From an uncultured Lachnospiraceae bacterium (lineage in GTDB: Bacteria; Bacillota; Clostridia; Lachnospirales; Lachnospiraceae), in contig CAMWFQ010000020.1 in assembly GCA_947173495.1 (NCBI GenBank), positions 1 through 64,000 of the forward strand: a stretch of 64,000 nt of DNA, read 5' to 3'. This document shows positions 1 to 64,000 of this stretch, piece after piece. The notes under the pieces were generated by a model. The model was given only the letters and a program-made list of their open reading frames with translations. It did no database searches and had not been told where the DNA came from. Both the position numbers and the translations under genes were made by a program. Each line of letters begins with the position of its first letter. Position 1 is the stretch's first letter.

Positions 1-88
1 GCTTATAGCCCGCGTCCCGAGCCACCCGTTTTACGGGTGGGGGCGACTGCGCAGGCCCGCATAAGGAAGTCTGTCGCTGACACAGCTA
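1..88. repeat. Hairpin plus truncated copy of a dispersed structured repeat
   Basis: A perfect 7-bp stem (CCACCCG / CGGGTGG, loop TTTTA) lies at 22-40. Bases 49-85 begin with the GCGCAGGCCCG signature that also starts the repeat units near 62.4 kb and 38.9 kb, followed by a small TGTC-GCT-GACA hairpin at 72-82. The copy stops at the stop codon of the ROK gene, so its 3' half is missing. No T-tract follows the hairpin on either strand, so it is not a clear terminator. Confidence 0.45.
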
Positions 89-1267
89 TATGCCATCAAA
101 AAAATCTTTTACAATAATACCGCAGGAACCAATCAAAGAGGCGGTCCCCGCGAAGCCGGAGCGGATAATATGAAGCGGCTTTCCGGAATTAATCAGATGG
201 GGCCGGATCTTGGAGAGCAGGATATCCTCGACCAGAGTGGATTTGCAGTCACAGTAATAATCGGTAATGATGGCGGAGAAGTCCAGCAGGTTAATCGTAC
301 TGATCAAACCATAAGAGATATAGGTCAGAAACTCGTCCAGGGCGGCCAGGGCAACCGCGTCCTTTCGGCTGGCGGCAGTAATAATATCATTCAGGTGATT
401 TTCGGTAGAAGAAAAAAGGGGCGAAACCGGATAGTAGGGCTTCAGGGAATGGATTTTCTGATTCATGACAGCTTCGTTCGCATATAATTCCAGACAGCCG
501 TGATTCCCGCAGTCGCAAAGCGGACCATCGAATTTAATGGATACATGGCCGATTTCTCCGCATTGACCGGAAAACCCGTCAAAAAATTTGTCATTGATTA
601 CAAAACCCATTCCAATTCCATCTGTAAAATGAAGAGAAGCAAAATCGGAGTAAGTTTTTCCGATTCCATACAGCTTTTCAGCGAGGGCGCCGGCGGAAGC
701 GTCGTTAATAAGTATCGTATGGAGTCCGGTGAGGTCAGAGATCTGCTCTACGATATTTAAATTTTTGATGCCTCCGAAATTAGGCGGAGAGAGAATGGTG
801 CCGGTGGTGGTATTGAGAGGCCCCACGCAGGCAATGCCGCAGCCGATGAAATCCTGGGTATGAGATTTTGTCAGCTGCCGGATCAGGGAGGATACAATGG
901 TAATCAGAGTTTTGGAATCCGGCAGCGGAGAAAAGGGATGATTGATCATGTCGGAAATGTTTCCTGAAAGATCTGTGGTGATTGCCTGGCAGAATCCCCG
1001 CATGATCAGGATGCCGCAGATCCGGGGCGAGCGGGGAGAGAGCTTAAGCAGAGTTGGACGCCGTCCTTTTGAGCGGGAAGAAAGGACTGGCATTTCATCT
1101 TCTTCCAGCCATTTCAGGCGAATCAGATCACTGACATAATTGCTGACGGTCATTTTACTCAGGCCATTTTCCCGGGCAAGCTGCACACGGGAAGAAGGCC
1201 CGTTAAGGGCAATGGATTTCAGAAGTTTCAAGTGCCATGGACGGAGAGAGGAATAAAAGTTTGTCAT
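86..1267 (-). CDS. ROK-family transcriptional repressor (NagC/XylR type)
   Basis: A 393-residue protein with an N-terminal winged-helix HTH (about residues 25-60) followed by a sugar-kinase-like ROK domain. The ROK zinc signature is visible: His241 of GHVSIKFDG, then CDCGNHGC with Cys251, Cys253 and Cys258. The start at 1267 (MTNFYSS) is preceded by AGAAAGGA; an upstream extension in the same frame has no ribosome site and is AT-rich, so it was not used. It is transcribed divergently from the nine-gene sugar operon that begins at 1544. By family knowledge such proteins repress adjacent sugar operons until a sugar ligand binds, so it is the likely local regulator; the ligand cannot be read from sequence. 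Confidence 0.9.
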   Translation of the reverse strand: MTNFYSSLRPWHLKLLKSIALNGPSSRVQLARENGLSKMTVSNYVSDLIRLKWLEEDEMPVLSSRSKGRRPTLLKLSPRSPRICGILIMRGFCQAITTDLSGNISDMINHPFSPLPDSKTLITIVSSLIRQLTKSHTQDFIGCGIACVGPLNTTTGTILSPPNFGGIKNLNIVEQISDLTGLHTILINDASAGALAEKLYGIGKTYSDFASLHFTDGIGMGFVINDKFFDGFSGQCGEIGHVSIKFDGPLCDCGNHGCLELYANEAVMNQKIHSLKPYYPVSPLFSSTENHLNDIITAASRKDAVALAALDEFLTYISYGLISTINLLDFSAIITDYYCDCKSTLVEDILLSKIRPHLINSGKPLHIIRSGFAGTASLIGSCGIIVKDFFDGI

Positions 1268-1398
1268 GGAAAATCCTTTCTTTGTATGAAATGAAGACGG
1301 GAACAGCATAAGACAAAAGTAATTAGTAAAAATAAAATACAAAATATTACAATTTTTCTCCATAATATAATAATATCCAGACAAAAGCAATTATAATT

Positions 1399-1456
1399 TA
1401 TACGAAAATAACAAAAAAATTTTTAAATTGAAAATTAAATATACGAAATAGATAAA
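1399..1456 (+). promoter_or_regulatory. Candidate operator/promoter region for the sugar operon
   Basis: The AT-rich divergent spacer holds two copies of TATACGAAA (1399-1407 and 1440-1448) and a possible promoter TTGAAA (1428-1433), 17-bp spacer, GATAAA (1451-1456). An alternative is TTACAG-N17-TATTTT slightly downstream. The repeated 9-mer is a candidate ROK operator, but no assay or comparison supports this; the -10 match is weak. Confidence 0.35.
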
Positions 1457-1543
1457 GCATGTTACAGTCAACCTATACAAATCATATTTTTTCGGAATAA
1501 AGAAGGAAAATTTCGGAAACAACAAAGCGAAGGAGGTATTCGT

Positions 1544-2947
1544 ATGAAAAAGAAGTTTGTATCCATATTATTGACAATCAGTATGGCAGCAGCACTGCTG
1601 AGCGGATGCGGCTCTCAGGGGGCAGATCCGGGAAAAGATGAGGCGGAGTCGAAAGAATCTGCACAGGAAGAGAGTGCAGACAGGGAAGCGGAGGAAAAAG
1701 CGCAGGGAAGAGATACAGAAGAGACGGGAGGTGCAGGAGAAATCAGCGGCACCATCACGTTCTGGGGATTGGGTACACCGGATGATCCTACTAATTTTGT
1801 ATATCCCTGGATGCTGGAAAATATCAAGCTGTTTGAAGAGAAATATCCTGACTGCAAGGTTGAGGCAACATGGGTGGCAAACGGAGACGACTATTTAACC
1901 AAGCTGAGTACGATACTGGCAAGCGGAGAAGCGCCGGATGTTTTCAGAACCTATGTAAACGGAAGGCTGGAACCGTATGTAACTGCCGGAAAAGTACTGC
2001 CCATAGATCATTTGCTGGAGACCTATCCGGAAACAGCCTCTATCATGAATGAAAATGCCCTTGCTTCGGCAACCTTTGATGGAAAGGCATATGCGATTCC
2101 TCTGCAGGCATCGTCTCAGGGTATCTTCTATAATAAGAAGATATTTAAGGAATGTAATGTGGAAGTTCCGACAACCTACGAAGAACTGCTGGCGGCTATC
2201 GATACGTTCAATGAGAAAGGAATCACACCTTTTGTAGCAGGAATATCCGATCCATGGCCGGGGACGATTCCCTATGAGCTGATCTATGACCGGCTAAACG
2301 GAGTCGAAGCATATGAAGAGGCAATCCTGAACAAAGGAGAATCCTTTGGAGATGAGAGCTTTGTCAAGGCAGGAGAAATTTATAAAGAGATGCTGGAACA
2401 CGGCATGTATAATGAGGATCTTGTCTCCATCAGCGATGAGGAAGCACGGGTAAAATTTTCGAATGGAGAGGCAGCGATGAAGCTCTGCGGAACCTATGCA
2501 GTTGCCCTGTATGGGGAAGCGTTGGGAGAGGATGCAGGAATATTCAATTTCCCGGATATTGAAGGAGGGAAAGGAAGCAGTAATAACTGGATTCTGTCTT
2601 ATAATGAGGCATATGCCATCTCTTCGGAGACAAAAAATCAGGCGGCCGCCGAGGCATTTGTGGCATTCATTTATTCCCAGGACAGGCAGGCGGCATATGC
2701 AGAATGTGGGGATCTCATCGCATGTAAAAATGTGAAGTATGACGAATCAAAATTGTCGGCACTGGCAGTGGAATGTCTGCAATATATGGCAGGGGCGGAT
2801 TATGCGATCCTCCCATGGGATGTCATGCTGGGCACGGATGTGGGTGCAGAGCTGAACAATACGACGCTTCAGATCATCAGAGGCGGAGACCCGGCAAAAG
2901 CATTCGGGGAATTGCACGATTATGCAATGGATTCCTGGGCACAGTAA
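1544..2947 (+). CDS. Sugar ABC transporter substrate-binding lipoprotein (SBP family 1)
   Basis: A 467-residue extracellular solute-binding protein. Residues 1-21 form a lipoprotein signal peptide with the lipobox LLSGC, Cys22 being the predicted lipidation site. A Glu/Lys-rich linker (about 27-62) precedes the bilobed SBP_bac_1 domain starting near GTITFWGLG. AGGAGGT lies just upstream of the ATG. It is the first gene of the operon and is followed by two CUT1 permeases; as usual in Clostridia no ATPase is encoded here, so a shared MsmK-type ATPase elsewhere is inferred. With a beta-mannosidase-like enzyme and a mannose/lyxose isomerase in the operon, the ligand is probably a manno-oligosaccharide, but this is inference. 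Confidence 0.92.
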   Translation: MKKKFVSILLTISMAAALLSGCGSQGADPGKDEAESKESAQEESADREAEEKAQGRDTEETGGAGEISGTITFWGLGTPDDPTNFVYPWMLENIKLFEEKYPDCKVEATWVANGDDYLTKLSTILASGEAPDVFRTYVNGRLEPYVTAGKVLPIDHLLETYPETASIMNENALASATFDGKAYAIPLQASSQGIFYNKKIFKECNVEVPTTYEELLAAIDTFNEKGITPFVAGISDPWPGTIPYELIYDRLNGVEAYEEAILNKGESFGDESFVKAGEIYKEMLEHGMYNEDLVSISDEEARVKFSNGEAAMKLCGTYAVALYGEALGEDAGIFNFPDIEGGKGSSNNWILSYNEAYAISSETKNQAAAEAFVAFIYSQDRQAAYAECGDLIACKNVKYDESKLSALAVECLQYMAGADYAILPWDVMLGTDVGAELNNTTLQIIRGGDPAKAFGELHDYAMDSWAQ

Positions 2948-2990
2948 CGCAGGGACACAGGGACAGGAGGAGGCGGCCGCCGGGAGTTAT

Positions 2991-3013
2991 AGGAAATGAC
3001 GAAAGTCGTTCCT
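2991..3013 (+). other. Intercistronic stem-loop between binding protein and permease
   Basis: The 134-bp gap after the binding-protein gene holds AGGAA/TTCCT enclosing GAC-GAAA-GTC (a tetraloop hairpin), plus the palindrome GGCGGCCGCC nearby and a GCGGAATCCGC palindrome. No T-tract follows. In many sugar ABC operons a stem-loop here stabilises or partly terminates the upstream message so that binding protein exceeds permease; that role is inferred. Confidence 0.35.
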
Positions 3014-3081
3014 TATACAAAAGCGGAATCCGCCGTCTCCGGATCCTGTAAACAGATAGTTTGTCTGAAGGAGGAGTGAGA

Positions 3082-3957
3082 ATGGATAAAGTGATGCGCA
3101 ATAAGAAGGTGATTATAGTGTTCATCGCTCCTGCCATGATATTGTTCACGCTGATTATTCCGGTTCCTTTGGTTGTATCTATGGGGTTGTCCTTTTTTAA
3201 ATGGAATTTGCTGGAAGCGCCGCAGTTCATCGGGTTGGACAATTTTATCCGTCTTTTTACAAAGGATGCGATTTTTCTTACATCTGTTAAAAATACGCTG
3301 ATTTACATTCTGCTCTCCATGCTTTTTCAGCTGCCCGCTGCCTATTTCCTGGCAATTCTCTGTACCAGAGGGAAACGGTTTGAGAGGCTGGTCCGAAATG
3401 TAATGTTTTTACCCTCTGTGGTATCGGGTACTGCAGTATCGCTGATTTTCTATTTCATTTATCATCCGGAAGTGGGAATCGTAAATGCGGTCTTGAAGGC
3501 ATGGGGCAGGGAAGATTTGGTTCACATGTGGCTGGCGGATGAAAAAACGGCCTTGCTGTGTGTCTGCATCGCGGTTGCCTGGCAGTTTATCGGCTATCAT
3601 ATGCTGATCTATGTGACGGGAATTGTGGCAATTCCCATGGATATGATTGAGGCGGCCAGAATTGACGGAGCCGGGACATGGCAGCTGATCTGCAGGATTA
3701 TTACACCGAATATGAAACCGGTGCTGAGAGTGAGCCTTGTTTTGATTGTTACCAGCTCGTTTAAGACATTTGATGCGATTTATGTTATGACAGGAGGAGG
3801 ACCGGCACATGCCACGGAAGTGATGGCATCTCATATGTACGAAAAGGCATTTTTGCAGCAGCGTTATGGGTATGGATGCGCCATCGGACTGATTCTGTTT
3901 GTATGCTGCCTGGTGTGTTCGACGGTCATACAAAGGATATTGCGGGATAAGGAGTAA
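3082..3957 (+). CDS. Sugar ABC transporter permease, CUT1 (MalF-like)
   Basis: A 291-residue membrane protein with about six hydrophobic segments. The cytoplasmic EAA loop reads EAARIDGAGTWQ, then P in the expected place, the contact site for the ATPase. The ATG at 3082 is preceded by GGAGGAG, so an upstream TTG in the same frame was not used because it would place that ribosome site inside the gene. It pairs with the permease at 3985 and the lipoprotein at 1544 to form one importer. Confidence 0.92.
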   Translation: MDKVMRNKKVIIVFIAPAMILFTLIIPVPLVVSMGLSFFKWNLLEAPQFIGLDNFIRLFTKDAIFLTSVKNTLIYILLSMLFQLPAAYFLAILCTRGKRFERLVRNVMFLPSVVSGTAVSLIFYFIYHPEVGIVNAVLKAWGREDLVHMWLADEKTALLCVCIAVAWQFIGYHMLIYVTGIVAIPMDMIEAARIDGAGTWQLICRIITPNMKPVLRVSLVLIVTSSFKTFDAIYVMTGGGPAHATEVMASHMYEKAFLQQRYGYGCAIGLILFVCCLVCSTVIQRILRDKE

Positions 3958-3984
3958 CAGCTTGAAAGGAGGGAGGTCAGGAAA

Positions 3985-4806
3985 TTGAAAAAGACAACCA
4001 TAAACATTTTGCGATATGCCATATTTGTCACTTTGCTCCTTGTCATTTTATTGCCGCTTCTTTTTGTGCTGATTTCATCTTTTAAGAGCAATGATGAAAT
4101 ATTCCTGAATCCGTGGGGACTGCCGGAAAGATTCGATCCGGAATCATATATTACCATATTTGTGACAAATGATATGCTGAGATATCTGATGAACAGTATC
4201 ATCTATGCGACCATAACCTGTGTGGTGGTGATTCTTGCATCTGCTATGGCGGCTTATGCCATCACAAGAATGAAATGGAAGTACAGTCAGCTGTGTATGG
4301 CATATTTTCTCATGGGAATCATGGTTCCCATACATGCGCTGCTGGTGCCCCTTTATATTGCAGTTGCCAGGATGGGGCTGCCCGGGACAACGGGATTGGT
4401 ACTGGTATATATTGCCAGCGCAATCCCAACGGCGATTTTTATTCTGGCAGGATATCTGAAAGGGGTTCCCTCTGAGCTGGAGGAGGCGGCTGTTATCGAC
4501 GGAGCGACTGTCGGCGTGCTTTTCAGAAAGGTGATTCTTCCTATTCTGAAGCCTTCGATTGCGACAGTTACCATACTGACATTTCTGGGGGTGTGGAACG
4601 ATCTGATTCTTGGCCTGGTCTTTTTGTTCAAGGACAGAACAAAAACCGTACAGCTGTTCATATCTCAATACAGCGGTGCAAACTATACGAACTATGGAAA
4701 CATGCTTTCCTCTATTGTGGTGGCGGTTTTTCCGATGATCCTTGTATATACATTTATGTCGGAAAAGCTGGTAAACGGCATGATGCAGGGGGCAGTGAAG
4801 GGCTGA
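3985..4806 (+). CDS. Sugar ABC transporter permease, CUT1 (MalG-like)
   Basis: A 273-residue permease with six predicted membrane segments and the EAA loop EEAAVIDGATVG followed by ILPILKP. The start is a TTG with a strong AGGAGGGAGG eight bases upstream. It completes the importer with the two preceding genes; 27 bp separate it from the first permease. The C-terminal KLVNGMMQGAVKG ending is typical of the MalG branch. Confidence 0.92.
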   Translation: MKKTTINILRYAIFVTLLLVILLPLLFVLISSFKSNDEIFLNPWGLPERFDPESYITIFVTNDMLRYLMNSIIYATITCVVVILASAMAAYAITRMKWKYSQLCMAYFLMGIMVPIHALLVPLYIAVARMGLPGTTGLVLVYIASAIPTAIFILAGYLKGVPSELEEAAVIDGATVGVLFRKVILPILKPSIATVTILTFLGVWNDLILGLVFLFKDRTKTVQLFISQYSGANYTNYGNMLSSIVVAVFPMILVYTFMSEKLVNGMMQGAVKG

Positions 4807-4838
4807 AAACAGCAGGAAAAGAAAAGGAAAAAGAAAAT

Positions 4839-5510
4839 ATGAAGCGTAGTGAAATCAATCAACTCATTTTAGAGAATCGTCAGTTTATTGAGAAGATGGG
4901 ATACCACCTTCCCCCATTTGCTTATTGGGACATCGAGCAATGGAAAAATATCCCGGATGAATGTACAGAGGTGCGGGACTGCCAGCTGGGTTGGGATATT
5001 ACGGATTATGACGAGGGACATTTTTATCAGAAGGGGCTGTTTATGGTTACCCTGAGAAACGGATGTGCCGGAAAAAATTATCTAAAGCCTTATGCGGAAA
5101 AAATTATGGTGGCGGAAGAAGAGCAGGTAACGGTTCTGCATTTCCACTGGCGGAAGATGGAGGATATTATCAACCGCGGAGGGGGAAATTTGATGATTCA
5201 GGTCTACAACAGTACGGAAGAAGAAGGACTGGATCTGGAAGCCCCGGTTACTGTTTGTATGGATGGAAGCTGTTCCGTTGTCCCCGCAGGAACGATTCTG
5301 CGACTGGAACCCGGGCAGAGCATTACCATACAGCCCGGGCTGTACCATAGCTTCTGGGGAGAAAAGGGACATGGAAAGGTTCTGATAGGAGAGGTATCCA
5401 TGTACAATGATGATTTTAATGACAATCGGTTTTATGAACAGCTGAATCGTTTTCAGGTGATTGAGGAAGATGTTCCGGCGCAGTTTTTGCTGACGAATGA
5501 ACTGGTGTAA
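4839..5510 (+). CDS. D-lyxose ketol-isomerase family (D-lyxose/D-mannose isomerase)
   Basis: A 223-residue cupin protein of the usual length for this family. Metal ligands are visible as His101-x-His103 and Glu108 in LHFHWRKMEDIINRGGG, and His170 in GLYHSFWGE. The ending GEVSMYNDDFNDNRF is also a family hallmark. Known members interconvert D-lyxose and D-xylulose and, more slowly, D-mannose and D-fructose, in the cytoplasm. The ATG lies 32 bp after the permease stop; the ribosome site (AAAAGGAAA) is modest. Together with the kinase and aldolase that follow, it suggests conversion of mannose to fructose or lyxose to xylulose; which one is real cannot be decided here. Confidence 0.88.
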   Translation: MKRSEINQLILENRQFIEKMGYHLPPFAYWDIEQWKNIPDECTEVRDCQLGWDITDYDEGHFYQKGLFMVTLRNGCAGKNYLKPYAEKIMVAEEEQVTVLHFHWRKMEDIINRGGGNLMIQVYNSTEEEGLDLEAPVTVCMDGSCSVVPAGTILRLEPGQSITIQPGLYHSFWGEKGHGKVLIGEVSMYNDDFNDNRFYEQLNRFQVIEEDVPAQFLLTNELV

Positions 5511-5555
5511 CAGAGGATGGAATAATTTGATCGGATCCGGAGAGGGAGAGTACAT

Positions 5556-6707
5556 ATGGAAAAAAAGGTAATAGCAGCGGGACATATCTGTCTTGATCTT
5601 ACGCCGGCCTTTTTGGAAAACGGGGTTCCGCTGCCCAAACTGTTCCAACCGGGGAAAATGCTTCAAATGGGAGGAATCAATATTCATTTGGGGGGCAGTG
5701 TGTCAAACACCGGACTTGGGATGAAGCTGCTGGGAGCCGATGTGACCCTGGTTGGAAAGATTGGAGAAGATCTGCCGGGCGCTGTGGTACGGGAATTCCT
5801 GGAGAGGAAAAACGCATCAGAAGGGCTGTTGACGGACGGAAATAGGGAGACAGCCTATTCCATCGTACTGGTACCGCCCGGGATCGATCGTATTTTTTTA
5901 TATCATTCGGGTGCAAACGACAGCTTTGACAGCGAAGATATCGGGGAGAAACAATTACAGGAAGCGGCGCTGTTTCATTTTGGCTATCCCTCCGCAATGA
6001 AAAGAATGTATGAACAGGAAGGAGAAGAGCTGGAAAAGCTGATGAAATGGGCAAAAAAGGCGGGCTGCGCCACATCTCTGGATACGGCGGCTGTGGATCC
6101 GGCTTCGGAATCAGGAAAGGCGGACTGGAGGAAAATTCTGGAGAAGACGCTGCCTTATGTGGACTTCTTCCTTCCAAGTGCAGAGGAGATGGCATTTATG
6201 CTGAACAGGCCGTTGTATGAGGAGTGGCAGCAGCGCGCATCCGGCTGCGATATCACAGAGATCGTTGATATTGAGAAGGAAATTATTCCTCTGGCGGAAC
6301 TGGCAATGAGACTGGGGGCAGGCGTGGTACTTGTAAAATGCGGTGTATTGGGCATATACTGGTGTACAGCAGGCGAAGAGGTATTGAGAAGGACAGGGGA
6401 GAAAACAGGGCTGGCGGCGCGGGAATGGGCGGATAAAAGCGGTTTTGAAGAAAGCTTTGTCCCGGAAAGGGTCGTATCTGCAGCCGGAGCGGGAGATACC
6501 AGTATTGCGGCTTTTTTAACAGCGATGCTGAGAGGGTGCCTGCCGCAGGAATGCGTACGGCTGGCAGCAGCGGCGGGAGCCTGCAGTGTGGAAGGGTATG
6601 AGTCTTACGGCACGCTGAAATCCCTGGAAGGATTATACGCAAGAATGGAAGCGGGATGGCAGAAGAGGCACAGGAAGGATAAAAACGATGCTGGCAAATT
6701 TAAATGA
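5556..6707 (+). CDS. PfkB-family carbohydrate kinase
   Basis: A 383-residue ribokinase-fold kinase, longer than the usual 300-330 residues. The N-terminal GG motif (LGGSVSNTGLGM) binds substrate and the C-terminal SAAGAGDTS holds the catalytic Asp of GAGD. The extra length lies mainly before the GAGD motif. It has its own GAGAGGGAGAG ribosome site and overlaps the aldolase gene by 20 bp, implying translational coupling. Phosphorylation of the ketose made by the upstream isomerase is the simplest role, feeding the aldolase; fructose is the likely substrate if mannose enters the pathway. Substrate assignment is inference. Confidence 0.87.
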   Translation: MEKKVIAAGHICLDLTPAFLENGVPLPKLFQPGKMLQMGGINIHLGGSVSNTGLGMKLLGADVTLVGKIGEDLPGAVVREFLERKNASEGLLTDGNRETAYSIVLVPPGIDRIFLYHSGANDSFDSEDIGEKQLQEAALFHFGYPSAMKRMYEQEGEELEKLMKWAKKAGCATSLDTAAVDPASESGKADWRKILEKTLPYVDFFLPSAEEMAFMLNRPLYEEWQQRASGCDITEIVDIEKEIIPLAELAMRLGAGVVLVKCGVLGIYWCTAGEEVLRRTGEKTGLAAREWADKSGFEESFVPERVVSAAGAGDTSIAAFLTAMLRGCLPQECVRLAAAAGACSVEGYESYGTLKSLEGLYARMEAGWQKRHRKDKNDAGKFK

Positions 6708-7548
6708 CGTTTTACAGCCTGCCAGGAAGAAAGGGTATGCTGTGGGGCTGTTTAATACGGTGAATATGGAAATGACAAGAGGAATCATTCATGCAGCTGA
6801 ACGTATGCATTCTCCGGTGATCATAGGGACAGCGGAAGCATTATTTCCTTATGGACCGCTGGAGGAAATAGCCGGATATCTGATATCTATGGCGGAAAAG
6901 GCAACGGTTCCTGTGGTGGTACATCTGGATCACGGGCTGAGCCGCGGGGCCTGTCTCAAAGCGTTGGAGCTGGGATTTACCTCTATTATGTATGACTGCT
7001 CTACGGACCCTTATGAGGAAAACTGCAGAAAGGTCAGAGAGATGGCGGATATCGCGCACGCTTATGGAGCGACCATTGAAGGGGAACTGGGACATGTAGG
7101 GGACAATGCAGATTCTTATGAGGGGGAGTTGGGAGAAACATCTGCGGACGGCCGCTATACAGACCCGGATCAGGCAAAGGACTTTGCGGAAAGAACGGGA
7201 GTAGACGCACTGGCAATTGCGGCCGGAACCGCTCACGGCGCTTATAAGCTGCCGCCCAAACTGGATTTTGCAAGGATCAGAGAAATCGCTCATATAGTGG
7301 AGGCGCCTCTCGTATTGCACGGCGGATCAGGGCTGACGGATGAAGATTTCCGATGTGCGATCCGGGAAGGGATCTGTAAGATCAATGTTTTTACGGATAT
7401 TAATGTTGCGGCTGTGGAGGCGGCGCTCAGAAGATTTGATGATATGGGAAAGGGAATCATTGATCTGCTTCCGGCAGTAGTGGAGGCTGTGGAACAGGAG
7501 ACCGGAAAAAAGATGAAAATATTCGGTTCTGTGGCCGAAGGAGTGTGA
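6688..7548 (+). CDS. Class II ketose-bisphosphate aldolase (FbaA/GatY family)
   Basis: A 286-residue zinc aldolase. Visible motifs are HLDHG with catalytic Asp81 and zinc ligand His82, EGELGHVG, GTAHGAY with a second His, and LHGGSGL for phosphate binding. It cleaves a ketose (bis)phosphate into DHAP and an aldehyde. It overlaps the kinase gene by 20 bp and precedes the FGGY kinase by 6 bp. The dedicated copy in a sugar operon argues for a pathway-specific role rather than central glycolysis, but the exact sugar phosphate is not determined. Confidence 0.9.
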   Translation: MLANLNDVLQPARKKGYAVGLFNTVNMEMTRGIIHAAERMHSPVIIGTAEALFPYGPLEEIAGYLISMAEKATVPVVVHLDHGLSRGACLKALELGFTSIMYDCSTDPYEENCRKVREMADIAHAYGATIEGELGHVGDNADSYEGELGETSADGRYTDPDQAKDFAERTGVDALAIAAGTAHGAYKLPPKLDFARIREIAHIVEAPLVLHGGSGLTDEDFRCAIREGICKINVFTDINVAAVEAALRRFDDMGKGIIDLLPAVVEAVEQETGKKMKIFGSVAEGV

Positions 7549-7554
7549 TACAGA

Positions 7555-8874
7555 ATGTATGCAATAGGAATCGATATCGGAACCACCAGTATATGCGGTA
7601 TTTTATTGGAAGCCGGAAGCGGAAGGGTGGTAAGATCTTATACAAAAGACAGTAATGCTTTTATTAAAACACCCAATACATGGGAAAAAATACAGGATGC
7701 AGACAGGCTCGTTTCGCTGGCAAGAGAGATCCTTGACGATCTGATCGAACGGGGAGAAGGAAAAACGGCAGTGATCGGAGTCACCGGGCAGATGCACGGC
7801 ATTGTCTACTGCAATGCAGAGGGTAAGGCAGTCAGTCCTCTTTATACCTGGCAGGATGCCCGGGGAAATGAGCCCTATGGAAATACGACTTTTGCAGAGT
7901 ACCTCCACAGTTATGCCGGTTATGGCAATGTAACGGATTTTTATAACCGGGAGAAGCGCCTGCGTCCGGCGGACGCTGTCTGCTACTGTACCATCCAGGA
8001 CTATTTTGTGATGTCAGTATGCGGCCGGAAAGAACCGCTTCTGCATATAAGCAATGCGGCAAGCTTCGGATGCTTTGATCTGATTTCCCAAACGTTTTCC
8101 TATGAATATTCCGCCGAGATTACGGATGAATATACGCTGGCAGGAAGCTATCGCGGGATACCCGTGAGCATAGCGATAGGGGATAATCAGGCAAGTGTTT
8201 TTTCCACTCTCACAGATGAGGAGAAGCTGTTGCTCAATGTGGGAACAGGCAGTCAGGTTTCGGTTATTTCTGACAAAATGGCGGAAGGAAAGGACATAGA
8301 ATGCCGGCCCTATTTTGAACACAAATATCTGATTGTGGGAGCGGCTCTCTGCGGAGGAAGAGCCTATATGATTCTGAAAAATTTTTTTGCGGCAGTCCTT
8401 GCCTCCGCTCAGAAAGAAGCGGCAGCGAATGTTTATGAATGGATGGAAGACCTGCTTAAGGGGCGGACAGAGGGGCAGACCTCCCGGCTGAGAGTGGATA
8501 CCCGGTTTGCAGGCACCAGAAGCGAGCCTTCTCTGCGCGGCAGCATTACGGGGATTGGGGGCGATAACTTTACGCCTGCGGAACTTACCTACAGTGTGCT
8601 GGAAGGAATGATCCTGGAGTTGCATGAGTTATACACAAGGATGGGCGTCACCCGCCGCGGAATTGTGGGTTCCGGAAACGGGATTCGCCGTAATGAAACG
8701 CTGATCAGACTGGCGGAGGAGCACTTTCGGGGAAGGCTGTACCTTCCTGTGCATCTGGAGGAGGCGGCTTTTGGCGCAGCGCTGTACGGACTTCTGGCAT
8801 CCGGAATTTATGAAAAGGCATCCGATGTACAGAGGCTTGTAAAATTTGAGACAGAAGGAGGCACACTGGATTGA
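7555..8874 (+). CDS. FGGY-family carbohydrate kinase (sedoheptulokinase/xylulokinase-like)
   Basis: A 439-residue FGGY kinase. The first phosphate motif is IGIDIGTTS, the substrate region has GVTGQMHG, GDNQAS carries the catalytic Asp, and NVGTGSQVS and GSGNGIRRN bind ATP. Length and the GQMHG motif resemble sedoheptulokinases and xylulokinases. With a lyxose isomerase in the operon, D-xylulose is a sensible substrate, giving xylulose 5-phosphate; sedoheptulose is the main alternative. Its stop codon overlaps the TTG start of the next gene. Confidence 0.85.
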   Translation: MYAIGIDIGTTSICGILLEAGSGRVVRSYTKDSNAFIKTPNTWEKIQDADRLVSLAREILDDLIERGEGKTAVIGVTGQMHGIVYCNAEGKAVSPLYTWQDARGNEPYGNTTFAEYLHSYAGYGNVTDFYNREKRLRPADAVCYCTIQDYFVMSVCGRKEPLLHISNAASFGCFDLISQTFSYEYSAEITDEYTLAGSYRGIPVSIAIGDNQASVFSTLTDEEKLLLNVGTGSQVSVISDKMAEGKDIECRPYFEHKYLIVGAALCGGRAYMILKNFFAAVLASAQKEAAANVYEWMEDLLKGRTEGQTSRLRVDTRFAGTRSEPSLRGSITGIGGDNFTPAELTYSVLEGMILELHELYTRMGVTRRGIVGSGNGIRRNETLIRLAEEHFRGRLYLPVHLEEAAFGAALYGLLASGIYEKASDVQRLVKFETEGGTLD

Positions 8875-9518
8875 AAAAGAGGATCGTCTGTTTTGGAGAT
8901 TCAAATACCTGGGGGTATGATGTGGAGACTGATGCCAGATTTCCGGAGGATGTGCGATGGACAGGCAGGCTTCAGAGGCTTCTGGGGGAGAATTATATCA
9001 TAATTGAAGAGGGACTGTGCGGCAGGACAACGGTGTTTGAGGACCCCATCCATGAGGGAATGAACGGGCTTGCCTATCTCTGTCCCTGTCTATTGTCTCA
9101 TGCGCCGGTCGATTACCTGATCATTATGCTGGGGTCAAATGACTGCAAGGAGATATTTTCCGCAACGCCGAAAAACATTGGAGACGGGATGAAGCGCCTG
9201 ATCAAAAAGGCGCAGCAGACGGAGTGCTGGAGGAATCGGGCAAAAATTCTGGTGATCGCGCCGGGAGCCATAGAGAAGGGATGTGAAATGTCGTCCTATG
9301 TAGGAGAGATGGGAAGAGGATGCAGTGAAAAGTCAGAAAAGCTGGCTGAGTATTATGCGGCGTGCGCTGAAGAACTGGGTTGTGACTTTCTGGATGCAGG
9401 ACACTATGTAAAAATGAATCAGATTGATTTTATGCACTGGGATGCGGAAAGCCACCGGCGGCTGGCCGGAAAGCTGGCGGAGTTTTTCAGAGAATCCGGG
9501 GAGGAAAGGGGAGTCTGA
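8871..9518 (+). CDS. SGNH/GDSL hydrolase (arylesterase/acetyl esterase-like)
   Basis: A 215-residue cytoplasmic esterase with block I CFGDSNTWG (nucleophile Ser in GDSN), the GSND block (MLGSNDCKE) and a C-terminal DAESH giving the Asp-x-x-His part of the triad. It starts with a TTG overlapping the preceding stop as TTGA, with GGAGG upstream. No signal peptide is visible. Beside a beta-mannosidase it probably removes acetyl groups from imported oligosaccharides, which is an inference from the family and its context. Confidence 0.85.
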   Translation: MKKRIVCFGDSNTWGYDVETDARFPEDVRWTGRLQRLLGENYIIIEEGLCGRTTVFEDPIHEGMNGLAYLCPCLLSHAPVDYLIIMLGSNDCKEIFSATPKNIGDGMKRLIKKAQQTECWRNRAKILVIAPGAIEKGCEMSSYVGEMGRGCSEKSEKLAEYYAACAEELGCDFLDAGHYVKMNQIDFMHWDAESHRRLAGKLAEFFRESGEERGV

Positions 9519-9519
9519 T

Positions 9520-11976
9520 ATGGAGATGAGAGTGATAGAGCTGAATGGAAGCTGGGATGGACAGGGAACGGATGAAGGGGGAAATTTGCTCCGGTTTACA
9601 GGAAGGGTTCCCGGGTGTGTGCATACCGACCTGATAGAGAGCGGAAAGCTTAAGGATATTTATGAGCGGGACAATGCAAAAGATACGCAGTGGATTGAAA
9701 AGCAGGACTTTTCTTATTCAAAAGTTTTTTATGTGGAGGATCTGACAGAAAATGCCTGGCTGGAGTTTGACGGGCTCGATACCTACTGCGAGATATTCTT
9801 AAACGGCAGAAAGCTGGGAGAGACAGAAAATATGCATCTCATCTATGAATTCCCGGTGGATGGGGTCATAAGAAAGGGAGAAAACAAGCTGGAATGCCGC
9901 TTCTGCTCACCCATAAAAAAGGTGGAGGGACTGCCGCTTTATTCCGGCTGCTTTACCACAGAGCGGCTCCATACGAGACGGATCCAGTGTACCTATGGCT
10001 GGGACTGGGTGGAGCGCTTTGTCACTATGGGGATTTACAGGGATGTCCGTCTGGTATTCCGTAAGGCAAACGAAATTGACAACGTGTATGTATATACGGA
10101 AAATATCAATTCCTTTTCGGCGCAGATTCATATTTCAGTACGGATCAGGGATTTTGAACAGAAAGAGGATTTTCTGGAAATGGAAATCCGATCGCCGGAG
10201 GGAAGAACTGTGTATTCCAGGAAGCGGAAGATAATTGAGCCCTGCCTGGAGGAAAGGGTAGATATCCGCCGGCCGCAGCTTTGGTATCCCAACGGATACG
10301 GCGCGCAGCCGCTGTATACGCTTCATCTGAAAACGCCGCACTCGGAGAGAGAGGTTTCCTTTGGGATCCGCCAGATCGCCGTATTGCAGATCGAGGATCA
10401 GGAGGGGAGCAGAGAGTGGGAACAGTGCCGGAAAATGCAGCAGATGGAGCATTTGAAGGAAAAGGATTTCAACGAGACAACGGCCGGATTCTGGGTGCTG
10501 GTCAATGGAATCAGAATCATGTGTAAGGGAGCAAACTGGGTGCCCTGCGAGCCGTTCCCCTCAGCGGAGACGCCGGATAAAATAAAGAAATTACTGGAGC
10601 TGGGAGCATTTGCAGGAGTGAATATGCTCCGGGTCTGGGGCGGAGGGATCTTTGAAAGAGATGAATTTTATGCTCAGTGCGACCGCCTGGGTATTTTGGT
10701 GACACAGGATTTCTTAATGGCCTGCGGGCAATATCCGGAGAAGGAGGAGTGGTTTATAGAAGCGTTGCAGAAGGAGGCGGAGCAGGGAGCGATCCGTCTG
10801 CGGAATCACGCCTGCCTTGCCTGGTGGAGCGGAGATAATGAGAACGCCACGGAAGGGTGCGATGACAGGACAGACTATCCGGGTTATCTGGCCGCGGCTT
10901 ATGGAATCCGTCCCGTTCTGGCAAAATGGGATCCGAACCGTCTCTTTTTCCAGTCCTCTCCCTATGGAGGAAATAAATACTGCTCTGCAACAAGAGGGAC
11001 CACGCATAATACTTATTTTCTGAGTTCACAGTTCCGCTATATGCGTGAGTCAGACTTCGAAGACTACAGGGATTATTTTTCACAATACCTGGCACGGTTC
11101 AATGCAGAACAGGTGACCATGGGACTTCCCTTTGTCTCTTCCCTGAAGAAATTCCTTACAGAGGAGGATATCTTTGGGGATGATACTTCCATGTCGGAAT
11201 TTCATACGAAATCAAATCCGGAATTGGGAGAGACGACGGTGTATCAATACTGCCATATGTTTGGAGAAAAGATCTTCGGAAGCTATCTGGATGGCGCGGA
11301 CAGAGTGAGAAAAAAGCAGATGATGCAGTGTGAATGGATCAGGCTCAGCCTGGAGCTTTTCAGAAGAAATAAGTGGTTTTCCTCAGGGATCATTTACTGG
11401 ATGTTCAATGACTGCTGGCCGGCAGCGAACGGTTGGTCTCTTCTGGACTATTACGCGGATCCCAAGCCTTCTTATTATATGTTTAAAAAGCGGGCGAAGC
11501 CGGTAATCGTATCTCTTGAGAAAACAGATGAGTGCTATGATGTTTATGTGTGTAATGACAGCCTGGAAGCATATGCAGGAAGCGGAGAGATCTATGTGTA
11601 TGACTTTGCCGGGGATGTGGTTTTGAAAAAACAGCCCTTTTCCTTTTTTGCGGAGTCCAACAGCTCTGTGCTTGCCGGCAGCTTTGAAACAGAGGCCTTC
11701 GATCCTCTTTTAACGGAGCATTCCATTCTGCTGTGTGAGATAGAGGGCGATTTTGGACAGGATGATACCTTCCTGATCCAAAAGCGCTACAGGGACATGG
11801 ACTTTCACTATGAGGATGCCCGTGTGCTCTCAAAGGACGAAGAAAGCATTACCGTTACCGTGGATGCGTTTCAGCCGTATGTGATGCTGGACGTGCCGTA
11901 TCTCCTGGAGGAGAACTGCTTTATGATGAAAAAGGGAGAGATAAAAACCATCAGAATTCATCCCTCCCCCTCATAA
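9520..11976 (+). CDS. GH2 beta-mannosidase-like glycoside hydrolase
   Basis: An 818-residue cytoplasmic enzyme. The N-terminal jelly-roll (LNGSWDGQ, then GRVPGCVHTDLIESG) is typical of GH2 beta-mannosidases. The TIM barrel shows the acid/base Glu441 in WWSGDNEN and the nucleophile Glu560 in SMSEFH. The start at 9520 follows GGAAAGGGGAG and lies one base after the esterase stop. Beta-mannosidases release mannose from the non-reducing end of beta-mannosides. It is last in the operon and its end overlaps by 19 bp the end of the convergent ABC gene, with no terminator visible between them. Confidence 0.88.
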   Translation: MEMRVIELNGSWDGQGTDEGGNLLRFTGRVPGCVHTDLIESGKLKDIYERDNAKDTQWIEKQDFSYSKVFYVEDLTENAWLEFDGLDTYCEIFLNGRKLGETENMHLIYEFPVDGVIRKGENKLECRFCSPIKKVEGLPLYSGCFTTERLHTRRIQCTYGWDWVERFVTMGIYRDVRLVFRKANEIDNVYVYTENINSFSAQIHISVRIRDFEQKEDFLEMEIRSPEGRTVYSRKRKIIEPCLEERVDIRRPQLWYPNGYGAQPLYTLHLKTPHSEREVSFGIRQIAVLQIEDQEGSREWEQCRKMQQMEHLKEKDFNETTAGFWVLVNGIRIMCKGANWVPCEPFPSAETPDKIKKLLELGAFAGVNMLRVWGGGIFERDEFYAQCDRLGILVTQDFLMACGQYPEKEEWFIEALQKEAEQGAIRLRNHACLAWWSGDNENATEGCDDRTDYPGYLAAAYGIRPVLAKWDPNRLFFQSSPYGGNKYCSATRGTTHNTYFLSSQFRYMRESDFEDYRDYFSQYLARFNAEQVTMGLPFVSSLKKFLTEEDIFGDDTSMSEFHTKSNPELGETTVYQYCHMFGEKIFGSYLDGADRVRKKQMMQCEWIRLSLELFRRNKWFSSGIIYWMFNDCWPAANGWSLLDYYADPKPSYYMFKKRAKPVIVSLEKTDECYDVYVCNDSLEAYAGSGEIYVYDFAGDVVLKKQPFSFFAESNSSVLAGSFETEAFDPLLTEHSILLCEIEGDFGQDDTFLIQKRYRDMDFHYEDARVLSKDEESITVTVDAFQPYVMLDVPYLLEENCFMMKKGEIKTIRIHPSPS

Positions 11977-13784
11977 TACTGTGCCTGGGCATTCCACAGC
12001 TCCCGGTACAGACCCTCCTGCGCCTTGAGCTCCTCGTGGCTTCCGCGCTGAACCACCCGGCCCCTGTCAAAAACCAGGATATCTTCGCAGAACCGGCAGG
12101 AGGCCAGCCGGTGGGAAATATAGAGGGCGGTCTTGTTTCCCACCATTTTGTCAAACCCTGCGTATACCTCACATTCTGCAAGAGGGTCCAGTGCGGCGGT
12201 GGGTTCGTCCATGATAACAAAGGGGGCGTTCTTATAAATTGCCCGGGCAATGGCCATTTTTTGTTTTTCGCCGCCGGAAAAGGTTATGCCATCCGAATGG
12301 TACTCTTTTCCTACATAAGTATCCAGGCCCTGGGGGAGCCCTGCAAGGCGTTCTCCAAGGCCCGCTTTCGTAAGGGAATCTCTCACAAGAGGTTCCTCTG
12401 TTTTATCAGAGGACGCGATATTCTCACCGAGAGAAAAGGCAAAAATGCTGAAATCCTGGAAAACCACAGCAAACAGGCGGCTGTATTCTGCGGGATCGTA
12501 TTTGCGGATGTCGATGCCGTTGACCTTGATCACGCCTTCCGTCACATCATAGAGACGGCACAGCAGCTTGATAAAGGTGCTCTTTCCGGAGCCGTTCTTT
12601 CCTACAATGGCCATTTTTTCCCCGATTTCAAAGGAGAGGGTCAGATCATTGATGACGTTTTCTGCGCTGCCCGGATAGCGGAAGGATACGTGCTCAAAGG
12701 AAACCTGAAAACGATTGTCCCTGCGCTTCTCCACAGGGATAGTGCCTGTGTATTTGCGCTTCTCAAGTCCCATAAAATCCGCATAATCCTTTGCAAACAT
12801 GGCCATCTGTTTCATGTGCCCGATACTGACGCTGAAATGATTCAGCGCGTCCATGAGCTGTACCATGGCGGCCGCGTAGACTACCACATTCCCGATGGAA
12901 ATCAGTCCCATAAAGGCCCGCAGAGAGACAAAGAGATAGATCAGGAAGCAGGAAAGCTGGGAGGAGGCGATATTCACAGCCTTTCTTTTTATAAAAAGCC
13001 TGCTCTCGGAGGACTGATTTTCGCGCAGAGTCCGGCATATTTTCCCGATCTCCTCATCAAGGGCATTCTGCTGAGAGTTGATCTTAAGATCCTTCTGCGA
13101 ATCAGCGCCCGAAAGCAGATCAGCGAAATATTTTTTTCTGGTATAAAGGCCATCCGATGCATTGAAAATTTTATTTACTTTTCGGATATAACGGATGCTT
13201 GCCTGATAGTTGCCCCAGAATACGGCGCCCAGCATCAGACACAGCCCCAGCATGAGCCAGAGGATATTGCGGGCACGAAGGCCCTCCCCGGTTCCGAACA
13301 ATGTCGGCACAAAAATACACAGGGTCAGGATAAAAGACACTATGGATTTACAAATATCGTGCAGGTGCCAGAGAAACCATCCCCGGATACCGAAAAAGGA
13401 TTTGGAGAAGGCACTGCTTCGCAGATCCTGTACATGATCATCCTCCAGATACTCGTAATCCATGGAAAGGCTTTTGCGGTTCATTTCCCTGGCCTCCAGA
13501 TCTTTGGTGTAATCCAGCTTCTGGGAGAAGCTTTCCAGGAACCGTTCCATGAGAAGCCGGCAGAAAAAGGTGCCAAGAAGGATAACCAGCGCACAGCCAA
13601 GCAGCTTTTTGCCATCTGCGCCGTTGTAGACCTCATCCAGAAGCACGCCCATTCCCACAATACTGATGTAGGGCAGAAGCCCCTCTGTCAGCGACAGGAG
13701 AGCCATGGTGGCAAAGCGGCCTTTTTCCCGTTTCAGAATATCTCTTAATAAAAAGCGGATATATCCCCATTCCTGTTTACTCAT
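11958..13784 (-). CDS. ABC exporter half-transporter (membrane domain plus ATPase)
   Basis: A 608-residue protein with an N-terminal six-helix transmembrane domain (about residues 15-310) and a C-terminal ATPase. Walker A is GKNGSGKST, the signature SGGEKQKMA and Walker B FVIMDEPTAALD, all intact. It is the last of four genes on the minus strand (LytTR regulator, GHKL kinase, two exporter halves). The pair probably forms a heterodimer exporting a peptide or a toxic compound. A precursor peptide gene was looked for in the gaps and not found. Confidence 0.9.
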   Translation of the reverse strand: MSKQEWGYIRFLLRDILKREKGRFATMALLSLTEGLLPYISIVGMGVLLDEVYNGADGKKLLGCALVILLGTFFCRLLMERFLESFSQKLDYTKDLEAREMNRKSLSMDYEYLEDDHVQDLRSSAFSKSFFGIRGWFLWHLHDICKSIVSFILTLCIFVPTLFGTGEGLRARNILWLMLGLCLMLGAVFWGNYQASIRYIRKVNKIFNASDGLYTRKKYFADLLSGADSQKDLKINSQQNALDEEIGKICRTLRENQSSESRLFIKRKAVNIASSQLSCFLIYLFVSLRAFMGLISIGNVVVYAAAMVQLMDALNHFSVSIGHMKQMAMFAKDYADFMGLEKRKYTGTIPVEKRRDNRFQVSFEHVSFRYPGSAENVINDLTLSFEIGEKMAIVGKNGSGKSTFIKLLCRLYDVTEGVIKVNGIDIRKYDPAEYSRLFAVVFQDFSIFAFSLGENIASSDKTEEPLVRDSLTKAGLGERLAGLPQGLDTYVGKEYHSDGITFSGGEKQKMAIARAIYKNAPFVIMDEPTAALDPLAECEVYAGFDKMVGNKTALYISHRLASCRFCEDILVFDRGRVVQRGSHEELKAQEGLYRELWNAQAQYYEGEG

Positions 13785-13851
13785 AAATTTTCCTCATTTC
13801 TGCGCTGTTTGTGTGTGTTTATCCCGGTACAGGTCTCATGAAGCATGGGTT

Positions 13852-15660
13852 CTATTGTTCCATGAGAGCGCTTTTCCTCCGGCGCGCTTCCTGTTCTTTA
13901 TAATATTTGCTCTGCACCTCAAACAGCCGGGCATAGCGGTCGCCCCGGGCGATGAGCTCTTCGTGGGTTCCCTCCTCCATGATGGCGCCGTCTTCCATTA
14001 ACAGGATGCGGTCACAGAACCGGGTGCTGGAGAGCCGGTGGGAAATGTAGAGGCAGGTTCGGCCCTTTGCCGCCTCATCAAATTTCAGGTACATTTCATT
14101 TTCCGCGATGGGATCCAGGGCGGCAGCAGGCTCGTCCAGTATCATCAGAGGGGCGTCCTTATAGAGGGTTTTGGCAAAAAGCAGCTTTTGTTTCTCTCCG
14201 CCGGAGAAGTCTGTGAGAAGCGTTTCGCCTTTGCGGGGAAGGGAGTGGTATTTTTCATGGAACCCGGAGAGAAGGAGCGCCTTTTCCAGCCTGTTATAGT
14301 CTATGTGCTCCGGGCTCTTCCCGGTCAGATTGAAGTCCAGTGTCATGGGCAGCAGTGCTGAATCCTGGAACAGCACGGCGATCAGAGTGTAATATTCCTC
14401 TCTGCCGAAGTCGGAGACGGGAATGCCGTTTAACAGGATCTCCCCTTCGGTGGGACGGTAAAAGCCGCACAGAAGTTTAACCAGAGTGGTCTTGCCTGCG
14501 CCGTTTAAGCCGATCAGGGCAAGCTTTTCTCCCGGAGAGATGGTCAGATGAAGGTGGGATAAAACGGCCTTGGCAGCTCCCGGATAGGAATAGCTTACAT
14601 TTTTCAGCTCTACCTGCACGCCCTGCTCTTTCAGTTTCTCCATCCGTTCCTTTCCGATACCCTTTTCCGACCAGCCGGGGCTTTCCGGCAGGGCAAGAAA
14701 CTGCCTGATATAGGTCACGGATACGCACACCGGATTCAGCACGAGAAGCTCGTTCATCAGCAGGGAGGAATAATTGAAAAGGCTTCCTGCAAGGCCGATA
14801 TAGAGGACAAAGGCGGAGGCAGTCATCTCTCCTTTTATCAGCAGACTGATCAGATAAAAATAAGTAAATCCGTTTGTCAGAAGCGTGAGAGCGGCGTCTC
14901 CTGCTGACCTCAGAAAATAGCCGTTGTGGATCTGTCTGAAAATAGAATCCATATCGCTTAGTGCCCGGTCATATTTTTTCAGAAACCAGCCGGTCATCTG
15001 GTACATCCGAATATCTTTTCCCGCCTGCTTATCCATGGCCTGTCTGTTAATATAGGAGGTCTTTCTGGAATAGGTTCCCACCTTTTCATGAAGTCTCTGG
15101 TGCTTTTTGCGTAGCAGCGCCATAAACAGGCCGGCAAACAGGGCATTGACCACAGTAAGAATCAGGATCAGGAAGCTCTTTTGGGCGATCAGAGATCCGT
15201 ACCAGAGAATACCCGCCATACCGGACAGGATTTTGGGAACAGCGCACAGAGCGTTCCGGAATCCGAATTCATTTCGCAGGACATTCCAGGTATTTCCGAT
15301 CAGCCCGCTGACGGAAGGGTCCTCCAGCATTCCGTAATTCAGATTCATGATCTTACGGTAACAGTTTTTTTCATAGTACATGACCAGGGTAGGGTAGTTA
15401 CGATAGAGGTACTCCTGCATTCCTCTGTCCGCGATATTCAAAAGACAGATGCAAAAGGACAGAATCAGAATATAGATCAGCAGCATCCGGAAATCCCAAT
15501 GACTCTCCAGACCCCGCACCAGCTCTGCCGGCAAAAGAACCCCCAGATAAGTGGCGGTTACATTGGGGAGGACGGGGAGAAACTGGTAATAAAACAACTT
15601 TGGGTCCCACGCTTTGGAAGCCTTTGTATTAAAAAGAATATTACTGAACCAATCAATCAT
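13852..15660 (-). CDS. ABC exporter half-transporter (membrane domain plus ATPase)
   Basis: A 602-residue partner of the downstream gene. Walker A is GLNGAGKTT, the signature SGGEKQKLL and Walker B LMILDEPAAALD, so both halves look ATPase-competent. The start at 15660 (MIDWFSN) has GGAGGA ten bases upstream; a start at 15678 (MEESCE) would place that site inside the gene. The gene begins about 57 bp downstream of a phased direct repeat that probably binds the LytTR regulator encoded upstream. Confidence 0.88.
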   Translation of the reverse strand: MIDWFSNILFNTKASKAWDPKLFYYQFLPVLPNVTATYLGVLLPAELVRGLESHWDFRMLLIYILILSFCICLLNIADRGMQEYLYRNYPTLVMYYEKNCYRKIMNLNYGMLEDPSVSGLIGNTWNVLRNEFGFRNALCAVPKILSGMAGILWYGSLIAQKSFLILILTVVNALFAGLFMALLRKKHQRLHEKVGTYSRKTSYINRQAMDKQAGKDIRMYQMTGWFLKKYDRALSDMDSIFRQIHNGYFLRSAGDAALTLLTNGFTYFYLISLLIKGEMTASAFVLYIGLAGSLFNYSSLLMNELLVLNPVCVSVTYIRQFLALPESPGWSEKGIGKERMEKLKEQGVQVELKNVSYSYPGAAKAVLSHLHLTISPGEKLALIGLNGAGKTTLVKLLCGFYRPTEGEILLNGIPVSDFGREEYYTLIAVLFQDSALLPMTLDFNLTGKSPEHIDYNRLEKALLLSGFHEKYHSLPRKGETLLTDFSGGEKQKLLFAKTLYKDAPLMILDEPAAALDPIAENEMYLKFDEAAKGRTCLYISHRLSSTRFCDRILLMEDGAIMEEGTHEELIARGDRYARLFEVQSKYYKEQEARRRKSALMEQ

Positions 15661-15716
15661 TTCGCACGATTCCTCCATGTAACTATCCTATCATGATTTT
15701 TGACGGGCAAAAAAAT

Positions 15717-15748
15717 CGTGCACGAATAACCTTCCGGCGTGCACGAAT
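15717..15748 (-). promoter_or_regulatory. Candidate LytTR operator: phased direct repeat before the exporter genes
   Basis: On the minus strand ATTCGTGCACG occurs twice without mismatch, at 15738-15748 and 15717-15727, 21 bp apart, that is two helical turns. A possible promoter, TTGCCC-N17-GATAGT, follows immediately. LytTR regulators are known to bind direct repeats spaced about 21 bp upstream of -35 elements. The regulator is encoded in the same gene group. Confidence 0.6.
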
Positions 15749-15814
15749 GGCAGATGTATGGGGAAGAAACCGTAGCCGGAAAGCTGAAGGCCGGATAGAT
15801 GCCGGAAGCTTCCG

Positions 15815-16558
15815 TTACCCGGTTACGGCTTTGTCCCGGAGGGGAATAAGAGGAAGCATGACCTCGGTAGCAAATACGCCGTTTTCGGTCTGACGGTTCA
15901 GATAACCGTGATACTTGGATACAATATTGTCGATTCTCAACAGCCCGAATCCATGGTTTCCCTGCTTCCGGGAAAGGAAGTGCTCCCCGGCCCTGGCCGC
16001 TTTCCCCTTCATGGAATTGGTCACTGATATATAGAGCTGCTTTTTTATGATATCCACATAGATTCGGATAAAACGTTCTGATTCTTCCGGAATTTCCATG
16101 CAGGCTTCCATGGCATTGTCCAGCAGATTCCCGATCAGAATGGACAAATCGATCCCGGAAACAGCAATATCTTCAGGAACGATGGCGGTTGCATCCACGG
16201 CGATATGCCTCTCCTGGATCATGGACAGCTTACTGTTCAGGATGGCGTCTACCATCACATTTCCTGTTTTCAGGACCTGGTCCACCTCAGTCAGATCCTG
16301 TTCCAGTCGGTCAAGATAATCGGAGGCCTGAGCATACTGCGCAAGACTCATGTTGGCCTTTAAGACCTGGATGTGATTATGGTAGTCATGCCGCCAGCCC
16401 CGCATTTTGCGGTACATAATATTGATCTCATCATAATACCTGCTCACCAGATCGTTTTGAAAGCGTGAGATCCTGCGGTCCACAAGCTTTGGGACAAGCA
16501 GCCACCAAAGCAGAATATTTATGAAAATAATCAGAAAAAGGATGAAGGCTGTCAGCAT
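15815..16558 (-). CDS. GHKL sensor histidine kinase (AgrC/CitA-like, short)
   Basis: A 247-residue kinase with one N-terminal membrane segment (about residues 2-22) and almost no sensor domain. The phosphoacceptor region is WRHDYHNH with His57, and the N-box is IGNLLDNAMEA, followed by a GFGLLRI G-box. This matches kinases paired with LytTR regulators. It lies 15 bp after the regulator gene. With so little sensor domain it may sense through the membrane helix or through the ABC exporter, as in bacitracin-type modules; that is inference. Confidence 0.88.
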   Translation of the reverse strand: MLTAFILFLIIFINILLWWLLVPKLVDRRISRFQNDLVSRYYDEINIMYRKMRGWRHDYHNHIQVLKANMSLAQYAQASDYLDRLEQDLTEVDQVLKTGNVMVDAILNSKLSMIQERHIAVDATAIVPEDIAVSGIDLSILIGNLLDNAMEACMEIPEESERFIRIYVDIIKKQLYISVTNSMKGKAARAGEHFLSRKQGNHGFGLLRIDNIVSKYHGYLNRQTENGVFATEVMLPLIPLRDKAVTG

Positions 16559-16573
16559 AAACTTATCTCCCTT

Positions 16574-17284
16574 TCAGAGTCCGACTCCGTAATTTTTGAG
16601 AAACGCCTCATTGACCATTTGATAGGCACTGCGGCTGATGGGCAGAGTTTTTGAATCGTCCATGACAATCTCATTTCTGGTGATAGCAGAGATATGCCTT
16701 AAATTTACCAGATAAGAACGGTGACAGCGGACAAAGCCCTTCTGGCCTTCAAGGGTTTTGGAAAGCTCCGTTATGGAGTGACGCAGCAGATAACTTCCAT
16801 GGGAGGTACAGAGCAGGCTGTAGTGTCCCTGGGCTTCCGCAAACCAGATCTCGGAGGGCGTAAGCAGGAGAATTCTGTCTTCTGTATGGAAGGTCAGCTT
16901 TGCTTCCGGTTTTGTGTGCCTCTGCAGTTTATCAAGAACGATAAAGAGCTTTTCCTTTGAGAGAGGCTTCAGGAGATATTGAATGGCCGAGACCTCATAG
17001 CCCTGCGCCATATAGGTTTCGTAGCCGGTAATAAAGAGTATGGGGATATCCTCATTTTCTATACGGATTTTCTTTGCAAGTTCTATTCCACTTAAAGATC
17101 CCATCTCAATGTCCAGGATCAGAAGATCAAATCCCTTTTCATCCTCCCAGCGAAACAGCAGACCCTCTCCGCTGGAAAATTCGGTGATCTCTATCAGCTT
17201 ATCCTGTGCTTTGGCCCATTCCCGCAGGTATTTTATGATCAGCTTCCGCTGCACTTCTTCGTCGTCGCATACCGCAATATGCAT
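16574..17284 (-). CDS. LytTR-family response regulator
   Basis: A 236-residue protein: receiver domain with acidic pair CDDEE and phosphoacceptor Asp58 in LLILDIEMG, then a LytTR DNA-binding domain (about residues 135-232) with the signature GFVRCHRSYLVNL. It is first of the four minus-strand genes. A possible promoter on the minus strand is TTGACC (17372-17367) with TATCCA 17 bp downstream. It likely activates the exporter genes through the direct repeat at 15717-15748. Confidence 0.92.
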   Translation of the reverse strand: MHIAVCDDEEVQRKLIIKYLREWAKAQDKLIEITEFSSGEGLLFRWEDEKGFDLLILDIEMGSLSGIELAKKIRIENEDIPILFITGYETYMAQGYEVSAIQYLLKPLSKEKLFIVLDKLQRHTKPEAKLTFHTEDRILLLTPSEIWFAEAQGHYSLLCTSHGSYLLRHSITELSKTLEGQKGFVRCHRSYLVNLRHISAITRNEIVMDDSKTLPISRSAYQMVNEAFLKNYGVGL

Positions 17285-17519
17285 AGAAAAACTCCTTTCC
17301 GGCTCTTTGAAAATTGTCTGGAAGTGGTTTTGATACTATTTATTGGATACCATAACTGCCTGGTCCGGTCAAGGGGAATTTTCGGTTGTGAAATACGACA
17401 GTTATATTTGCAGGTGTTGGCAGCATGGAGGTTATCATGAGTGATAAATAATTTTGCCGTTCACTATAGAAAAGGAGACGGCGGAGGTAGTATAATAAAA
17501 AATACGGGAAGGAAAATAT

Positions 17520-19949
17520 ATGGGAAAAGAATTTTATCAGAATATTCATAAAAATGAAACTACAGATTCCGATGAAAAAAGACGGAGGAACCCCAAAAGA
17601 AGAAACCGCATCATCGGTATAGCAGCACTTGGTCTGTTGCTTGCGGCTTGCGGTGCACCGTCAGGAAAAGCGGAAGAGATGCAAGGTGCTGAAACAAAGG
17701 AAGAGGCACAAAGCGCTGAAACAAAGGAAGAGGCGAAAGAGTGGCCAGAGGAGCATGACAGCTGCGGGGTGCAGGAGCTTGGCGGATATCTGTATGAATA
17801 TACTTCCGTAAGCCCTTATGCCAGCGCGGAAATCATGATAAAGGATTATGAGGGGGAAAAGCTGGAAACCGAGTGGGATGAGCCGTCGGCTTTTCGGTTT
17901 ACGGGAGAGGCGGATGTGACATGGCGGTTTTATAATTCTCTTGCGGAAATGGAGACAGCGTTAAACGATACGGGCATGCAGAAAACAGATGAGGATCCGC
18001 TTTGTTTTCTGTACTATACCTTCCCCATGACGGAAGACGACCATGCACTCGATCTGTACCAGATTCTGAAGAGCGAATTTGATATGAAAGAACATCCCCT
18101 GACGGCATGGAGCGCGGACAACGGGAAGCTGTTTTACTATATACAGGAAACGCTGGAAGAGGAGGAAGGCTATGAGTTTTCCTGTCTGTACCACCGAAAC
18201 TCCAGGATCAATCTTTATGTGAAGGATCGGACGGCATATGGACTTACTCTGTTGAACGCGCCGACGGAAGGCGACGACGAAACTCTGGAATATGTGTTTC
18301 AGGATGTTTTCCAACGTTACGGTGATTTGGGGAGCGGCTGGGGGCTGGATGAGGAAACCCTGTACTGGATCGATCATGATGAGCGGCTGACCGAGCTGGA
18401 GGATCCGAAGCGCAGATTTCTGGAGGTTCGTGGAATTGATGAGAATTGGGAATCTGCCGGGGACGAAGGGATCATGCGGTATTTTGGTCTGCTTGTGGAG
18501 GCGGATTATGAGCTGCCTCTTACGGAGAACGGCAGGATGCTTTCCCTGCACTTTTCACTGGCGAAGGATGATGAGGAGGAAGGAGCTTCTTTTTCCGATT
18601 ATATATATGATCTCAGGAAAGATTCCATTATTTCCGCCGCCAGGTCTCTGACGGAAAGCGAAGATGAGACTTCCGGGGATGAAAAAGAAATGTCTGCAAA
18701 GGAAGAGGATACGGAACTCCGCTATTATCTCCTGAACGGCTTTTGTATGGACGAACCCTATGACATGACAGTGACGGATGTGGAGACCGGTGAGGTGCTG
18801 CAGGAGCGCAGGATATCTCTGAGTATTGAGCTACCGGATACCATCACTTATCCGGACTTAAACGGTGACGGCTATGCAGATATGCGGGTTGGCGCGCCAG
18901 TTCATGAGAGTGGTGCAAAAGCGGCGGAGGAAGATTATACGCCGCCCTCTTATCTGCTTTGGGATCCTCGGACAGAACAGTTTGAGCGCAAGACGGAAAA
19001 AGAGGTGGCGAACAGCAGGCGTGCAGTGGCAAATGGATTAACGGAGGAAGAGCAGGAGGAAAAGACCAAGCGGGAAAGAAGAGATCCGTTTGCGCCGATG
19101 CAGGAGCTGCCGGAGCAGGCTGATCCGGAGGACTATATCAGGCTCGCAGGCGACGAAAAGCTGGAATATGAGGTGCAGGAAGGAGACAGCCTCTGGCGGA
19201 TCAGCGAACGTGTTTACGGAACCGGATACGAGTGGACGACAATCGTGCGGGCCGATGATGCGCCGAAGAATCCGAATTATCTGCCGGCAGGCGAGATGGT
19301 ATTGATACCGGAGATTTTCTATATTTGTAAAGACCCGTATTCCAGGGGAGGCTTGTGTTCCGAGGGGAGTTTTCAGATGGAACAGCCGGATGGGTTTGCC
19401 CATTATTTCCTGAATGGCGATGTGACTTACAGGCCCTGGGAGGAAGAGAACCAGATATACAGTCTGCCGGTAACGAATCCCACAGGGAAAAATCCTTTCC
19501 ATAAACAGGAGGATTGGGAAGCATTTCAGGCGGAGGCGATACGCTGCAGCGAAGAGCTTTGTCCGGGAAGGGTGTTGAATCCCACCTTTGAAAAGAGCCA
19601 TATGGAGGATGGCTGCGACCTGTACGGGTACTATTTTGAGTATGACACAGGGGAAGAAATTCTGGAGTATGTGGATTTCTTTAAGTTTGGAAAAGACAAT
19701 ATGTCGGAAGTAATCGGCGTGCGCGAGCAGGAGCCGAACACTGTGCTGGTGAATACCGTCCGCTATATGGCGGCCAGTTTCACCGATTATGGCGGCAAGC
19801 CGGGCATGGGCTGGGGCGATGGCGCAATCCCCAACGTGGGTGCGGATCAATGGGAGTACCCTTACCTTCATAATCTGTTTGAAGCGGCGAAGGAGCAATT
19901 TGAAAATTCCGGTGATGCTGCAGAAGAATCGGCTGCGGGAGGCTCATAG
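17520..19949 (+). CDS. LysM-domain lipoprotein, large, function unknown
   Basis: An 809-residue protein. A charged 33-residue N-terminus precedes a hydrophobic stretch ending in the lipobox LLLAAC, so it is probably a lipoprotein. After it a near-perfect repeat (GAETKEEAQ / SAETKEEAK) forms a short acidic linker. Most of the protein is acidic and not recognised. A LysM domain lies near residues 545-595 (VQEGDSLWRISERVYG ... PAGEMVLIPE), which suggests peptidoglycan binding. The ATG has GGAAGGAAA upstream and a TATAAT (17491-17496) without a convincing -35. It is not obviously linked to its neighbours. Confidence 0.75.
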   Translation: MGKEFYQNIHKNETTDSDEKRRRNPKRRNRIIGIAALGLLLAACGAPSGKAEEMQGAETKEEAQSAETKEEAKEWPEEHDSCGVQELGGYLYEYTSVSPYASAEIMIKDYEGEKLETEWDEPSAFRFTGEADVTWRFYNSLAEMETALNDTGMQKTDEDPLCFLYYTFPMTEDDHALDLYQILKSEFDMKEHPLTAWSADNGKLFYYIQETLEEEEGYEFSCLYHRNSRINLYVKDRTAYGLTLLNAPTEGDDETLEYVFQDVFQRYGDLGSGWGLDEETLYWIDHDERLTELEDPKRRFLEVRGIDENWESAGDEGIMRYFGLLVEADYELPLTENGRMLSLHFSLAKDDEEEGASFSDYIYDLRKDSIISAARSLTESEDETSGDEKEMSAKEEDTELRYYLLNGFCMDEPYDMTVTDVETGEVLQERRISLSIELPDTITYPDLNGDGYADMRVGAPVHESGAKAAEEDYTPPSYLLWDPRTEQFERKTEKEVANSRRAVANGLTEEEQEEKTKRERRDPFAPMQELPEQADPEDYIRLAGDEKLEYEVQEGDSLWRISERVYGTGYEWTTIVRADDAPKNPNYLPAGEMVLIPEIFYICKDPYSRGGLCSEGSFQMEQPDGFAHYFLNGDVTYRPWEEENQIYSLPVTNPTGKNPFHKQEDWEAFQAEAIRCSEELCPGRVLNPTFEKSHMEDGCDLYGYYFEYDTGEEILEYVDFFKFGKDNMSEVIGVREQEPNTVLVNTVRYMAASFTDYGGKPGMGWGDGAIPNVGADQWEYPYLHNLFEAAKEQFENSGDAAEESAAGGS

Positions 19950-19983
19950 GTATTATAATATTGCAAGCAAAAAAGTGATCGAA

Positions 19984-20103
19984 ATGATTTCACTGGAATT
20001 TATCCGGGCAGCTTATAGAGGTTTGCACGATCTGGATTTGGATCTGGCAGTGAGAAAGGCAGGTGAGCAGATTGACAAAAAGAAAAATAATATGTTTTCA
20101 TAA
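19984..20103 (+). CDS. Possible 39-residue ORF upstream of the NADAR gene, unknown
   Basis: The ATG at 19984 opens a 39-residue reading frame (MISLEFIRAAYRG...) that overlaps the NADAR gene by about 40 bp. The peptide looks amphipathic and protein-like, but there is no clear ribosome site. It may be the remnant of a longer gene cut off near 19950, or a small partner of the NADAR protein. I do not recognise it. A TATAAT at 19954-19959 could be a promoter for this pair. Confidence 0.3.
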   Translation: MISLEFIRAAYRGLHDLDLDLAVRKAGEQIDKKKNNMFS

Positions 20104-20554
20104 TCCGGATGAAGAAAACGGTTATCTGAGTAATTGGTATCTGTCAGAATTTCAGATAAACAATCTATCTTTTTCTTCTATGGAACAGTACATGATGTAT
20201 AGAAAAGCAAGTCTGTTTGAAGATAAAGCAATTGCTGGTGAAATTATGATGACCAGTAATGTGGGTAAAATCAAAGCGCTTGGAAGAAAGGTTTCCGGGT
20301 ACAGCGACCTGGTGTGGAATGGTCTGCGTCAGGTGGTTGTCTATAATGGATTGCTCGAAAAATTCAAACAAAATGAAGAGTTGAGAAAGAAGTTGCTTGC
20401 CACAGGGAATTCAGTACTGGCAGAATGTGCAGTAATGGATAAGATCTGGGGAATTGGATTAGGCATGAAAGATGAAAACAGATTTGATATGAGCAAATGG
20501 ACGGGACAGAATCTGTTGGGCTTTACGCTTATGGAGATAAGGGAGCAATTATGA
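20063..20554 (+). CDS. NADAR-family protein (ADP-ribose N-glycosidase fold, YbiA-like)
   Basis: A 163-residue NADAR domain protein. Family motifs are the N-terminal YLSNWYLSEF, SMEQYMMYRKA with the conserved Glu-Gln and Lys-Ala, and the C-terminal WGIGLGM. The start may be GTG at 20063 or TTG at 20072, the latter with AGGTGA five bases upstream. YbiA-type proteins hydrolyse N-glycosidic bonds; other NADAR proteins reverse guanine ADP-ribosylation as antitoxins of DarT1. No DarT toxin is recognised next door. A macrodomain and sirtuin 15 kb downstream also handle ADP-ribose. Confidence 0.8.
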   Translation: MSRLTKRKIICFHNPDEENGYLSNWYLSEFQINNLSFSSMEQYMMYRKASLFEDKAIAGEIMMTSNVGKIKALGRKVSGYSDLVWNGLRQVVVYNGLLEKFKQNEELRKKLLATGNSVLAECAVMDKIWGIGLGMKDENRFDMSKWTGQNLLGFTLMEIREQL

Positions 20555-20578
20555 GCATATCAGTTATCGGCGGGGCGG

Positions 20579-20734
20579 ATGGCGATGGTCATGTTGCATC
20601 TGCAGATTTTGCAGGAGGAGAAGTATCTGCTTACGGTATTTGGCAGTGAATATGCAGAATATAAGAGAGGTACCGGCCGATATTTCGGGCGCAGGGGAAC
20701 GAAGGAGAAAGAGAATGGAGTCAAAGAATGTTGA
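20579..20734 (+). pseudogene. C-terminal remnant of an isoprenylcysteine-methyltransferase-like protein
   Basis: The frame from 20579 encodes 51 residues, of which LQEEKYLLTVFGSEYAEYKR closely resembles the conserved C-terminus of isoprenylcysteine carboxyl methyltransferase (ICMT)-like membrane proteins (EEE..L...FG..Y..Y). The membrane helices that should precede it are absent, and the frame runs into the start of the DUF262 gene. It therefore reads as the tail of a deleted gene. Assignment rests on motif memory, not a search. Confidence 0.5.
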
Positions 20735-22505
20735 CAGCAAGGTCTACCCTTTAAAGGAGCTTTTCGCAGATAAGTTCAGTGTTGACTTTTACCAGAGGGA
20801 ATATGTGTGGCAGAAAAAGCATATGGAAGACCTGATCCGGGACTTATCTACAGAATTCTTAAAGAACTGGAAGGAAGATCATGCGCTTGCAAAGGTAAGC
20901 GAATATGATCCTTATTACATGGGAGAAATTGTCCTTTCTACCAGGAGCGGACAGCGTAGCTCCATTATCGATGGCCAGCAGAGAATTACTACTCTGACGC
21001 TTTTGCTGATCTATCTTGTGAAAAAGTACGGGAATGTGCCGGGATTCCCCAAAGGTGAACTGGATCTACTGATCTATTCAGACTATTACGGGCAGATGAT
21101 GTTTAATCTTGAAATCGACGAGAGAAAGGCATGCATGCTGTCCTTATACCAGAATGGAAGCTATACAGTCAAAAATGAAGATCCCGTATCAGTGGTAAAT
21201 CTGGTAGAGCGGTATGAGGATATTGAGGAGTGCTGGAATGACCAGATTACGCAGAAGAATATTGTCAGCTTTGCTTATTGGCTCAAGGAAAAGGTTGTTT
21301 TTTCCAAGGTATGGACCAATAATGATGAATTTGCCTATGTGATATTTGAAACCATGAATGACAGGGGAATTTCGCTGACACAGGTTGAGATGCTCCGCAG
21401 CTTTCTGCTTGCCAATATCGATAAGGCCGACAGGGATAAAGCGATGAGGGATTTTGATGCTGTGGTGAAAAGACTTATGAACATCAGGCTCAAATCCAAA
21501 GCTGAATTCGAGTTTTTCAAGGTGTTCTTCAGAGGGCATTATGCAGAGGATCTCTCCCAGAGCAAAAACAGCAATTCCGACTTTCAGAGGATCGGAAAAG
21601 AATTTCATCGGTGGGTGCGGGACAAAAGTGAAATGCTGGGACTGAAGGCTTCTGCCGATTTTATGGACTTTATTGACAGAATTAAATATTTTGCCGGCGT
21701 ATACGAAATCATTAACAAACTGATTTCAGACAGGGATACAAAGGAATATCTGTATCTGATTGTCAACAGCGATTATGGATTTACACTGCAGCCCGCATTA
21801 CTTTTGGCATCGGTGTGTTATAACGATACTAAGAATGTAATCGAGAAAAAGATAAAGATCACTTCAAAATATATTACAAAGGTATTGTCCTGGCGGGTGT
21901 GGAATCACTGGATGATATCCCAGAGTTCCATGGAAGCCCCGATCTATGAGCTTTGCAAAAAGGTCAGGGGAATGGACGCCGGTCAGCTGCAGGTATTTTT
22001 TGACTCTGAACCGATAGATTTGCCCGCGCTTAACAATGCCCCAACCTTAAACCAGCAGAACAGACAGAGGATTAAGGTGCTGCTGGCGCTGATCACGGAA
22101 ATCGTGGCCGGAGAGTCAGGGGAATCGGATTATATCCTTAATAAGAGTAACATTGAAATTGAGCATATATGGGCAGATCATTATGACTGGTTCAGGACGG
22201 AATTTACCAACGAAACGGAATTTGCCAATGTCCGAAACGGAATCGGAGACCTTTTGCTTTTGCCCAAAAGCTTCAATGCCTCATATGGCGATGCCGGGTA
22301 TGCGGCAAAGCTTCCTCAGTATTTTTCCCAGAATATCCTTGCCCAGACATTATGTGACAGGAAATACCAGAATAATCCGGGATTTTTGGATTTTAAGAAA
22401 AACAGTAAGCTGGAATTTAAACCCTACAGCGATTTTACCAGAAAAGCAGTGAGCGAGAGGGCGGAATTGTATAAGTCGATTCTGGAATGGAACTGGAGAA
22501 AATGA
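20715..22505 (+). CDS. DUF262/DUF1524 protein (GmrSD-like nuclease)
   Basis: A 596-residue protein. The DUF262 domain has QREYVWQ (residues 27-33) and the nucleotide-binding IIDGQQRITT (84-93). The C-terminal DUF1524 part has IEHIWADH, a variant of the LEHIMPQ His-Me nuclease motif, and IGDLLLLPKSFNAS. Family members restrict modified DNA (GmrSD) or act in BREX and other phage defence. GAAGGAGA precedes the ATG at 20715; an in-frame ATG-less extension to 20640 was rejected. It is flanked by gene debris and lies next to a restriction-modification locus, so a defence role is likely. Confidence 0.82.
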   Translation: MESKNVDSKVYPLKELFADKFSVDFYQREYVWQKKHMEDLIRDLSTEFLKNWKEDHALAKVSEYDPYYMGEIVLSTRSGQRSSIIDGQQRITTLTLLLIYLVKKYGNVPGFPKGELDLLIYSDYYGQMMFNLEIDERKACMLSLYQNGSYTVKNEDPVSVVNLVERYEDIEECWNDQITQKNIVSFAYWLKEKVVFSKVWTNNDEFAYVIFETMNDRGISLTQVEMLRSFLLANIDKADRDKAMRDFDAVVKRLMNIRLKSKAEFEFFKVFFRGHYAEDLSQSKNSNSDFQRIGKEFHRWVRDKSEMLGLKASADFMDFIDRIKYFAGVYEIINKLISDRDTKEYLYLIVNSDYGFTLQPALLLASVCYNDTKNVIEKKIKITSKYITKVLSWRVWNHWMISQSSMEAPIYELCKKVRGMDAGQLQVFFDSEPIDLPALNNAPTLNQQNRQRIKVLLALITEIVAGESGESDYILNKSNIEIEHIWADHYDWFRTEFTNETEFANVRNGIGDLLLLPKSFNASYGDAGYAAKLPQYFSQNILAQTLCDRKYQNNPGFLDFKKNSKLEFKPYSDFTRKAVSERAELYKSILEWNWRK

Positions 22506-23173
22506 TGATGAAAGCCGTAATCTTCGATATGTATGAAACGCTTATAACTCTTTTGGAAGCCCCGCCGTATTTTGGGGCGCAAATGGCGGCTGATGCGGGA
22601 ATAGCTGAGGACAGATTTCAGGAGCTGTGGAGGCCGACGGAAAAAGACAGAACCATCGGGAAAGTATCTCTGGAGGAGATTCTTGAAAGGATCCTGCGGG
22701 AAAATAAATGCTTTTCCGAAAATTTGCTCCACAGGATGGTTGCGAAACGTATTCGTTTCAAGGAAGAAGCCTTCTGTCATTTACATAAAGAGATTATTCC
22801 CATGCTGAATTTATTGCAAGAAAAGGGAATACGGATCGGCCTGATCAGCAACTGCTATTCAGAGGAGGCAATAGTCATCAGAAAAAGTATTCTGTATCCT
22901 TACTTTGACGCGCCGTGCCTTTCCTATGAAGAAGGCATGCAGAAGCCTGACCCGGCAATCTATCAGAGATGTCTGGACAAATTAAAGGTTCAGGCAGAGG
23001 AATGCCTGTATGCAGGGGATGGCGGAAGCGGGGAGCTGGAAGCGGCAAAGAAGGCGGGTATGAAGGCCGTACAGGTGGTATGGTATCTGAAAGAAAACAC
23101 TGTGCTCCCTTCAGGAAGAAAGGCTGAATTTGAACAGGTGGAAAGTCCTATGGAGATTTTGAAGTTTATCTGA
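22505..23173 (+). CDS. HAD-superfamily hydrolase
   Basis: A 222-residue HAD phosphatase. Motif I is VIFDMYETL with the nucleophile Asp, motif II LISNCYS, motif III Lys in GMQKPDPAIYQ, and motif IV AGDGGSGEL. Three consecutive ATG codons overlap the preceding stop; with GGAG at 22495 the ATG at 22505 or 22508 is best spaced. Substrate is unknown. It may be co-transcribed with the DUF262 gene by overlap, though functionally unrelated. Confidence 0.85.
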   Translation: MMKAVIFDMYETLITLLEAPPYFGAQMAADAGIAEDRFQELWRPTEKDRTIGKVSLEEILERILRENKCFSENLLHRMVAKRIRFKEEAFCHLHKEIIPMLNLLQEKGIRIGLISNCYSEEAIVIRKSILYPYFDAPCLSYEEGMQKPDPAIYQRCLDKLKVQAEECLYAGDGGSGELEAAKKAGMKAVQVVWYLKENTVLPSGRKAEFEQVESPMEILKFI

Positions 23174-23224
23174 ATGGTAAGATGTGTTTTCGGATCATCG
23201 ACAGCAAAAAAGGAAAGGGGAATT

Positions 23225-24154
23225 ATGATCATAACAGTAACCATGAACCCGGCCATTGACAAAACCGTCGAGATAGACACCCTTCACCCCGGAGGCCTGA
23301 ATCGGATCACAAAGGTCAGGTATGACGCCGGAGGAAAAGGCATCAACGTATCCAAAACACTCCGTGAGCTTGGCTGCGAGAGCATTGCCACGGGATTTCT
23401 CTGTGGGAGTACCGGCCGGATGATAGAGGAGGTTCTGGATAAGAAAGGGATACGTCATGATTTTTTGTGGGGAGAGGGAGAAACCAGAACCAATACCAAG
23501 GTTTGCGACAGGAACGGCAGGATCACCGAGTTGAACGAGCCGGGTCCCCTGATGGGGGAAGAGCAGATTAGACAGCTTTTGGAAAAGATCGAAAAATATG
23601 CGGGGAAAGGGACGTTGTTCGTTCTTTCGGGAAGTGTTTCTTCAAATATGGGTAAGGATATTTATGGAAGAATCATTTATCTGGCACATGAAAAAGGAGC
23701 CTCCGTCCTTTTGGATGCGGATGGAGAGCTTTTGAGACAGGGACTGCCGCAAAAACCGGATATCATCAAACCAAACCGGGCAGAGCTGGAGGAATACTGC
23801 GGCAGCAGTTCTTCGATGCCCACAGATAAAATCCTGAAAGCGGCGAGGGAGATACAGAACAAAGGAACAGGAACGGTTCTGGTCTCCATGGGAGAGGAAG
23901 GCGCGCTCCTGGTAAAAGGAAACTATGCGGCGTTTTCTCCGGCATTGTCTGTGGAGGTTCATTCCACCGTAGGAGCAGGAGACGCCATGGCGGCGGCACT
24001 GGCCTGTGCATGGGACAGAGGTCTTTCGGAAGAAGAGACCTTCCGGCTCTGCATGGCTGCTGCGGCAGGAGCAGTCATGACGGTGGGGACCAGGCCGTCG
24101 GAGAGGAAGACTGTAGATGCTTTCATGAAAAAAGTGGTTATTCATAAATTGTAA
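23225..24154 (+). CDS. 1-phosphofructokinase family (PfkB) kinase
   Basis: A 309-residue kinase with ITVTMNPAIDKTVEID at the N-terminus, KVRYDAGGKGINVSKTL, and STVGAGDAMAAAL carrying the catalytic GAGD Asp. These are typical of FruK/LacC enzymes that phosphorylate fructose 1-phosphate or tagatose 6-phosphate. AAAGGGGAA precedes the ATG at 23225. No fructose PTS or DeoR-type regulator is adjacent, so it is an orphan copy; assignment between FruK and LacC is open. Confidence 0.85.
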   Translation: MIITVTMNPAIDKTVEIDTLHPGGLNRITKVRYDAGGKGINVSKTLRELGCESIATGFLCGSTGRMIEEVLDKKGIRHDFLWGEGETRTNTKVCDRNGRITELNEPGPLMGEEQIRQLLEKIEKYAGKGTLFVLSGSVSSNMGKDIYGRIIYLAHEKGASVLLDADGELLRQGLPQKPDIIKPNRAELEEYCGSSSSMPTDKILKAAREIQNKGTGTVLVSMGEEGALLVKGNYAAFSPALSVEVHSTVGAGDAMAAALACAWDRGLSEEETFRLCMAAAAGAVMTVGTRPSERKTVDAFMKKVVIHKL

Positions 24155-24182
24155 AGCCGGAGGATAGACACAGCCGAAAAGC

Positions 24183-24818
24183 TTATTGCAAAAGCCCCAT
24201 ACGGCTGACAATATCCGCCCAGGCTTCATCATCGATCTCCTCATTGCCATAGAGCTTCCGGATATCATTCTCCGTAATCTGACGAATAACACGGCAGGGA
24301 TTTCCGGCGGCTACAGACCAGGAGGGAATATCCTTTGTAACCACGCTTCCGGCTCCGATGACCACATTATCGCCGATATGGACGCCGGGACAGACTACGG
24401 TATTTCCGCCGAGTCAGACATTATCTCCTATGGTCACCTCTTTTCCGTATTCATAGGCGGAATTGCGGCTGAGCGGATGAATGGGATGTCCTGCAGTATA
24501 AATTGCCACATTGGGAGCCATCTGACAGTAATCTCCGATTTTGACCCGGGCAACATCCAGAATGGTACAGTTATAATTGGCAAAGAAATTTTTCCCCACT
24601 TCAATGTGGCTTCCGTAATCGCAGTAAAACGGCGGGTTAATAAAGGCATTTTCCGATTTCCCCAGCAGATCCTTTACTGCCGCTGCAATCCCGGCCGAAT
24701 CGGCGCGATCCATAAAATTTAGTTTCTGCAGTTTCTTTTTGCATATCTGCATTTCTTCAAAAACACTTTCATCCGCAATGTATGCTATCTGGGCATCTCT
24801 GCGCTCTTTGTTTGTCAT
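24183..24818 (-). pseudogene. Sugar O-acetyltransferase (Maa/LacA-like), broken by a nonsense codon
   Basis: The frame from 24818 encodes an N-terminal Mac domain and left-handed beta-helix hexapeptides (YCDYGSHIEVGKNFFANYNC, catalytic His in TAGHPIHP), but it meets TGA at 24416-24414 after IGDNV. The same frame then continues without frameshift as LGGNTVVCPGV...GAGSVVTKDIP to 24183. The family has Trp at this site (IGDNVWLGGN), so one TGG to TGA change explains the break. The intact product would be about 211 residues. The rest of the sequence looks undamaged, suggesting a recent mutation or a sequencing error. An AAGGAGG site precedes the start. Confidence 0.85.
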
Positions 24819-24949
24819 GATTTCTGCCTCCTTTTTCAGACTACCGTAATTATAATAAGCGGAACCGGAAAAAGCTATAAGAAAATAAGAAATACTTACA
24901 GAATAAATTTACAGGACAGTTTTTCATGGCATCTCTGCCGGATTTGCGG

Positions 24950-24955
24950 TATAAT
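24950..24955 (+). promoter_or_regulatory. Probable -10 element before the methyltransferase genes
   Basis: A perfect TATAAT lies at 24950-24955, about 100 bp before the first methyltransferase start. The -35 candidate at 17-bp spacing (around TGGCAT) is poor. The leader between is unremarkable. Confidence 0.4.
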
Positions 24956-25050
24956 CATAAACAATGCAAAAGGCAGTCTTTCGAACGTTTCAGGCAGAGC
25001 AGGGGATACGGAAGATCGGCTGCGGGATCGGAACAGGAGGATATTTCCCG

Positions 25051-26067
25051 ATGTATAACATAAGCAACAGGCGGTATACCGGCAGTAAATATAAGCTGCT
25101 TGACTGGATAGAGGAACTGATTCTTGAGAATTGTCCGGGAGAGAGCTTTTTTGACGTGTTTGCCGGAACGGGAACCGTGACGGACAGAATGAAAAAGCAT
25201 TACAGGAAAGTGATCATGAACGATTTTTTGTATTCCAATGAGATTATCTATAAAGCGTTTTATGGGAAGGAAGGCTTTGAGAGGGAGCGCCTGGAGAAAT
25301 ACAGAGCCGGGTTTCAGGCACTGGATCCGGAAAAGCTGGAAGAGAATTATTTTTCCGAGAATTTCGGGGATAAATTCTTTTCCCGGAAGGATGCCCTGCT
25401 GATCGGTGAGATCAGGGAGGAACTGGAAGCGTTAAAGGGAGTTTTATCGGACAGAGAATATTGTATACTGATAGCATCCCTGATTTATTCCATGGATAAG
25501 GTTGCCAATACCGTCGGACATTATGAGGCATACCGCAGAACAGGAGAGCTGGAAGATCGGTTTGTGTTTGAACTGATCCGGCCGGAGGAGCCCTCTGACA
25601 AGGTGGAAATCTACAGAGAGGATGCCAATCAGCTGGTCAGGAAAGTGAAGGCAGACATCGCATTCATCGATCCGCCCTACAACAGCAGGCAGTACAGCAG
25701 GTTTTACCATGTGCTTGAGAATGTGGTACAGTGGAAGAAGCCGGTGCTGACGGGCACAGCCCTTAAGCCGCCTGTAGAGAATATGAGCGATTACTGCCGG
25801 AATAAGGCGCCGGAGGTCTTTGCGGATCTGATCGAGAATATTGATGTGAAGTATATCATTGTCACGTACAATAATACCTACCACTCGAAAAGCTCTTCTT
25901 CCAGGAATAAGATCACATTAGAGGAGATAAAAGAAATTTTGTCACGCAGGGGGGCGACGGAAGTTTATGAGAAGAAGCACCCTTCCTTTAATGCGGGAAA
26001 GACAGACTTTGATGATCATAAAGAATATGTATTTATTACGAAAGCAGGTGCCGCAGGTGGAGGATGA
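25051..26067 (+). CDS. DNA adenine N6-methyltransferase (D12 class), first of the AlwI-type locus
   Basis: A 338-residue methyltransferase. The AdoMet motif FDVFAGTGT is at residues 35-42 and the catalytic DPPYNSRQY begins at Asp207. The N-terminal NRRYTGSKYKLLDWI is also typical. GGAGG lies ten bases before the ATG at 25051. An AlwI-like endonuclease lies 8 kb downstream. Since GGATC is asymmetric, two adenine methyltransferases, one per strand, are expected, and this gene and the next probably fill these roles; specificity is inferred from the endonuclease. Confidence 0.88.
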   Translation: MYNISNRRYTGSKYKLLDWIEELILENCPGESFFDVFAGTGTVTDRMKKHYRKVIMNDFLYSNEIIYKAFYGKEGFERERLEKYRAGFQALDPEKLEENYFSENFGDKFFSRKDALLIGEIREELEALKGVLSDREYCILIASLIYSMDKVANTVGHYEAYRRTGELEDRFVFELIRPEEPSDKVEIYREDANQLVRKVKADIAFIDPPYNSRQYSRFYHVLENVVQWKKPVLTGTALKPPVENMSDYCRNKAPEVFADLIENIDVKYIIVTYNNTYHSKSSSSRNKITLEEIKEILSRRGATEVYEKKHPSFNAGKTDFDDHKEYVFITKAGAAGGG

Positions 26068-26971
26068 GAGGATAATCAGATCGCCGTTTTTCTATGTAGG
26101 AGATAAGTATAAGCTGATGTCTCAGCTCAGGAAGCTGATGCCAGAGAAGATCGGACAGTATATAGAACCCTTTGTGGGAGGGGGAAGCTCCTTTCTGAAC
26201 GCCAGGGGGACACGTTATCTGCTGAACGACGTGGACAGCTATGTGATCGAGCTGCACAGACAGATCGGAAGCTATGCGGGCAGGAGGGAGGAGCTCTTTG
26301 CAAAACTGTTCGGGATGATAGAGGATTATAAGCTTTCCTGCTCCTACAGGGGAATCTGTGCACCGGATGAGCTGAAGCGGAAATATGTGAAGACCTATTA
26401 CTCTCATTATAATAAGGAAGCATATCTGAAGCTGAGGAATGACTTTAATCAGAATAAGAAGGATCTTTTGAGACTGTATCTGCTGCTGATCTATGGCTTT
26501 AATCACATGATACGATTTAACAGCGGCGGAGACTTTAACCTGCCGGTGGGAAATGTCGATTTCAACGGCAATGTATATCAGGCGCTGAATGATTATCTGG
26601 ATTTTGCAGAATGCCATGAGACAGAGTTTTTCAACAGGGACTATGTCTCCTTCCTGGAAGAGGTAAGTTTTGAGGAGGAGTCTTATGTGTTTCTGGACCC
26701 GCCCTATCTGATTTCCATGAGCGAATACAATAAGCTGTGGAATGATGAGCGGGAGAATGAGCTGTGCGAATATCTGGATACGCTCAATGATAAGGGGATC
26801 CGGTTCGGAATCACCAATCTGATCACTCATAAGGGCAAGATCAACCAGCGGTTTCTGGACTGGTCCCGGAAATACTTTGCATACGACATAAAGAGCAACT
26901 ACATCAGCTTCAATGACAACACCATCAAGGCTGATTCCAGGGAGGTATTTGTGACCAATTATACCCGGTAA
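26057..26971 (+). CDS. DNA adenine N6-methyltransferase (Dam/DpnM-like), second of the AlwI-type locus
   Basis: A 304-residue Dam-type enzyme: SPFFYVGDKYKLM at the N-terminus, IEPFVGGGSS for AdoMet binding and DPPYLIS with Asp214. Dam-type enzymes methylate GATC-containing sites. The start is probably the GTG at 26057, overlapping the first gene by 11 bp with AGCAGG upstream; ATGs further up lack ribosome sites. Its last 75 bases and the following 22 are repeated at 33828-33924, just before the endonuclease, showing that the two were once adjacent. Confidence 0.88.
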   Translation: MEDERIIRSPFFYVGDKYKLMSQLRKLMPEKIGQYIEPFVGGGSSFLNARGTRYLLNDVDSYVIELHRQIGSYAGRREELFAKLFGMIEDYKLSCSYRGICAPDELKRKYVKTYYSHYNKEAYLKLRNDFNQNKKDLLRLYLLLIYGFNHMIRFNSGGDFNLPVGNVDFNGNVYQALNDYLDFAECHETEFFNRDYVSFLEEVSFEEESYVFLDPPYLISMSEYNKLWNDERENELCEYLDTLNDKGIRFGITNLITHKGKINQRFLDWSRKYFAYDIKSNYISFNDNTIKADSREVFVTNYTR

Positions 26972-26993
26972 AAGAAAAACCCGGAGAAAGCCG
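26897..26993 (+). repeat. Left copy of the 97-bp duplicated methyltransferase/endonuclease junction
   Basis: This stretch matches 33828-33924 without gaps, with 86 of 97 bases identical and all 11 differences transitions. It covers the last 24 codons and stop of the second methyltransferase plus sequence equivalent to the first codons of the AlwI endonuclease. In this copy the endonuclease ATG reads ATA, and the frame continues only about 30 codons before a stop near 27058. Confidence 0.85.
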
Positions 26994-27022
26994 CCGGTGA
27001 GAATAGACAAAATTTCTCCGGG
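26971..27022 (-). terminator. Terminator of the SorC-PHP transcript
   Basis: A perfect 10-bp inverted repeat (CCCGGAGAAA at 26980-26989, TTTCTCCGGG at 27013-27022) with a 23-base loop is followed on the minus strand by TTTTTCTTTT. This fits a Rho-independent terminator for the minus-strand operon ending at 27069. Its left arm lies inside the duplicated junction sequence. Confidence 0.6.
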
Positions 27023-27068
27023 CAATCTTTCCTGCGAAAAGGAATGGTCAGAATAACACATAGGAGTG

Positions 27069-28037
27069 CTATATTTGCAGAAGGTTTGCTGCTAACCGAT
27101 AATCAATAATTAATGTATTTGCCAGATTACCTTTAAGAGCAGCCTGGAGAGAGTAAGCTTTATGACTTCCGGATACAACAAGAATTTTATGAGGTATTTT
27201 TCTATAAGTATCCAACTCAATAGCCAGTGTTCTTTTCGCAAGATCTGAGCAACATTCATTTCCATCTGCGTCAAGAAATCTAAGCATTATATCTGTGTAG
27301 GGTCTGCACTTTAGAAGATCACTCAAATTTTGCTCGGACAGGTAGGAGAGCTGCGATAAGGGTGAGGTTAATTCCGGGTAAAAGGAGCCTATGCCGCTGA
27401 CGGAAATAGTTATTTTATTATAGAGAGAAAAATAGTGGGAAATTTCTTCTGATTGTTTTAGGGATTCTAATTCCTTATAGGAAGAAAGCAACCCAGGGAT
27501 AGAAATAGCGAATTTTTCCCCACCATATGCCATGGCAATTCGGCTGACCAGAGAATTAACATCAAACATACTGTTACAGCTGGGAATGGTTCCATGGAGT
27601 GTTATAAAAGTTGTTCCTTTTTTCCGACAGGGATTTAGATATTTGATTAACTCATACATGGTACCGCCCCAGGCGATGCCTAAAAGGTCCCTGGATGTAA
27701 TAATACGTTCCAAATATCGTGCCCCTTCCAGGGCTACAGTGCGTTTGATCTCAAGAGGAGACTGATCATGTGTCAGGTCGGGGGGAACAACAACGATTTC
27801 ATTTAAGTTATACCTTTTTTTGAGGCTGGATTCCAGACATAGACATTCTTTGAATTCTTTTGGCATATCAAAATGTATAATATTCTCCTCCCGGGCTCTT
27901 TTCAAAATTCGGGATACAGTAGGAGGAGATATATTTAGAATCTCAGAAATATCTTTTTGAGAATAGTGATCAATGTAATACATTTTTGCTGCTCTCATTA
28001 CTACACAAATGGATTGATTATAAACTTCACCCTGCAA
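27069..28037 (-). CDS. SorC/DeoR-family sugar-binding transcriptional regulator
   Basis: A 322-residue protein: N-terminal helix-turn-helix (YSQKDISEILNISPPTVSR, about residues 26-45), then a SorC sugar-phosphate-binding domain with GIAWGGTMYELI and a C-terminal VVSGSHKAYSLQAAL, the effector loop. SorC regulators respond to phosphorylated sugars. The start is a TTG at 28037 with AGGAGGGA. It follows the PHP gene by 21 bp on the same strand and diverges from the RuBisCO-like cluster, which it most likely controls. The effector is probably a pathway sugar phosphate, unidentified. Confidence 0.9.
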   Translation of the reverse strand: MQGEVYNQSICVVMRAAKMYYIDHYSQKDISEILNISPPTVSRILKRAREENIIHFDMPKEFKECLCLESSLKKRYNLNEIVVVPPDLTHDQSPLEIKRTVALEGARYLERIITSRDLLGIAWGGTMYELIKYLNPCRKKGTTFITLHGTIPSCNSMFDVNSLVSRIAMAYGGEKFAISIPGLLSSYKELESLKQSEEISHYFSLYNKITISVSGIGSFYPELTSPLSQLSYLSEQNLSDLLKCRPYTDIMLRFLDADGNECCSDLAKRTLAIELDTYRKIPHKILVVSGSHKAYSLQAALKGNLANTLIIDYRLAANLLQI

Positions 28038-28058
28038 ACTAATCCCTCCTTATATCTT

Positions 28059-28892
28059 TCAGAGGCATTGGGATAACGGAATATATTCCGGCTGTCTGTC
28101 TTTGAAAATTGCCAGATAGCGTATACCTGATTCAAGTGCTAAAATAACTGCCTCTCTATAATACTTTCCAATACCTGATGAGATATGTGCATCAGATCCG
28201 AATGTTACATATTCTCCGCCCATTTCGGCATAGCGTTTCAACCATTTACATTCCGGGGCCTGTCTGTTGGGTAAAAGCCATGATGCTGTGTTTATTTCCA
28301 GACATTTACCGTAAGAAATAATTAATTTTATTAATTCGTCAATTTCATCAGAAGCATATTCATATTTGAATTCTTTCCAGAAAAAATCCGGAAAAAAGCG
28401 TAATGCGGGTTTTATTGGGAGGTCAATGTGGCCAACACAATTATACAATGAATTATCAAATATCTTTAAGGATGAGATCAGATTTTGAATATATTCTTTA
28501 CAGAAATCCGGGAAATTCCGATTTTCATAGTGATCGGGGCAAAACAAAGTAACATTATTGATTCTATGGGAGGAAGCAATCACAAAATCAAAAGGATATT
28601 TTTGCAAAAGGTCCACTGTTCTTTGAAGGTCAGAGGAAGAGCATGTAATGCCTGCCTCTGCGCCGGTTTTAATGGCGATCTGAGGATATTTTTCCCGGCA
28701 TTTTTGTATCTGAAAAAAATAAGCATCCAAATCCATCTCCTGATAATTCCATTCAGAAAAGCCCAGCTCTATATGATCTGTAAAGCAAATCTCCTGAATT
28801 TTCTTGTTTATAGCATTGCATATCTGATCATCCATAGATATATGACAGTCAAATGAATGAGAGGAATGTACATGATAATCGGTAGAAAACAT
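28059..28892 (-). CDS. PHP-domain phosphatase (histidinol-phosphatase-like)
   Basis: A 277-residue PHP protein. Metal-binding motifs appear in order: DYHVHSSHS, FTDHIE, GAEAGI, IASSHRI, VGHIDL and FGSDAH. All expected His/Asp/Glu ligands are present. Relatives hydrolyse histidinol phosphate or other small phosphomonoesters. No histidine-biosynthesis gene is nearby; its place beside the SorC regulator, opposite the RuBisCO-like operon, suggests it dephosphorylates an intermediate of that pathway. CAGGAGGT precedes the ATG. Confidence 0.85.
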   Translation of the reverse strand: MFSTDYHVHSSHSFDCHISMDDQICNAINKKIQEICFTDHIELGFSEWNYQEMDLDAYFFQIQKCREKYPQIAIKTGAEAGITCSSSDLQRTVDLLQKYPFDFVIASSHRINNVTLFCPDHYENRNFPDFCKEYIQNLISSLKIFDNSLYNCVGHIDLPIKPALRFFPDFFWKEFKYEYASDEIDELIKLIISYGKCLEINTASWLLPNRQAPECKWLKRYAEMGGEYVTFGSDAHISSGIGKYYREAVILALESGIRYLAIFKDRQPEYIPLSQCL

Positions 28893-28948
28893 AGGAAACC
28901 TCCTGTTTCATTTTTGTAATACTATATCAGTAAAAGGATTCAGGTTGA

Positions 28949-29060
28949 ATATTGAAAATTATTTCTTTAAGAATTATTCAAAATTATCCGCCCGATTTGT
29001 ATAAGTTATATTGAAATTACTTTCCATATATTGAAAAAGATATGCTTTTGATAGTATAAA
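28949..29060 (+). promoter_or_regulatory. Promoter and repeated ATATTGAAA boxes of the RuBisCO-like operon
   Basis: The 228-bp divergent spacer is very AT-rich. ATATTGAAA occurs at 28949-28957, 29008-29016 and 29028-29036; the last two are 20 bp apart. The third copy includes the -35 hexamer TTGAAA (29031-29036), followed after 18 bp by TATAAA (29055-29060). These boxes are candidate SorC sites. On the other strand TATAGT after TTCAAC with 17-bp spacing could serve the PHP-SorC operon. Confidence 0.55.
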
Positions 29061-29120
29061 TACAAGTCAATTCAGATCAAATCATTGTTCAGATGCAATG
29101 ATGAAAAAAGGAGGAATATT

Positions 29121-29960
29121 ATGGCTAAATATTACACAAGGGAAGAAGTTTTAGCAAGGTTTAAGTCGACTATTGCAAAAGGAAGTCCTGTTGTTATTGC
29201 AGGTGCAGGAACGGGAATTTCCGGCAAGTTTGCAGAAAGAGGCGGGGCAGATCTGGTAGGTGTGTACAATTCCGGGCTTTATCGTATGGATGGCAATGGA
29301 TCCCTGGCGGGATTAATGCCATATGGGAATGCAAATGATATCGTGATCCAACTTGCAAACCGTGTATTTCCGCAGATCCAGGAGGCACCAATGATTGCGG
29401 GAATCTGTGGCAGCGATCCGACTCGTGTTATGGAAGCATTTTTAAAAGAGCTGATCGATATTGGATTTTCTGCGGTTATGAATTTTCCTACTGTGGGATT
29501 AATCGACGGAAGATATCGTAAGGAGCTGGAAGATACAGGCATGGGCTATGGAAAGGAAATTGAGACGCTGGTAAAAGCGAAAAAAATGGGGCTTTTTACG
29601 ATTGGCTATGCATTTAATGAGGAAGAGGCTGCAATGGTTGGGGAAGCAGGTCTTGATGTAATGATCTGCCATATGGGACTTACTACTGGCGGTGCGATCG
29701 GTTCCAAATATTCGGAGGAAGTATCTCTTGAAAAATGTGCAGAACTGATCAATCGGATGACGAAAGCTGCCAGAAAAGGAAATCCGGATATCATGATTTT
29801 TGCACATGGCGGCCCTATTTCCGGTCCTGAGGATACGGCGTTTATTTACAAAAACACGGAATCTGTGGGATTCCTTGGAGCCTCCAGTATTGAAAGAATA
29901 CCAGTTGAACGACCTCTGGAAAATGCAGTAAAGGATTTCAAAGCCCAGAAGATCAGGTAA
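29121..29960 (+). CDS. PEP-hydrolase-family TIM-barrel protein (TBS domain), copy 1
   Basis: A 279-residue TIM-barrel protein of the family annotated as phosphoenolpyruvate hydrolase or TIM-barrel signal transduction. Hallmarks are VIAGAGTGISGKFAERGGAD, VGVYNSGLYRMDG, IAGICGSDPT, VMNFPTVGLIDG and IFAHGGPISGPED. The same domain is the C-terminal half of plant Tm-1, whose N-terminal half resembles the next gene. AAAGGAGGAA precedes the ATG. It is first of four plus-strand genes. The true reaction is not established; a role on a 3-carbon or acyl-type intermediate is only a guess. Confidence 0.85.
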   Translation: MAKYYTREEVLARFKSTIAKGSPVVIAGAGTGISGKFAERGGADLVGVYNSGLYRMDGNGSLAGLMPYGNANDIVIQLANRVFPQIQEAPMIAGICGSDPTRVMEAFLKELIDIGFSAVMNFPTVGLIDGRYRKELEDTGMGYGKEIETLVKAKKMGLFTIGYAFNEEEAAMVGEAGLDVMICHMGLTTGGAIGSKYSEEVSLEKCAELINRMTKAARKGNPDIMIFAHGGPISGPEDTAFIYKNTESVGFLGASSIERIPVERPLENAVKDFKAQKIR

Positions 29961-30043
29961 ACGGAATTCGAAATTAAAATCTGTGGCGCATCTTGTAGAA
30001 AATGGGATACGCCATGGATAACTATCATAATTTGGAGGTGTTT

Positions 30044-31378
30044 ATGGGAAAGAAAATTATTTGCGCAGGCATTCTGGATACAAAGGGCGAAGAGATTAAA
30101 TATATTGCGGAACAGGTAAAGGCAGCAGGCGGAGATCCGGTAATTATGGAACTCAGTGTTGGAAAAGAAGTGGGATGGGCAGATATTGGATTGGGAAAAA
30201 TTCTTGCACTGACAGGGAAAGTGCCTGCGGACTTATTTGCAGTTGACCGCCACAAGGCGGCGGCCTGGGTTACAGAGGCAGCTGTTCAATATGTTGCTGA
30301 ACTTTATCAAAAAGGGGAACTGGATGGCATCATCAGCTATGGAGGATCTATGGGAGCGGCAATTTCTTCGGCCGTAATGCAGTCTCTTCCTTTAGGAGTT
30401 CCAAAACTTTTATTGACGACAATGGCATCGGGTGATGTCAGGCCCTACATTGGAACAAAAGACATGTGTATTATGTATCCAATTGCCGAAGCCGGTTTAA
30501 ATGGTCTTACAAAACAGATTTTAACGAATGCAGCATACAGCATTACCGGGATGGCGAATGCCCCTGTAATTCCAACAGAAGACAGCAGGCCGTTGATTGG
30601 ATGTATGATGTTTGGAGTGACGACACCAAATGTTCTCAGGGGTGCGGCGTTTATGGAGAGCAAGGGATATGATGTGATTATTAATCATGCAATAGGTACC
30701 GGAGGAATGTCGATGGAGGAAATGATATCCGATGGATATGTAAAAGGAATTCTGGATATCACAACTCATGAAATTGCGGATGAAATGTTTGGTGGTGTTT
30801 TGTCTGCCGGCCCTGACCGCCTGACTGCAGCATCTGCGAAAGGAATTCCACAGGTGATTGCACCGGGAGGATTGGATCTGTTGAATTTTGGCGCTCTTGA
30901 TACAGTACCGGAACATTACATGGAAGATGTAAAAAATAATGTCAGGAAATTATATGAGCATAATACCAGCGTGACCTGTGTCAGTGTGACCTCTGAGGAG
31001 GCCTATAAAATTGCACTGAATATGGCTGAAAAGATAAATAGGACGAAAGGTCCTACGGCATTATGTATTCCGATGAAAGGATGGGGGGCCTGTGATATTG
31101 GAGCACCCAATAAGGAGCTTGGATGGGCAGGACCTGGTGAAGGCCCTTCATGGATACCCGATCCTGAAAAAGCGGAATGGTCCTTTAGAAGCAAACGATA
31201 TATTGATGGCATTAAAGAAAAGATTGATCTGGATAATCCTGATATTGAGATCCTGATCGCTGATTATCACATGAATGAACCTGAGTTTTCAGATTTAATG
31301 TCAGGTATTTTGAACGACATGCTGAATGGAACCTGGGTGAAAGGTAAGAATTATGGAGATAAAGTCTGTTTGCTCTAG
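30044..31378 (+). CDS. Tm-1-like ATP-binding protein (UPF0261)
   Basis: A 444-residue UPF0261 protein. It begins KIICAGILDTKGEEIKYI, and has ISYGGSMGAA, TTMASGDVRPY, GCMMFGVTTPNV and VIAPGGLDLLNFG. The family binds ATP and is fused to a TBS domain in tomato Tm-1; in bacteria the two are usually adjacent, as here. TTTGGAGGTG precedes the ATG at 30044. It sits between two TBS paralogues, so it may form alternative complexes with each. No biochemical function is assigned; ATP-dependent activation of a metabolite is one possibility. Confidence 0.87.
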   Translation: MGKKIICAGILDTKGEEIKYIAEQVKAAGGDPVIMELSVGKEVGWADIGLGKILALTGKVPADLFAVDRHKAAAWVTEAAVQYVAELYQKGELDGIISYGGSMGAAISSAVMQSLPLGVPKLLLTTMASGDVRPYIGTKDMCIMYPIAEAGLNGLTKQILTNAAYSITGMANAPVIPTEDSRPLIGCMMFGVTTPNVLRGAAFMESKGYDVIINHAIGTGGMSMEEMISDGYVKGILDITTHEIADEMFGGVLSAGPDRLTAASAKGIPQVIAPGGLDLLNFGALDTVPEHYMEDVKNNVRKLYEHNTSVTCVSVTSEEAYKIALNMAEKINRTKGPTALCIPMKGWGACDIGAPNKELGWAGPGEGPSWIPDPEKAEWSFRSKRYIDGIKEKIDLDNPDIEILIADYHMNEPEFSDLMSGILNDMLNGTWVKGKNYGDKVCLL

Positions 31379-31391
31379 GGAGGTAGAAACT

Positions 31392-32222
31392 ATGAAATTT
31401 AACAGGCAGGAGATTTTGAGCCGTCTAAGAAATCAGGTGGAGCAGAAGAAAGCAATATTGATGTTTGGCGCAGGGACAGGGCTGACAGCAAAATGTGCGG
31501 AGGCGGGAGGAGCGGATCTGATAGGTATATATTCAACTGCAATTTTCCGGATGCAGGGTTTTCCCTCTATTCTTGCATGGCTTCCATATGGCGATTGCAA
31601 TGAGCACATGTTCCGTATGGCAAAAAATATCTTGCCAATGGTGAAGGAAACACCTTGCATTGCCGGGGTAGGTGCACATCATCCGGGGATAGATTTTGAA
31701 AGAACCATAGACAGACTGCAGAGATTAGGATTTTCGGGAGTAAATAATGAGCCTTTTTCCGGATTGTATGGAGAGTTTTTCTCTTCACAGCTTGAGAGAG
31801 CAGGCGTAGGATTTTCACGGGAGGTAGAACTGATTCGTTGTGCCAGAAAAAGAGAATTCTTTTCCGTTGCATGGACTATGTCGGCAGAAGAATCGGCAAG
31901 GATGTCAGCAGCAGGAGCGGATATCATTGGCGCTATGATAGGTGTAACCAGTGGTGGAATTTCTGGATCGAAGGTGGTAATGTCACTGGAGAAAGCAGTA
32001 GAAGAAGTACAAAAAATGGTCGAAGCTGCAAAAAGGGAGAATCCTGAAGTTATGATATTGACGCACGGAGGTCCTTTTGCAGATCCTGTAACAGCTGAAT
32101 ATTCTCTCAAAAATTCAGGAGCCGTAGGGTATGCGTCCGGCTCAAGCGGTGAGAGAGTGCCTACAGAAGAGGCAGTGATAACCGTCACCAAAAAATATAA
32201 AGATATGAAGATATGTATCTGA
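31392..32222 (+). CDS. PEP-hydrolase-family TIM-barrel protein (TBS domain), copy 2
   Basis: A 276-residue paralogue of the protein at 29121. It shares FGAGTGLTAKCAEAGGAD, LIGIYSTAIFRMQG, VNNEPFSGLYG, GVTSGGISGSK and ILTHGGPFADP, and has the same length. Differences at several loops (CGSDPTR versus GAHHPGID; HMGLTTGG versus MIGVTSGG) suggest the two copies act on different ligands or that one is structural. GGGAGGT precedes the ATG, 13 bp after the UPF0261 stop, which implies close co-expression. Confidence 0.85.
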   Translation: MKFNRQEILSRLRNQVEQKKAILMFGAGTGLTAKCAEAGGADLIGIYSTAIFRMQGFPSILAWLPYGDCNEHMFRMAKNILPMVKETPCIAGVGAHHPGIDFERTIDRLQRLGFSGVNNEPFSGLYGEFFSSQLERAGVGFSREVELIRCARKREFFSVAWTMSAEESARMSAAGADIIGAMIGVTSGGISGSKVVMSLEKAVEEVQKMVEAAKRENPEVMILTHGGPFADPVTAEYSLKNSGAVGYASGSSGERVPTEEAVITVTKKYKDMKICI

Positions 32223-32278
32223 TTGTCTGACTTATGATGTATATACTGTAAACAAAAAATTGATTAAAGGAGACATGC

Positions 32279-33598
32279 ATGTATATTGATCCGATTGTTG
32301 TTCAGTACCCGGAGGCATTAGAGGCCGACCGATTTGTTATAGCAACTTATTATTGTGGAACACCGGTTAAAACGAATGCATTAAAATTTGGAGCTGCACT
32401 GGCAGTTGAGCAGACGTGTGGAACATGGATAAAAGTTCCGGGGGAAACACCGGAAGTGAGGGAGAGGTCTATCGGACGCGTGATAGGAGTTTACGAGACT
32501 CCGGCATACCAGATTGGTGTACCTGAAAATGTAACGGAAAGACACTTCATTATCCGTATTGCCTATCCGGCGGCGAATTTCGGGGCATCCATGGCGATGC
32601 TGTTATCTACAGTGATTGGAAATATCTCTTCTTCCGGAAAAGTAAAATTACTTGATCTTGAATTCCCTGAGAGTTATCTAAAGGAATTTAAAGGGCCCAA
32701 ATTTGGTGTACAGGGTATTCGAGATATTTTAGGAGTTTATGACAGGCCGTTATTAAATAACATGATTAAACCATGTACGGGGCTTGATCCACAGAAAACA
32801 GCAGAGCTTGCTTATGAAGCAGCGGTCGGAGGAGTCGATGTTATTAAGGATGATGAATTGGTAAGTAATCCTCCCCATTGCCCGTTGATTGACCGTGTAA
32901 AAGCAGTCATGCCTGCGATTCAGGAGGCTGATAAGGTTAAAGGAGAAAAGACCTTATATGCATTTAATATTACAGACAGAACTGAGAATTTGAAGAAGAA
33001 CGCCCTGGCAGTTATGGAAAATGGAGGAAACGCCCTGCTTGTCAATTATAATACGATAGGGCTGGATGCTGCCAGAATGTTGGCAGATGATCCGGAGATT
33101 AATGTTCCTATCCTTGCGCATTCAGATTATACTGGTGCTGTGTACGAATCGCCGTGGTCAGGTCTTAGTATTAACTTAATTGGAGCTACACTTCCAAGAC
33201 TTGCAGGATTGGATATGATTATAACCCTTTCTCCATATGGGAAGTTCCCTATGTCGATGGATTCTTTTATATCGGCAGGGTACAAGATGCTTCAGCCCCT
33301 CGGACATATTAAGCCGGTCTTTGCAATGCCGGGAGGGGGAACAACGCAGGGGCATATTGAGGATATTATTGATAAATTCGGAGTAGATGTTATGATTGCT
33401 GCCGGCGGCGCTATCCATGGACATCCAATGGGACCGGCAGCTGGTGCCAGAGCATTTCGCCAGGGAATTGACGCTGTTATGAAAGGGAAAACGCTTCAGG
33501 AGGCTAAGGCGGATTATGAGGAACTTCGCGCAGCTCTTGATCTGTGGGGCATTTATGGTGAAGAAAAAGCAAATAAAAATTATGATTTAAAAGGATAA
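32279..33598 (+). CDS. RuBisCO-like protein (form IV-type), non-carboxylating
   Basis: A 439-residue RuBisCO large-subunit homologue. By eye against spinach RuBisCO: Glu60 corresponds to Glu44 (AVEQTCGTW), Asn123 to Asn115, Lys175 to Lys164 (MIKPCTGL) and the metal-site Lys201-Asp203-Glu204 to Lys190-Asp192-Glu193 (VIKDDE). Lys177 is replaced by Cys166, Arg295 by Ser282 and Ser379 by Pro351 (MPGGG), while AAGGAIHGHPMG keeps the phosphate-site glycines. The metal site is intact but carboxylation residues are lost, so it is an enolase, isomerase or decarboxylase-type RLP. AAAGGAG precedes the ATG. It ends a four-gene operon closed by a terminator at 33624. Confidence 0.9.
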   Translation: MYIDPIVVQYPEALEADRFVIATYYCGTPVKTNALKFGAALAVEQTCGTWIKVPGETPEVRERSIGRVIGVYETPAYQIGVPENVTERHFIIRIAYPAANFGASMAMLLSTVIGNISSSGKVKLLDLEFPESYLKEFKGPKFGVQGIRDILGVYDRPLLNNMIKPCTGLDPQKTAELAYEAAVGGVDVIKDDELVSNPPHCPLIDRVKAVMPAIQEADKVKGEKTLYAFNITDRTENLKKNALAVMENGGNALLVNYNTIGLDAARMLADDPEINVPILAHSDYTGAVYESPWSGLSINLIGATLPRLAGLDMIITLSPYGKFPMSMDSFISAGYKMLQPLGHIKPVFAMPGGGTTQGHIEDIIDKFGVDVMIAAGGAIHGHPMGPAAGARAFRQGIDAVMKGKTLQEAKADYEELRAALDLWGIYGEEKANKNYDLKG

Positions 33599-33623
33599 TT
33601 GAAAGATCCCAAAAAAGAATTTC

Positions 33624-33656
33624 CCCCACCGCAATCAGATAATGCGGTGGGGATTT
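33624..33656 (+). terminator. Terminator of the RuBisCO-like operon
   Basis: A perfect 10-bp stem (CCCCACCGCA at 33624-33633, TGCGGTGGGG at 33643-33652) with a 9-base loop, followed by ATTTTGC. The T-tract is short but the stem is strong, 26 bp after the stop codon. Confidence 0.75.
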
Positions 33657-33662
33657 TGCATT

Positions 33663-33746
33663 GTACACGAACACCCGGATGAAATATGGCAGCAGAGCTG
33701 ACGGGCGCCCGGCGCGCGAGCAGGGGAAAAATCGTTCCCCTGCTCA
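33663..33746 (+). repeat. Dispersed structured repeat, copy A
   Basis: Two successive hairpins. The first has ACCCGG...CGGG pairing around an inner CAGC-AGA-GCTG. The second is a perfect 9-bp stem, GAGCAGGGG (33718-33726) and CCCCTGCTC (33737-33745). Between them lies the conserved GGCGCGCGAG. Much of it matches the copy at 54703-54788 and its architecture matches 62321-62402. No reading frame is apparent. Confidence 0.7.
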
Positions 33747-33765
33747 ATTTCAAAAAAATATTTTA

Positions 33766-33794
33766 TTGGCAAATACTTCAAGTTACAATATAAT
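33766..33794 (+). promoter_or_regulatory. Promoter for the AlwI-type endonuclease
   Basis: TTGGCA (33766-33771), a 17-bp spacer and a perfect TATAAT (33789-33794). It lies about 100 bp before the endonuclease start and just before the duplicated methyltransferase tail, so the endonuclease is now expressed separately from the methyltransferases. Confidence 0.75.
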
Positions 33795-33827
33795 TTGGGA
33801 AAGGAAGCCGAATAGATTTTGAATATG

Positions 33828-33924
33828 AATTATATCAGCTTCAATGATAATACCATCGAGGCTGATTCCAGGGAGGTGTTTGTAACCAGTTATGCCCGGT
33901 AAAAGAAAAGCCCAGAGAAAGCCG
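33828..33924 (+). repeat. Right copy of the 97-bp duplicated methyltransferase/endonuclease junction
   Basis: Encodes NYISFNDNTIEADSREVFVT and the stop of a methyltransferase almost identical to that ending at 26971, but with no body in front: the frame is not open further upstream in recognisable sequence. Changes from the left copy (Lys to Glu, Asn to Ser, Thr to Ala, otherwise mostly silent) suggest it came from a related allele rather than a fresh duplication. It overlaps the endonuclease start in ATGCCCGGTAA. Confidence 0.85.
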
Positions 33925-35478
33925 TTGTCTTTTTCAACCACTATGCGTAATCCCAACAGGATTGTGACCTTTTTAAACTGCCTTCTGCCCTTTGAAGGAC
34001 AGATTCTGACCCATGAGGTGATTATGGAGATCATCCGCAGCGCCATAAGAGAAAAGCTCTATAAGCCGGTGGTAATTGGAAGAGTCCCGGTGCTGTCAGC
34101 TGTCTATAAAAGCGAGGATGAAAAATTTACGGATGAACAGTTGGATTTTATTATCATTTCCAGCCCCCAGGATCACAAGGAGGCCGGATTTGATCATGGT
34201 TGGGATTCCAGGTTTGACACTATCTTCAAGCTGCCTATGGAGTTTGGCTTTGTGCGGTATGCCATGAACGCGCCGATTCAGATATCTGTCACAGGGCATA
34301 TGCTGATCGATGCATTGAATGAGGAGGAACCAAACGAAGAAAAGATTCAGATGGTTTTTCTGAATTCCATGATGAAATATCAGAGTAACAATCCATACAG
34401 AAGAAATGCCAATGCCAATGTGCCGCTGGTATTGCTTTTGCAGGTGCTTAAGCTTCTCAAGGAGGATGGAGAAGAAAACGGGGCCGGCGTTTTCCGCCAG
34501 GAGCTGAGCCTCTTTATATGCTGGCGGGACAATGACGCGCAGGCACTGTACGAAAAGATCAAAGCGATCCGGAAGGACAGGGGATATTCCTACAGCGACG
34601 AGTATATGTATGAGATTTGTCTGGAACTTCTGGGAGCCACGCACAGACAGCGCAACAGGTTTAAAATGTCGCAGATTTGCGGGGAAGCGGTGGATGAATA
34701 TATCCGTAAGATGCGTACCACCGGTATTATTTCCCTGAGAGGAAACGGCAGATTTATCGATTACAACTCCTGGGAGACGGAGAAGATCGACTATATTCTG
34801 TCCCACTATGCCAGTTATGAGACCTTTGATTCTCAGAACCGGTACTTTGCATATATGGGTACGGTGGATGAGACCATCGTCAGGATCGTAAGCGCAGTGC
34901 CCGAGGATACTACAGATATCCGCAGGTCAACGCTGAAGAGACTTGCCGGAGAGTATTCCAGAGAGGTTATCTTTCAGGAGCTGCATAAAGTATGCCATAA
35001 AACAGCCAGCAGCGATTACATGTTCAGGTTGCTGCCGGGACCGGTGAGGCTGGAGTTTCTGACCAGCATTGCACTGCAGCAGAATTTTGAGGGGCTGGAT
35101 GTCATGCCCAACTATCCGATTGACGATGAAGGACTTCCTACCAATACTGCATCAGGGGGAAAGGCGGATATTGTATGCACGGATGGAAGATGGCAGAGTC
35201 TTGTGGAAGTGACACTGATGTGCGGCAGACACGAGCAGGTGAATAACGAGATCATTCCGATACGCCGGCATCTGCTGGCGGAGAAGGATTTAAATGAAAA
35301 TACTTTTTCCATATTTATAGCCCCCGTGATACACGAGGATACCAGGGAATCGGCTCTGTGGTACAAAAACAGGGAGAATCTGGATATTCTGACCTTCAGT
35401 GCGGATGAATTTGCGGAGAAGATCCGGGAGATGAAATCAATAGAAGAGGTGCTGAAAACAAATCAAATGTGCGGATGA
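33892..35478 (+). CDS. AlwI-family type II restriction endonuclease
   Basis: A 528-residue protein with the AlwI-family N-terminus (TTMRNPNRIVTFLNCLLPFEG) and a PD-(D/E)xK-like core near residues 420-445 (GGKADIVC ... SLVEVTLMCG, providing Asp, Glu and following residues). AlwI cuts near GGATC, an asymmetric GATC-containing site, which fits the two adenine methyltransferases at 25-27 kb. The ATG at 33892 overlaps the stop of a methyltransferase remnant; its GGGAGG is 15 bases upstream, rather far. A later Met at residue 17 lacks any ribosome site. Confidence 0.87.
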   Translation: MPGKRKAQRKPLSFSTTMRNPNRIVTFLNCLLPFEGQILTHEVIMEIIRSAIREKLYKPVVIGRVPVLSAVYKSEDEKFTDEQLDFIIISSPQDHKEAGFDHGWDSRFDTIFKLPMEFGFVRYAMNAPIQISVTGHMLIDALNEEEPNEEKIQMVFLNSMMKYQSNNPYRRNANANVPLVLLLQVLKLLKEDGEENGAGVFRQELSLFICWRDNDAQALYEKIKAIRKDRGYSYSDEYMYEICLELLGATHRQRNRFKMSQICGEAVDEYIRKMRTTGIISLRGNGRFIDYNSWETEKIDYILSHYASYETFDSQNRYFAYMGTVDETIVRIVSAVPEDTTDIRRSTLKRLAGEYSREVIFQELHKVCHKTASSDYMFRLLPGPVRLEFLTSIALQQNFEGLDVMPNYPIDDEGLPTNTASGGKADIVCTDGRWQSLVEVTLMCGRHEQVNNEIIPIRRHLLAEKDLNENTFSIFIAPVIHEDTRESALWYKNRENLDILTFSADEFAEKIREMKSIEEVLKTNQMCG

Positions 35479-35587
35479 CCTGAAGATGTGATTTTGCTCC
35501 GGAAGCCCGACAGCTGCGCAAAGGTCACAAAAAGGTGACTGGGTAATAAAAAAGTGCGTACTTGTGGAGGATAAAAAAATCAATAAA

Positions 35588-36367
35588 ATGAATCAAACAG
35601 AAAAAAGAATTTTTTTAATCAGGGAATTGCTTTCGGAGCGGCCGGAATATGCGGATATACAGATTCCGGCGGATGCCGGCGAGCAAAAGAGGCTCCTGCG
35701 TTCACTTTTGAATGTCCGTATGCCGGAGCCTGTATCAAAGGAGTTTCTGCAGTTACAGGACGAGTATTTGCAGGAGGAAACCCTACGCAAAGGGATTACG
35801 CCACTGGAAGCGCTGACACCTGAAAGGGGTAATCTTTATCTCTGGCAGGGAGATATTACAACACTCCGGTGTGACGCTATTGTCAATGCCGCGAACTCAC
35901 AGCTTCTGGGCTGCTTCTGTCCCTGTCACGGGTGCATTGACAACGCCATTCATACCTTTGCCGGCGTTCAGCTTCGTCTTGCCTGTGCTGACATTATGCG
36001 GGAACAGACCGTTGATGAAGAACCGGGTAAAGCGAAAATGACTCCTGCCTATAATCTTCCGTGCAATTATGTTTTTCACACAGTCGGCCCCATCGTCAAA
36101 GGCTCTGTGACGGAAGAAGATGAAAAACTGCTTGCCGCCTGCTATCGTTCCTGTTTGGAGCTTGCAGCGCTGCGTGGAATAAACAGCATTGCTTTCTGTT
36201 GCATTTCTACCGGAGAGTTTCATTTTCCAAACAACCGTGCAGCCGAAATTGCCATACAGACTGTAACGGAATTTATGGCACAAAAACAAAGAGAAATCAA
36301 GGTGATATTTAATGTTTTCAAAGATTTGGACTACAAAATCTACAAAAAACTGCTCCGAACAAATTAG
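35588..36367 (+). CDS. Zinc-type macrodomain ADP-ribose hydrolase (SirTM-linked)
   Basis: A 259-residue protein with an N-terminal helical extension (to about residue 75) and a macrodomain: QGDITTLRCDAIVNAANS, the Cys/His-rich GCFCPCHGCIDNAIH loop of zinc macrodomains, and STGEFHFP where many relatives have STGVFGFP. Such enzymes remove ADP-ribose added by the partner class M sirtuin, encoded next with a 56-bp overlap. The start is uncertain: ATG at 35588 has no close ribosome site, while GGAGG at 35566 is 17 bases away; a GTG at 35564 is an alternative. Confidence 0.85.
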   Translation: MNQTEKRIFLIRELLSERPEYADIQIPADAGEQKRLLRSLLNVRMPEPVSKEFLQLQDEYLQEETLRKGITPLEALTPERGNLYLWQGDITTLRCDAIVNAANSQLLGCFCPCHGCIDNAIHTFAGVQLRLACADIMREQTVDEEPGKAKMTPAYNLPCNYVFHTVGPIVKGSVTEEDEKLLAACYRSCLELAALRGINSIAFCCISTGEFHFPNNRAAEIAIQTVTEFMAQKQREIKVIFNVFKDLDYKIYKKLLRTN

Positions 36368-37178
36368 CCGCCTGAAAGAAGCAATCCAATCTGCCGACGC
36401 CGTTGTAATCGGCGCAGGCGCAGGTCTTTCCACTTCTGCGGGATTTGTTTATACGGGAGAGAGATTTCACAAGTATTTTTCGGATTTTGAAGAAAAATAC
36501 GGTTTTCACGATATGTATTCCGGCGGCTTTTATCCGTACAAAACGCAGGAGGAGTATTGGGCGTATTGGAGCCGTTATATCTGTGTCAACCGTTATATGG
36601 ATGCACCGAAGCCGGTATATCAGGAGCTTTTGAAGCTTGTAAAGGACAAAGACTATTTTGTCATTACCACCAATGTGGATCATTGTTTCCAAAAGGCGGG
36701 CTTTGACAAAAAGTGTTTGTTCTATACACAGGGAGACTACGGGCTGTTCCAGTGCAGTGTCCCCTGCGGCATAGATACCTACGACAATGAAGCGGTTATA
36801 CGGCGTATGATGGACGAACAAAGGGATATGAGAATCCCTGCGGAACTGATTCCGAAATGTCCGAAATGCGGGAAACCACTGACCATGAATCTGCGCTCGG
36901 ACGATAAATTTGTTGAGGATGAAGGATGGAGAGCCGCCTCCCAAAGATATGAAAATTTCCTGCGGACGAGGAAAAATCAGAGAATCTTATTTTTGGAGCT
37001 CGGCGTGGGCTACAATACCCCGGGTATAGTGAAATTTTCTTTCTGGAGGATGACAGAGGGGAATCCAAAGGCAACCTATGCCAGTGTCAATTTAGGAGAA
37101 GCCAGCGCACCAGCGGAAATCAGAGACTGTTCCATCTGTATCAATGCAGACATTGGGATGGTACTCGAACAATTATAA
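36312..37178 (+). CDS. Class M sirtuin (SirTM), protein ADP-ribosyltransferase-type Sir2
   Basis: A 288-residue Sir2-fold protein. NAD motifs are VVIGAGAGLSTSAGF and ITTNVDHCFQKAGF. Where deacetylase sirtuins have a catalytic His, it has Gln in YTQGDYGLFQC, the mark of class M sirtuins, which ADP-ribosylate proteins. Zinc cysteines are in CSVPC and CPKCGK. AAGGTGAT precedes the ATG inside the macrodomain gene, so the two are co-translated. In Staphylococcus and Streptococcus such pairs accompany a GcvH-like target and lipoate ligase; neither is present here, so the target is unknown. Confidence 0.87.
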   Translation: MFSKIWTTKSTKNCSEQISRLKEAIQSADAVVIGAGAGLSTSAGFVYTGERFHKYFSDFEEKYGFHDMYSGGFYPYKTQEEYWAYWSRYICVNRYMDAPKPVYQELLKLVKDKDYFVITTNVDHCFQKAGFDKKCLFYTQGDYGLFQCSVPCGIDTYDNEAVIRRMMDEQRDMRIPAELIPKCPKCGKPLTMNLRSDDKFVEDEGWRAASQRYENFLRTRKNQRILFLELGVGYNTPGIVKFSFWRMTEGNPKATYASVNLGEASAPAEIRDCSICINADIGMVLEQL

Positions 37179-37229
37179 GACAACAGAGTCAGTTACTTCG
37201 TTCATTTGTGGGTATAATAAAAATATCAG

Positions 37230-37289
37230 ATCAAATCGGGTCACGATCGGGTCACTCGATTGACACAATTTGATCCGATTTGATATAAT
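37230..37289 (+). promoter_or_regulatory. Consensus promoter with operator-like repeats for the AlbA_2 gene
   Basis: TTGACA (37260-37265), 18-bp spacer, TATAAT (37284-37289), both perfect. A perfect 10-bp inverted repeat, ATCAAATCGG (37230-37239) and CCGATTTGAT (37275-37284), brackets the promoter, and ATCGGGTCAC is directly repeated at 37235-37244 and 37246-37255. This arrangement implies tight repression, probably by the downstream winged-helix protein itself. Confidence 0.75.
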
Positions 37290-37326
37290 ATGCCCAACAA
37301 ACGAAAGTAAGTAGGGAGATGGTGTC

Positions 37327-38676
37327 ATGCTTTTTCAGGAAAGTGAAACTGTAGAACTGAAGGAAGTATTTGTAGACGATATAAAAAAAGAAATCATTGC
37401 CTTTGCCAACTGTGATGGCGGCAAACTGTATATTGGCGTTCGGGATGACGGCGTAGTGGTCGGACTTGATGATCCTGACAGCGTTTCTTTGCAGATCAGC
37501 AATATGGTAAGGGATGCTATTAAGCCTGATGTGACGATGTTTCTGCATTATAGAACAATAAAGGAAGATGAAAAAGAAATTGTTGCGGTGGATATTCAGC
37601 GCGGAACGGACCGGCCTTATTATCTTGCTAAAAAGGGGATGCGTCCAGAGGGTGTATATGTCAGACAGGGATATTCTTCTGTTCCTGCTACTGACACAGC
37701 AATCCGCCGTATGATCAAGGAGACGGATGGAGACCACTATGAGGCTATGCGTTGCTTAAATCAGGAACTTACATTTGAAACCGCAAAAAAAGAATTTGAT
37801 CTTCGGGAAGTGGAGTTTGGGCCACAGCAAATGCGCACTTTGAAGCTGACTGACCAGGATAATCTTTACAGCAACTTAGGTCTGCTTCTGTCCGATCAAT
37901 GTGTCCATACGATTAAAGTCGCTGTTTTTCAGGGAACGGATCAAACAATTTTTAAGGACCGTCGGGAATTTGCCGGGTCGCTGATGCAGCAAATGAACGA
38001 AGTCTATGATTTTATCGACTTCCGTAATCAAACCCGTGCAACAATAGAAAAATTGTTGAGAATTGATGTCAAAGACTATCCGGAAATCGCCGTCAGGGAG
38101 GCATTGCTGAATCTGCTGGTACATCGTGACTATTCCTTTAGTGCCAGTGCATTTATCAGCATCTATGCTGATCGGATTGAATTTGTCTCTATTGGCGGAT
38201 TGATGCCGGGAATTGACCTGGAAGATATTATGGCAGGTATTTCCGTATGTAGAAATCAGGATCTTGCGAATGTGTTCTACCGGTTGCACTTAATTGAGGC
38301 TTATGGTACCGGAATAGGCAAGATTATGAAAGCATACGAGAGTCTGGAAGAAAAGCCTTCGATTGAAACAACCAAAAATACCTTTAAGATTATATTGCCT
38401 AACATTAACGCAAAATATGAAATGGGAAAGGATTCCGTATCGAAAGCAGGATTGATCACAAATTCTGCTGCCGGGGCTGAAGAAAGCCTGGGCAATGAAG
38501 AAAAAGTGTTGGAATTTGCCCGGTCTCATGGTGCTGTTACAAGAAATGATGTAATCGCATTGCTTGGAGTGAGTACCTCTACTGCTTCCAGAGTCATCAG
38601 GAAAATGGTAAAAAGCAACTTGCTAAAGCAAAATGGAAAAGCAAGAAACACCAACTACACGGTTATTAAAGAATAA
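37327..38676 (+). CDS. AlbA_2/Schlafen-like ATP-binding regulator with C-terminal HTH
   Basis: A 449-residue protein of the COG2865 type. The N-terminal AlbA_2 domain (ESETVELKE ... IAFANCDGGKLYIGV) is followed by a GHKL-like ATPase region (EIAVREALLNLLVHRDYS) and a C-terminal winged helix (residues about 395-445, ALLGVSTSTASRVIRKMV). Relatives are putative DNA-binding regulators or defence-associated proteins. Its strong promoter is covered by inverted and direct repeats, so autoregulation is likely. The region lies between an intact sirtuin gene and the tail of another, which suggests insertion into a duplicated locus. Confidence 0.83.
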   Translation: MLFQESETVELKEVFVDDIKKEIIAFANCDGGKLYIGVRDDGVVVGLDDPDSVSLQISNMVRDAIKPDVTMFLHYRTIKEDEKEIVAVDIQRGTDRPYYLAKKGMRPEGVYVRQGYSSVPATDTAIRRMIKETDGDHYEAMRCLNQELTFETAKKEFDLREVEFGPQQMRTLKLTDQDNLYSNLGLLLSDQCVHTIKVAVFQGTDQTIFKDRREFAGSLMQQMNEVYDFIDFRNQTRATIEKLLRIDVKDYPEIAVREALLNLLVHRDYSFSASAFISIYADRIEFVSIGGLMPGIDLEDIMAGISVCRNQDLANVFYRLHLIEAYGTGIGKIMKAYESLEEKPSIETTKNTFKIILPNINAKYEMGKDSVSKAGLITNSAAGAEESLGNEEKVLEFARSHGAVTRNDVIALLGVSTSTASRVIRKMVKSNLLKQNGKARNTNYTVIKE

Positions 38677-38718
38677 TAGTGCTCTGTCGAAAGCTGAACA
38701 CGGGAGATTTTGCCCAAA

Positions 38719-38814
38719 ATGGTGCGTAATAAACACAATACCCCGGGGATCATCAAGTATCCCTTCTGGCAGATGACGGCGGAGAATCCGAAGGCGGGGA
38801 ATAAATTTGTATGA
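38719..38814 (+). pseudogene. C-terminal fragment of a second class M sirtuin
   Basis: The frame encodes NTPGIIKYPFWQMTAENPKA and a stop, closely matching NTPGIVKFSFWRMTEGNPKA near the end of the SirTM protein at 36312. The nucleotide sequences differ enough that it is not a recent copy. Nothing of the rest of the domain is found upstream. Confidence 0.75.
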
Positions 38815-38862
38815 GGAGAGAATTCCCATTAAGAACGGATAGAAATAAAAGCACAGAAAAAG

Positions 38863-38904
38863 CTGCGGTATTTACTGCCGCAGTTTTTTTATGCGCAGGC
38901 CCGT
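38863..38904 (+). terminator. Terminator followed by a short repeat-signature
   Basis: CTGCGG (38863-38868) and CCGCAG (38878-38883) form a stem followed by seven T residues (38884-38890). Directly after comes ATGCGCAGGCCCG, the opening signature of the dispersed structured repeat, here without its hairpins. It probably served the lost sirtuin gene. Confidence 0.75.
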
Positions 38905-38976
38905 GTAGAGGACATCAAAAGGATACAACAAGCAGGTATACTATAGTAAATACAGGAAATACGCAGGAGGCGGCAG

Positions 38977-39684
38977 ATGAGGTATCGGATTTTACTGGTG
39001 GAGGATGATGTTCAGATCCGGGAAGTGATAGAGGATTATTTTTCCGGCCGGACAGAGGACGAAGTGAGTGTTGTCAGTGCAGGGGATGTGGATGAGGGGA
39101 TGGAGAGGATCGCCGAGGGACAGTTCGATCTCGCCATTTTTGATATTATGCTGCCGGGGGCATCGGATGCGGGAGGATTTGATCTGTGCCGGGAGCTTAG
39201 AAAGGACAGCGTTGTACCGGTCATTTTCCTGACGGCAAGGGGACAGGAGGAGGACAAGCTTTACGGCTACATGTTGGGATGTGATGATTACATTGTCAAG
39301 CCGTTTTCATTGGCCCTGCTCTATGCAAAGGTAAAAGCGCTTGTGAAACGCGCCAGAGGAATGGTAGGGGGGAATGACATCCGTGTGGGAAAGATCAGGC
39401 TCATACCCGAGCAGAATCTGGCATACGCCGAGGGCCGGAAGCTGACGCTTTCTCCGAAGGAATTTGCGCTTTTGCAGTATCTTATGGAGCATCCCCGACA
39501 GGTGCTGAGCCGGGAAAAGCTTCTGATACAGGTATGGGGGTATGAGTTCGAGGGGATGGACCGGGTGGTGGACAATCATATCAGAAAACTGAGAAAAAAG
39601 CTGGGAAAATGCAGAGTACAGATCAAAACCGTCATAAAAAAGGGGTACCGGATGGAGGAGGAACAGGAGCATGAGAGAGAGTAA
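38977..39684 (+). CDS. OmpR-family response regulator
   Basis: A 235-residue regulator: receiver with acidic residues in LLVEDD, phosphoacceptor Asp56 (LAIFDIMLP) and Lys in YIVKPFS, then an OmpR winged helix with LSPKEFALLQYLMEHP and DNHIRKLRKKL. GGAGG precedes the ATG. It overlaps the following kinase gene by 14 bp. No obvious target operon lies beside it except GH3; regulation of that enzyme is possible. Confidence 0.93.
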   Translation: MRYRILLVEDDVQIREVIEDYFSGRTEDEVSVVSAGDVDEGMERIAEGQFDLAIFDIMLPGASDAGGFDLCRELRKDSVVPVIFLTARGQEEDKLYGYMLGCDDYIVKPFSLALLYAKVKALVKRARGMVGGNDIRVGKIRLIPEQNLAYAEGRKLTLSPKEFALLQYLMEHPRQVLSREKLLIQVWGYEFEGMDRVVDNHIRKLRKKLGKCRVQIKTVIKKGYRMEEEQEHERE

Positions 39685-40993
39685 GAGAAGAAAAGGACAT
39701 ATGGGCAGGAAAAGAGCCGGATTTGGAAAAATATGGGCGGAAATTACAATTCCGATTCTGCTTCTGACACTCCTGGCCATGATGATATATTTCGAAATGA
39801 TGGTGATGTATCTGCTGCTGAACCAGAAGGTGAGGGCCGGCAGCATTGCGTACGAGGAGGCTACCTTTTTAAAGGGACAGGACCTGACAGATACCGGGCA
39901 AAATTCTCGGATGCTGGATATGGAACGCTTTCAGATGGTGGCGGTGCTGTATGATGAGCAGGAAAACCTGGTTGGCGCCTCGCCCATCGGGCAATATGAT
40001 AAGCAGGAAATCCCGGCGGAGGTTTACCGGTCAATGCTGGAGAAGCTGAAGACCATGAGGATGGCAGAGAACAAAAATGAACCGGGATTTGGCGAGGTAG
40101 ATCTGACGGGCATCAGCTGTCTGTACGGGAGGGAGAGATTCTCAAATGAACAGGGGAACTTCACAATGAGATATGCCGCCGCCATCAATCCTTACGTGAA
40201 AATGAAGAAAAGCATTTATTTCGCAGGAATCGGAGTGATTCTGGCGGTGACCGGACTGGCAACAGTGATAGCCGGGCATTATTACAAAATCTACCAGGAG
40301 CAGATAAAGGCGCAGGAGTATTATCGAAAAACCTCAAACGCCCTGGCCCATGACCTGAAAACGCCTCTTATGGCCATATCCGGATATGCGGAAATTCTTC
40401 AGGAGAATATCCATACGGACAAAAGGGACTACTATGCCTGTGGCATTCTGAAGAATGTGGCAGTCATGAATTCCCTGATCGAAAATATGCTGGAGCTGGC
40501 CCGGCTGGAAAATCCCAGGCTTACTCTCATCAGAGAAAACATCGATTTATGCGAGATCAGTTCCGAACTTGCGGAGAGATTCAAAGCGGAATTATGGATC
40601 AGGGATATTGAGATTGCGGTTCAGGGAGAGGCGGCGGTATCTGCAGACAGAGCATTGATGAGCAGGGCGCTGGAAAATCTGATCGGCAATGCCGTTAAAT
40701 ACACGCCGGAACACGGAAGGATTATGATAACAGCAAAAGATGGAACCTGGCAGATCAGAAATACGGGCGTAAACATTCCGGAAGAAAAACTGAAAAGTAT
40801 ATGGGAGCCTTTTGTGAAAGGAGAGGATGCAAGAGGACAGGTGTCAGGGACAGGAATCGGGCTTACCATCGTAAAGGAAATTCTGGATCTGCATGCTTTC
40901 GCTTACAGGATGGGAAATGATGGAGAAGATGTGAAGGCAGAGATTATGTTTGCACACCGACAGAAGGCGGCTAAGCGAGGATTCTGTTCTTGA
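39671..40993 (+). CDS. Sensor histidine kinase (HisKA/HATPase)
   Basis: A 440-residue membrane kinase with transmembrane segments near residues 20-48 and 175-200 around an extracytoplasmic sensor of about 125 residues. The H-box is ALAHDLKTPLMAISGYAEI, the N-box RALENLIGNAVKYT, and the G-box GTGIGLTIVKEI. GAGGAGGAACAGGAG precedes the start. It is the partner of the OmpR regulator. The stimulus is unknown. Confidence 0.92.
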   Translation: MRESKRRKGHMGRKRAGFGKIWAEITIPILLLTLLAMMIYFEMMVMYLLLNQKVRAGSIAYEEATFLKGQDLTDTGQNSRMLDMERFQMVAVLYDEQENLVGASPIGQYDKQEIPAEVYRSMLEKLKTMRMAENKNEPGFGEVDLTGISCLYGRERFSNEQGNFTMRYAAAINPYVKMKKSIYFAGIGVILAVTGLATVIAGHYYKIYQEQIKAQEYYRKTSNALAHDLKTPLMAISGYAEILQENIHTDKRDYYACGILKNVAVMNSLIENMLELARLENPRLTLIRENIDLCEISSELAERFKAELWIRDIEIAVQGEAAVSADRALMSRALENLIGNAVKYTPEHGRIMITAKDGTWQIRNTGVNIPEEKLKSIWEPFVKGEDARGQVSGTGIGLTIVKEILDLHAFAYRMGNDGEDVKAEIMFAHRQKAAKRGFCS

Positions 40994-41057
40994 AGGATAA
41001 AAATATTCGTGCTATCATCAAAGCAAAGAATCGGACGGAACAGGAGGTTTTTGCAAA

Positions 41058-43481
41058 ATGAAAAAATGGACACGTGTTATGTATCAGCCCAATCTTCCTC
41101 TGGGAGAAAACGGAGAAAGGCTTACAGGCTCCCGGCAACATATCGAGCTGTCAAAAAATGCGGCGAAGGAAGGAATGGTTCTGCTGAAAAATGCGGGAGG
41201 TATTCTTCCTCTGCAAAAGGGGACGAAGCTTGCACTTTTTGGCAAAGCAACCTTTGATTATGTAAAGGGAGGCGGCGGAAGCGGTGATGTGACGGTGGCG
41301 TATATCCGCAACCTGTACGAGGGCCTGAAGCTTCAGAAAGATATGGTCAGCATATTTGAGCCCTTATGCGATTACTATCGGAAGGACGTGGAGAGGCAGT
41401 ATGGTGAGGGCAGTGCGCCGGGAATGACCATTGAGCCGGAGGTGCCAAAGGAGCTGCTAAGTCAGGCAAAAGCTTATACAGATACTGCAATTATTTCCAT
41501 ATCCCGTTTTTCAGGAGAAGGATGGGATCGGAAAAGCGTGATCGACAACGAGAATAAAAATATGTGGGATACAGAGCGGGATATGGCAGAACGCTCTGCA
41601 AGGATATTTGCAAACGGAGATTTCCGTCTTTCAACAGCAGAAGAGGCAATGGTCAATGCTGTGAAAGAGAACTTTTCCAAAGTAGTGGTGGTGATGAATG
41701 TAGGCGGAATGGTGGATACCTCCTGGTTCGCCAGGGAAGAAAGGATCGGCGCGGTTCTGATGGCATGGCAGGGCGGCATGGAAGGCGGACTGGCAGCAGC
41801 AGAGCTTCTGACAGGGAAAGGAAACCCTTCCGGTAAGCTGGTGGATACCTTTGCAGGAGCGCTGGAGGATTATCCCTCTACCTGTAATTTCCATGAATCG
41901 AGAGATTATGTGGACTACACAGACGATATCTATGTAGGCTACCGTTATTTTGAAACCATCCCGGGCGCTGCGGCAAAGGTGGTCTATCCCTTTGGCTATG
42001 GTCTCTCCTATACAACCTTTGATGTAAAGGTCCTCTCTGCAGAGGAAGAGGGAGGAAGGATTACATTGTCGGTTCAGGTGACAAACACAGGAAAAGTTCC
42101 TGGAAAAGAGGTAGTGCAGGTTTATTTCGGCGCGCCTTCCGGGAAGCTTGGTAAGCCTGCCAGGCAGCTGATCGCGTTTGCAAAGACCAGAGAGCTGGAA
42201 CCGGGAGAGAGACAGATCCTCTTCCCTGATTTTTCAGTGGAGGATATGGCTTCTTATGACGATCTGGGCAAGGTGCAGAAAGCGGCATATGTGCTTGAAA
42301 AAGGAGATTATGCTCTGTATGTGGGAACCTCTGTCCGGGATGTGGAGAAGCTGAACTTTGTCTGTCAGGTAGAAGAGGACAGGATTGTGAAGCAGCTTTC
42401 CAGCCGGCTTGTGCCCTCTCTGCTGGCCAAGAGAATGCTTGCGGATGGAAGCTTTGAAGAGCTGCCGATGGGCGAAGGAAATGATCCGGACGCGTGCGAA
42501 CTGGAGAAAATACCCAAGGATCAGATGGAAGGGTACGCGCCTGCCATTCGGGGGAGAGAGCGGTATCAGCTTTGGAGAGAGGCCTATAAAGAGGGAGTGC
42601 ATACTCTGCAGGAGGTAGTGGAAGGAAAGCTGACGGTGGATGAGTTCCTGGCACAGCTCACCGATGAGGAAGTGGCACATCTCCTGGGAGGCCAGCCGAA
42701 CACCGGGGTGGCCAATACTTTCGGCTACGGAAATCTTCCGGAATACGGAGTTCCTTCCGTGATGACAGCGGACGGCCCTGCAGGACTGCGGATCCTTCCC
42801 GAGTGCGGCGTCACCACCACCTGCTGGCCCTGCTCCACCTTACTTGCCTGCAGCTGGAATGCAGATCTGATCGAGCAGGTGGGCGCTGCAGGAGGCGCGG
42901 AGGTAAAAGAGAACAACATTGCCGTATGGCTGACCCCTGCGGTAAATATCCACAGAAGCCCTCTTTGCGGACGGAACTTTGAATATTACTCGGAGGATCC
43001 TCTTCTGACCGGAAAGCTGGCCGGCGCTATGGTGCGGGGAATTCAGTCCAATCATGTAGGCGCAACTGTGAAGCACTTTGCACTGAATAATAAGGAGACC
43101 AACCGAAAGAACAGTGATTCCAGGGTCTCCGAGCGGGCTGCAAGGGAAATCTATCTGAAGGCATTTGAGATCATTGTGAAGGAAGCACAGCCCTGGTCCA
43201 TTATGACCTCCTACAACATGATCAACGGACATCGGGCTTCTGAGAATGTAGATCTTCTGGAAGGAATTCTCCGGGAAGAGTGGGGCTATGAAGGTCTGGT
43301 GACCACAGACTGGTGGACCTGCGGAGAGCATTATAAAGAGACAAAGGCCGGAAACGATGTGAAGATGGGCTGCGGATATCCGGAGCGTCTTCTTATGGCA
43401 TTGGAAAAAGGATGCCTTTCCAGAGCAGAGATGGATGCCTGCGCCAGAAGGATCCTGAATTTGATTCTGAAGGTAGACTAA
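41058..43481 (+). CDS. GH3 beta-glucosidase-type enzyme with permuted domain order
   Basis: An 807-residue GH3 enzyme in which the domains are swapped. The (alpha/beta)6 C-domain comes first (SKNAAKEGMVLLKN ... LPLQKG, residues 30-310), then a fibronectin III-like domain (about 325-440), and the TIM-barrel N-domain last (from about 530: TADGPAGLRI, NFEYYSEDP, ATVKHFALNN). The nucleophile is Asp751 in VTTDWW. Permuted GH3 proteins are known in rumen and gut Clostridia. No signal peptide, so cytoplasmic. CAGGAGGT precedes the ATG. It probably acts on imported beta-glucosides. Confidence 0.9.
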   Translation: MKKWTRVMYQPNLPLGENGERLTGSRQHIELSKNAAKEGMVLLKNAGGILPLQKGTKLALFGKATFDYVKGGGGSGDVTVAYIRNLYEGLKLQKDMVSIFEPLCDYYRKDVERQYGEGSAPGMTIEPEVPKELLSQAKAYTDTAIISISRFSGEGWDRKSVIDNENKNMWDTERDMAERSARIFANGDFRLSTAEEAMVNAVKENFSKVVVVMNVGGMVDTSWFAREERIGAVLMAWQGGMEGGLAAAELLTGKGNPSGKLVDTFAGALEDYPSTCNFHESRDYVDYTDDIYVGYRYFETIPGAAAKVVYPFGYGLSYTTFDVKVLSAEEEGGRITLSVQVTNTGKVPGKEVVQVYFGAPSGKLGKPARQLIAFAKTRELEPGERQILFPDFSVEDMASYDDLGKVQKAAYVLEKGDYALYVGTSVRDVEKLNFVCQVEEDRIVKQLSSRLVPSLLAKRMLADGSFEELPMGEGNDPDACELEKIPKDQMEGYAPAIRGRERYQLWREAYKEGVHTLQEVVEGKLTVDEFLAQLTDEEVAHLLGGQPNTGVANTFGYGNLPEYGVPSVMTADGPAGLRILPECGVTTTCWPCSTLLACSWNADLIEQVGAAGGAEVKENNIAVWLTPAVNIHRSPLCGRNFEYYSEDPLLTGKLAGAMVRGIQSNHVGATVKHFALNNKETNRKNSDSRVSERAAREIYLKAFEIIVKEAQPWSIMTSYNMINGHRASENVDLLEGILREEWGYEGLVTTDWWTCGEHYKETKAGNDVKMGCGYPERLLMALEKGCLSRAEMDACARRILNLILKVD

Positions 43482-43484
43482 AAG

Positions 43485-44153
43485 ATGGCGGAACAGGATT
43501 ACTTTAAGAGAGCATTATCTGACTTTACCCACGAAGCTGCCAGTGGCGGAGCCATCCGCCATCTGGCAGATTTGGGCTATACGGTAAAACAGATCAGGGA
43601 ACAGCTTACCTTTCCCACACCTTACGAGAGGGTTCAGAAAGCGGTGTGGGAGCGCCTGCTTGATACAGGAGTGATACTTTTGGAAGAGCCGGGAAGCGGA
43701 AAAAGGCGGGAAAAAACCGACTATGTGGTGGAGCATGACAGATACGGCAGGACAAGCTTCCGACGTCTTCCGGCACTCCCAAAAGAGGACGGGACGGAAA
43801 CTGTCTTTCTGAGGGAAAGGAAGATACAGGAGGCAGCACGCTTTCCGGCAGCAGGAGGAGGAACTCCGGCAGGGTTCCTCTCTGAAAAATGCAGAGAAAA
43901 CGGAGAAAATAATTCTTATATTTCCTGCGATTTCGGACTGCAGATAAAAAGAAATGAGGAAGAATTCCGAAAGGCAATGGAGCTGCTGACACAGCGCCAG
44001 AGAGAATATATCCAGGGCCTTCCCTGGGAGAGGAAAAGATGCTACCACAGGCTGGATCTGCGTATGAGAGAGATCATGGTAAGGCTTTATGAGGAAGGAC
44101 ATTACCATGGAGCCTGCTATTTCCTGAAGTCCCGGGAGAAGGTGGTATTTTAA
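43485..44153 (+). CDS. Conserved-looking hypothetical protein, 222 residues
   Basis: A 222-residue protein starting 4 bp after the GH3 stop, so surely co-transcribed. I do not recognise the family. The N-terminus (IRHLADLGYTVKQIREQL) could be a helix-turn-helix-like segment; the centre is rich in Arg/Glu, and the C-terminus is helical (LTQRQREYIQGLPWERKR). There is no signal peptide or membrane segment. It could be a small regulator or a nucleic-acid-associated protein. A terminator follows. Confidence 0.7.
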   Translation: MAEQDYFKRALSDFTHEAASGGAIRHLADLGYTVKQIREQLTFPTPYERVQKAVWERLLDTGVILLEEPGSGKRREKTDYVVEHDRYGRTSFRRLPALPKEDGTETVFLRERKIQEAARFPAAGGGTPAGFLSEKCRENGENNSYISCDFGLQIKRNEEEFRKAMELLTQRQREYIQGLPWERKRCYHRLDLRMREIMVRLYEEGHYHGACYFLKSREKVVF

Positions 44154-44164
44154 GCGACAGACAT

Positions 44165-44184
44165 GCCGGACAGTCCGGCTGTTT
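44165..44184 (+). terminator. Terminator after the GH3 operon
   Basis: GCCGGA-CAG-TCCGGC followed by TGTTTTT, 11 bp after the stop codon of the preceding plus-strand gene. On the minus strand no T-tract follows, so the convergent MFS gene is not obviously served. Confidence 0.7.
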
Positions 44185-44187
44185 TTG

Positions 44188-45330
44188 CTAAGCTCTGCAG
44201 ATCTTCATCTTTCTGTAACAAATCACAAGGATTACCAGCGTCAGCATCACATATCCCCCCGAGAGCATGGTCACCAGCTGTATGCCGGCCCGATCCATGA
44301 CATAACCGGAATACAGTAATCCCACCACACCTGCGAAACTCCGGTAGGCTGAATCGAACAGGCTGTTTACTGTGGTCTGAAGAGACATATCCACCAGCTT
44401 TTCAATATATTCTCTGGTGGCAAGGATCAGAAAAGTATAGGCCACGGAACACAATGTGCTCCCTGCCATAATCAGAGTATAATGAGGAGCCAGGATAAAT
44501 ACGGCTGTAGACGCCAGATACACTGCCGCCGAAAAGAGCAGTCGTTTGTGTACCGCTATCATGCTCAGCCTGCTTACCAGAAGAAAGCACACAAACTGCA
44601 CGGTACAGGAGACAAACGCATCGATTCCCAGAAAAGATACCGTGCCTCCCAGTCTCTGGATCAGAAGGATCTTAAGATTATTCAGCGGTGCAAAGGCAAG
44701 CCCTAACAGAAAGCTGACCAGAATCAGAATCCGCAGCCGGTTGTCATTCAGCGCTTTCACAGCAATTCTGACCGTTACCCGCTCTGTTTTTCCAATTGCA
44801 TGGGAGTCAGGTATCCCAACTGCGATCAGGAGGGTGATTCCGGCCACAAGAATGGCACAGACAGGCAGAGCTATAAATCCTTTTTCGCGGATCAGAAATC
44901 CGACCACGGGCATCCACAGCCCGTAGCTGATGGAGTCATATGCCTTGGCTCTTCCATACAGCTTTTTGTCGAAATCCGTGTTCTTCAGCATCCAGGAATC
45001 CAGAATGGATCCCATGGGAAAGAGAAACAGGCCGGTCAGCACATACAGAATTGAAAATACCGTATTATCAGGCACTGCATATACAAACGCATACAGGACC
45101 GCCACCGTGATTCCGCAGAATAGAAAGATCTTTTTGTCCGACCGGATGCGGTCGCAGACATATCCCCAGAGAATCTGTCCCGTGAAGGAGGACAGCAGGA
45201 AAAAGGCGATCATGACACTGGCCTGACCCGGGCGCATGCCCCGCTCCAGCGCAAAGGCCGTTATGTATGCCGTAAAGGAAGCAGATATGGTCCAGAAGAA
45301 GAAATGAACCATCATAAATTTTTTGTTCAA
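44188..45330 (-). CDS. MFS transporter (LacY/nucleoside-symporter-like)
   Basis: A 380-residue protein with about 12 hydrophobic segments. LWGYVCDRIRSDKKIF matches the MFS loop 2-3 motif (G-x3-D-R). The start is a TTG at 45330 with GGAGGG six bases upstream; an in-frame ATG further up has no ribosome site. It follows the LplC-like permease gene by 46 bp on the same strand, so it may share the operon and carry the same class of saccharides or efflux a product. Substrate unknown. Confidence 0.83.
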   Translation of the reverse strand: MNKKFMMVHFFFWTISASFTAYITAFALERGMRPGQASVMIAFFLLSSFTGQILWGYVCDRIRSDKKIFLFCGITVAVLYAFVYAVPDNTVFSILYVLTGLFLFPMGSILDSWMLKNTDFDKKLYGRAKAYDSISYGLWMPVVGFLIREKGFIALPVCAILVAGITLLIAVGIPDSHAIGKTERVTVRIAVKALNDNRLRILILVSFLLGLAFAPLNNLKILLIQRLGGTVSFLGIDAFVSCTVQFVCFLLVSRLSMIAVHKRLLFSAAVYLASTAVFILAPHYTLIMAGSTLCSVAYTFLILATREYIEKLVDMSLQTTVNSLFDSAYRSFAGVVGLLYSGYVMDRAGIQLVTMLSGGYVMLTLVILVICYRKMKICRA

Positions 45331-45376
45331 CGTAATCCCTCCGCATGTTGCAGACGGGCATTCCATGCTCTGCGAG

Positions 45377-46276
45377 TTAACTCTTTACCGATCCAACAGT
45401 CAGTCCTTTTACAAAGTATCTCTGCACAAAGGGATATAACAGGAGAATCGGACCTGTAGTCACTACAGTTAACGCCATTTTAGTGGATTCAATGGGCATG
45501 GTGCTGGCGGATATAGATGTCTGGGAGGCCAGTTCCCGCAGGGCCTTGATGCTTCCCATGAGCTGATAAAGCATATACTGCAGGGTCATCATGTCTTTTT
45601 TGTCCACATAGAGCATGCACATATACCAGTCATTCCAGTAAGTAAGTGCCGTAAACAGACCTATGGTGGCGATCACCGGTTTGGACAGAGGCAGGATCAG
45701 CTTCAGAAAAATCTGAAAATCACCTGCGCCATCGATCTTGGCTGATTCCGTAATCTCATAGGGAACACCGGCCATAAATCCTTTTGCCAGTATAATATAC
45801 CACACGGAGACCAATGTGGGAATAATCAGAACCCATATTGTATTTTTTAAATGGAGCTGGCGTACAATCATGATATACCACGGTACCAGTCCGCCTGAAA
45901 ACAATGTGGTAAAGAAAAAGTAAAAGGAAAAAAGGTTACGCCATTTAAAATCTTTGCGCTGCAGCACATAGCCGGTCATTACATTGAGAAATGTTCCCAG
46001 AATGGTGCCGCAAACCGTGACCAGAATGGTCATGCCGTAAGCCCTGACGATTCGTATCGGGTTTTCAAATACAAGCCTGTAAGCGCTCAGAGAAAAATCC
46101 CTTGGCCACAAAGAATACCCTTTTTGAATTATGGAGGATTCATCCGTCAAAGAGGAGGAAACAATCAGGATAAAGGGAAGGACACAGATCAGTGCGAACA
46201 GGATCAGAATCGGATATCCTATCGCCTTGAACAGCCTCACATCCCCGGAGCTTTTTTTTCTGCTGGATTCACTCAT
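45377..46276 (-). CDS. Oligosaccharide ABC permease, LplC/YtcP-like
   Basis: A 299-residue permease with six membrane segments and EAA loop ESAKIDGAGDFQ ... LILPLSKP. Its C-terminus FVKGLTVGSVKS is typical of LplC-like proteins. AAGGTAAGG precedes the ATG. It works with the LplB-like permease upstream and the large binding lipoprotein at 51064, which is divergent across the YesMN genes. No ATPase gene is present. Confidence 0.92.
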   Translation of the reverse strand: MSESSRKKSSGDVRLFKAIGYPILILFALICVLPFILIVSSSLTDESSIIQKGYSLWPRDFSLSAYRLVFENPIRIVRAYGMTILVTVCGTILGTFLNVMTGYVLQRKDFKWRNLFSFYFFFTTLFSGGLVPWYIMIVRQLHLKNTIWVLIIPTLVSVWYIILAKGFMAGVPYEITESAKIDGAGDFQIFLKLILPLSKPVIATIGLFTALTYWNDWYMCMLYVDKKDMMTLQYMLYQLMGSIKALRELASQTSISASTMPIESTKMALTVVTTGPILLLYPFVQRYFVKGLTVGSVKS

Positions 46277-46301
46277 AGTCCTTACCTTACCTTTCTGCTT
46301 T

Positions 46302-47267
46302 TCAGAACAATGCGTAGTCAGAGTTAATGCGCTTTACCACGGTATTTACCACAATAATAATGACAAAACACAGCACGGACTGATAGAAGCCTGACGCGGA
46401 GGCCATGCCGATATCAGAAGATTCCAGCAGGGAGCGGAAGACAAATGTATCGATGACGTCTGTGGTTTCATACAGGGCGCCGTTGGATCCGACCAGCTGA
46501 TAAAACAGATCAAAGTTGCCGCGGAAAATTTTGCTGACATCTAATAATACTAATGTGATAATGGTGGGCTTGATAGATGGGAGAAGCACATACCGGATCC
46601 GCTGAAAGATATTGGCGCCATCAATTTCTGCTGCCTCATAAAGCGTGGTGTCCACACCTACCACAGCGGCCAGATACACCACCATACTGTAGCCCACGCC
46701 CTTCCAGGCGTTGAAAAGAACCAGGATCAGCCTCCATGCCTTCGGAGTGAAATAAATGTTCAGCGGCTGCCCTCCCAGCGCTCTGATCATGGAGTTCAGC
46801 ACACCGTTTTCATAGTTTAGCAGATTATAGGCAATGGAGCCCACAATAACCCACGATACAAAATACGGCAGAAAGATGACGGACTGTGTTGCTTTCTTAA
46901 AGAATCTGTTTTTGACTTCGCTCAATATGATGGCAAGTCCCACAGCCAGCGAGGTATTTACAACAATAAAGGACAGATTATAGGTAAAGGTGTTAAGCGT
47001 TACTGTGCCCGCTTTTCCGGAAATGAAAAAGAACCTGAAGTTGTCAAAAATATGTTCTACCCAGGGACTTTTCCAGATACCGTCCTTATAATTGTATTGT
47101 TTGAACGCCAGAATCGTGCCGCCCATGGGCATATAAGCAAAAACAAAAATGAGCACGACTGCAGGCAGCAGCATCAGAAGCAATGTCCTGTTTTTCCTGA
47201 CCTGAAGCCAAAATTCCTGTATCCTGCTCCGATTGGTATTCGTCCTGTTTTTCTTCCCCTTTTTCAT
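46302..47267 (-). CDS. Oligosaccharide ABC permease, LplB-like
   Basis: A 321-residue permease with a basic N-terminus (MKKGKKNRTNTN), six membrane segments and EAA loop EAAEIDGANIFQ ... LLPSIKP. AGGAGAAAG precedes the ATG at 47267; an upstream extension in the same frame crosses that ribosome site and was rejected. It is the first gene of the minus-strand permease operon and diverges from the YesN regulator gene. Confidence 0.91.
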   Translation of the reverse strand: MKKGKKNRTNTNRSRIQEFWLQVRKNRTLLLMLLPAVVLIFVFAYMPMGGTILAFKQYNYKDGIWKSPWVEHIFDNFRFFFISGKAGTVTLNTFTYNLSFIVVNTSLAVGLAIILSEVKNRFFKKATQSVIFLPYFVSWVIVGSIAYNLLNYENGVLNSMIRALGGQPLNIYFTPKAWRLILVLFNAWKGVGYSMVVYLAAVVGVDTTLYEAAEIDGANIFQRIRYVLLPSIKPTIITLVLLDVSKIFRGNFDLFYQLVGSNGALYETTDVIDTFVFRSLLESSDIGMASASGFYQSVLCFVIIIVVNTVVKRINSDYALF

Positions 47268-47443
47268 AAGCTTTCTCCTGTTCTCTCCTTTGCGAAAGAT
47301 AGCTACGGCTCTGAAAGCCGTATATCCCTCCAGCCTTTGCAATCATCATATCGCAGCCTTCCCACTCTGGAAAGCGCATCTTTTTGCAAAAATAGCAATA
47401 TCTTTTACTGAATTTCCAGTCATCGTAAATTTCTGTGATCGAA

Positions 47444-47472
47444 TTGATGTGTGTGCGGAATTGTGTTATATT
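47444..47472 (+). promoter_or_regulatory. Promoter for the YesN-YesM genes
   Basis: TTGATG (47444-47449), 17-bp spacer, TATATT (47467-47472), about 68 bp before the response-regulator start. The 272-bp divergent spacer (47268-47539) must also hold the permease promoter, which was not confidently found. Confidence 0.5.
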
Positions 47473-47539
47473 TCCTGTAAAGAAGGCGCTTCCGGGAAGA
47501 GGAGCAGAACGCTCCGATATGAAGCAGGAGGACAAAATA

Positions 47540-49117
47540 ATGAAGCTTTTACTGGTAGATGATGAAGAATATTCCCGCGACGGAATTCTTTCCGTTGTAT
47601 CATGGAAGAGTCTGGGAATTGATGAGATAAAGATAGCCGAAAACGGCAGCGAAGGACTGAAAACAGCGCTGGAATTTCAGCCGGATATCGTTCTCGCTGA
47701 TATCCGTATGCCGCATATGGACGGTATGACCATGTGCAGCAGAATCAGAGAGAAGCTCCCATACTGTAGCTTTATCATTATTAGCGGATACTCCGATAAA
47801 GAGTATTTAAAGTCTGCGATCCGTCTTTCCGCCGTTAATTATTTGGAGAAACCATTTCTTCCCAGAGAGCTGACAGAGTCACTGAAACAGGCGATTGCCA
47901 GGCGGTCGGCTTATATCTCTTCCGGCGTATACCCTTCCCCCAATATGCCGTCCCCTGACCTGGAAAACAGAATGGCGCTTGCCCTGCTGCACCCGCATCC
48001 GCAATCTGACCCTCTGTGGAACCAGATTCATGAACACTTCCCGGACCTGCCGGAAGATGCAAGATGGATTACCCTGCTGATAACGATTTATGAGAGGGCA
48101 GACCACAGAGGTATTGCAGGCCCGGAGCACCAAAAGGAGATTTTTTCCCTTTTGCGCAGACATCTTGATCCGGGGCAGGATACATGCCTGCTGTTGGGGG
48201 CAAAATCAGAAAATGTGACCGTTGCCCATATTGCCTTCCGGGGTGGGACGGATATTTCCATCAGAATGGGCAGCCTGCAGCGTGAACTGGCCGACTGCCT
48301 CAAAAACCGTTGTCACTATACCATTGGGGAGGGAGCTTCGGTTTCAGGCATTCACAACGTTCACAGCTCCTATGAAACCGCCATGCTCTGCATCCAGCAG
48401 GGCTTTTTCAGGGGACCTGACTGTGTCATTGCCTATCAGCCGGTAGAAAATCCGCCTGTATATTCCTTTTCACAGGAGGCTGCCGAGCGATTTGCACAGC
48501 TCATAAAAGGAAATGACATTCAGGCTGTCGAAGCCTTTATTCATACGCTGTCCGGGGAACTGAAATCATACGACTACACACTGATCAGCTCCGTAAAGGA
48601 TTTCTTTTCTCAGTTGATCAGAAAGCTGTATTACCATTCGGATTCCTTTCTCCTACCGGCATTTTCCATGGAGGAAACCCTGGCTGATTCCATCCAGATC
48701 ATATGGGATGTTCCTTATTTAAGCAATCTGGAACAATATATGTGTCGCAGAGTCAGCGCCCTTTTTCGCGAACTGGAAAAGGGAAGTAACCGGCTCCAGG
48801 ATAATCCGCTTCCCTGTAAAATTAAAAACTATATAGACAGTAATTACTGTGACCCGAACCTCTGCCTGCAGAGTCTTTCGGATGCCTTTAATATCACCAC
48901 ATCCTATATCTGCATCATTTTTAAGAAACAGTATCAGAAAACCATCAACCAGTATATCAATGAGAAGAGGATAGAAAAATCCATGGAATATCTGGAGCAA
49001 AGCGATAAAAAAATAAAGGAGATATCGTCTCTGATCGGCTTCCCGGACGCTAATTATTTTATAAAGGTATTTAAAAAAGTGACAGGAACCACGCCGAAAG
49101 AATACCGCAGGAAATGA
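47540..49117 (+). CDS. AraC-type response regulator (YesN-like)
   Basis: A 525-residue regulator: receiver domain with LLLVDDEE and Asp54 in IVLADIRMPHMDG, a long central linker domain (about 130-415), and a C-terminal AraC double HTH (SLSDAFNITTSYICIIFKKQ ... GFPDANYFIKVFKKVTG). AGGAGG precedes the ATG at 47540. It forms a pair with the kinase that follows. YesN proteins activate nearby carbohydrate uptake genes, here likely the LplABC-like transporter genes on both sides and perhaps GH127. Confidence 0.93.
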   Translation: MKLLLVDDEEYSRDGILSVVSWKSLGIDEIKIAENGSEGLKTALEFQPDIVLADIRMPHMDGMTMCSRIREKLPYCSFIIISGYSDKEYLKSAIRLSAVNYLEKPFLPRELTESLKQAIARRSAYISSGVYPSPNMPSPDLENRMALALLHPHPQSDPLWNQIHEHFPDLPEDARWITLLITIYERADHRGIAGPEHQKEIFSLLRRHLDPGQDTCLLLGAKSENVTVAHIAFRGGTDISIRMGSLQRELADCLKNRCHYTIGEGASVSGIHNVHSSYETAMLCIQQGFFRGPDCVIAYQPVENPPVYSFSQEAAERFAQLIKGNDIQAVEAFIHTLSGELKSYDYTLISSVKDFFSQLIRKLYYHSDSFLLPAFSMEETLADSIQIIWDVPYLSNLEQYMCRRVSALFRELEKGSNRLQDNPLPCKIKNYIDSNYCDPNLCLQSLSDAFNITTSYICIIFKKQYQKTINQYINEKRIEKSMEYLEQSDKKIKEISSLIGFPDANYFIKVFKKVTGTTPKEYRRK

Positions 49118-49138
49118 TACCGCTGTCAGGAGAAACCT

Positions 49139-50974
49139 ATGAAACTGAAAAGTGTTGTTAAATATCTCATCAAAAAATATGTGATCGACCCGCTGAACAA
49201 TGTGAAGCTGCGCCGTCGTCTTGTGCTTTCCAGCATTGTGATCAATATATTTCTGGTACTTATCATAGCGGTCTGGGTGGACAGGGCCGCATACAACCAG
49301 ATGCTGAGCCAGGGCTCCTACAGCCTCTCCCAGAGCTTCAACCAGTCTCTCTCATACATTCGTTCCCGATTGGAAAACACCATTAATCTGAGCGATGTGA
49401 TCATCTATAATACCTACCTTAACAGCCTGATCAACAAGGAATATACTGATATTATAAATGTGAGCTCCGACGCCCGTTCTCTGCGTCTGTTGATCAGAAG
49501 TTTCGAGGATAATAACGGAATCGACCATGCGCGGCTCTATCTGGATGATTCTTTGAGTTATACCTATGACGGCAAAAATATATTTCCCATATCGAGGCTG
49601 GAAAACCAGGAGATTCTGGAGGAACTGTTCTCGCAAAAGAAGCTGAAGCTTTTCGTAGGCAGTAATCATTTGGAGGATGATGCGGCCTATGCAGAGAAAG
49701 TTCTGTCTATGTTCCGTATCATGTATTCCACCAATGATTACAAAAAGATAGCGTTTGTACTGCGTCTGGACCTTTCCAAGGAAGAGTTTGTCAATATCCT
49801 GTCCGATACCAATCCAACCAGCGACTCTCTCTCCTTTATTCTGGATCAGGATTATACGCTGATAGCTTCCTCGGGCTCCCTGTCCGATTCCCTGGAAGAG
49901 AAGGAGATACAGCGCGAAATGCTCTCCCTGGAGGACAGCCGGCTCAGTGATATTGTCATAGACCGCAGAAAATACATGATCCTGAAAAGCGGGATAGATC
50001 TCACTGACTGGACCATGATCACGCTGGTTCCTTATTCCTCCTTCTTCATTGATTTCAAGGACACTACCCGCATGATTATAATCGTTTCTCTGCTGATTAT
50101 TCTGATTTCCCTGGGACTGTTCAGCCTGATCTCCTACACCATCACCAGAAGACTGCTTGTGCTGTGTCAATACATCAAAGATGCGGAAACAGGGGAACTG
50201 TTGTTCATCGACGCACCGGTTTACAGAGACGAGATCGGAATTCTGTACCAGAATTACAACGATATGATCGGAAGGATCAAAAAGCTTTTGAAGGAAAACT
50301 ACAACATGGGGCGGGATCTGAAAAGCGCCGAGTACAAAGCCCTGCAGTCACAGATCAATCCGCATTTTCTGTATAACACACTGGATATGATCAGCTGGTT
50401 TTCCATACAGGGAAAAACCAATGAAGTAAATGATATTGTATATTTTCTTGCCAGATTCTACAAAATTTCCCTGAGCGGAGGAAAAGATGTCATAACCATT
50501 GAAGAAGAGCTGAAGCATACCGACTGCTATGTGGCTATCCAGAAATATCGTTTTGCCAACAAAATCCTCTATGTAAAAGATATTGATCCGGATATCCTGC
50601 CTTATTCCATTCCCAAGATCACCATTCAGCCGCTTGTGGAAAATGCCATTCTCCACGGAATCCTGGAAAAAGAGGGCGGTAACGGAATCCTGGAAATCAA
50701 AGGACGTCTGGAGGAAGGGATTATACACATCATGGTGATAGACAATGGAAGGGGAATGGAAGACGGCTGCACGGTTTTAAACGGCAGCGCTGTGCTTCAG
50801 GAAGCTTCTGAATCGGAAGCCCGGGGAAGCCATTACGGACTGCAGAATATCGTACTCAGGTTGAAGCTTCTGTACGGAACTGAATATGGACTGTCCATTG
50901 AAAGTGCACCGGGAGAGGGGACGATCATTCATATACACATACCTGCAGTGAAACCTTCGGAACAGAAGGAATAG
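49139..50974 (+). CDS. Sensor histidine kinase (YesM-like)
   Basis: A 611-residue kinase with membrane segments near residues 32-50 and 302-328, a large extracellular sensor between, a HAMP domain, and the His_kinase motif SQINPHFLYNTLDM with His409. The ATPase has PLVENAILHGI and an HYGLQNI G-box. It is 21 bp downstream of the YesN gene. By analogy it senses an extracellular oligosaccharide directly or through the binding protein encoded at 51064. Confidence 0.93.
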   Translation: MKLKSVVKYLIKKYVIDPLNNVKLRRRLVLSSIVINIFLVLIIAVWVDRAAYNQMLSQGSYSLSQSFNQSLSYIRSRLENTINLSDVIIYNTYLNSLINKEYTDIINVSSDARSLRLLIRSFEDNNGIDHARLYLDDSLSYTYDGKNIFPISRLENQEILEELFSQKKLKLFVGSNHLEDDAAYAEKVLSMFRIMYSTNDYKKIAFVLRLDLSKEEFVNILSDTNPTSDSLSFILDQDYTLIASSGSLSDSLEEKEIQREMLSLEDSRLSDIVIDRRKYMILKSGIDLTDWTMITLVPYSSFFIDFKDTTRMIIIVSLLIILISLGLFSLISYTITRRLLVLCQYIKDAETGELLFIDAPVYRDEIGILYQNYNDMIGRIKKLLKENYNMGRDLKSAEYKALQSQINPHFLYNTLDMISWFSIQGKTNEVNDIVYFLARFYKISLSGGKDVITIEEELKHTDCYVAIQKYRFANKILYVKDIDPDILPYSIPKITIQPLVENAILHGILEKEGGNGILEIKGRLEEGIIHIMVIDNGRGMEDGCTVLNGSAVLQEASESEARGSHYGLQNIVLRLKLLYGTEYGLSIESAPGEGTIIHIHIPAVKPSEQKE

Positions 50975-50988
50975 GGCAAGAGACAGAT

Positions 50989-51020
50989 CAAGCGGGGAGA
51001 ATCGGTTTTCTCCCCGCTTG
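50989..51020. terminator. Shared hairpin between convergent YesM and binding-protein genes
   Basis: A 12- to 13-bp inverted repeat (CAAGCGGGGAGAA and TTTCTCCCCGCTTG, loop of about 6). T-tracts are weak on both sides, but its position in the 89-bp convergent gap and its strength suggest bidirectional termination. Confidence 0.65.
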
Positions 51021-51063
51021 ATTTGTGCTTGTGGCGATTGTATTTGTACGGTGTGTGTCAGAC

Positions 51064-52674
51064 TTATAAATTGACGTTTTTCACATATTCTGTATATTGA
51101 GCCCTGAACTCTTCCAGGATTTTATCTTTTCCTGCCTGTGTACATTTTTCGTTGAACTCGTCGAGAGTGGCATCTACATCCTCAACGAGACCGAGCTCAA
51201 GTATGGGAATGTATTGTGAACAGAGCTCGGAAATGGCAGCGATCTCATTTTTTACATTGGAATCGTCAAAGGTAAAGCCGGCTGAAGCCTCGCTCATGGG
51301 ATTACCGAACAATTGCAGATAAATGTCAGAATGAGTAGTACCTGCCTCGCCCACGAGTCTTTCCAGAGCATCATTTTTTAATCCCCAGGTAATGGGTGAA
51401 TTGCCGACAGTGTAATTGCCCTGCGCTTCTCCCAGGAGATAGGTAGTGTCGCTGGTAGCAGACCATGTTTTTCCCTCAATACCATAACGGGCTATATCAT
51501 AAAGCTCCTTGTCCCATTTCAGAAGATCGATCACCATCAGGGAGCGTTCCGGATGCTCGGCAGATGCAGGTACTGACATACCTTCCCCATAGGGGGCTTT
51601 GTACCGTGCTCCTTCAGGATTCGGATCAATAATTTCCGGCTTCCATTCCGGATGCTCTTCCATTACAGTGTTATAGATGGTCATGCAGGTATCATAATTC
51701 CAGAACACACAGGCACTGGTCCCGTTGATAAAAGCATCCGCAGGTGAAATGGTGTTGGAAACCGCATTTTTGGACCAGAAGCCCATGTCTGCCCAGGACT
51801 TCATCAGATTCACAAATTCCCGGTATTCCTCCGTGGTATACTGCCACACCATATCGTCCGCCGAAGGCTTATTGTTGCCGTTGTAATAATAACCGATATA
51901 TTTCCCCAGAGATGTGGACGGAAACATGTCGTTTTTGCACTGATACATTTGAATTGCCAGCTCCACACCGTCCGTGGCCGCCGCATAAGGGGATATGCCC
52001 TGTTCGTTATCGGCAACGGCTTTCAGGTATTCTCCCAGTTTATCATAGCTGTCGATGGCATCCATTTGATATTTTTCCCGCAGATCTCCGCGGATCAGTA
52101 CCGGAACCGCATTGTTGGCATATACGCTGTTTTTGGGAATCTGAAAAATCTTCCCGGCTACTTTAACGGATTCATAGGAAATCTTGTCCTGGGAGGCATC
52201 TGTCTGCGGCATGTAAGCAGAGATCATATCCTCTGTGATTTCCATATAGGCCCCCTTGCGGGCCTCCTCGAAGTAGTAAGCCCATCCGGAGGAATAAATG
52301 ATGTCAATGGGTTCGCCGCTGGCCAGAAGCAGCTGATACTTGGTATTGTAATCACTCAACGGGATATAACTGATATCCAGCGTTACATTTGCCTTCTCTT
52401 CCAGAATGGTATTCATGGCCGCTTCTACCTCATCAGCCAGAACCGGCTCATCCCCGATCACATACATAATCATATCCAGATGCTCGGAGATGTCAGTCCC
52501 GGAAGATTCTGCGGATGCAGTTTCGGTATCGCCGGTATCCTCTGTTTCGGCGGCATTCTCCGTTTCAACGGGCTTCTCAGCTCCGGCCGGATTGTCTGAA
52601 CCGCAGCCTGATAAAACGGTGCCGGCAAAAAATGCAGCTGCCAGCATGATTGCAGTAATTTTTGTTTTTTTCAT
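51064..52674 (-). CDS. Oligosaccharide ABC substrate-binding lipoprotein (LplA-like)
   Basis: A 536-residue extracellular binding protein with a lipoprotein signal peptide ending in LSGC (Cys24) and an acidic Thr/Glu-rich linker to about residue 65. Its size (over 500 residues) and motifs such as LDMIMYVIGDEP and NMFPSTSLGK fit the LplA type that works with LplB/LplC permeases, encoded at 45.4-47.3 kb. CAGGAGGATT precedes the ATG. It is transcribed from its own promoter, divergent from the GH127-like gene. Confidence 0.9.
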   Translation of the reverse strand: MKKTKITAIMLAAAFFAGTVLSGCGSDNPAGAEKPVETENAAETEDTGDTETASAESSGTDISEHLDMIMYVIGDEPVLADEVEAAMNTILEEKANVTLDISYIPLSDYNTKYQLLLASGEPIDIIYSSGWAYYFEEARKGAYMEITEDMISAYMPQTDASQDKISYESVKVAGKIFQIPKNSVYANNAVPVLIRGDLREKYQMDAIDSYDKLGEYLKAVADNEQGISPYAAATDGVELAIQMYQCKNDMFPSTSLGKYIGYYYNGNNKPSADDMVWQYTTEEYREFVNLMKSWADMGFWSKNAVSNTISPADAFINGTSACVFWNYDTCMTIYNTVMEEHPEWKPEIIDPNPEGARYKAPYGEGMSVPASAEHPERSLMVIDLLKWDKELYDIARYGIEGKTWSATSDTTYLLGEAQGNYTVGNSPITWGLKNDALERLVGEAGTTHSDIYLQLFGNPMSEASAGFTFDDSNVKNEIAAISELCSQYIPILELGLVEDVDATLDEFNEKCTQAGKDKILEEFRAQYTEYVKNVNL

Positions 52675-52734
52675 ATGTAATCCTCCTGTTTGAAATACGA
52701 TCTCATTTCTCTGCTTCCCTTTCCTGATAATGGT

Positions 52735-52763
52735 ATTGTAAATTTAAAAGAGAGGAGCGTAAA
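52735..52763 (-). promoter_or_regulatory. Promoter for the binding-lipoprotein gene
   Basis: On the minus strand TTTACG (52763-52758), a 17-bp spacer and TACAAT (52740-52735), 61 bp before the start codon at 52674. Confidence 0.55.
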
Positions 52764-52815
52764 TCGGATGTTTTTTTAAAAGTAGCAAAATCTTTCAATA
52801 CAGAAATTTCCTGAA

Positions 52816-52844
52816 TTGACACGGTGTGTCTCTTATGCTAAGGT
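52816..52844 (+). promoter_or_regulatory. Promoter for the GH127-like gene
   Basis: A perfect -35 TTGACA (52816-52821), 17-bp spacer and TAAGGT preceded by TGC, an extended -10 (TTATGCTA). The same TTATGCTA at the same spacing from TTGAC occurs before the glycosidase at 57978, suggesting common promoter design. The rest of the 300-bp divergent spacer shows nothing else clear. Confidence 0.55.
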
Positions 52845-52974
52845 AAGGCCAGGCGTACTGCTTTTTCTGTTTCCTCCTGATATAACGACGATGCGGCGCC
52901 AAAGATCGGCTGCGTATCCGGCAAGTAACCAATCTCTTTCATCAGACATTTATTCAGAATCAGGAGGTGTCCCT

Positions 52975-54702
52975 ATGTTTTATGCTTTTGATTATAGCAA
53001 CATTGCGTTACAGGATTCCATGGTAAATGATTCCATACAGGAGACCATGGAATTTTACCTGAATATACCCTGCGACAATTTTTTCAAATATATGAGGGAA
53101 GATGCCGGCCTGGATGCTCCGGGTGTTTATTATCAGGGCTGGTTCAAGAACTCAAGGGGGGTAATGCTGACAGGCCAGTGGATTTCGGCTTTTTGCAGAA
53201 TGTATGCATTTACCGGCAGAGAAGAGTTTAAAGAAAAAGCGGTTTTTCTGTTTGAAGAATTTAAGAAATGCCACGATCTGCTGGCAGGAACGCCAAAGGC
53301 TCTGCTGAAGGAAACCTCCCATTACGATTACGAAAAAATTCTGCGGGCTATTTGCGATCTGCATTTGTACTGCCAATATGAAAAGGCAGCACAGTGGCTG
53401 CCATGGCTTCTGGAATTTGCCCGCACAACGCTGACCCGTGACAATCTGTTCGGCGACAATACGACGGAGTGGTATACGGTGGCGGAATCTCTGTATATGA
53501 TATATCAAATCTTCCATCTGGAGGAAGCCAGGGAGCTGGCCGCCATGTGGGAATACCGGGAATTCTGGGATCTGTTTTACAAAGATCAGGATCCTTTTTC
53601 CAAAAAACCCAGGGCAGGACTGTATTCTGAATTCTGTCATGCCTACAGCCATGCCAATTCATTCAATGGATGCGCCAGAGCCTATGAGATTACCGGGAAT
53701 CCCTATTATCTGCGGGCACTGCGAAAATTTTACGGATTTATGCAGAAGGAGGAGGTGATGGCGACCGGCGGATACGGACCTAATTTCGAGCACATTATGC
53801 CCAAATACCGGATCATAGATGCGCTTCGTACAGGTCACGACAGCTTTGAAACGCAGTGCGATACTTACGCGGCTTTCCGGCTTTCCGATTACCTCACCAG
53901 GTTTACGGGAGAACCGCAATACGGCAACTGGGTGGAATCCCTGATTTTCAATGCGGCCGTTGCTACGATTCCCATGACGGAAGACGGAAGGGTAATCTAC
54001 TATTCGGACTATAATATGTACGGAGCTGCCAAGGTAAATCGAACGGATGGCTGGACCTGTTGTACGGGAACCAGACCTCTTCTGGTGATGGAAATTCCCA
54101 GGCTGATCTATTATACGGATGGAAGCGGACTATTCGTCGATCAGTACATTCCCTCCACGCTGAACTGTACGCTGAACGGCATCGGAATCACCCTCTCTCA
54201 GCAGACTTCCTTTCCGCTTCAGGATGAAATGCATTTTTCTCTGAAGTTGTCGGAGGAGGCCGAGTTTACTCTGAACTTCCGTATGCCCGTATGGCTGGAA
54301 AAGCAGGCGCTTCTTACAATAAACGGACAGGCGGCCTCTGCCACAGTCAGCCCTGAGGGATGGCTTATGATAAAGCGCAGATGGCATAATGGAGATTCTG
54401 TGAAGCTGACACTGCCTCAGACACTGTGGATGCATTCTCTGGATCCTGTTCTGGAAGGGCCTAATGCATTTCTGCATGGCCCTGTGGTTCTGGCTGCATC
54501 CTACACGGGACCTCAGACACCCAATGACTGGATGGATATCCGACGTCTAACAGAAAAGATGGAAGAAATTCCTGGCCGGCCGCTCCATTACCGGGTGAAG
54601 GGAAACGACGCCATCACGTTTAAGCCTTTTTATGAATATAAAGAACATGAAAGATATTTCCTGTATCACGACACGACGGCACATGCTTCCAGGCGTTTTT
54701 AA
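52975..54702 (+). CDS. GH127-like glycoside hydrolase (beta-L-arabinofuranosidase family, DUF1680)
   Basis: A 575-residue (alpha/alpha)6-barrel protein. The GH127 cysteine-glutamate-zinc site can be traced: Glu292 and Cys295 in FETQCDTY, then Cys362-Cys363 in TCCTGTRP. In the characterised HypBA1 the first pair is Glu-x-Cys; here an extra residue separates them (Glu-Thr-Gln-Cys), so specificity may differ. No signal peptide. CAGGAGGT precedes the ATG at 52975. It likely cleaves arabinofuranosyl or related sugars imported by the LplABC-type transporter. Confidence 0.82.
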   Translation: MFYAFDYSNIALQDSMVNDSIQETMEFYLNIPCDNFFKYMREDAGLDAPGVYYQGWFKNSRGVMLTGQWISAFCRMYAFTGREEFKEKAVFLFEEFKKCHDLLAGTPKALLKETSHYDYEKILRAICDLHLYCQYEKAAQWLPWLLEFARTTLTRDNLFGDNTTEWYTVAESLYMIYQIFHLEEARELAAMWEYREFWDLFYKDQDPFSKKPRAGLYSEFCHAYSHANSFNGCARAYEITGNPYYLRALRKFYGFMQKEEVMATGGYGPNFEHIMPKYRIIDALRTGHDSFETQCDTYAAFRLSDYLTRFTGEPQYGNWVESLIFNAAVATIPMTEDGRVIYYSDYNMYGAAKVNRTDGWTCCTGTRPLLVMEIPRLIYYTDGSGLFVDQYIPSTLNCTLNGIGITLSQQTSFPLQDEMHFSLKLSEEAEFTLNFRMPVWLEKQALLTINGQAASATVSPEGWLMIKRRWHNGDSVKLTLPQTLWMHSLDPVLEGPNAFLHGPVVLAASYTGPQTPNDWMDIRRLTEKMEEIPGRPLHYRVKGNDAITFKPFYEYKEHERYFLYHDTTAHASRRF

Positions 54703-54788
54703 TGCGCACGGGCACCCGGATGAAATATGTCAGCAAAGCTGACGGGTGCCCGGCGCGCGAGCGGGGGCAAAAATCGTTTCCCTGCTCG
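54703..54788 (+). repeat. Dispersed structured repeat, copy B
   Basis: Starts on the base after the GH127-like stop codon. Stem 1 is GGGCACCC (54710-54717) with GGGTGCCC (54744-54751), enclosing GTCAGC-AAA-GCTGAC (54729-54743). Then GGCGCGCGAG, and stem 2 GAGCGGGG with CCCTGCTC (54759-54766, 54780-54787, one wobble). It is highly similar to copy A; copy C keeps the fold with different bases. Confidence 0.75.
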
Positions 54789-54818
54789 ATACAGATAATT
54801 CCAGGGATTCTCCGTATA

Positions 54819-54869
54819 CAAAAAAGCTGAGGATCCCTGTGAAGCTTTCGTCACAGAAATCATCAGCTT
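54819..54869 (-). terminator. Terminator of the aldo/keto reductase-isomerase operon
   Basis: AAGCTGA (54824-54830) pairs with TCAGCTT (54863-54869) and CTGTG with CACAG inside; on the minus strand the stem is followed by TTTTTTG. It lies about 20 bp after the stop of the gene ending at 54890. Confidence 0.75.
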
Positions 54870-54889
54870 ACGGGATGATCTTAAGTTCT

Positions 54890-55912
54890 TTACCACGGTC
54901 TTTCATCTGTCTCCAGGTTGAGCCATTTGAGCACAGAGCTTTCCATGGGAATATCCAGAGCATCCAGGTTGCTTACAAGATCAGACCGCGAATTTGCGCC
55001 TACAATGGGATGAATATCAAGGGGTTGATTTAAGAGCCAGGCCAATGCCACATTTGGCACGGTTGCACCGATTCGCCCCGCATATTCCTTCACTCTGTCC
55101 ATCCTCCTGAAGTTTTCCTCGTGGCAGAAGGAACGGACACATGTCTGATCCCAGGTATCCTTGTATCGGGGGAAAGTCTCCCTGTCAAAGACGCCGCTCC
55201 AGAATCCCCTTGCCATGCTGGACCAGGTGAAAAGCGTCATTTTCGTTTCCTGGTAATAAGCAAGATTTCTCTTTTTGGAGGGATGATTCAGATTTTCCTC
55301 CCGCTCCCCCCAGCTGGGATAAACCGGCTCTGCCAGTGAATATCCCGGTTCACATACAAGGAAGGGAGGATACCCTTTCTGCAGAGCATATTCCACAGCC
55401 CTTTGTGTGCGGGATATATCGCTCCAGTTGGAGCCCCCGTAACCGTGAATATATCCTTTCCCCTGAAGATAGGCAAATGCGTCCACGATTTCTTCCACAG
55501 GGACTTCCGGATTGTCGTGGTGGGTCAAATAAACATCGATATAATCTGTCTGCAGCTTGTCCAGAGAGACCATCACATCCCGGATAATTGCCTCCGGTGA
55601 ATATGGTCTTAAATGCCTGCAGATGGCGCCGCCTTTTCCGATCAGGAACAGCTGCTCCCTGTTCTGGCTATGCTTCATCCATTCTCCGATACACAATTCA
55701 CTTTCCCCATCCGCATAAATTGCGGCTGTATCAATGGTGTTGTAACCAAGCTCATAAGCTTCATCCAGGAGCAGAAAGCTGTCCTTTTTTGTCTTCTCCA
55801 TCCACTGACAGCCGGTCACGTCATCCCTGACGGTGAACACCATGGAACCGAGAGCAATCCTGGCTACAGGCTTGTCTATTGTCCGGATTTTTGTATAATT
55901 CATTTTTCCCAT
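54890..55912 (-). CDS. Aldo/keto reductase
   Basis: A 340-residue NAD(P)H-dependent oxidoreductase. The catalytic tetrad is traceable: Asp and Tyr in NTIDTAAIYADGE, Lys in FLIGKGGAI, His in VYLTHHDNP. The C-terminal IVGANSRSDLVSNLDAL binds cofactor. It is the third gene of a three-gene minus-strand operon with two sugar-isomerase-type proteins, the gap to the upstream gene being 1 bp. It probably oxidises or reduces a sugar or sugar acid in the same pathway. Confidence 0.9.
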   Translation of the reverse strand: MGKMNYTKIRTIDKPVARIALGSMVFTVRDDVTGCQWMEKTKKDSFLLLDEAYELGYNTIDTAAIYADGESELCIGEWMKHSQNREQLFLIGKGGAICRHLRPYSPEAIIRDVMVSLDKLQTDYIDVYLTHHDNPEVPVEEIVDAFAYLQGKGYIHGYGGSNWSDISRTQRAVEYALQKGYPPFLVCEPGYSLAEPVYPSWGEREENLNHPSKKRNLAYYQETKMTLFTWSSMARGFWSGVFDRETFPRYKDTWDQTCVRSFCHEENFRRMDRVKEYAGRIGATVPNVALAWLLNQPLDIHPIVGANSRSDLVSNLDALDIPMESSVLKWLNLETDERPW

Positions 55913-55913
55913 G

Positions 55914-56849
55914 CTATTTTTCCTCCTGCTTAATATACTTCTGCAGCCACGCCAGAGAATCTTCGAACATTTTTCTCTTAATCAGATGCGCGGGCATACG
56001 CTCCAGATCTTCCGGCGTATTTTCCTCCCAGCCGCATTCGATAATGATGTGGAGGCCTTCCTTTATTCTGGCTTTGCGTACCAGGGTCTCCAGGGCGAGA
56101 GGAATATTTACATTGCCTTCTCCCACTGCCACCCCTACAGGATAAAAGGGCATGCGGTCTGTCATGACCGTTTCCTGCTTCATTTTCATATCCTTGATAT
56201 GAGTGGTAAAGGTCCAGGGGGCCAGTAACTGTATCTCTTCATCCGGATCAAAATAAACAGAATAGCCGTTGGCAGTGTCCAGGGCACAGCCGATGACCGG
56301 AGAATCCACCATTTCAAACAGTCTCACATATTCCCTGGCCGTAAAATCACAGTGATTCTCAAGCCCCAGCACCTTTCCTCTCTCCTGCAGGATCTCTCCC
56401 GCGATTCTGAGATTGGCCGCCATAAATTCCAGATCCTTTTCAATTTCCCTTCCGCCGTCATGGTACCGTGAATAGGGAATCGTCAGGTGTCCAAAGGCTC
56501 CGTGCATTACATCCGCGCCCAGCATATCCATAACATCGATCTGCCTCTCCAGAGCTTTTCTGGCCTCCTTGCCGGATGCTCCCGAAAGCTCCCAGAAATT
56601 CTTAGGCGTACGGAGTTCCAGCTCCACATCGTTTTCCAGAGAGCATTCCCTCAGTCTCTTGAGCCCGTCCTCGCCGGCATCGAATTCCACGTTGAAGTCG
56701 ACGCACCTGCAACCCAGTTCCGCCGAACGCCGTATCAGATGAAACGGCCTCTCTTCCTTCGGAATATCCAAAAAGGTATTTTCATAAAATACTCCCATAA
56801 ACCCAAGCTTCCAGGTTTTCATGATTTTCTCGTAACCCATAATAGTCAT
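55914..56849 (-). CDS. Sugar phosphate isomerase/epimerase-like TIM barrel, copy 1
   Basis: A 311-residue protein of the xylose-isomerase-like TIM-barrel family (AP_endonuc_2). Metal ligands are visible as Glu in VLGLENHCD, Asp in GCALDTANG, His in TTHIKDMK and Glu in HIIIECGWE. The start is ATG at 56849, with an alternative at 56840 that is better spaced from AAAGGCAGG. Such proteins isomerise, epimerise or dehydrate sugars and polyols. It lies in an operon with a second family member and an aldo/keto reductase. Confidence 0.87.
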   Translation of the reverse strand: MTIMGYEKIMKTWKLGFMGVFYENTFLDIPKEERPFHLIRRSAELGCRCVDFNVEFDAGEDGLKRLRECSLENDVELELRTPKNFWELSGASGKEARKALERQIDVMDMLGADVMHGAFGHLTIPYSRYHDGGREIEKDLEFMAANLRIAGEILQERGKVLGLENHCDFTAREYVRLFEMVDSPVIGCALDTANGYSVYFDPDEEIQLLAPWTFTTHIKDMKMKQETVMTDRMPFYPVGVAVGEGNVNIPLALETLVRKARIKEGLHIIIECGWEENTPEDLERMPAHLIKRKMFEDSLAWLQKYIKQEEK

Positions 56850-56879
56850 CCTGCCTTTCCGGTTCTCTTTTTTCTCTGT

Positions 56880-57734
56880 TTATTCATTTCCAAAATGATA
56901 CCCCTGTCTGTTCAGATAGGTGCGATTGCGCATGACTGCTTCCTTCTGTGGGATGGGCGTTTTTAGACCGCCGTCCAGCTCCACCATGATCATGTTGTCG
57001 AACACGGCAGAGTCCTCCACCAGCTTTAGGATGGCCGGGATATCCACCACGCCTTCTCCCAGAGGCGTATAACCTGAAAAACCGTTCAGATTTATTTCCC
57101 TGCCGTTTTCGTCATACTGTACAGGGAGTCCATCATAATCTTTCAGATGAATATGCTTTACCAGGCCGATATAATCTTTTACGATGGCCACTGGATCAGC
57201 TCCGCCTTTCTGAATCTGAGCCACATCAGGAGCAAAACTCACGAAATCAGGATTTACGCCTTCCAGCAGAGTCCGTATTTCTTCCTCTGTCTGGATGGGA
57301 GTGCCGGTATGAGGATGATAGCATACAGTAAGGCCCATATCCGCAAAAATTCTGCCGTATTCGCCGACAGCACGGATAATCTGAGCCTTCTGCTCCTGGA
57401 AATCAAAGCTTCTGCGATCTACATCCTCCCCTCCCATGCAGATATATTTGGCACCCAGACTGTGCATGATCCGGGCCCAGCGTGTGCCTTTTTCCAGGGA
57501 CGCCTCAAACTCTGCGGCATTACATAAATTCATGGCAAAATAGGCTGAAACCAGGGGGATACGGTTCTTTTCAAACAAATCAAGCTTTCCCTCCTGCTGC
57601 AGAGCGTCCAGTGTCCAGCCGAAGACCTCCACACCCTGATAGCCCAGTCCGGCCAAAACGGACACGGCAGTTTCTACATCCGATTCATCCCATGTGATGC
57701 AGGTATGTCCGATTTTGTGTTTTCGCTGCTCCAT
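56880..57734 (-). CDS. Sugar phosphate isomerase/epimerase-like TIM barrel, copy 2
   Basis: A 284-residue relative of the next gene and of IolE. Putative metal ligands are Asp in FAPDVAQIQ, His in VKHIHLKDY and Glu in MIMVELDGG; the first Glu seems replaced in VCYHPHTGT, as in some inosose dehydratase-like proteins. GGAGGG precedes the ATG at 57734; an in-frame upstream extension lacks support. First gene of the operon, divergent from the glycosidase at 57978. Confidence 0.86.
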   Translation of the reverse strand: MEQRKHKIGHTCITWDESDVETAVSVLAGLGYQGVEVFGWTLDALQQEGKLDLFEKNRIPLVSAYFAMNLCNAAEFEASLEKGTRWARIMHSLGAKYICMGGEDVDRRSFDFQEQKAQIIRAVGEYGRIFADMGLTVCYHPHTGTPIQTEEEIRTLLEGVNPDFVSFAPDVAQIQKGGADPVAIVKDYIGLVKHIHLKDYDGLPVQYDENGREINLNGFSGYTPLGEGVVDIPAILKLVEDSAVFDNMIMVELDGGLKTPIPQKEAVMRNRTYLNRQGYHFGNE

Positions 57735-57869
57735 AAAAGCTTCCCTCCTATCCGGCATAAATTCCGCCGTTTTTATCTTAATTGTAGGTGGCCGGTATCG
57801 TTTCGTAAATAGCACCTTTTATGAATAATAGTAAATTTATTTGATCCCGGCTTTTTTCCTGAAAACCCT

Positions 57870-57898
57870 TTGACTCTCCCTGCCGGTTATGCTATCTA
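57870..57898 (+). promoter_or_regulatory. Promoter for the (alpha/alpha)6 glycosidase gene
   Basis: TTGACT (57870-57875), 17-bp spacer, TATCTA (57893-57898) preceded by TGC as an extended -10. The TTATGCTA segment matches that at the GH127-like promoter. Confidence 0.5.
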
Positions 57899-57977
57899 TG
57901 AAACAGGAGAAGGCAAGGAATGGTCACGAATAAATTTACTGACTGTATACGGATCATTGGACGGGAAAGGAGATTTT

Positions 57978-59609
57978 ATGGCACGAGGATATAAAGCATC
58001 AGACTATCACATTACTCCTACAGGGGTTACTTTGCATACGGAGGCAGAATGGCTGAAGGAACTTTTCGACCGATGCGAATATCATTGTCGGCAGAACCTG
58101 GCTTTTTACACTGACAAGCTGGTGCTTCGGGAAGGCAGCGATTATGATGGCGTCTGGCTGGAAACGCAGCCAATGGGCGGGGAGATGTACGCCAAGCGCA
58201 ATATGGAAGCTGCCCTGAACAATCAGCTCATTTTCATGGAAAACCAACGCAGAAGCGGGAGGCTTCCGGGGATGATCAAGTATCAGGAGCCCTTCCTTCT
58301 GCAGGTCTCCTACGGCTGGCTGCAGGGCTTTTGCTTCCCGGTTCCGGCCTTTAAAATGTATTATCTGATTGACCACGATACAGATTACCTGAAGCTGCTG
58401 TATCAGACACTTAAGGATTATGACCATTATCTTTGGGAATACCGCGACAGTAACGAGGATGGATGTCTGGAGAGCTGGTGCACCTGGGATACGGGAGAGG
58501 ACAACTCCAACCGATTTACCAGATATGGAGTGAAGGATGGCGGATGGGGAGGCGAGGATGCGCCCAAAGAGCAGGGTCTTCTTCCTTATGCATCTATGGA
58601 TGTGATGTCCTATTCCTGTCAGGCCAGGGCAGTATTAGCTGAGATCAGCGATATTCTGGACAACGGAGAAGGAGATGAATGGCGGCTGCGGGCTCAGGCA
58701 GTTCGCGACAAAATCCGCGCATATCTTTGGATAGAAGAGAAGAACGCCTGTTATGACCGTGACTGCAATCATGAATTCATGGATGTGCTGATCCATAATA
58801 ATCTGCGCTGTATGTATTACGGATCCTTCAGCCAGGATATGGCGGACCGTTTCTTAAAATATCACCTTTTCAATCCGGAGGAATTCTGGACTTATGTTCC
58901 GCTTCCTTCTATTGCGGCAAACGACCCCTGCTTTCAGAATATCAATTTCAACAACTGGGGCGGACAGCCGGAAGGTCTGACGTATCAGAGGGCAATTCAG
59001 GCGCTTGAGCTGTATGGACATATGGCGGAGATCAGGATTATCGGGAAAAAATGGCTGAGGCTTCTGGACAGGACAAAAAGGCTGGTGCAGCAGTATGATC
59101 CATTCGACGGTACTCCCTGCGTTACCCGTTCCGAAGGTCTGGCGCCGGAGGGGGAGGAAACGGAAAGGTATGCTGATGTTGTGACGCTGGGTCCAGACGG
59201 ATATGGTCCTACCGTTCTTTCGGCACTGGAGTACATCGCTTATCTGTGCGGCGTGAATATCGCGATGGATACTGTGACATTTTCCGCTGTAAGAAACTGG
59301 CCCGTGACGGATTATGTACAGAATATGTTCGGGCATGCCTACCGGCTGAAGCAGGATGGAGACAGGATGACGGCTTTCCTGGACGAGAGAGAGCTTTTCT
59401 CCTGTTCCTGCGGAGTGAGCGTGACTACGGATCTGAAAGGAACTATACAATATCTCTGGGGAATTGAGGAAGCTCCTGTTGAGGTTACCCTGCTTTGTCA
59501 GGGACAGCGTATATGCGGACAGATTATGCCGAATCAGCAGATGGCATTGGAACCGGAGGGACTGCGGGAAAAGAGGAGGGTTGCATTTGATTATCCGTAT
59601 CAGCCCTGA
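57978..59609 (+). CDS. (alpha/alpha)6-barrel glycoside hydrolase (MGH1/GH63-like)
   Basis: A 543-residue cytoplasmic protein. Segments such as DSNEDGCLESWCTWDTGED, ASMDVMSYSCQA and NFNNWGGQPEGLTYQRA resemble the barrel of GH63/GH37-type glycosidases (mannosylglycerate hydrolase and glucosidase group), with Asp and Glu candidates for catalysis in DTGED and GQPEG. A short C-terminal beta domain follows. GGAAAGGAG precedes the ATG at 57978; an upstream extension lacks a ribosome site. It is divergent from the isomerase operon, so probably the same pathway. Exact family number is uncertain. Confidence 0.75.
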   Translation: MARGYKASDYHITPTGVTLHTEAEWLKELFDRCEYHCRQNLAFYTDKLVLREGSDYDGVWLETQPMGGEMYAKRNMEAALNNQLIFMENQRRSGRLPGMIKYQEPFLLQVSYGWLQGFCFPVPAFKMYYLIDHDTDYLKLLYQTLKDYDHYLWEYRDSNEDGCLESWCTWDTGEDNSNRFTRYGVKDGGWGGEDAPKEQGLLPYASMDVMSYSCQARAVLAEISDILDNGEGDEWRLRAQAVRDKIRAYLWIEEKNACYDRDCNHEFMDVLIHNNLRCMYYGSFSQDMADRFLKYHLFNPEEFWTYVPLPSIAANDPCFQNINFNNWGGQPEGLTYQRAIQALELYGHMAEIRIIGKKWLRLLDRTKRLVQQYDPFDGTPCVTRSEGLAPEGEETERYADVVTLGPDGYGPTVLSALEYIAYLCGVNIAMDTVTFSAVRNWPVTDYVQNMFGHAYRLKQDGDRMTAFLDERELFSCSCGVSVTTDLKGTIQYLWGIEEAPVEVTLLCQGQRICGQIMPNQQMALEPEGLREKRRVAFDYPYQP

Positions 59610-59752
59610 CTGATTTTTTAAAAGACGTTTAACACAAACAAATCCTTTTGCGATACGATATATTTCATGGCAGTACAGGCATCTTCGCACATATAATAAA
59701 TATCACAGAGAATATCCCGGAATGGCCATAGTGCGGCGAAAAAAATCAATAA

Positions 59753-59781
59753 TTTACATATAGCTTAACAATTGCTATACT
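59753..59781 (+). promoter_or_regulatory. Promoter for the MATE transporter gene
   Basis: TTTACA (59753-59758), 17-bp spacer, TATACT (59776-59781), 36 bp before the start codon. The preceding 140 bp hold nothing else recognisable. Confidence 0.7.
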
Positions 59782-59816
59782 AAAAAGCAAGCAAAACAGA
59801 ATGGACTGATGGAGAT

Positions 59817-61181
59817 ATGAAGAGAATTGATTTTGAAAAGGGAACTATTACTGGAAACATTCTTGGAGCAGCACTTCCAATGCTTGTTGCCCAGATACTG
59901 AATTTGTTGTATAACATTGTGGACCGTGTATATATTGCCCGTATTCCACAAGCTGGAACCGCGGCGCTGGGTGCGGTGGGATTATGTTTTCCACTGATCG
60001 TGATTATCAGTGCATTTGCCAATCTCTTTGGAAGTGGCGGAGCGCCTTTGTTTTCTATTTACAGAGGAAAAAAGGAAGAACAACATGCGGAATGCATTAT
60101 GAACACATCGTTCACCATGCTTTGCTTCAGTGCCATTATATTAACGGTGATGGGGCTTGTGTTTGCCCGTCCATTGTTGATTTTGTTTGGAGCATCAGAG
60201 GGCTCGCTGGTATATGCATATCCTTATATGCTGATATATCTGATTGGCACATTGCCGTCTATGCTTGCTGTTGGAATGAATCCGTTTATTAATGCGCAGG
60301 GGTATTCTCTTGTTGGTATGCTGTCTGTTGCAATTGGTGCGGCGGCCAATCTGATTCTTGATCCGGTGTTTATTTTTGTACTCGGATTTGGCGTGCGTGG
60401 TGCAGCAATTGCAACTGTTATTTCACAGTGTCTGTCGGCTGTATTTGTTATGTTCTTTCTTACGGGAAAGTCGGAACTGAAGGTTCGCTTTCTTAAGAAA
60501 AATGAATGGTCCAGGTCACTGGAATTTGCCAGGAATATTGTGAGCCTGGGAACGGCAGGCTTTATTATGCAGTTAACGAACAGTCTTGTGACGATCTGTT
60601 GCAATAATGTTCTTTCTGTAACTGGAGGAGATATTTACATTTCGGTAATGACCATTGTGTCAAGTGTAAGGCAGCTCGTTGAAACACCAATTTATGCCAT
60701 TAATGAAGGGACTTCTCCCATATTAAGTTATAATTATGGGGCCGGACGGCCGGCAAGAGTCCGAAAAGCGGGCATTGTAATGGGAATCATGATATTCTCT
60801 TATACAGCTTTGATGTGGAGTCTCATAATTCTGGCACCCGAAACCTTAATTAAGGTTTTCAGTTCGGATATGGTTTTAGTCAGTGACTCTGTTCCGGCAC
60901 TGAAACAATATTTTGGCGCATTTATATTTATGGATTTACAGTATATTGGTCAGACCATATTTAAGTCTATGAATAAAAAGAAGCAGGCAATTTTTTTCTC
61001 ACTGCTTCGAAAAGTGTTTATTGTGGTTCCGTTAACCTATTTGATGCCATATGCGATGCATATGGGTACCGATGGCGTCTTCCTGGCAGAACCGGTGTCT
61101 AATATCATTGGCGGCAGCATTTGTTTTATTACAATGTTGTGCACAGTTCTTCCGGAACTCAGGCGTATGGAAAAGAGATAA
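59817..61181 (+). CDS. MATE-family multidrug/metabolite exporter
   Basis: A 454-residue membrane protein with about 12 hydrophobic segments. The N-terminal GNILGAALPMLVAQILNLLY and NIVDRVYIARI, and the mid-protein INEGTSPILSYNYGA, are hallmarks of MATE Na+ or H+ antiporters. GGAGAT precedes the ATG. It is followed, after 112 bp, by a small SGNH hydrolase gene. Base composition is similar to neighbours on the right. Substrate unknown. Confidence 0.92.
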   Translation: MKRIDFEKGTITGNILGAALPMLVAQILNLLYNIVDRVYIARIPQAGTAALGAVGLCFPLIVIISAFANLFGSGGAPLFSIYRGKKEEQHAECIMNTSFTMLCFSAIILTVMGLVFARPLLILFGASEGSLVYAYPYMLIYLIGTLPSMLAVGMNPFINAQGYSLVGMLSVAIGAAANLILDPVFIFVLGFGVRGAAIATVISQCLSAVFVMFFLTGKSELKVRFLKKNEWSRSLEFARNIVSLGTAGFIMQLTNSLVTICCNNVLSVTGGDIYISVMTIVSSVRQLVETPIYAINEGTSPILSYNYGAGRPARVRKAGIVMGIMIFSYTALMWSLIILAPETLIKVFSSDMVLVSDSVPALKQYFGAFIFMDLQYIGQTIFKSMNKKKQAIFFSLLRKVFIVVPLTYLMPYAMHMGTDGVFLAEPVSNIIGGSICFITMLCTVLPELRRMEKR

Positions 61182-61293
61182 AACGGGCAATGGCTCTGAT
61201 TTGAGTGCAAACGAGCAGGAATGGGTTGTATTTATGCCGCTTTTGGCGTTTTGCGAACGTACTGATCGGAAAAGATAATAGGAGAGAATGAAC

Positions 61294-61926
61294 ATGACAA
61301 AGGAAGAAAAAATAGCACGTTACAGAGAATTAAATCAGAAAGTGATACCGGGACAAATTGTGTGCGCTGGTTCCTCATTGATGGAAATGTTTCCGGTGGA
61401 AAAATTTATAAACGAAGATCAACTGGATACAACGATTTATAACCGTGGGATTGGTGGATTTATCACGGATGAACTGCTTAAAAATGTGGATGTCTGTATA
61501 TTGGATTTGAAACCATCCCGTTTATTTATTAATATAGGGACAAATGATCTGAGTGATCCTGCAATTTCCATGAACCAGATGATCGCAAACTACGACAGAA
61601 TCCTTTCCATTGTGGAAACAAAACTGCCGGACACTGAAATCTATATGATGGCATATTATCCGATTAATTATGAGGCTGCCACTGAGGAGATGAAGCCTTG
61701 TCTGCGCATTCGTACGAATGAGAAAATTGCAGCGGCAAATAAGGCAGTGGAGAAACTGGCAGAAAAACATCATGCAAAGTATATAGACATCAACGATCCG
61801 TTAAAGGATGAGCTTGGAAATCTCAAAGCTGAATACACAGTCGAGGGAATGCATATCAAAGAGGAGGGCTACCGCATAATTTTTGATCTGTTTATGGGGT
61901 ATGCAAAAGAACCGCATTGGAAATGA
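61294..61926 (+). CDS. SGNH/GDSL hydrolase
   Basis: A 210-residue esterase-like protein. Block I is IVCAGSSLMEMFP with the nucleophile Ser, block III INIGTNDLSD, and the C-terminal His lies in EGMHIKEEGY. GGAG at 61281 is nine bases before the ATG at 61294 and only three before the ATG at 61288, so the former is preferred. No signal peptide. It may deacylate a cytoplasmic saccharide or lysophospholipid; unrelated in sequence to the esterase at 8871. Confidence 0.83.
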   Translation: MTKEEKIARYRELNQKVIPGQIVCAGSSLMEMFPVEKFINEDQLDTTIYNRGIGGFITDELLKNVDVCILDLKPSRLFINIGTNDLSDPAISMNQMIANYDRILSIVETKLPDTEIYMMAYYPINYEAATEEMKPCLRIRTNEKIAAANKAVEKLAEKHHAKYIDINDPLKDELGNLKAEYTVEGMHIKEEGYRIIFDLFMGYAKEPHWK

Positions 61927-61990
61927 TAAAATGCAATGGCAAAATTTATATTGTGCAAAAACGCAGTCCAGATATGCAGATAAAAGTTGT

Positions 61991-62020
61991 TTGACAAAAA
62001 AGAAACCTTTGTGTTACTAT
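61991..62020 (+). promoter_or_regulatory. Promoter for the T-box leader and thrS
   Basis: A perfect TTGACA (61991-61996), 18-bp spacer and TACTAT (62015-62020); an overlapping TATACT is four bases further down. Transcription would begin near 62030, just before stem I of the T-box. Confidence 0.6.
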
Positions 62021-62030
62021 ACTTTTTATA

Positions 62031-62319
62031 ACAGAGAAAAGCAATGACGGAAAAGAGTAGGATACCGGAAGCATCCAGAGAGAACGGCGATTTGGTGGAA
62101 GCTGTTTATGTGAAAAGAATCCGAAAACCATTCCAGAGCTGCAGGACCTAAGATTCATGCGAATTGTTAAGTACTGCCGTATTCCTGCGTTAGAGGATAG
62201 GATTTACATACTGTACAGGCAGGCCTGTTTATGTGGAATCTGAAGTGAAAAGTTAAGGTGGAACCGTGCAGAGTGCACCCTTAGATATTCCGTGGTGGGA
62301 TATTTAAGGGTGCTTTTTT
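62031..62319 (+). promoter_or_regulatory. T-box riboswitch, predicted threonine-specific
   Basis: Features in order: AGTAG and AGAGAAC-GGCGATTTGGTG of stem I, a candidate specifier codon ACC (Thr) at 62127-62129 in the 3' side of the loop (GAAAACCATTCC), the T-box AAGGTGGAACCGTGC at 62255-62269, and a terminator GCACCCTTA...TAAGGGTGC followed by six T residues (62275-62319). Uncharged tRNA-Thr pairing at the specifier and at TGGA would favour the antiterminator and express thrS. Specificity agrees with the downstream gene. Confidence 0.88.
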
Positions 62320-62320
62320 A

Positions 62321-62480
62321 TGCGCAGGGGCGCACAGATGAAGTTTGTTGCTGACGCAACGTGCGCCCCGCGCGCGAGTAGAGGGAAGAGCATCCTCTAC
62401 TCGATTGAGCAGGCCCGCACAGCAGAATATGCCGCTGAAGCGGCATGCGCCCCGCGCGGCGGGCAGAGCGCATAAAGCAT
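62321..62480 (+). repeat. Dispersed structured repeat, copy C (with a second degenerate unit)
   Basis: Unit 1: GGGGCGCAC (62327-62335) pairs with GTGCGCCCC (62361-62369) around GTTGC-TGAC-GCAAC; CGCGCGAG; then GAGTAGAGG (62376-62384) pairs with CCTCTACTC (62394-62402). Unit 2 starts at GCAGGCCCGC and has GCCGCT-GA-AGCGGC (62431-62444) with GCCCGC pairing GCGGGC. It lies between the T-box terminator and the thrS ribosome site, so every full-length thrS message carries it. Confidence 0.7.
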
Positions 62481-62522
62481 GGAGGAAATAATCCGTCAGG
62501 CAAAAGAAAGGAGAAGGAAGAA

Positions 62523-64000
62523 ATGAAGGTATTAAAAAGAGATGGTCAGATTGTAGAAGGAAAATTTGAGGAAAAGGAGGTGCGGGAAGCGTTCTGGCAT
62601 ACAAGCGCCCATGTGCTGGCACAGGCGGTAAAGCGGCTGTATCCGGATACGAAATGCGCCATCGGGCCGGCTGTGGAAAACGGATTCTATTATGACTTTG
62701 AGTTTGGTTTCCCTTTTACGGAAGAGCTGCTGGGTACGGTTGAGGCAGAGATGAAAAAGATCGTAAAGGAGGCGCTGCCGCTGGAGGTATATGCCGTCAG
62801 CAGGCAAAAGGCTCTTGGTTATATGCAGGAAAGGGGCGAAAGCTATAAGGAAGAAATGATCGGCAGTCTGCCGGAAAGTGAGCAGATCAGCTTTTACAGA
62901 CAGGGAGATTATGCGGAATTCTGCGCAGGACCGCACATCGTAAATACCAGCCTGATCAAAGCCTTTAAGCTTTTGTCGGTAGCGGGCGCCTACTGGCGGG
63001 GAGATGAAAAAAATAAAATGCTCACCCGCATCTATGGTATTTCCTTCCCGAAAACATCTGATCTGGAAGAGCATTTGAAAATGCTGGAGGAAGCCAGGAA
63101 GAGAGATCACAGGAAACTGGGAAGAGAGCTGGGGCTGTTTGCGCTTATGGAGGAAGGGCCGGGATTTCCCTTTTTCCTGCCCAGAGGGATGGTACTTAAG
63201 AATCTGTTGATCGATTACTGGAGAAAACTGCATGAAAGAGAAGGGTATAAAGAGATTACAACACCGATGATCTTAAGCCGCAGCCTGTGGGAGATGTCGG
63301 GGCACTGGGAGCACTACCGTGAAAATATGTATACCACGATGATAGATGACACGCCGTTTGCCATCAAACCTATGAGTTGTCCCGGCGGTATGCTGGTATA
63401 TAAGATGGAGCCGCACTCCTACAGGGAACTTCCTATGCGTCTGGGAGAACTGGGAATCGTACACCGGCATGAAAAATCAGGACAGCTTCACGGCCTTATG
63501 CGGGTAAGGTGCTTTACCCAGGATGATGCCCATATCTTTATGACGGAGGATCAGGTCATGGAGGAGATTCAAAAGGTGGCAAAGCTGATCGACGAGGTCT
63601 ATGCCAGATTCGGATTTCAGTATTTTGTGGAGCTTTCCACAAAGCCGGAAAACAGTATAGGAAGCCAGGAGGAATGGGATCTGGCAACACTGGCGCTGGA
63701 GAATGCCATGAAAGCCATGGGAATGTCTTATATTGTCAATGAAGGGGACGGTGCTTTTTACGGGCCCAAGCTTGATTTTCATCTGAGGGATTCTATCGGA
63801 AGAACATGGCAGTGCGGCACCATCCAGCTGGACTTTCAGCTTCCCCGGCGCTTCGGAGCGGAATATATCGGGGCGGATGGAGAAAAGCATCGCCCGGTCA
63901 TGATCCACAGGGTTATTTTTGGATCTATTGAGAGGTTTATTGGAATCCTGATTGAGCATTATGCCGGAAAATTCCCGCTCTGGCTATCGCCGGTTCAGGT
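62523..64000 (+). CDS. thrS: Threonyl-tRNA synthetase lacking the TGS domain (cut by window end)
   Basis: At least 492 residues are encoded, running off the window. The editing domain starts almost at once: HTSAH (His26, His30) and later CAGPH give the zinc-like HxxxH/CxxxH editing site, followed by the class II core with KPMSCPGG (zinc Cys), [11 protein letters not shown] (motif 2) and FGSIERFIG. The usual 60-residue N-terminal TGS domain is missing: only 25 residues precede the editing motif. GGAGAAGGA precedes the ATG, and no TGS-encoding frame exists upstream, where the T-box and a repeat lie. It charges tRNA-Thr. Confidence 0.93.

Follow-up and report, generated by a model that had tools for sequence, protein, structure and literature searches.

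A gene cluster joining a RuBisCO-like protein to a Tm-1-like probable kinase in an uncultured Lachnospiraceae bacterium

Many form IV RuBisCO clades have, to our knowledge, no proven function, and we know of no metabolic role for plant Tm-1 or Tm-1-like proteins. Genes of both kinds stand side by side in the window, a stretch of 64,000 nucleotides from an uncultured Lachnospiraceae bacterium. This raises the question of what pathway a RuBisCO-like protein (RLP) and a Tm-1-like (UPF0261) protein could share. The initial annotation had described six genes, with SorC and PHP genes divergent from those for TBS1, UPF0261, TBS2 and RLP. Open reading frames and Pfam searches confirmed this gene set and every coordinate. 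The features are as follows.

27069..28037, minus strand: SorC/DeoR-type sugar-responsive transcription regulator (Pfam Sugar-bind 173.9 bits; several HTH families)
28059..28892, minus strand: PHP-domain phosphatase, HisJ-like subfamily (Pfam PHP 91.9 bits; NCBIfam TIGR01856 126.7, cut-off 90.2)
28893..29120, no strand: divergent control region common to the genes of both strands (sequence reading)
29121..29960, plus strand: TBS1, PF09370 TIM barrel (Pfam 364.4 bits, cut-off 33.8)
30044..31378, plus strand: UPF0261 (Tm-1-like), probable ATP-dependent kinase (Pfam N 157.5, C 211.9, cut-off 27)
31392..32222, plus strand: TBS2, second PF09370 paralogue (Pfam 306.5 bits, cut-off 33.8)
32279..33598, plus strand: RLP of a form IV clade, neither MtnW nor OiaX (Pfam, NCBIfam, trees, active-site tables)
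33624..33652, plus strand: terminator-like hairpin 3' of the RLP gene (10 pairs, then ATTTT)

The RLP gene scored above the Pfam cut-off for RuBisCO_large (173.0 bits) and RuBisCO_large_N (39.5 bits). TBS1 and TBS2 were 36% identical when aligned. Alternative open starts were found at 30002 for UPF0261 and at 31353 for TBS2. The RLP, the UPF0261 protein and the two PF09370 matches of the cluster were the sole ones in the draft genome (52 contigs). The stretch 33610-33665 around the hairpin folded at -20.8 kcal/mol; the hairpin is absent from the consensus scan list, for which the loop limit was 8. Repeated ATATTGAAA words in the control region may be operators, and palindromes sought as SorC operators yielded only weak candidates.

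The distribution of the genes was examined in 299 genomes of the family, the window's own genome counted. RLP was found in 22 and UPF0261 in 21. Both were present in 11 genomes compared to 1.5 expected (hypergeometric P 4.9e-9, with no kinship correction), and the two genes lay within about 5 kb of each other in seven of these and farther apart in four. The association is thus above chance, and the co-occurrence on which the initial annotation's idea of a shared pathway depended does extend to other genomes. Among 31 loci with TBS/UPF genes, 22 had the order RLP-TBS-(ComB)-UPF-TBS, in Clostridia and Syntrophomonas-type genomes; in Syntrophomonas-type loci, a ComB-type phosphatase gene replaced PHP. 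In the loci sampled from the family, UPF0261 had TBS (15/24) or class II aldolase (8/24) within 1.5 kb, never both, and neither in one case. UPF0261-TBS pairs also exist with no adjoining RLP.

We then used a six-frame HMM search to survey the neighbours of 89 RLP genes, each flanked by no less than 2 kb of sequence in both directions. TBS/UPF genes lay within 8 kb in 31 cases and FGGY/PTS/DUF1537 genes in 47; neither was found in 11 and both in none. The kinase and transporter profiles covered FGGY, PTS IIC and DUF1537 only, with PTS as the only transporter type counted. They were built on sequence clusters of the loci under study, with a single sequence behind that for DUF1537. In a kinship-aware test of seven independent pairs, none changed in the same direction and a mean of 4.6 changed in opposite directions (median p 0.06); for FGGY alone, 2.8 pairs were opposite (median p 0.25). 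These results indicate that the two kinds of module are mutually exclusive around this RLP family, although correction for relatedness weakens the pattern. The window also holds a gene for a PfkB-family kinase (23174-24154), separated from the cluster by 2.9 kb that contain other genes, and there is an FGGY-like match at a distance of 18 kb. Because the census profiles are narrow and these two genes are nearby, a kinase other than UPF0261 may serve the cluster. Genes of this RLP family have other partners in many relatives. There, the RLP appears to be fed by an FGGY kinase and a GlpA or AraM-type dehydrogenase, or alternatively by a gat-type PTS with a Zn dehydrogenase or GlpABC. Processing of AI-2 (LsrK/LsrR) was considered and rejected, as the three linked FGGY kinases scanned were nearest to XylB, all under the XylB cut-off.

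The UPF0261 protein is homologous to Tm-1 (PDB 3wry) and to Saro_1862 (PDB 9mpy), and it matched the latter over 343 residues (E 2.9e-55). PDB 9mpy is a UPF0261 domain protein of Novosphingobium aromaticivorans with acetovanillone bound. The acetovanillone pathway of this organism reportedly opens with a single-component kinase. Saro_1862 is probably MarK, the aromatic-monomer kinase. The AF2 model of the window's UPF0261 protein (mean pLDDT 85.6) aligned along its full length with Tm-1 and 9mpy at a TM of 0.41-0.48. A Foldseek search with this model found no kinase fold beyond these two, and the remaining matches, to glycosyltransferase and 2-epimerase folds, were weak, at a TM of about 0.2. 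MarK reportedly acts on phenols, not on sugars. HpeHI was rejected as a UPF0261 kinase, since it is described as an ATP-dependent dikinase that includes an ATP-grasp portion (PMC12167813); the Novosphingobium protein is therefore the single one that carries the kinase reading. In the UPF0261 tree, the RLP-linked sequences formed one clade (32/33 rows), and the window's protein grouped with those of loci L056, L057, L063, L070 and L089 (support 97). The window's PHP was nearest by path to the same five loci. Its SorC was nearest by path to the SorC of TBS-UPF loci L089, L063 and L070, on a long branch and without a starred group. Homology to 9mpy and the exclusion of FGGY, PTS and DUF1537 suggest that UPF0261 is likely the kinase of the cluster, so the earlier statement that no kinase is present is probably wrong.

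The RLP itself was next compared with proven families. In the careful tree, it was nested within the FGGY/AraM-type group (100/93), and grouping it with the RLPs of TBS-UPF relatives was rejected (p-AU 4e-9). The window's RLP thus belongs to the FGGY lineage and its UPF0261 does not, which we count as support for kinase modules being interchangeable. The four MtnW references formed their own clade (support 100) outside the focal RLP clade. A branch with support 78 joined the focal RLPs, without MtnW, to the 40% group, whose genes lie near those of TIM/RpiB-like isomerases. OiaX and the DUF1537-linked RLPs formed a separate clade (support 98). A Streptomyces sequence (L162) was also placed with the OiaX group. 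Identity with MtnW was rejected on score (TIGR03332 307.5, needs 513.6; NF007095 356.3, needs 409) as well as position, and so was identity with OiaX (NCBIfam, 226 bits against a cut-off of 700). No mtn genes were found among the Pfam-scanned neighbours at the window locus. These results place the RLP in neither of the proven clades that could be compared, MtnW and OiaX, which supports the initial annotation on this point.

We examined the residues that we take to be catalytic in RuBisCO forms I-III, namely E60, N123, K175, K201, D203, E204, H294 and K334, of which E60 and K334 presumably form the CO2-site pair. The window's RLP carries all eight. Seven of them were kept in 86/86 focal RLPs and N123 in 85/86. 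R295, H298, H327 and S379, which we take to be the second phosphate site (C5-phosphate), were tested alongside K177. K177, R295, H298 and H327 were replaced in 86/86, and S379 was retained only in 17 archaeal/Anaerolineae-type rows. In the window's RLP, the substitutions are R295 to S, H298 to T, H327 to I, S379 to G and K177 to C. E60, N123 and K334 were missing from the MtnW references (4/4), E60 and K334 were lost in the 40% group (8/8), and K334 was R in transketolase-linked RLPs (4/4). Judged by sequence, the window's RLP keeps the rubisco catalytic residues and has no second phosphate site.

TBS1 matched PDB 2p10 (E 5.4e-87), with a TM of about 0.9 in Foldseek. PEP mutase and methylisocitrate lyase followed at TM 0.54-0.59, with other TIM barrels close behind. 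This fold, and the swap of TBS for class II aldolase beside UPF0261, point to a lyase. From these data we infer, tentatively and at slightly less than an even chance, that the cluster encodes a short catabolic route whose kinase, UPF0261, feeds the RLP. With ATP as the donor, UPF0261 would phosphorylate a small metabolite on a hydroxyl group, and TBS1 and TBS2 would be its lyase or mutase partners, cleaving or rearranging. The RLP substrate would be monophosphorylated with a 1-phospho-2-oxo head (R-CO-CH2-OPO3) and would be enolised via K175, carbamylated K201 and Mg2+. This step may handle CO2 or a carboxylate, most likely by decarboxylation to a ketose 1-phosphate as in OiaX. PHP, or ComB elsewhere, would take off the phosphate, and SorC would sense a sugar phosphate. 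The 11 of 89 RLP genes with neither module speak against this scheme. The phosphorylated-metabolite pathway of the initial annotation is supported in outline, and the branched or carboxylated sugar phosphate that it proposed may be the substrate.

The RLP could instead isomerise or epimerise a ketose 1-phosphate by C3 enolisation and reprotonation, without decarboxylation, which we regard as rather unlikely but a serious contender. The ketose phosphate would come from a kinase and a dehydrogenase, or from UPF0261, and the isomerised product would be cleaved by class II aldolase or TBS. In L085-L087 and L091, a class II aldolase gene does lie 3' of the RLP gene, while a gat-type PTS, sometimes joined by a Zn dehydrogenase, stands upstream. 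A short RLP also adjoins mtnK, mtnA and a split transketolase (L164). GlpABC-type genes beside other RLPs suit alditol breakdown; these and the PTS partners suggest non-acid alditols, for which an isomerase fits better than a decarboxylase. Yet the CO2-site pair is kept in all focal RLPs and lost in MtnW, and K334 is replaced in the transketolase-linked RLPs, which argues against an isomerase. Since the enolisation and CO2 residues are kept while the C5-phosphate site is lost, there is also a slim chance that the RLP truly carboxylates a ketose 1-monophosphate. It would then run the rubisco reaction on a substrate lacking the second phosphate, and the anaerobes would obtain 3-phosphoglycerate plus a sugar acid. 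In TBS-UPF loci, UPF0261 would then phosphorylate the substrate, and the order of kinase, carboxylase and phosphatase would resemble the Hpe pathway.

A methionine-salvage-type enolase like MtnW, with PHP or ComB standing in for the MtnX phosphatase, is highly doubtful. The top NCBIfam match is an MtnW model, the best PDB matches are MtnW structures and a phosphatase gene is linked, but both MtnW cut-offs were missed, the references form a separate clade, three active-site residues differ and mtn genes were not seen among the scanned neighbours. It is improbable, too, that UPF0261 and the two TBS proteins lie outside the RLP pathway and adjoin it through common regulation or mobility. The UPF0261-TBS pairs with no neighbouring RLP and the four joint genomes with the genes apart would agree with this. 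Against it stand the gene order shared by Clostridia and Syntrophomonas-type genomes, the single clade of RLP-linked UPF0261 and the exclusion of kinase and PTS genes.

In the open-access literature, a scope outside which most subscription papers fall, RLP and Tm-1-like proteins never appeared in one paper, nor did RuBisCO-like and UPF0261. RLP was likewise never joined with glycerol-1-phosphate dehydrogenase, FGGY or xylulokinase in that literature. A pathway joining a RuBisCO relative and a Tm-1-type probable kinase in anaerobic bacteria seems undescribed. The cluster ties an RLP to Tm-1-like proteins, gives UPF0261 a candidate kinase activity and suggests that Tm-1-like proteins act in metabolism. 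The enzyme set is small enough for in vitro rebuilding. If the RLP does handle CO2, this would bear on the evolution of rubisco from or into other chemistry.

Several known systems resemble parts of the cluster. OiaX, the 3-oxo-isoapionate-4-phosphate decarboxylase of apionate pathways, is an RLP linked to a kinase gene and shares with the window's RLP K334 as well as the residues for metal and carbamate; its kinase is DUF1537, whereas here it would be UPF0261. MtnW, the 2,3-diketo-5-methylthiopentyl-1-phosphate enolase, is the nearest curated family, supplies the nearest solved structures and, like the window's RLP, adjoins a phosphatase, but it lacks the E60, N123 and K334 that the window's RLP keeps, and the latter falls below its cut-off and outside its clade. 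Saro_1862 is also a UPF0261 protein, but it binds acetovanillone, has a shorter chain (406 residues) and belongs to another pathway. Tm-1 is a tomato virus-resistance protein. Tm-1-like proteins are widespread in land plants, and the two domains of Tm-1 belong to the families of the cluster's UPF0261 and TBS (PMC5028733); the cluster differs in having separate proteins, two TBS copies and a link to an RLP. The Hpe/Acv acetovanillone pathway likewise combines a kinase, a carboxylase that needs a phosphorylated substrate and a phosphatase (PMC9618137), but it uses a biotin-dependent carboxylase and an ATP-dependent dikinase (PMC9618137; PMC12167813) where the cluster has an RLP and UPF0261.

The six-gene layout proposed in the initial annotation was borne out, with every gene at its position and secure family assignments. 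The two arms diverge from a 228-base control region, and a terminator-like hairpin lies 3' of the RuBisCO-like protein (RLP) gene.

27069-28892, minus strand: SorC regulator and PHP phosphatase
29121-33598, plus strand: TBS1 (PF09370 TIM barrel), UPF0261 (Tm-1-like), TBS2 (PF09370) and RLP

The cluster accounts for every match to these families in the 4.58 Mb draft genome: one to RLP, one to UPF0261 and two to PF09370. Among 37 genomes from the genus, an RLP match was confined to the window's own, so the cluster is patchily distributed and was probably acquired.

The cluster lies within an AlwI-type restriction-modification operon, between the second methyltransferase gene and the endonuclease gene. 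It is flanked by 97-base direct repeats (26897-26993 and 33828-33924, 89% identical), which match the 3' end of a D12 methyltransferase gene. The corresponding genes of genome G076 (locus L203), similar to the window's by eye, are contiguous: two for methyltransferases and one for the endonuclease. Among ORFs of at least 150 aa, no such methyltransferases adjoin the more distant endonuclease (36%) of genome G038. A strong sigma-70-like promoter match (11/12) was found at 33766-33794, between the RLP terminator and the endonuclease gene. A PfkB-family sugar kinase gene lies at 23174-24154, 2.9 kb beyond the cluster, and an FGGY-like match 18 kb from it.

The association of RLP with UPF0261 is real. 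Among 299 genomes of the family, the window's included, RLP was present in 22, UPF0261 in 21 and both in 11, against 1.5 expected; in 7 of these 11 the two genes were at most about 5 kb apart. The close pairs include the 40%-identical RLPs of L038, L042 and L044, with amidohydrolase, TBS and UPF0261 genes alongside and, in L042 and L044, a metallo-beta-lactamase gene. A collection scan gave 435 relatives, of which the best 80 (the nearest fifth; 79 distinct loci) were kept, with titles from Lachnospiraceae, Eubacterium, Syntrophomonas, Ca. Formimonas, archaea and others. Among these loci and the window, 31 had TBS or UPF0261. The order was RLP-TBS-(ComB)-UPF-TBS in 22 of the 31, and TBS-UPF-TBS followed by RLP in the window and two others. 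Locus L168 (genome G085) carries six TBS and two UPF0261 genes in one cluster, with no RLP within the 19 kb covered.

Neighboring genes were surveyed by a six-frame HMM census, and representatives were also family-scanned. An FGGY kinase was present in many other relatives (closest to XylB, with 362.2 of 380.25 bits for the L028 kinase), accompanied by a GlpA-type FAD dehydrogenase with GlpB and DUF1667, by an AraM-type glycerol-1-phosphate dehydrogenase with a HAD phosphatase, or by a class III aminotransferase. A further setting was a galactitol-type PTS with Zn dehydrogenase or GlpABC-type genes and, in some, a class II aldolase. From 102 RLP genes (focal clade and 40% group), we kept the 89 flanked by 2 kb or more of sequence on either side; the 13 dropped comprised 6 with TBS/UPF, 1 with FGGY, 1 with PTS and 5 with neither. 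L029 and L075 are one locus counted twice, and four loci contribute two RLP genes each. Within 8 kb, 31 of the 89 had TBS/UPF, 47 had FGGY/PTS/DUF1537, 11 had neither and none had both (Fisher 5e-15, a statistic that ignores kinship). Across 7 independent pairs on starred branches, there were 0 same-way and on average 4.6 opposite changes (median p 0.06, range 0.03 to 0.5); FGGY alone gave a median p of 0.25.

Several loci showed particular arrangements. In L062 and L066, a pair of nearly identical RLP genes shares one locus with genes of the FGGY and GlpA types. In L031 (genome G239), SorC and RLP diverge near a D-threonate-kinase-like DUF1537 gene and PdxA, TIM-like and RpiB-like genes, likely a tetronate pathway with RLP. 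RLP, FGGY kinase and class III aminotransferase occur together in L105, L108, L109, L114, L118, L119, L120 and L124 (titles Baldrarchaeota, Thermoflexia, Thermoflexus, Thermoflexales, Chloroflexi or Anaerolineae); the RLPs of this set keep S379, and L105 has a HisC-like gene.

The window RLP fell within a 13-row group (support 99), in which it was the only TBS-UPF row; 8 of the others were of the FGGY type and the remaining 4 had neither module. In a careful tree it paired with L049-L051 at 100/93. Its grouping with the TBS-UPF loci L056, L057, L063, L070 and L089 was rejected (p-AU 4e-9, for a clade picked post hoc from trees). In contrast, the window UPF0261 grouped with these five loci (support 97), and they were nearest by path to its SorC and PHP, on long branches and in no starred group. 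Thus an FGGY-lineage RLP stands beside a TBS-UPF module, and the RLP looks to have been exchanged. The most parsimonious interpretation has both modules serving one and the same RLP reaction.

UPF0261 is predicted to be a kinase, a role absent from the initial annotation and one that we hold with more confidence than the RLP reaction. Its homologs include Tm-1 (3wry) and PDB entry 9mpy, whose title names Saro_1862 of Novosphingobium aromaticivorans, a UPF0261 protein with acetovanillone bound. The acetovanillone pathway of this organism begins with a single-component kinase (PMC13101465). From organism and substrate, we infer that the kinase MarK is Saro_1862. RLP-linked UPF0261 proteins fell into a single clade (32 of 33 rows, support 99). 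In the family sample, the UPF0261 open frames adjoining an RLP were 451-499 aa in 6 of 7 and 417 aa in the seventh; the other 17 UPF0261 frames were 318-440 aa.

The TBS1 model matched 2p10, then PEP mutase and methylisocitrate lyase (TM 0.54-0.59); other TIM barrels scored only slightly lower. Of the 24 UPF0261 loci in the family sample, 15 had TBS as a neighbor within 1.5 kb on either side, 8 had a class II aldolase and 1 had neither. The fold matches and this neighbor pattern suggest that TBS is a C-C lyase partner of the kinase. Since TBS1 and TBS2 align with a common invariant core, both may be active. In a second common arrangement, the aldolase takes the place of TBS, as in L137, L138, L140, L141, L142, L144, L145 and L153.

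Set against two clades of proven function, as the initial annotation had advised, the window RLP belongs to neither MtnW nor OiaX. It scored under both cut-offs and lay outside both clades, in a tree with some weak deep branches and flagged long ones. Residues were mapped onto a form I sequence by motif in 86 focal RLPs (54 near, and 15 and 17 at about 50%), and interpreted by their roles in rubisco. E60, K175, K201, D203, E204, H294 and K334 were kept in 86/86 and N123 in 85. K177 was C, and R295, H298 and H327 were replaced, in all 86; S379 was kept only in the 17 archaeal and Anaerolineae-type rows, with one gap among the rest. This pattern fits a substrate with a single phosphate, at the C1 end. 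In the 40% group (L033, L035, L038, L039, L040, L042, L043, L044), E60 and K334 were lost in 8/8, and triosephosphate-isomerase-like and RpiB-like genes were present in all but L044 (7/8).

In the proposed pathway, UPF0261 would act as kinase, TBS as lyase or mutase, RLP as decarboxylase and PHP (or ComB) as phosphatase. We consider the whole scheme possible, with slightly less than an even chance. Confidence was lowered because the kinase census behind the module exclusion spanned FGGY, PTS and DUF1537 alone, and the window itself holds the PfkB-family gene. The 11 of 89 RLP genes with neither module also count against it, as does the UPF0261 fold search, which gave no kinase-like fold outside its own family. 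RLP could instead be an isomerase, a reading favored by the GlpABC and PTS partner genes, which fit alditols. For its part, the retention in focal RLPs of E60 and K334, which are absent from MtnW, hints at a step involving CO2 or a carboxylate. The CHOH-CH2OP groups on which GlpA, GlpABC and AraM enzymes act would be converted by them to the 1-phospho-2-oxo head common to known RLP substrates.
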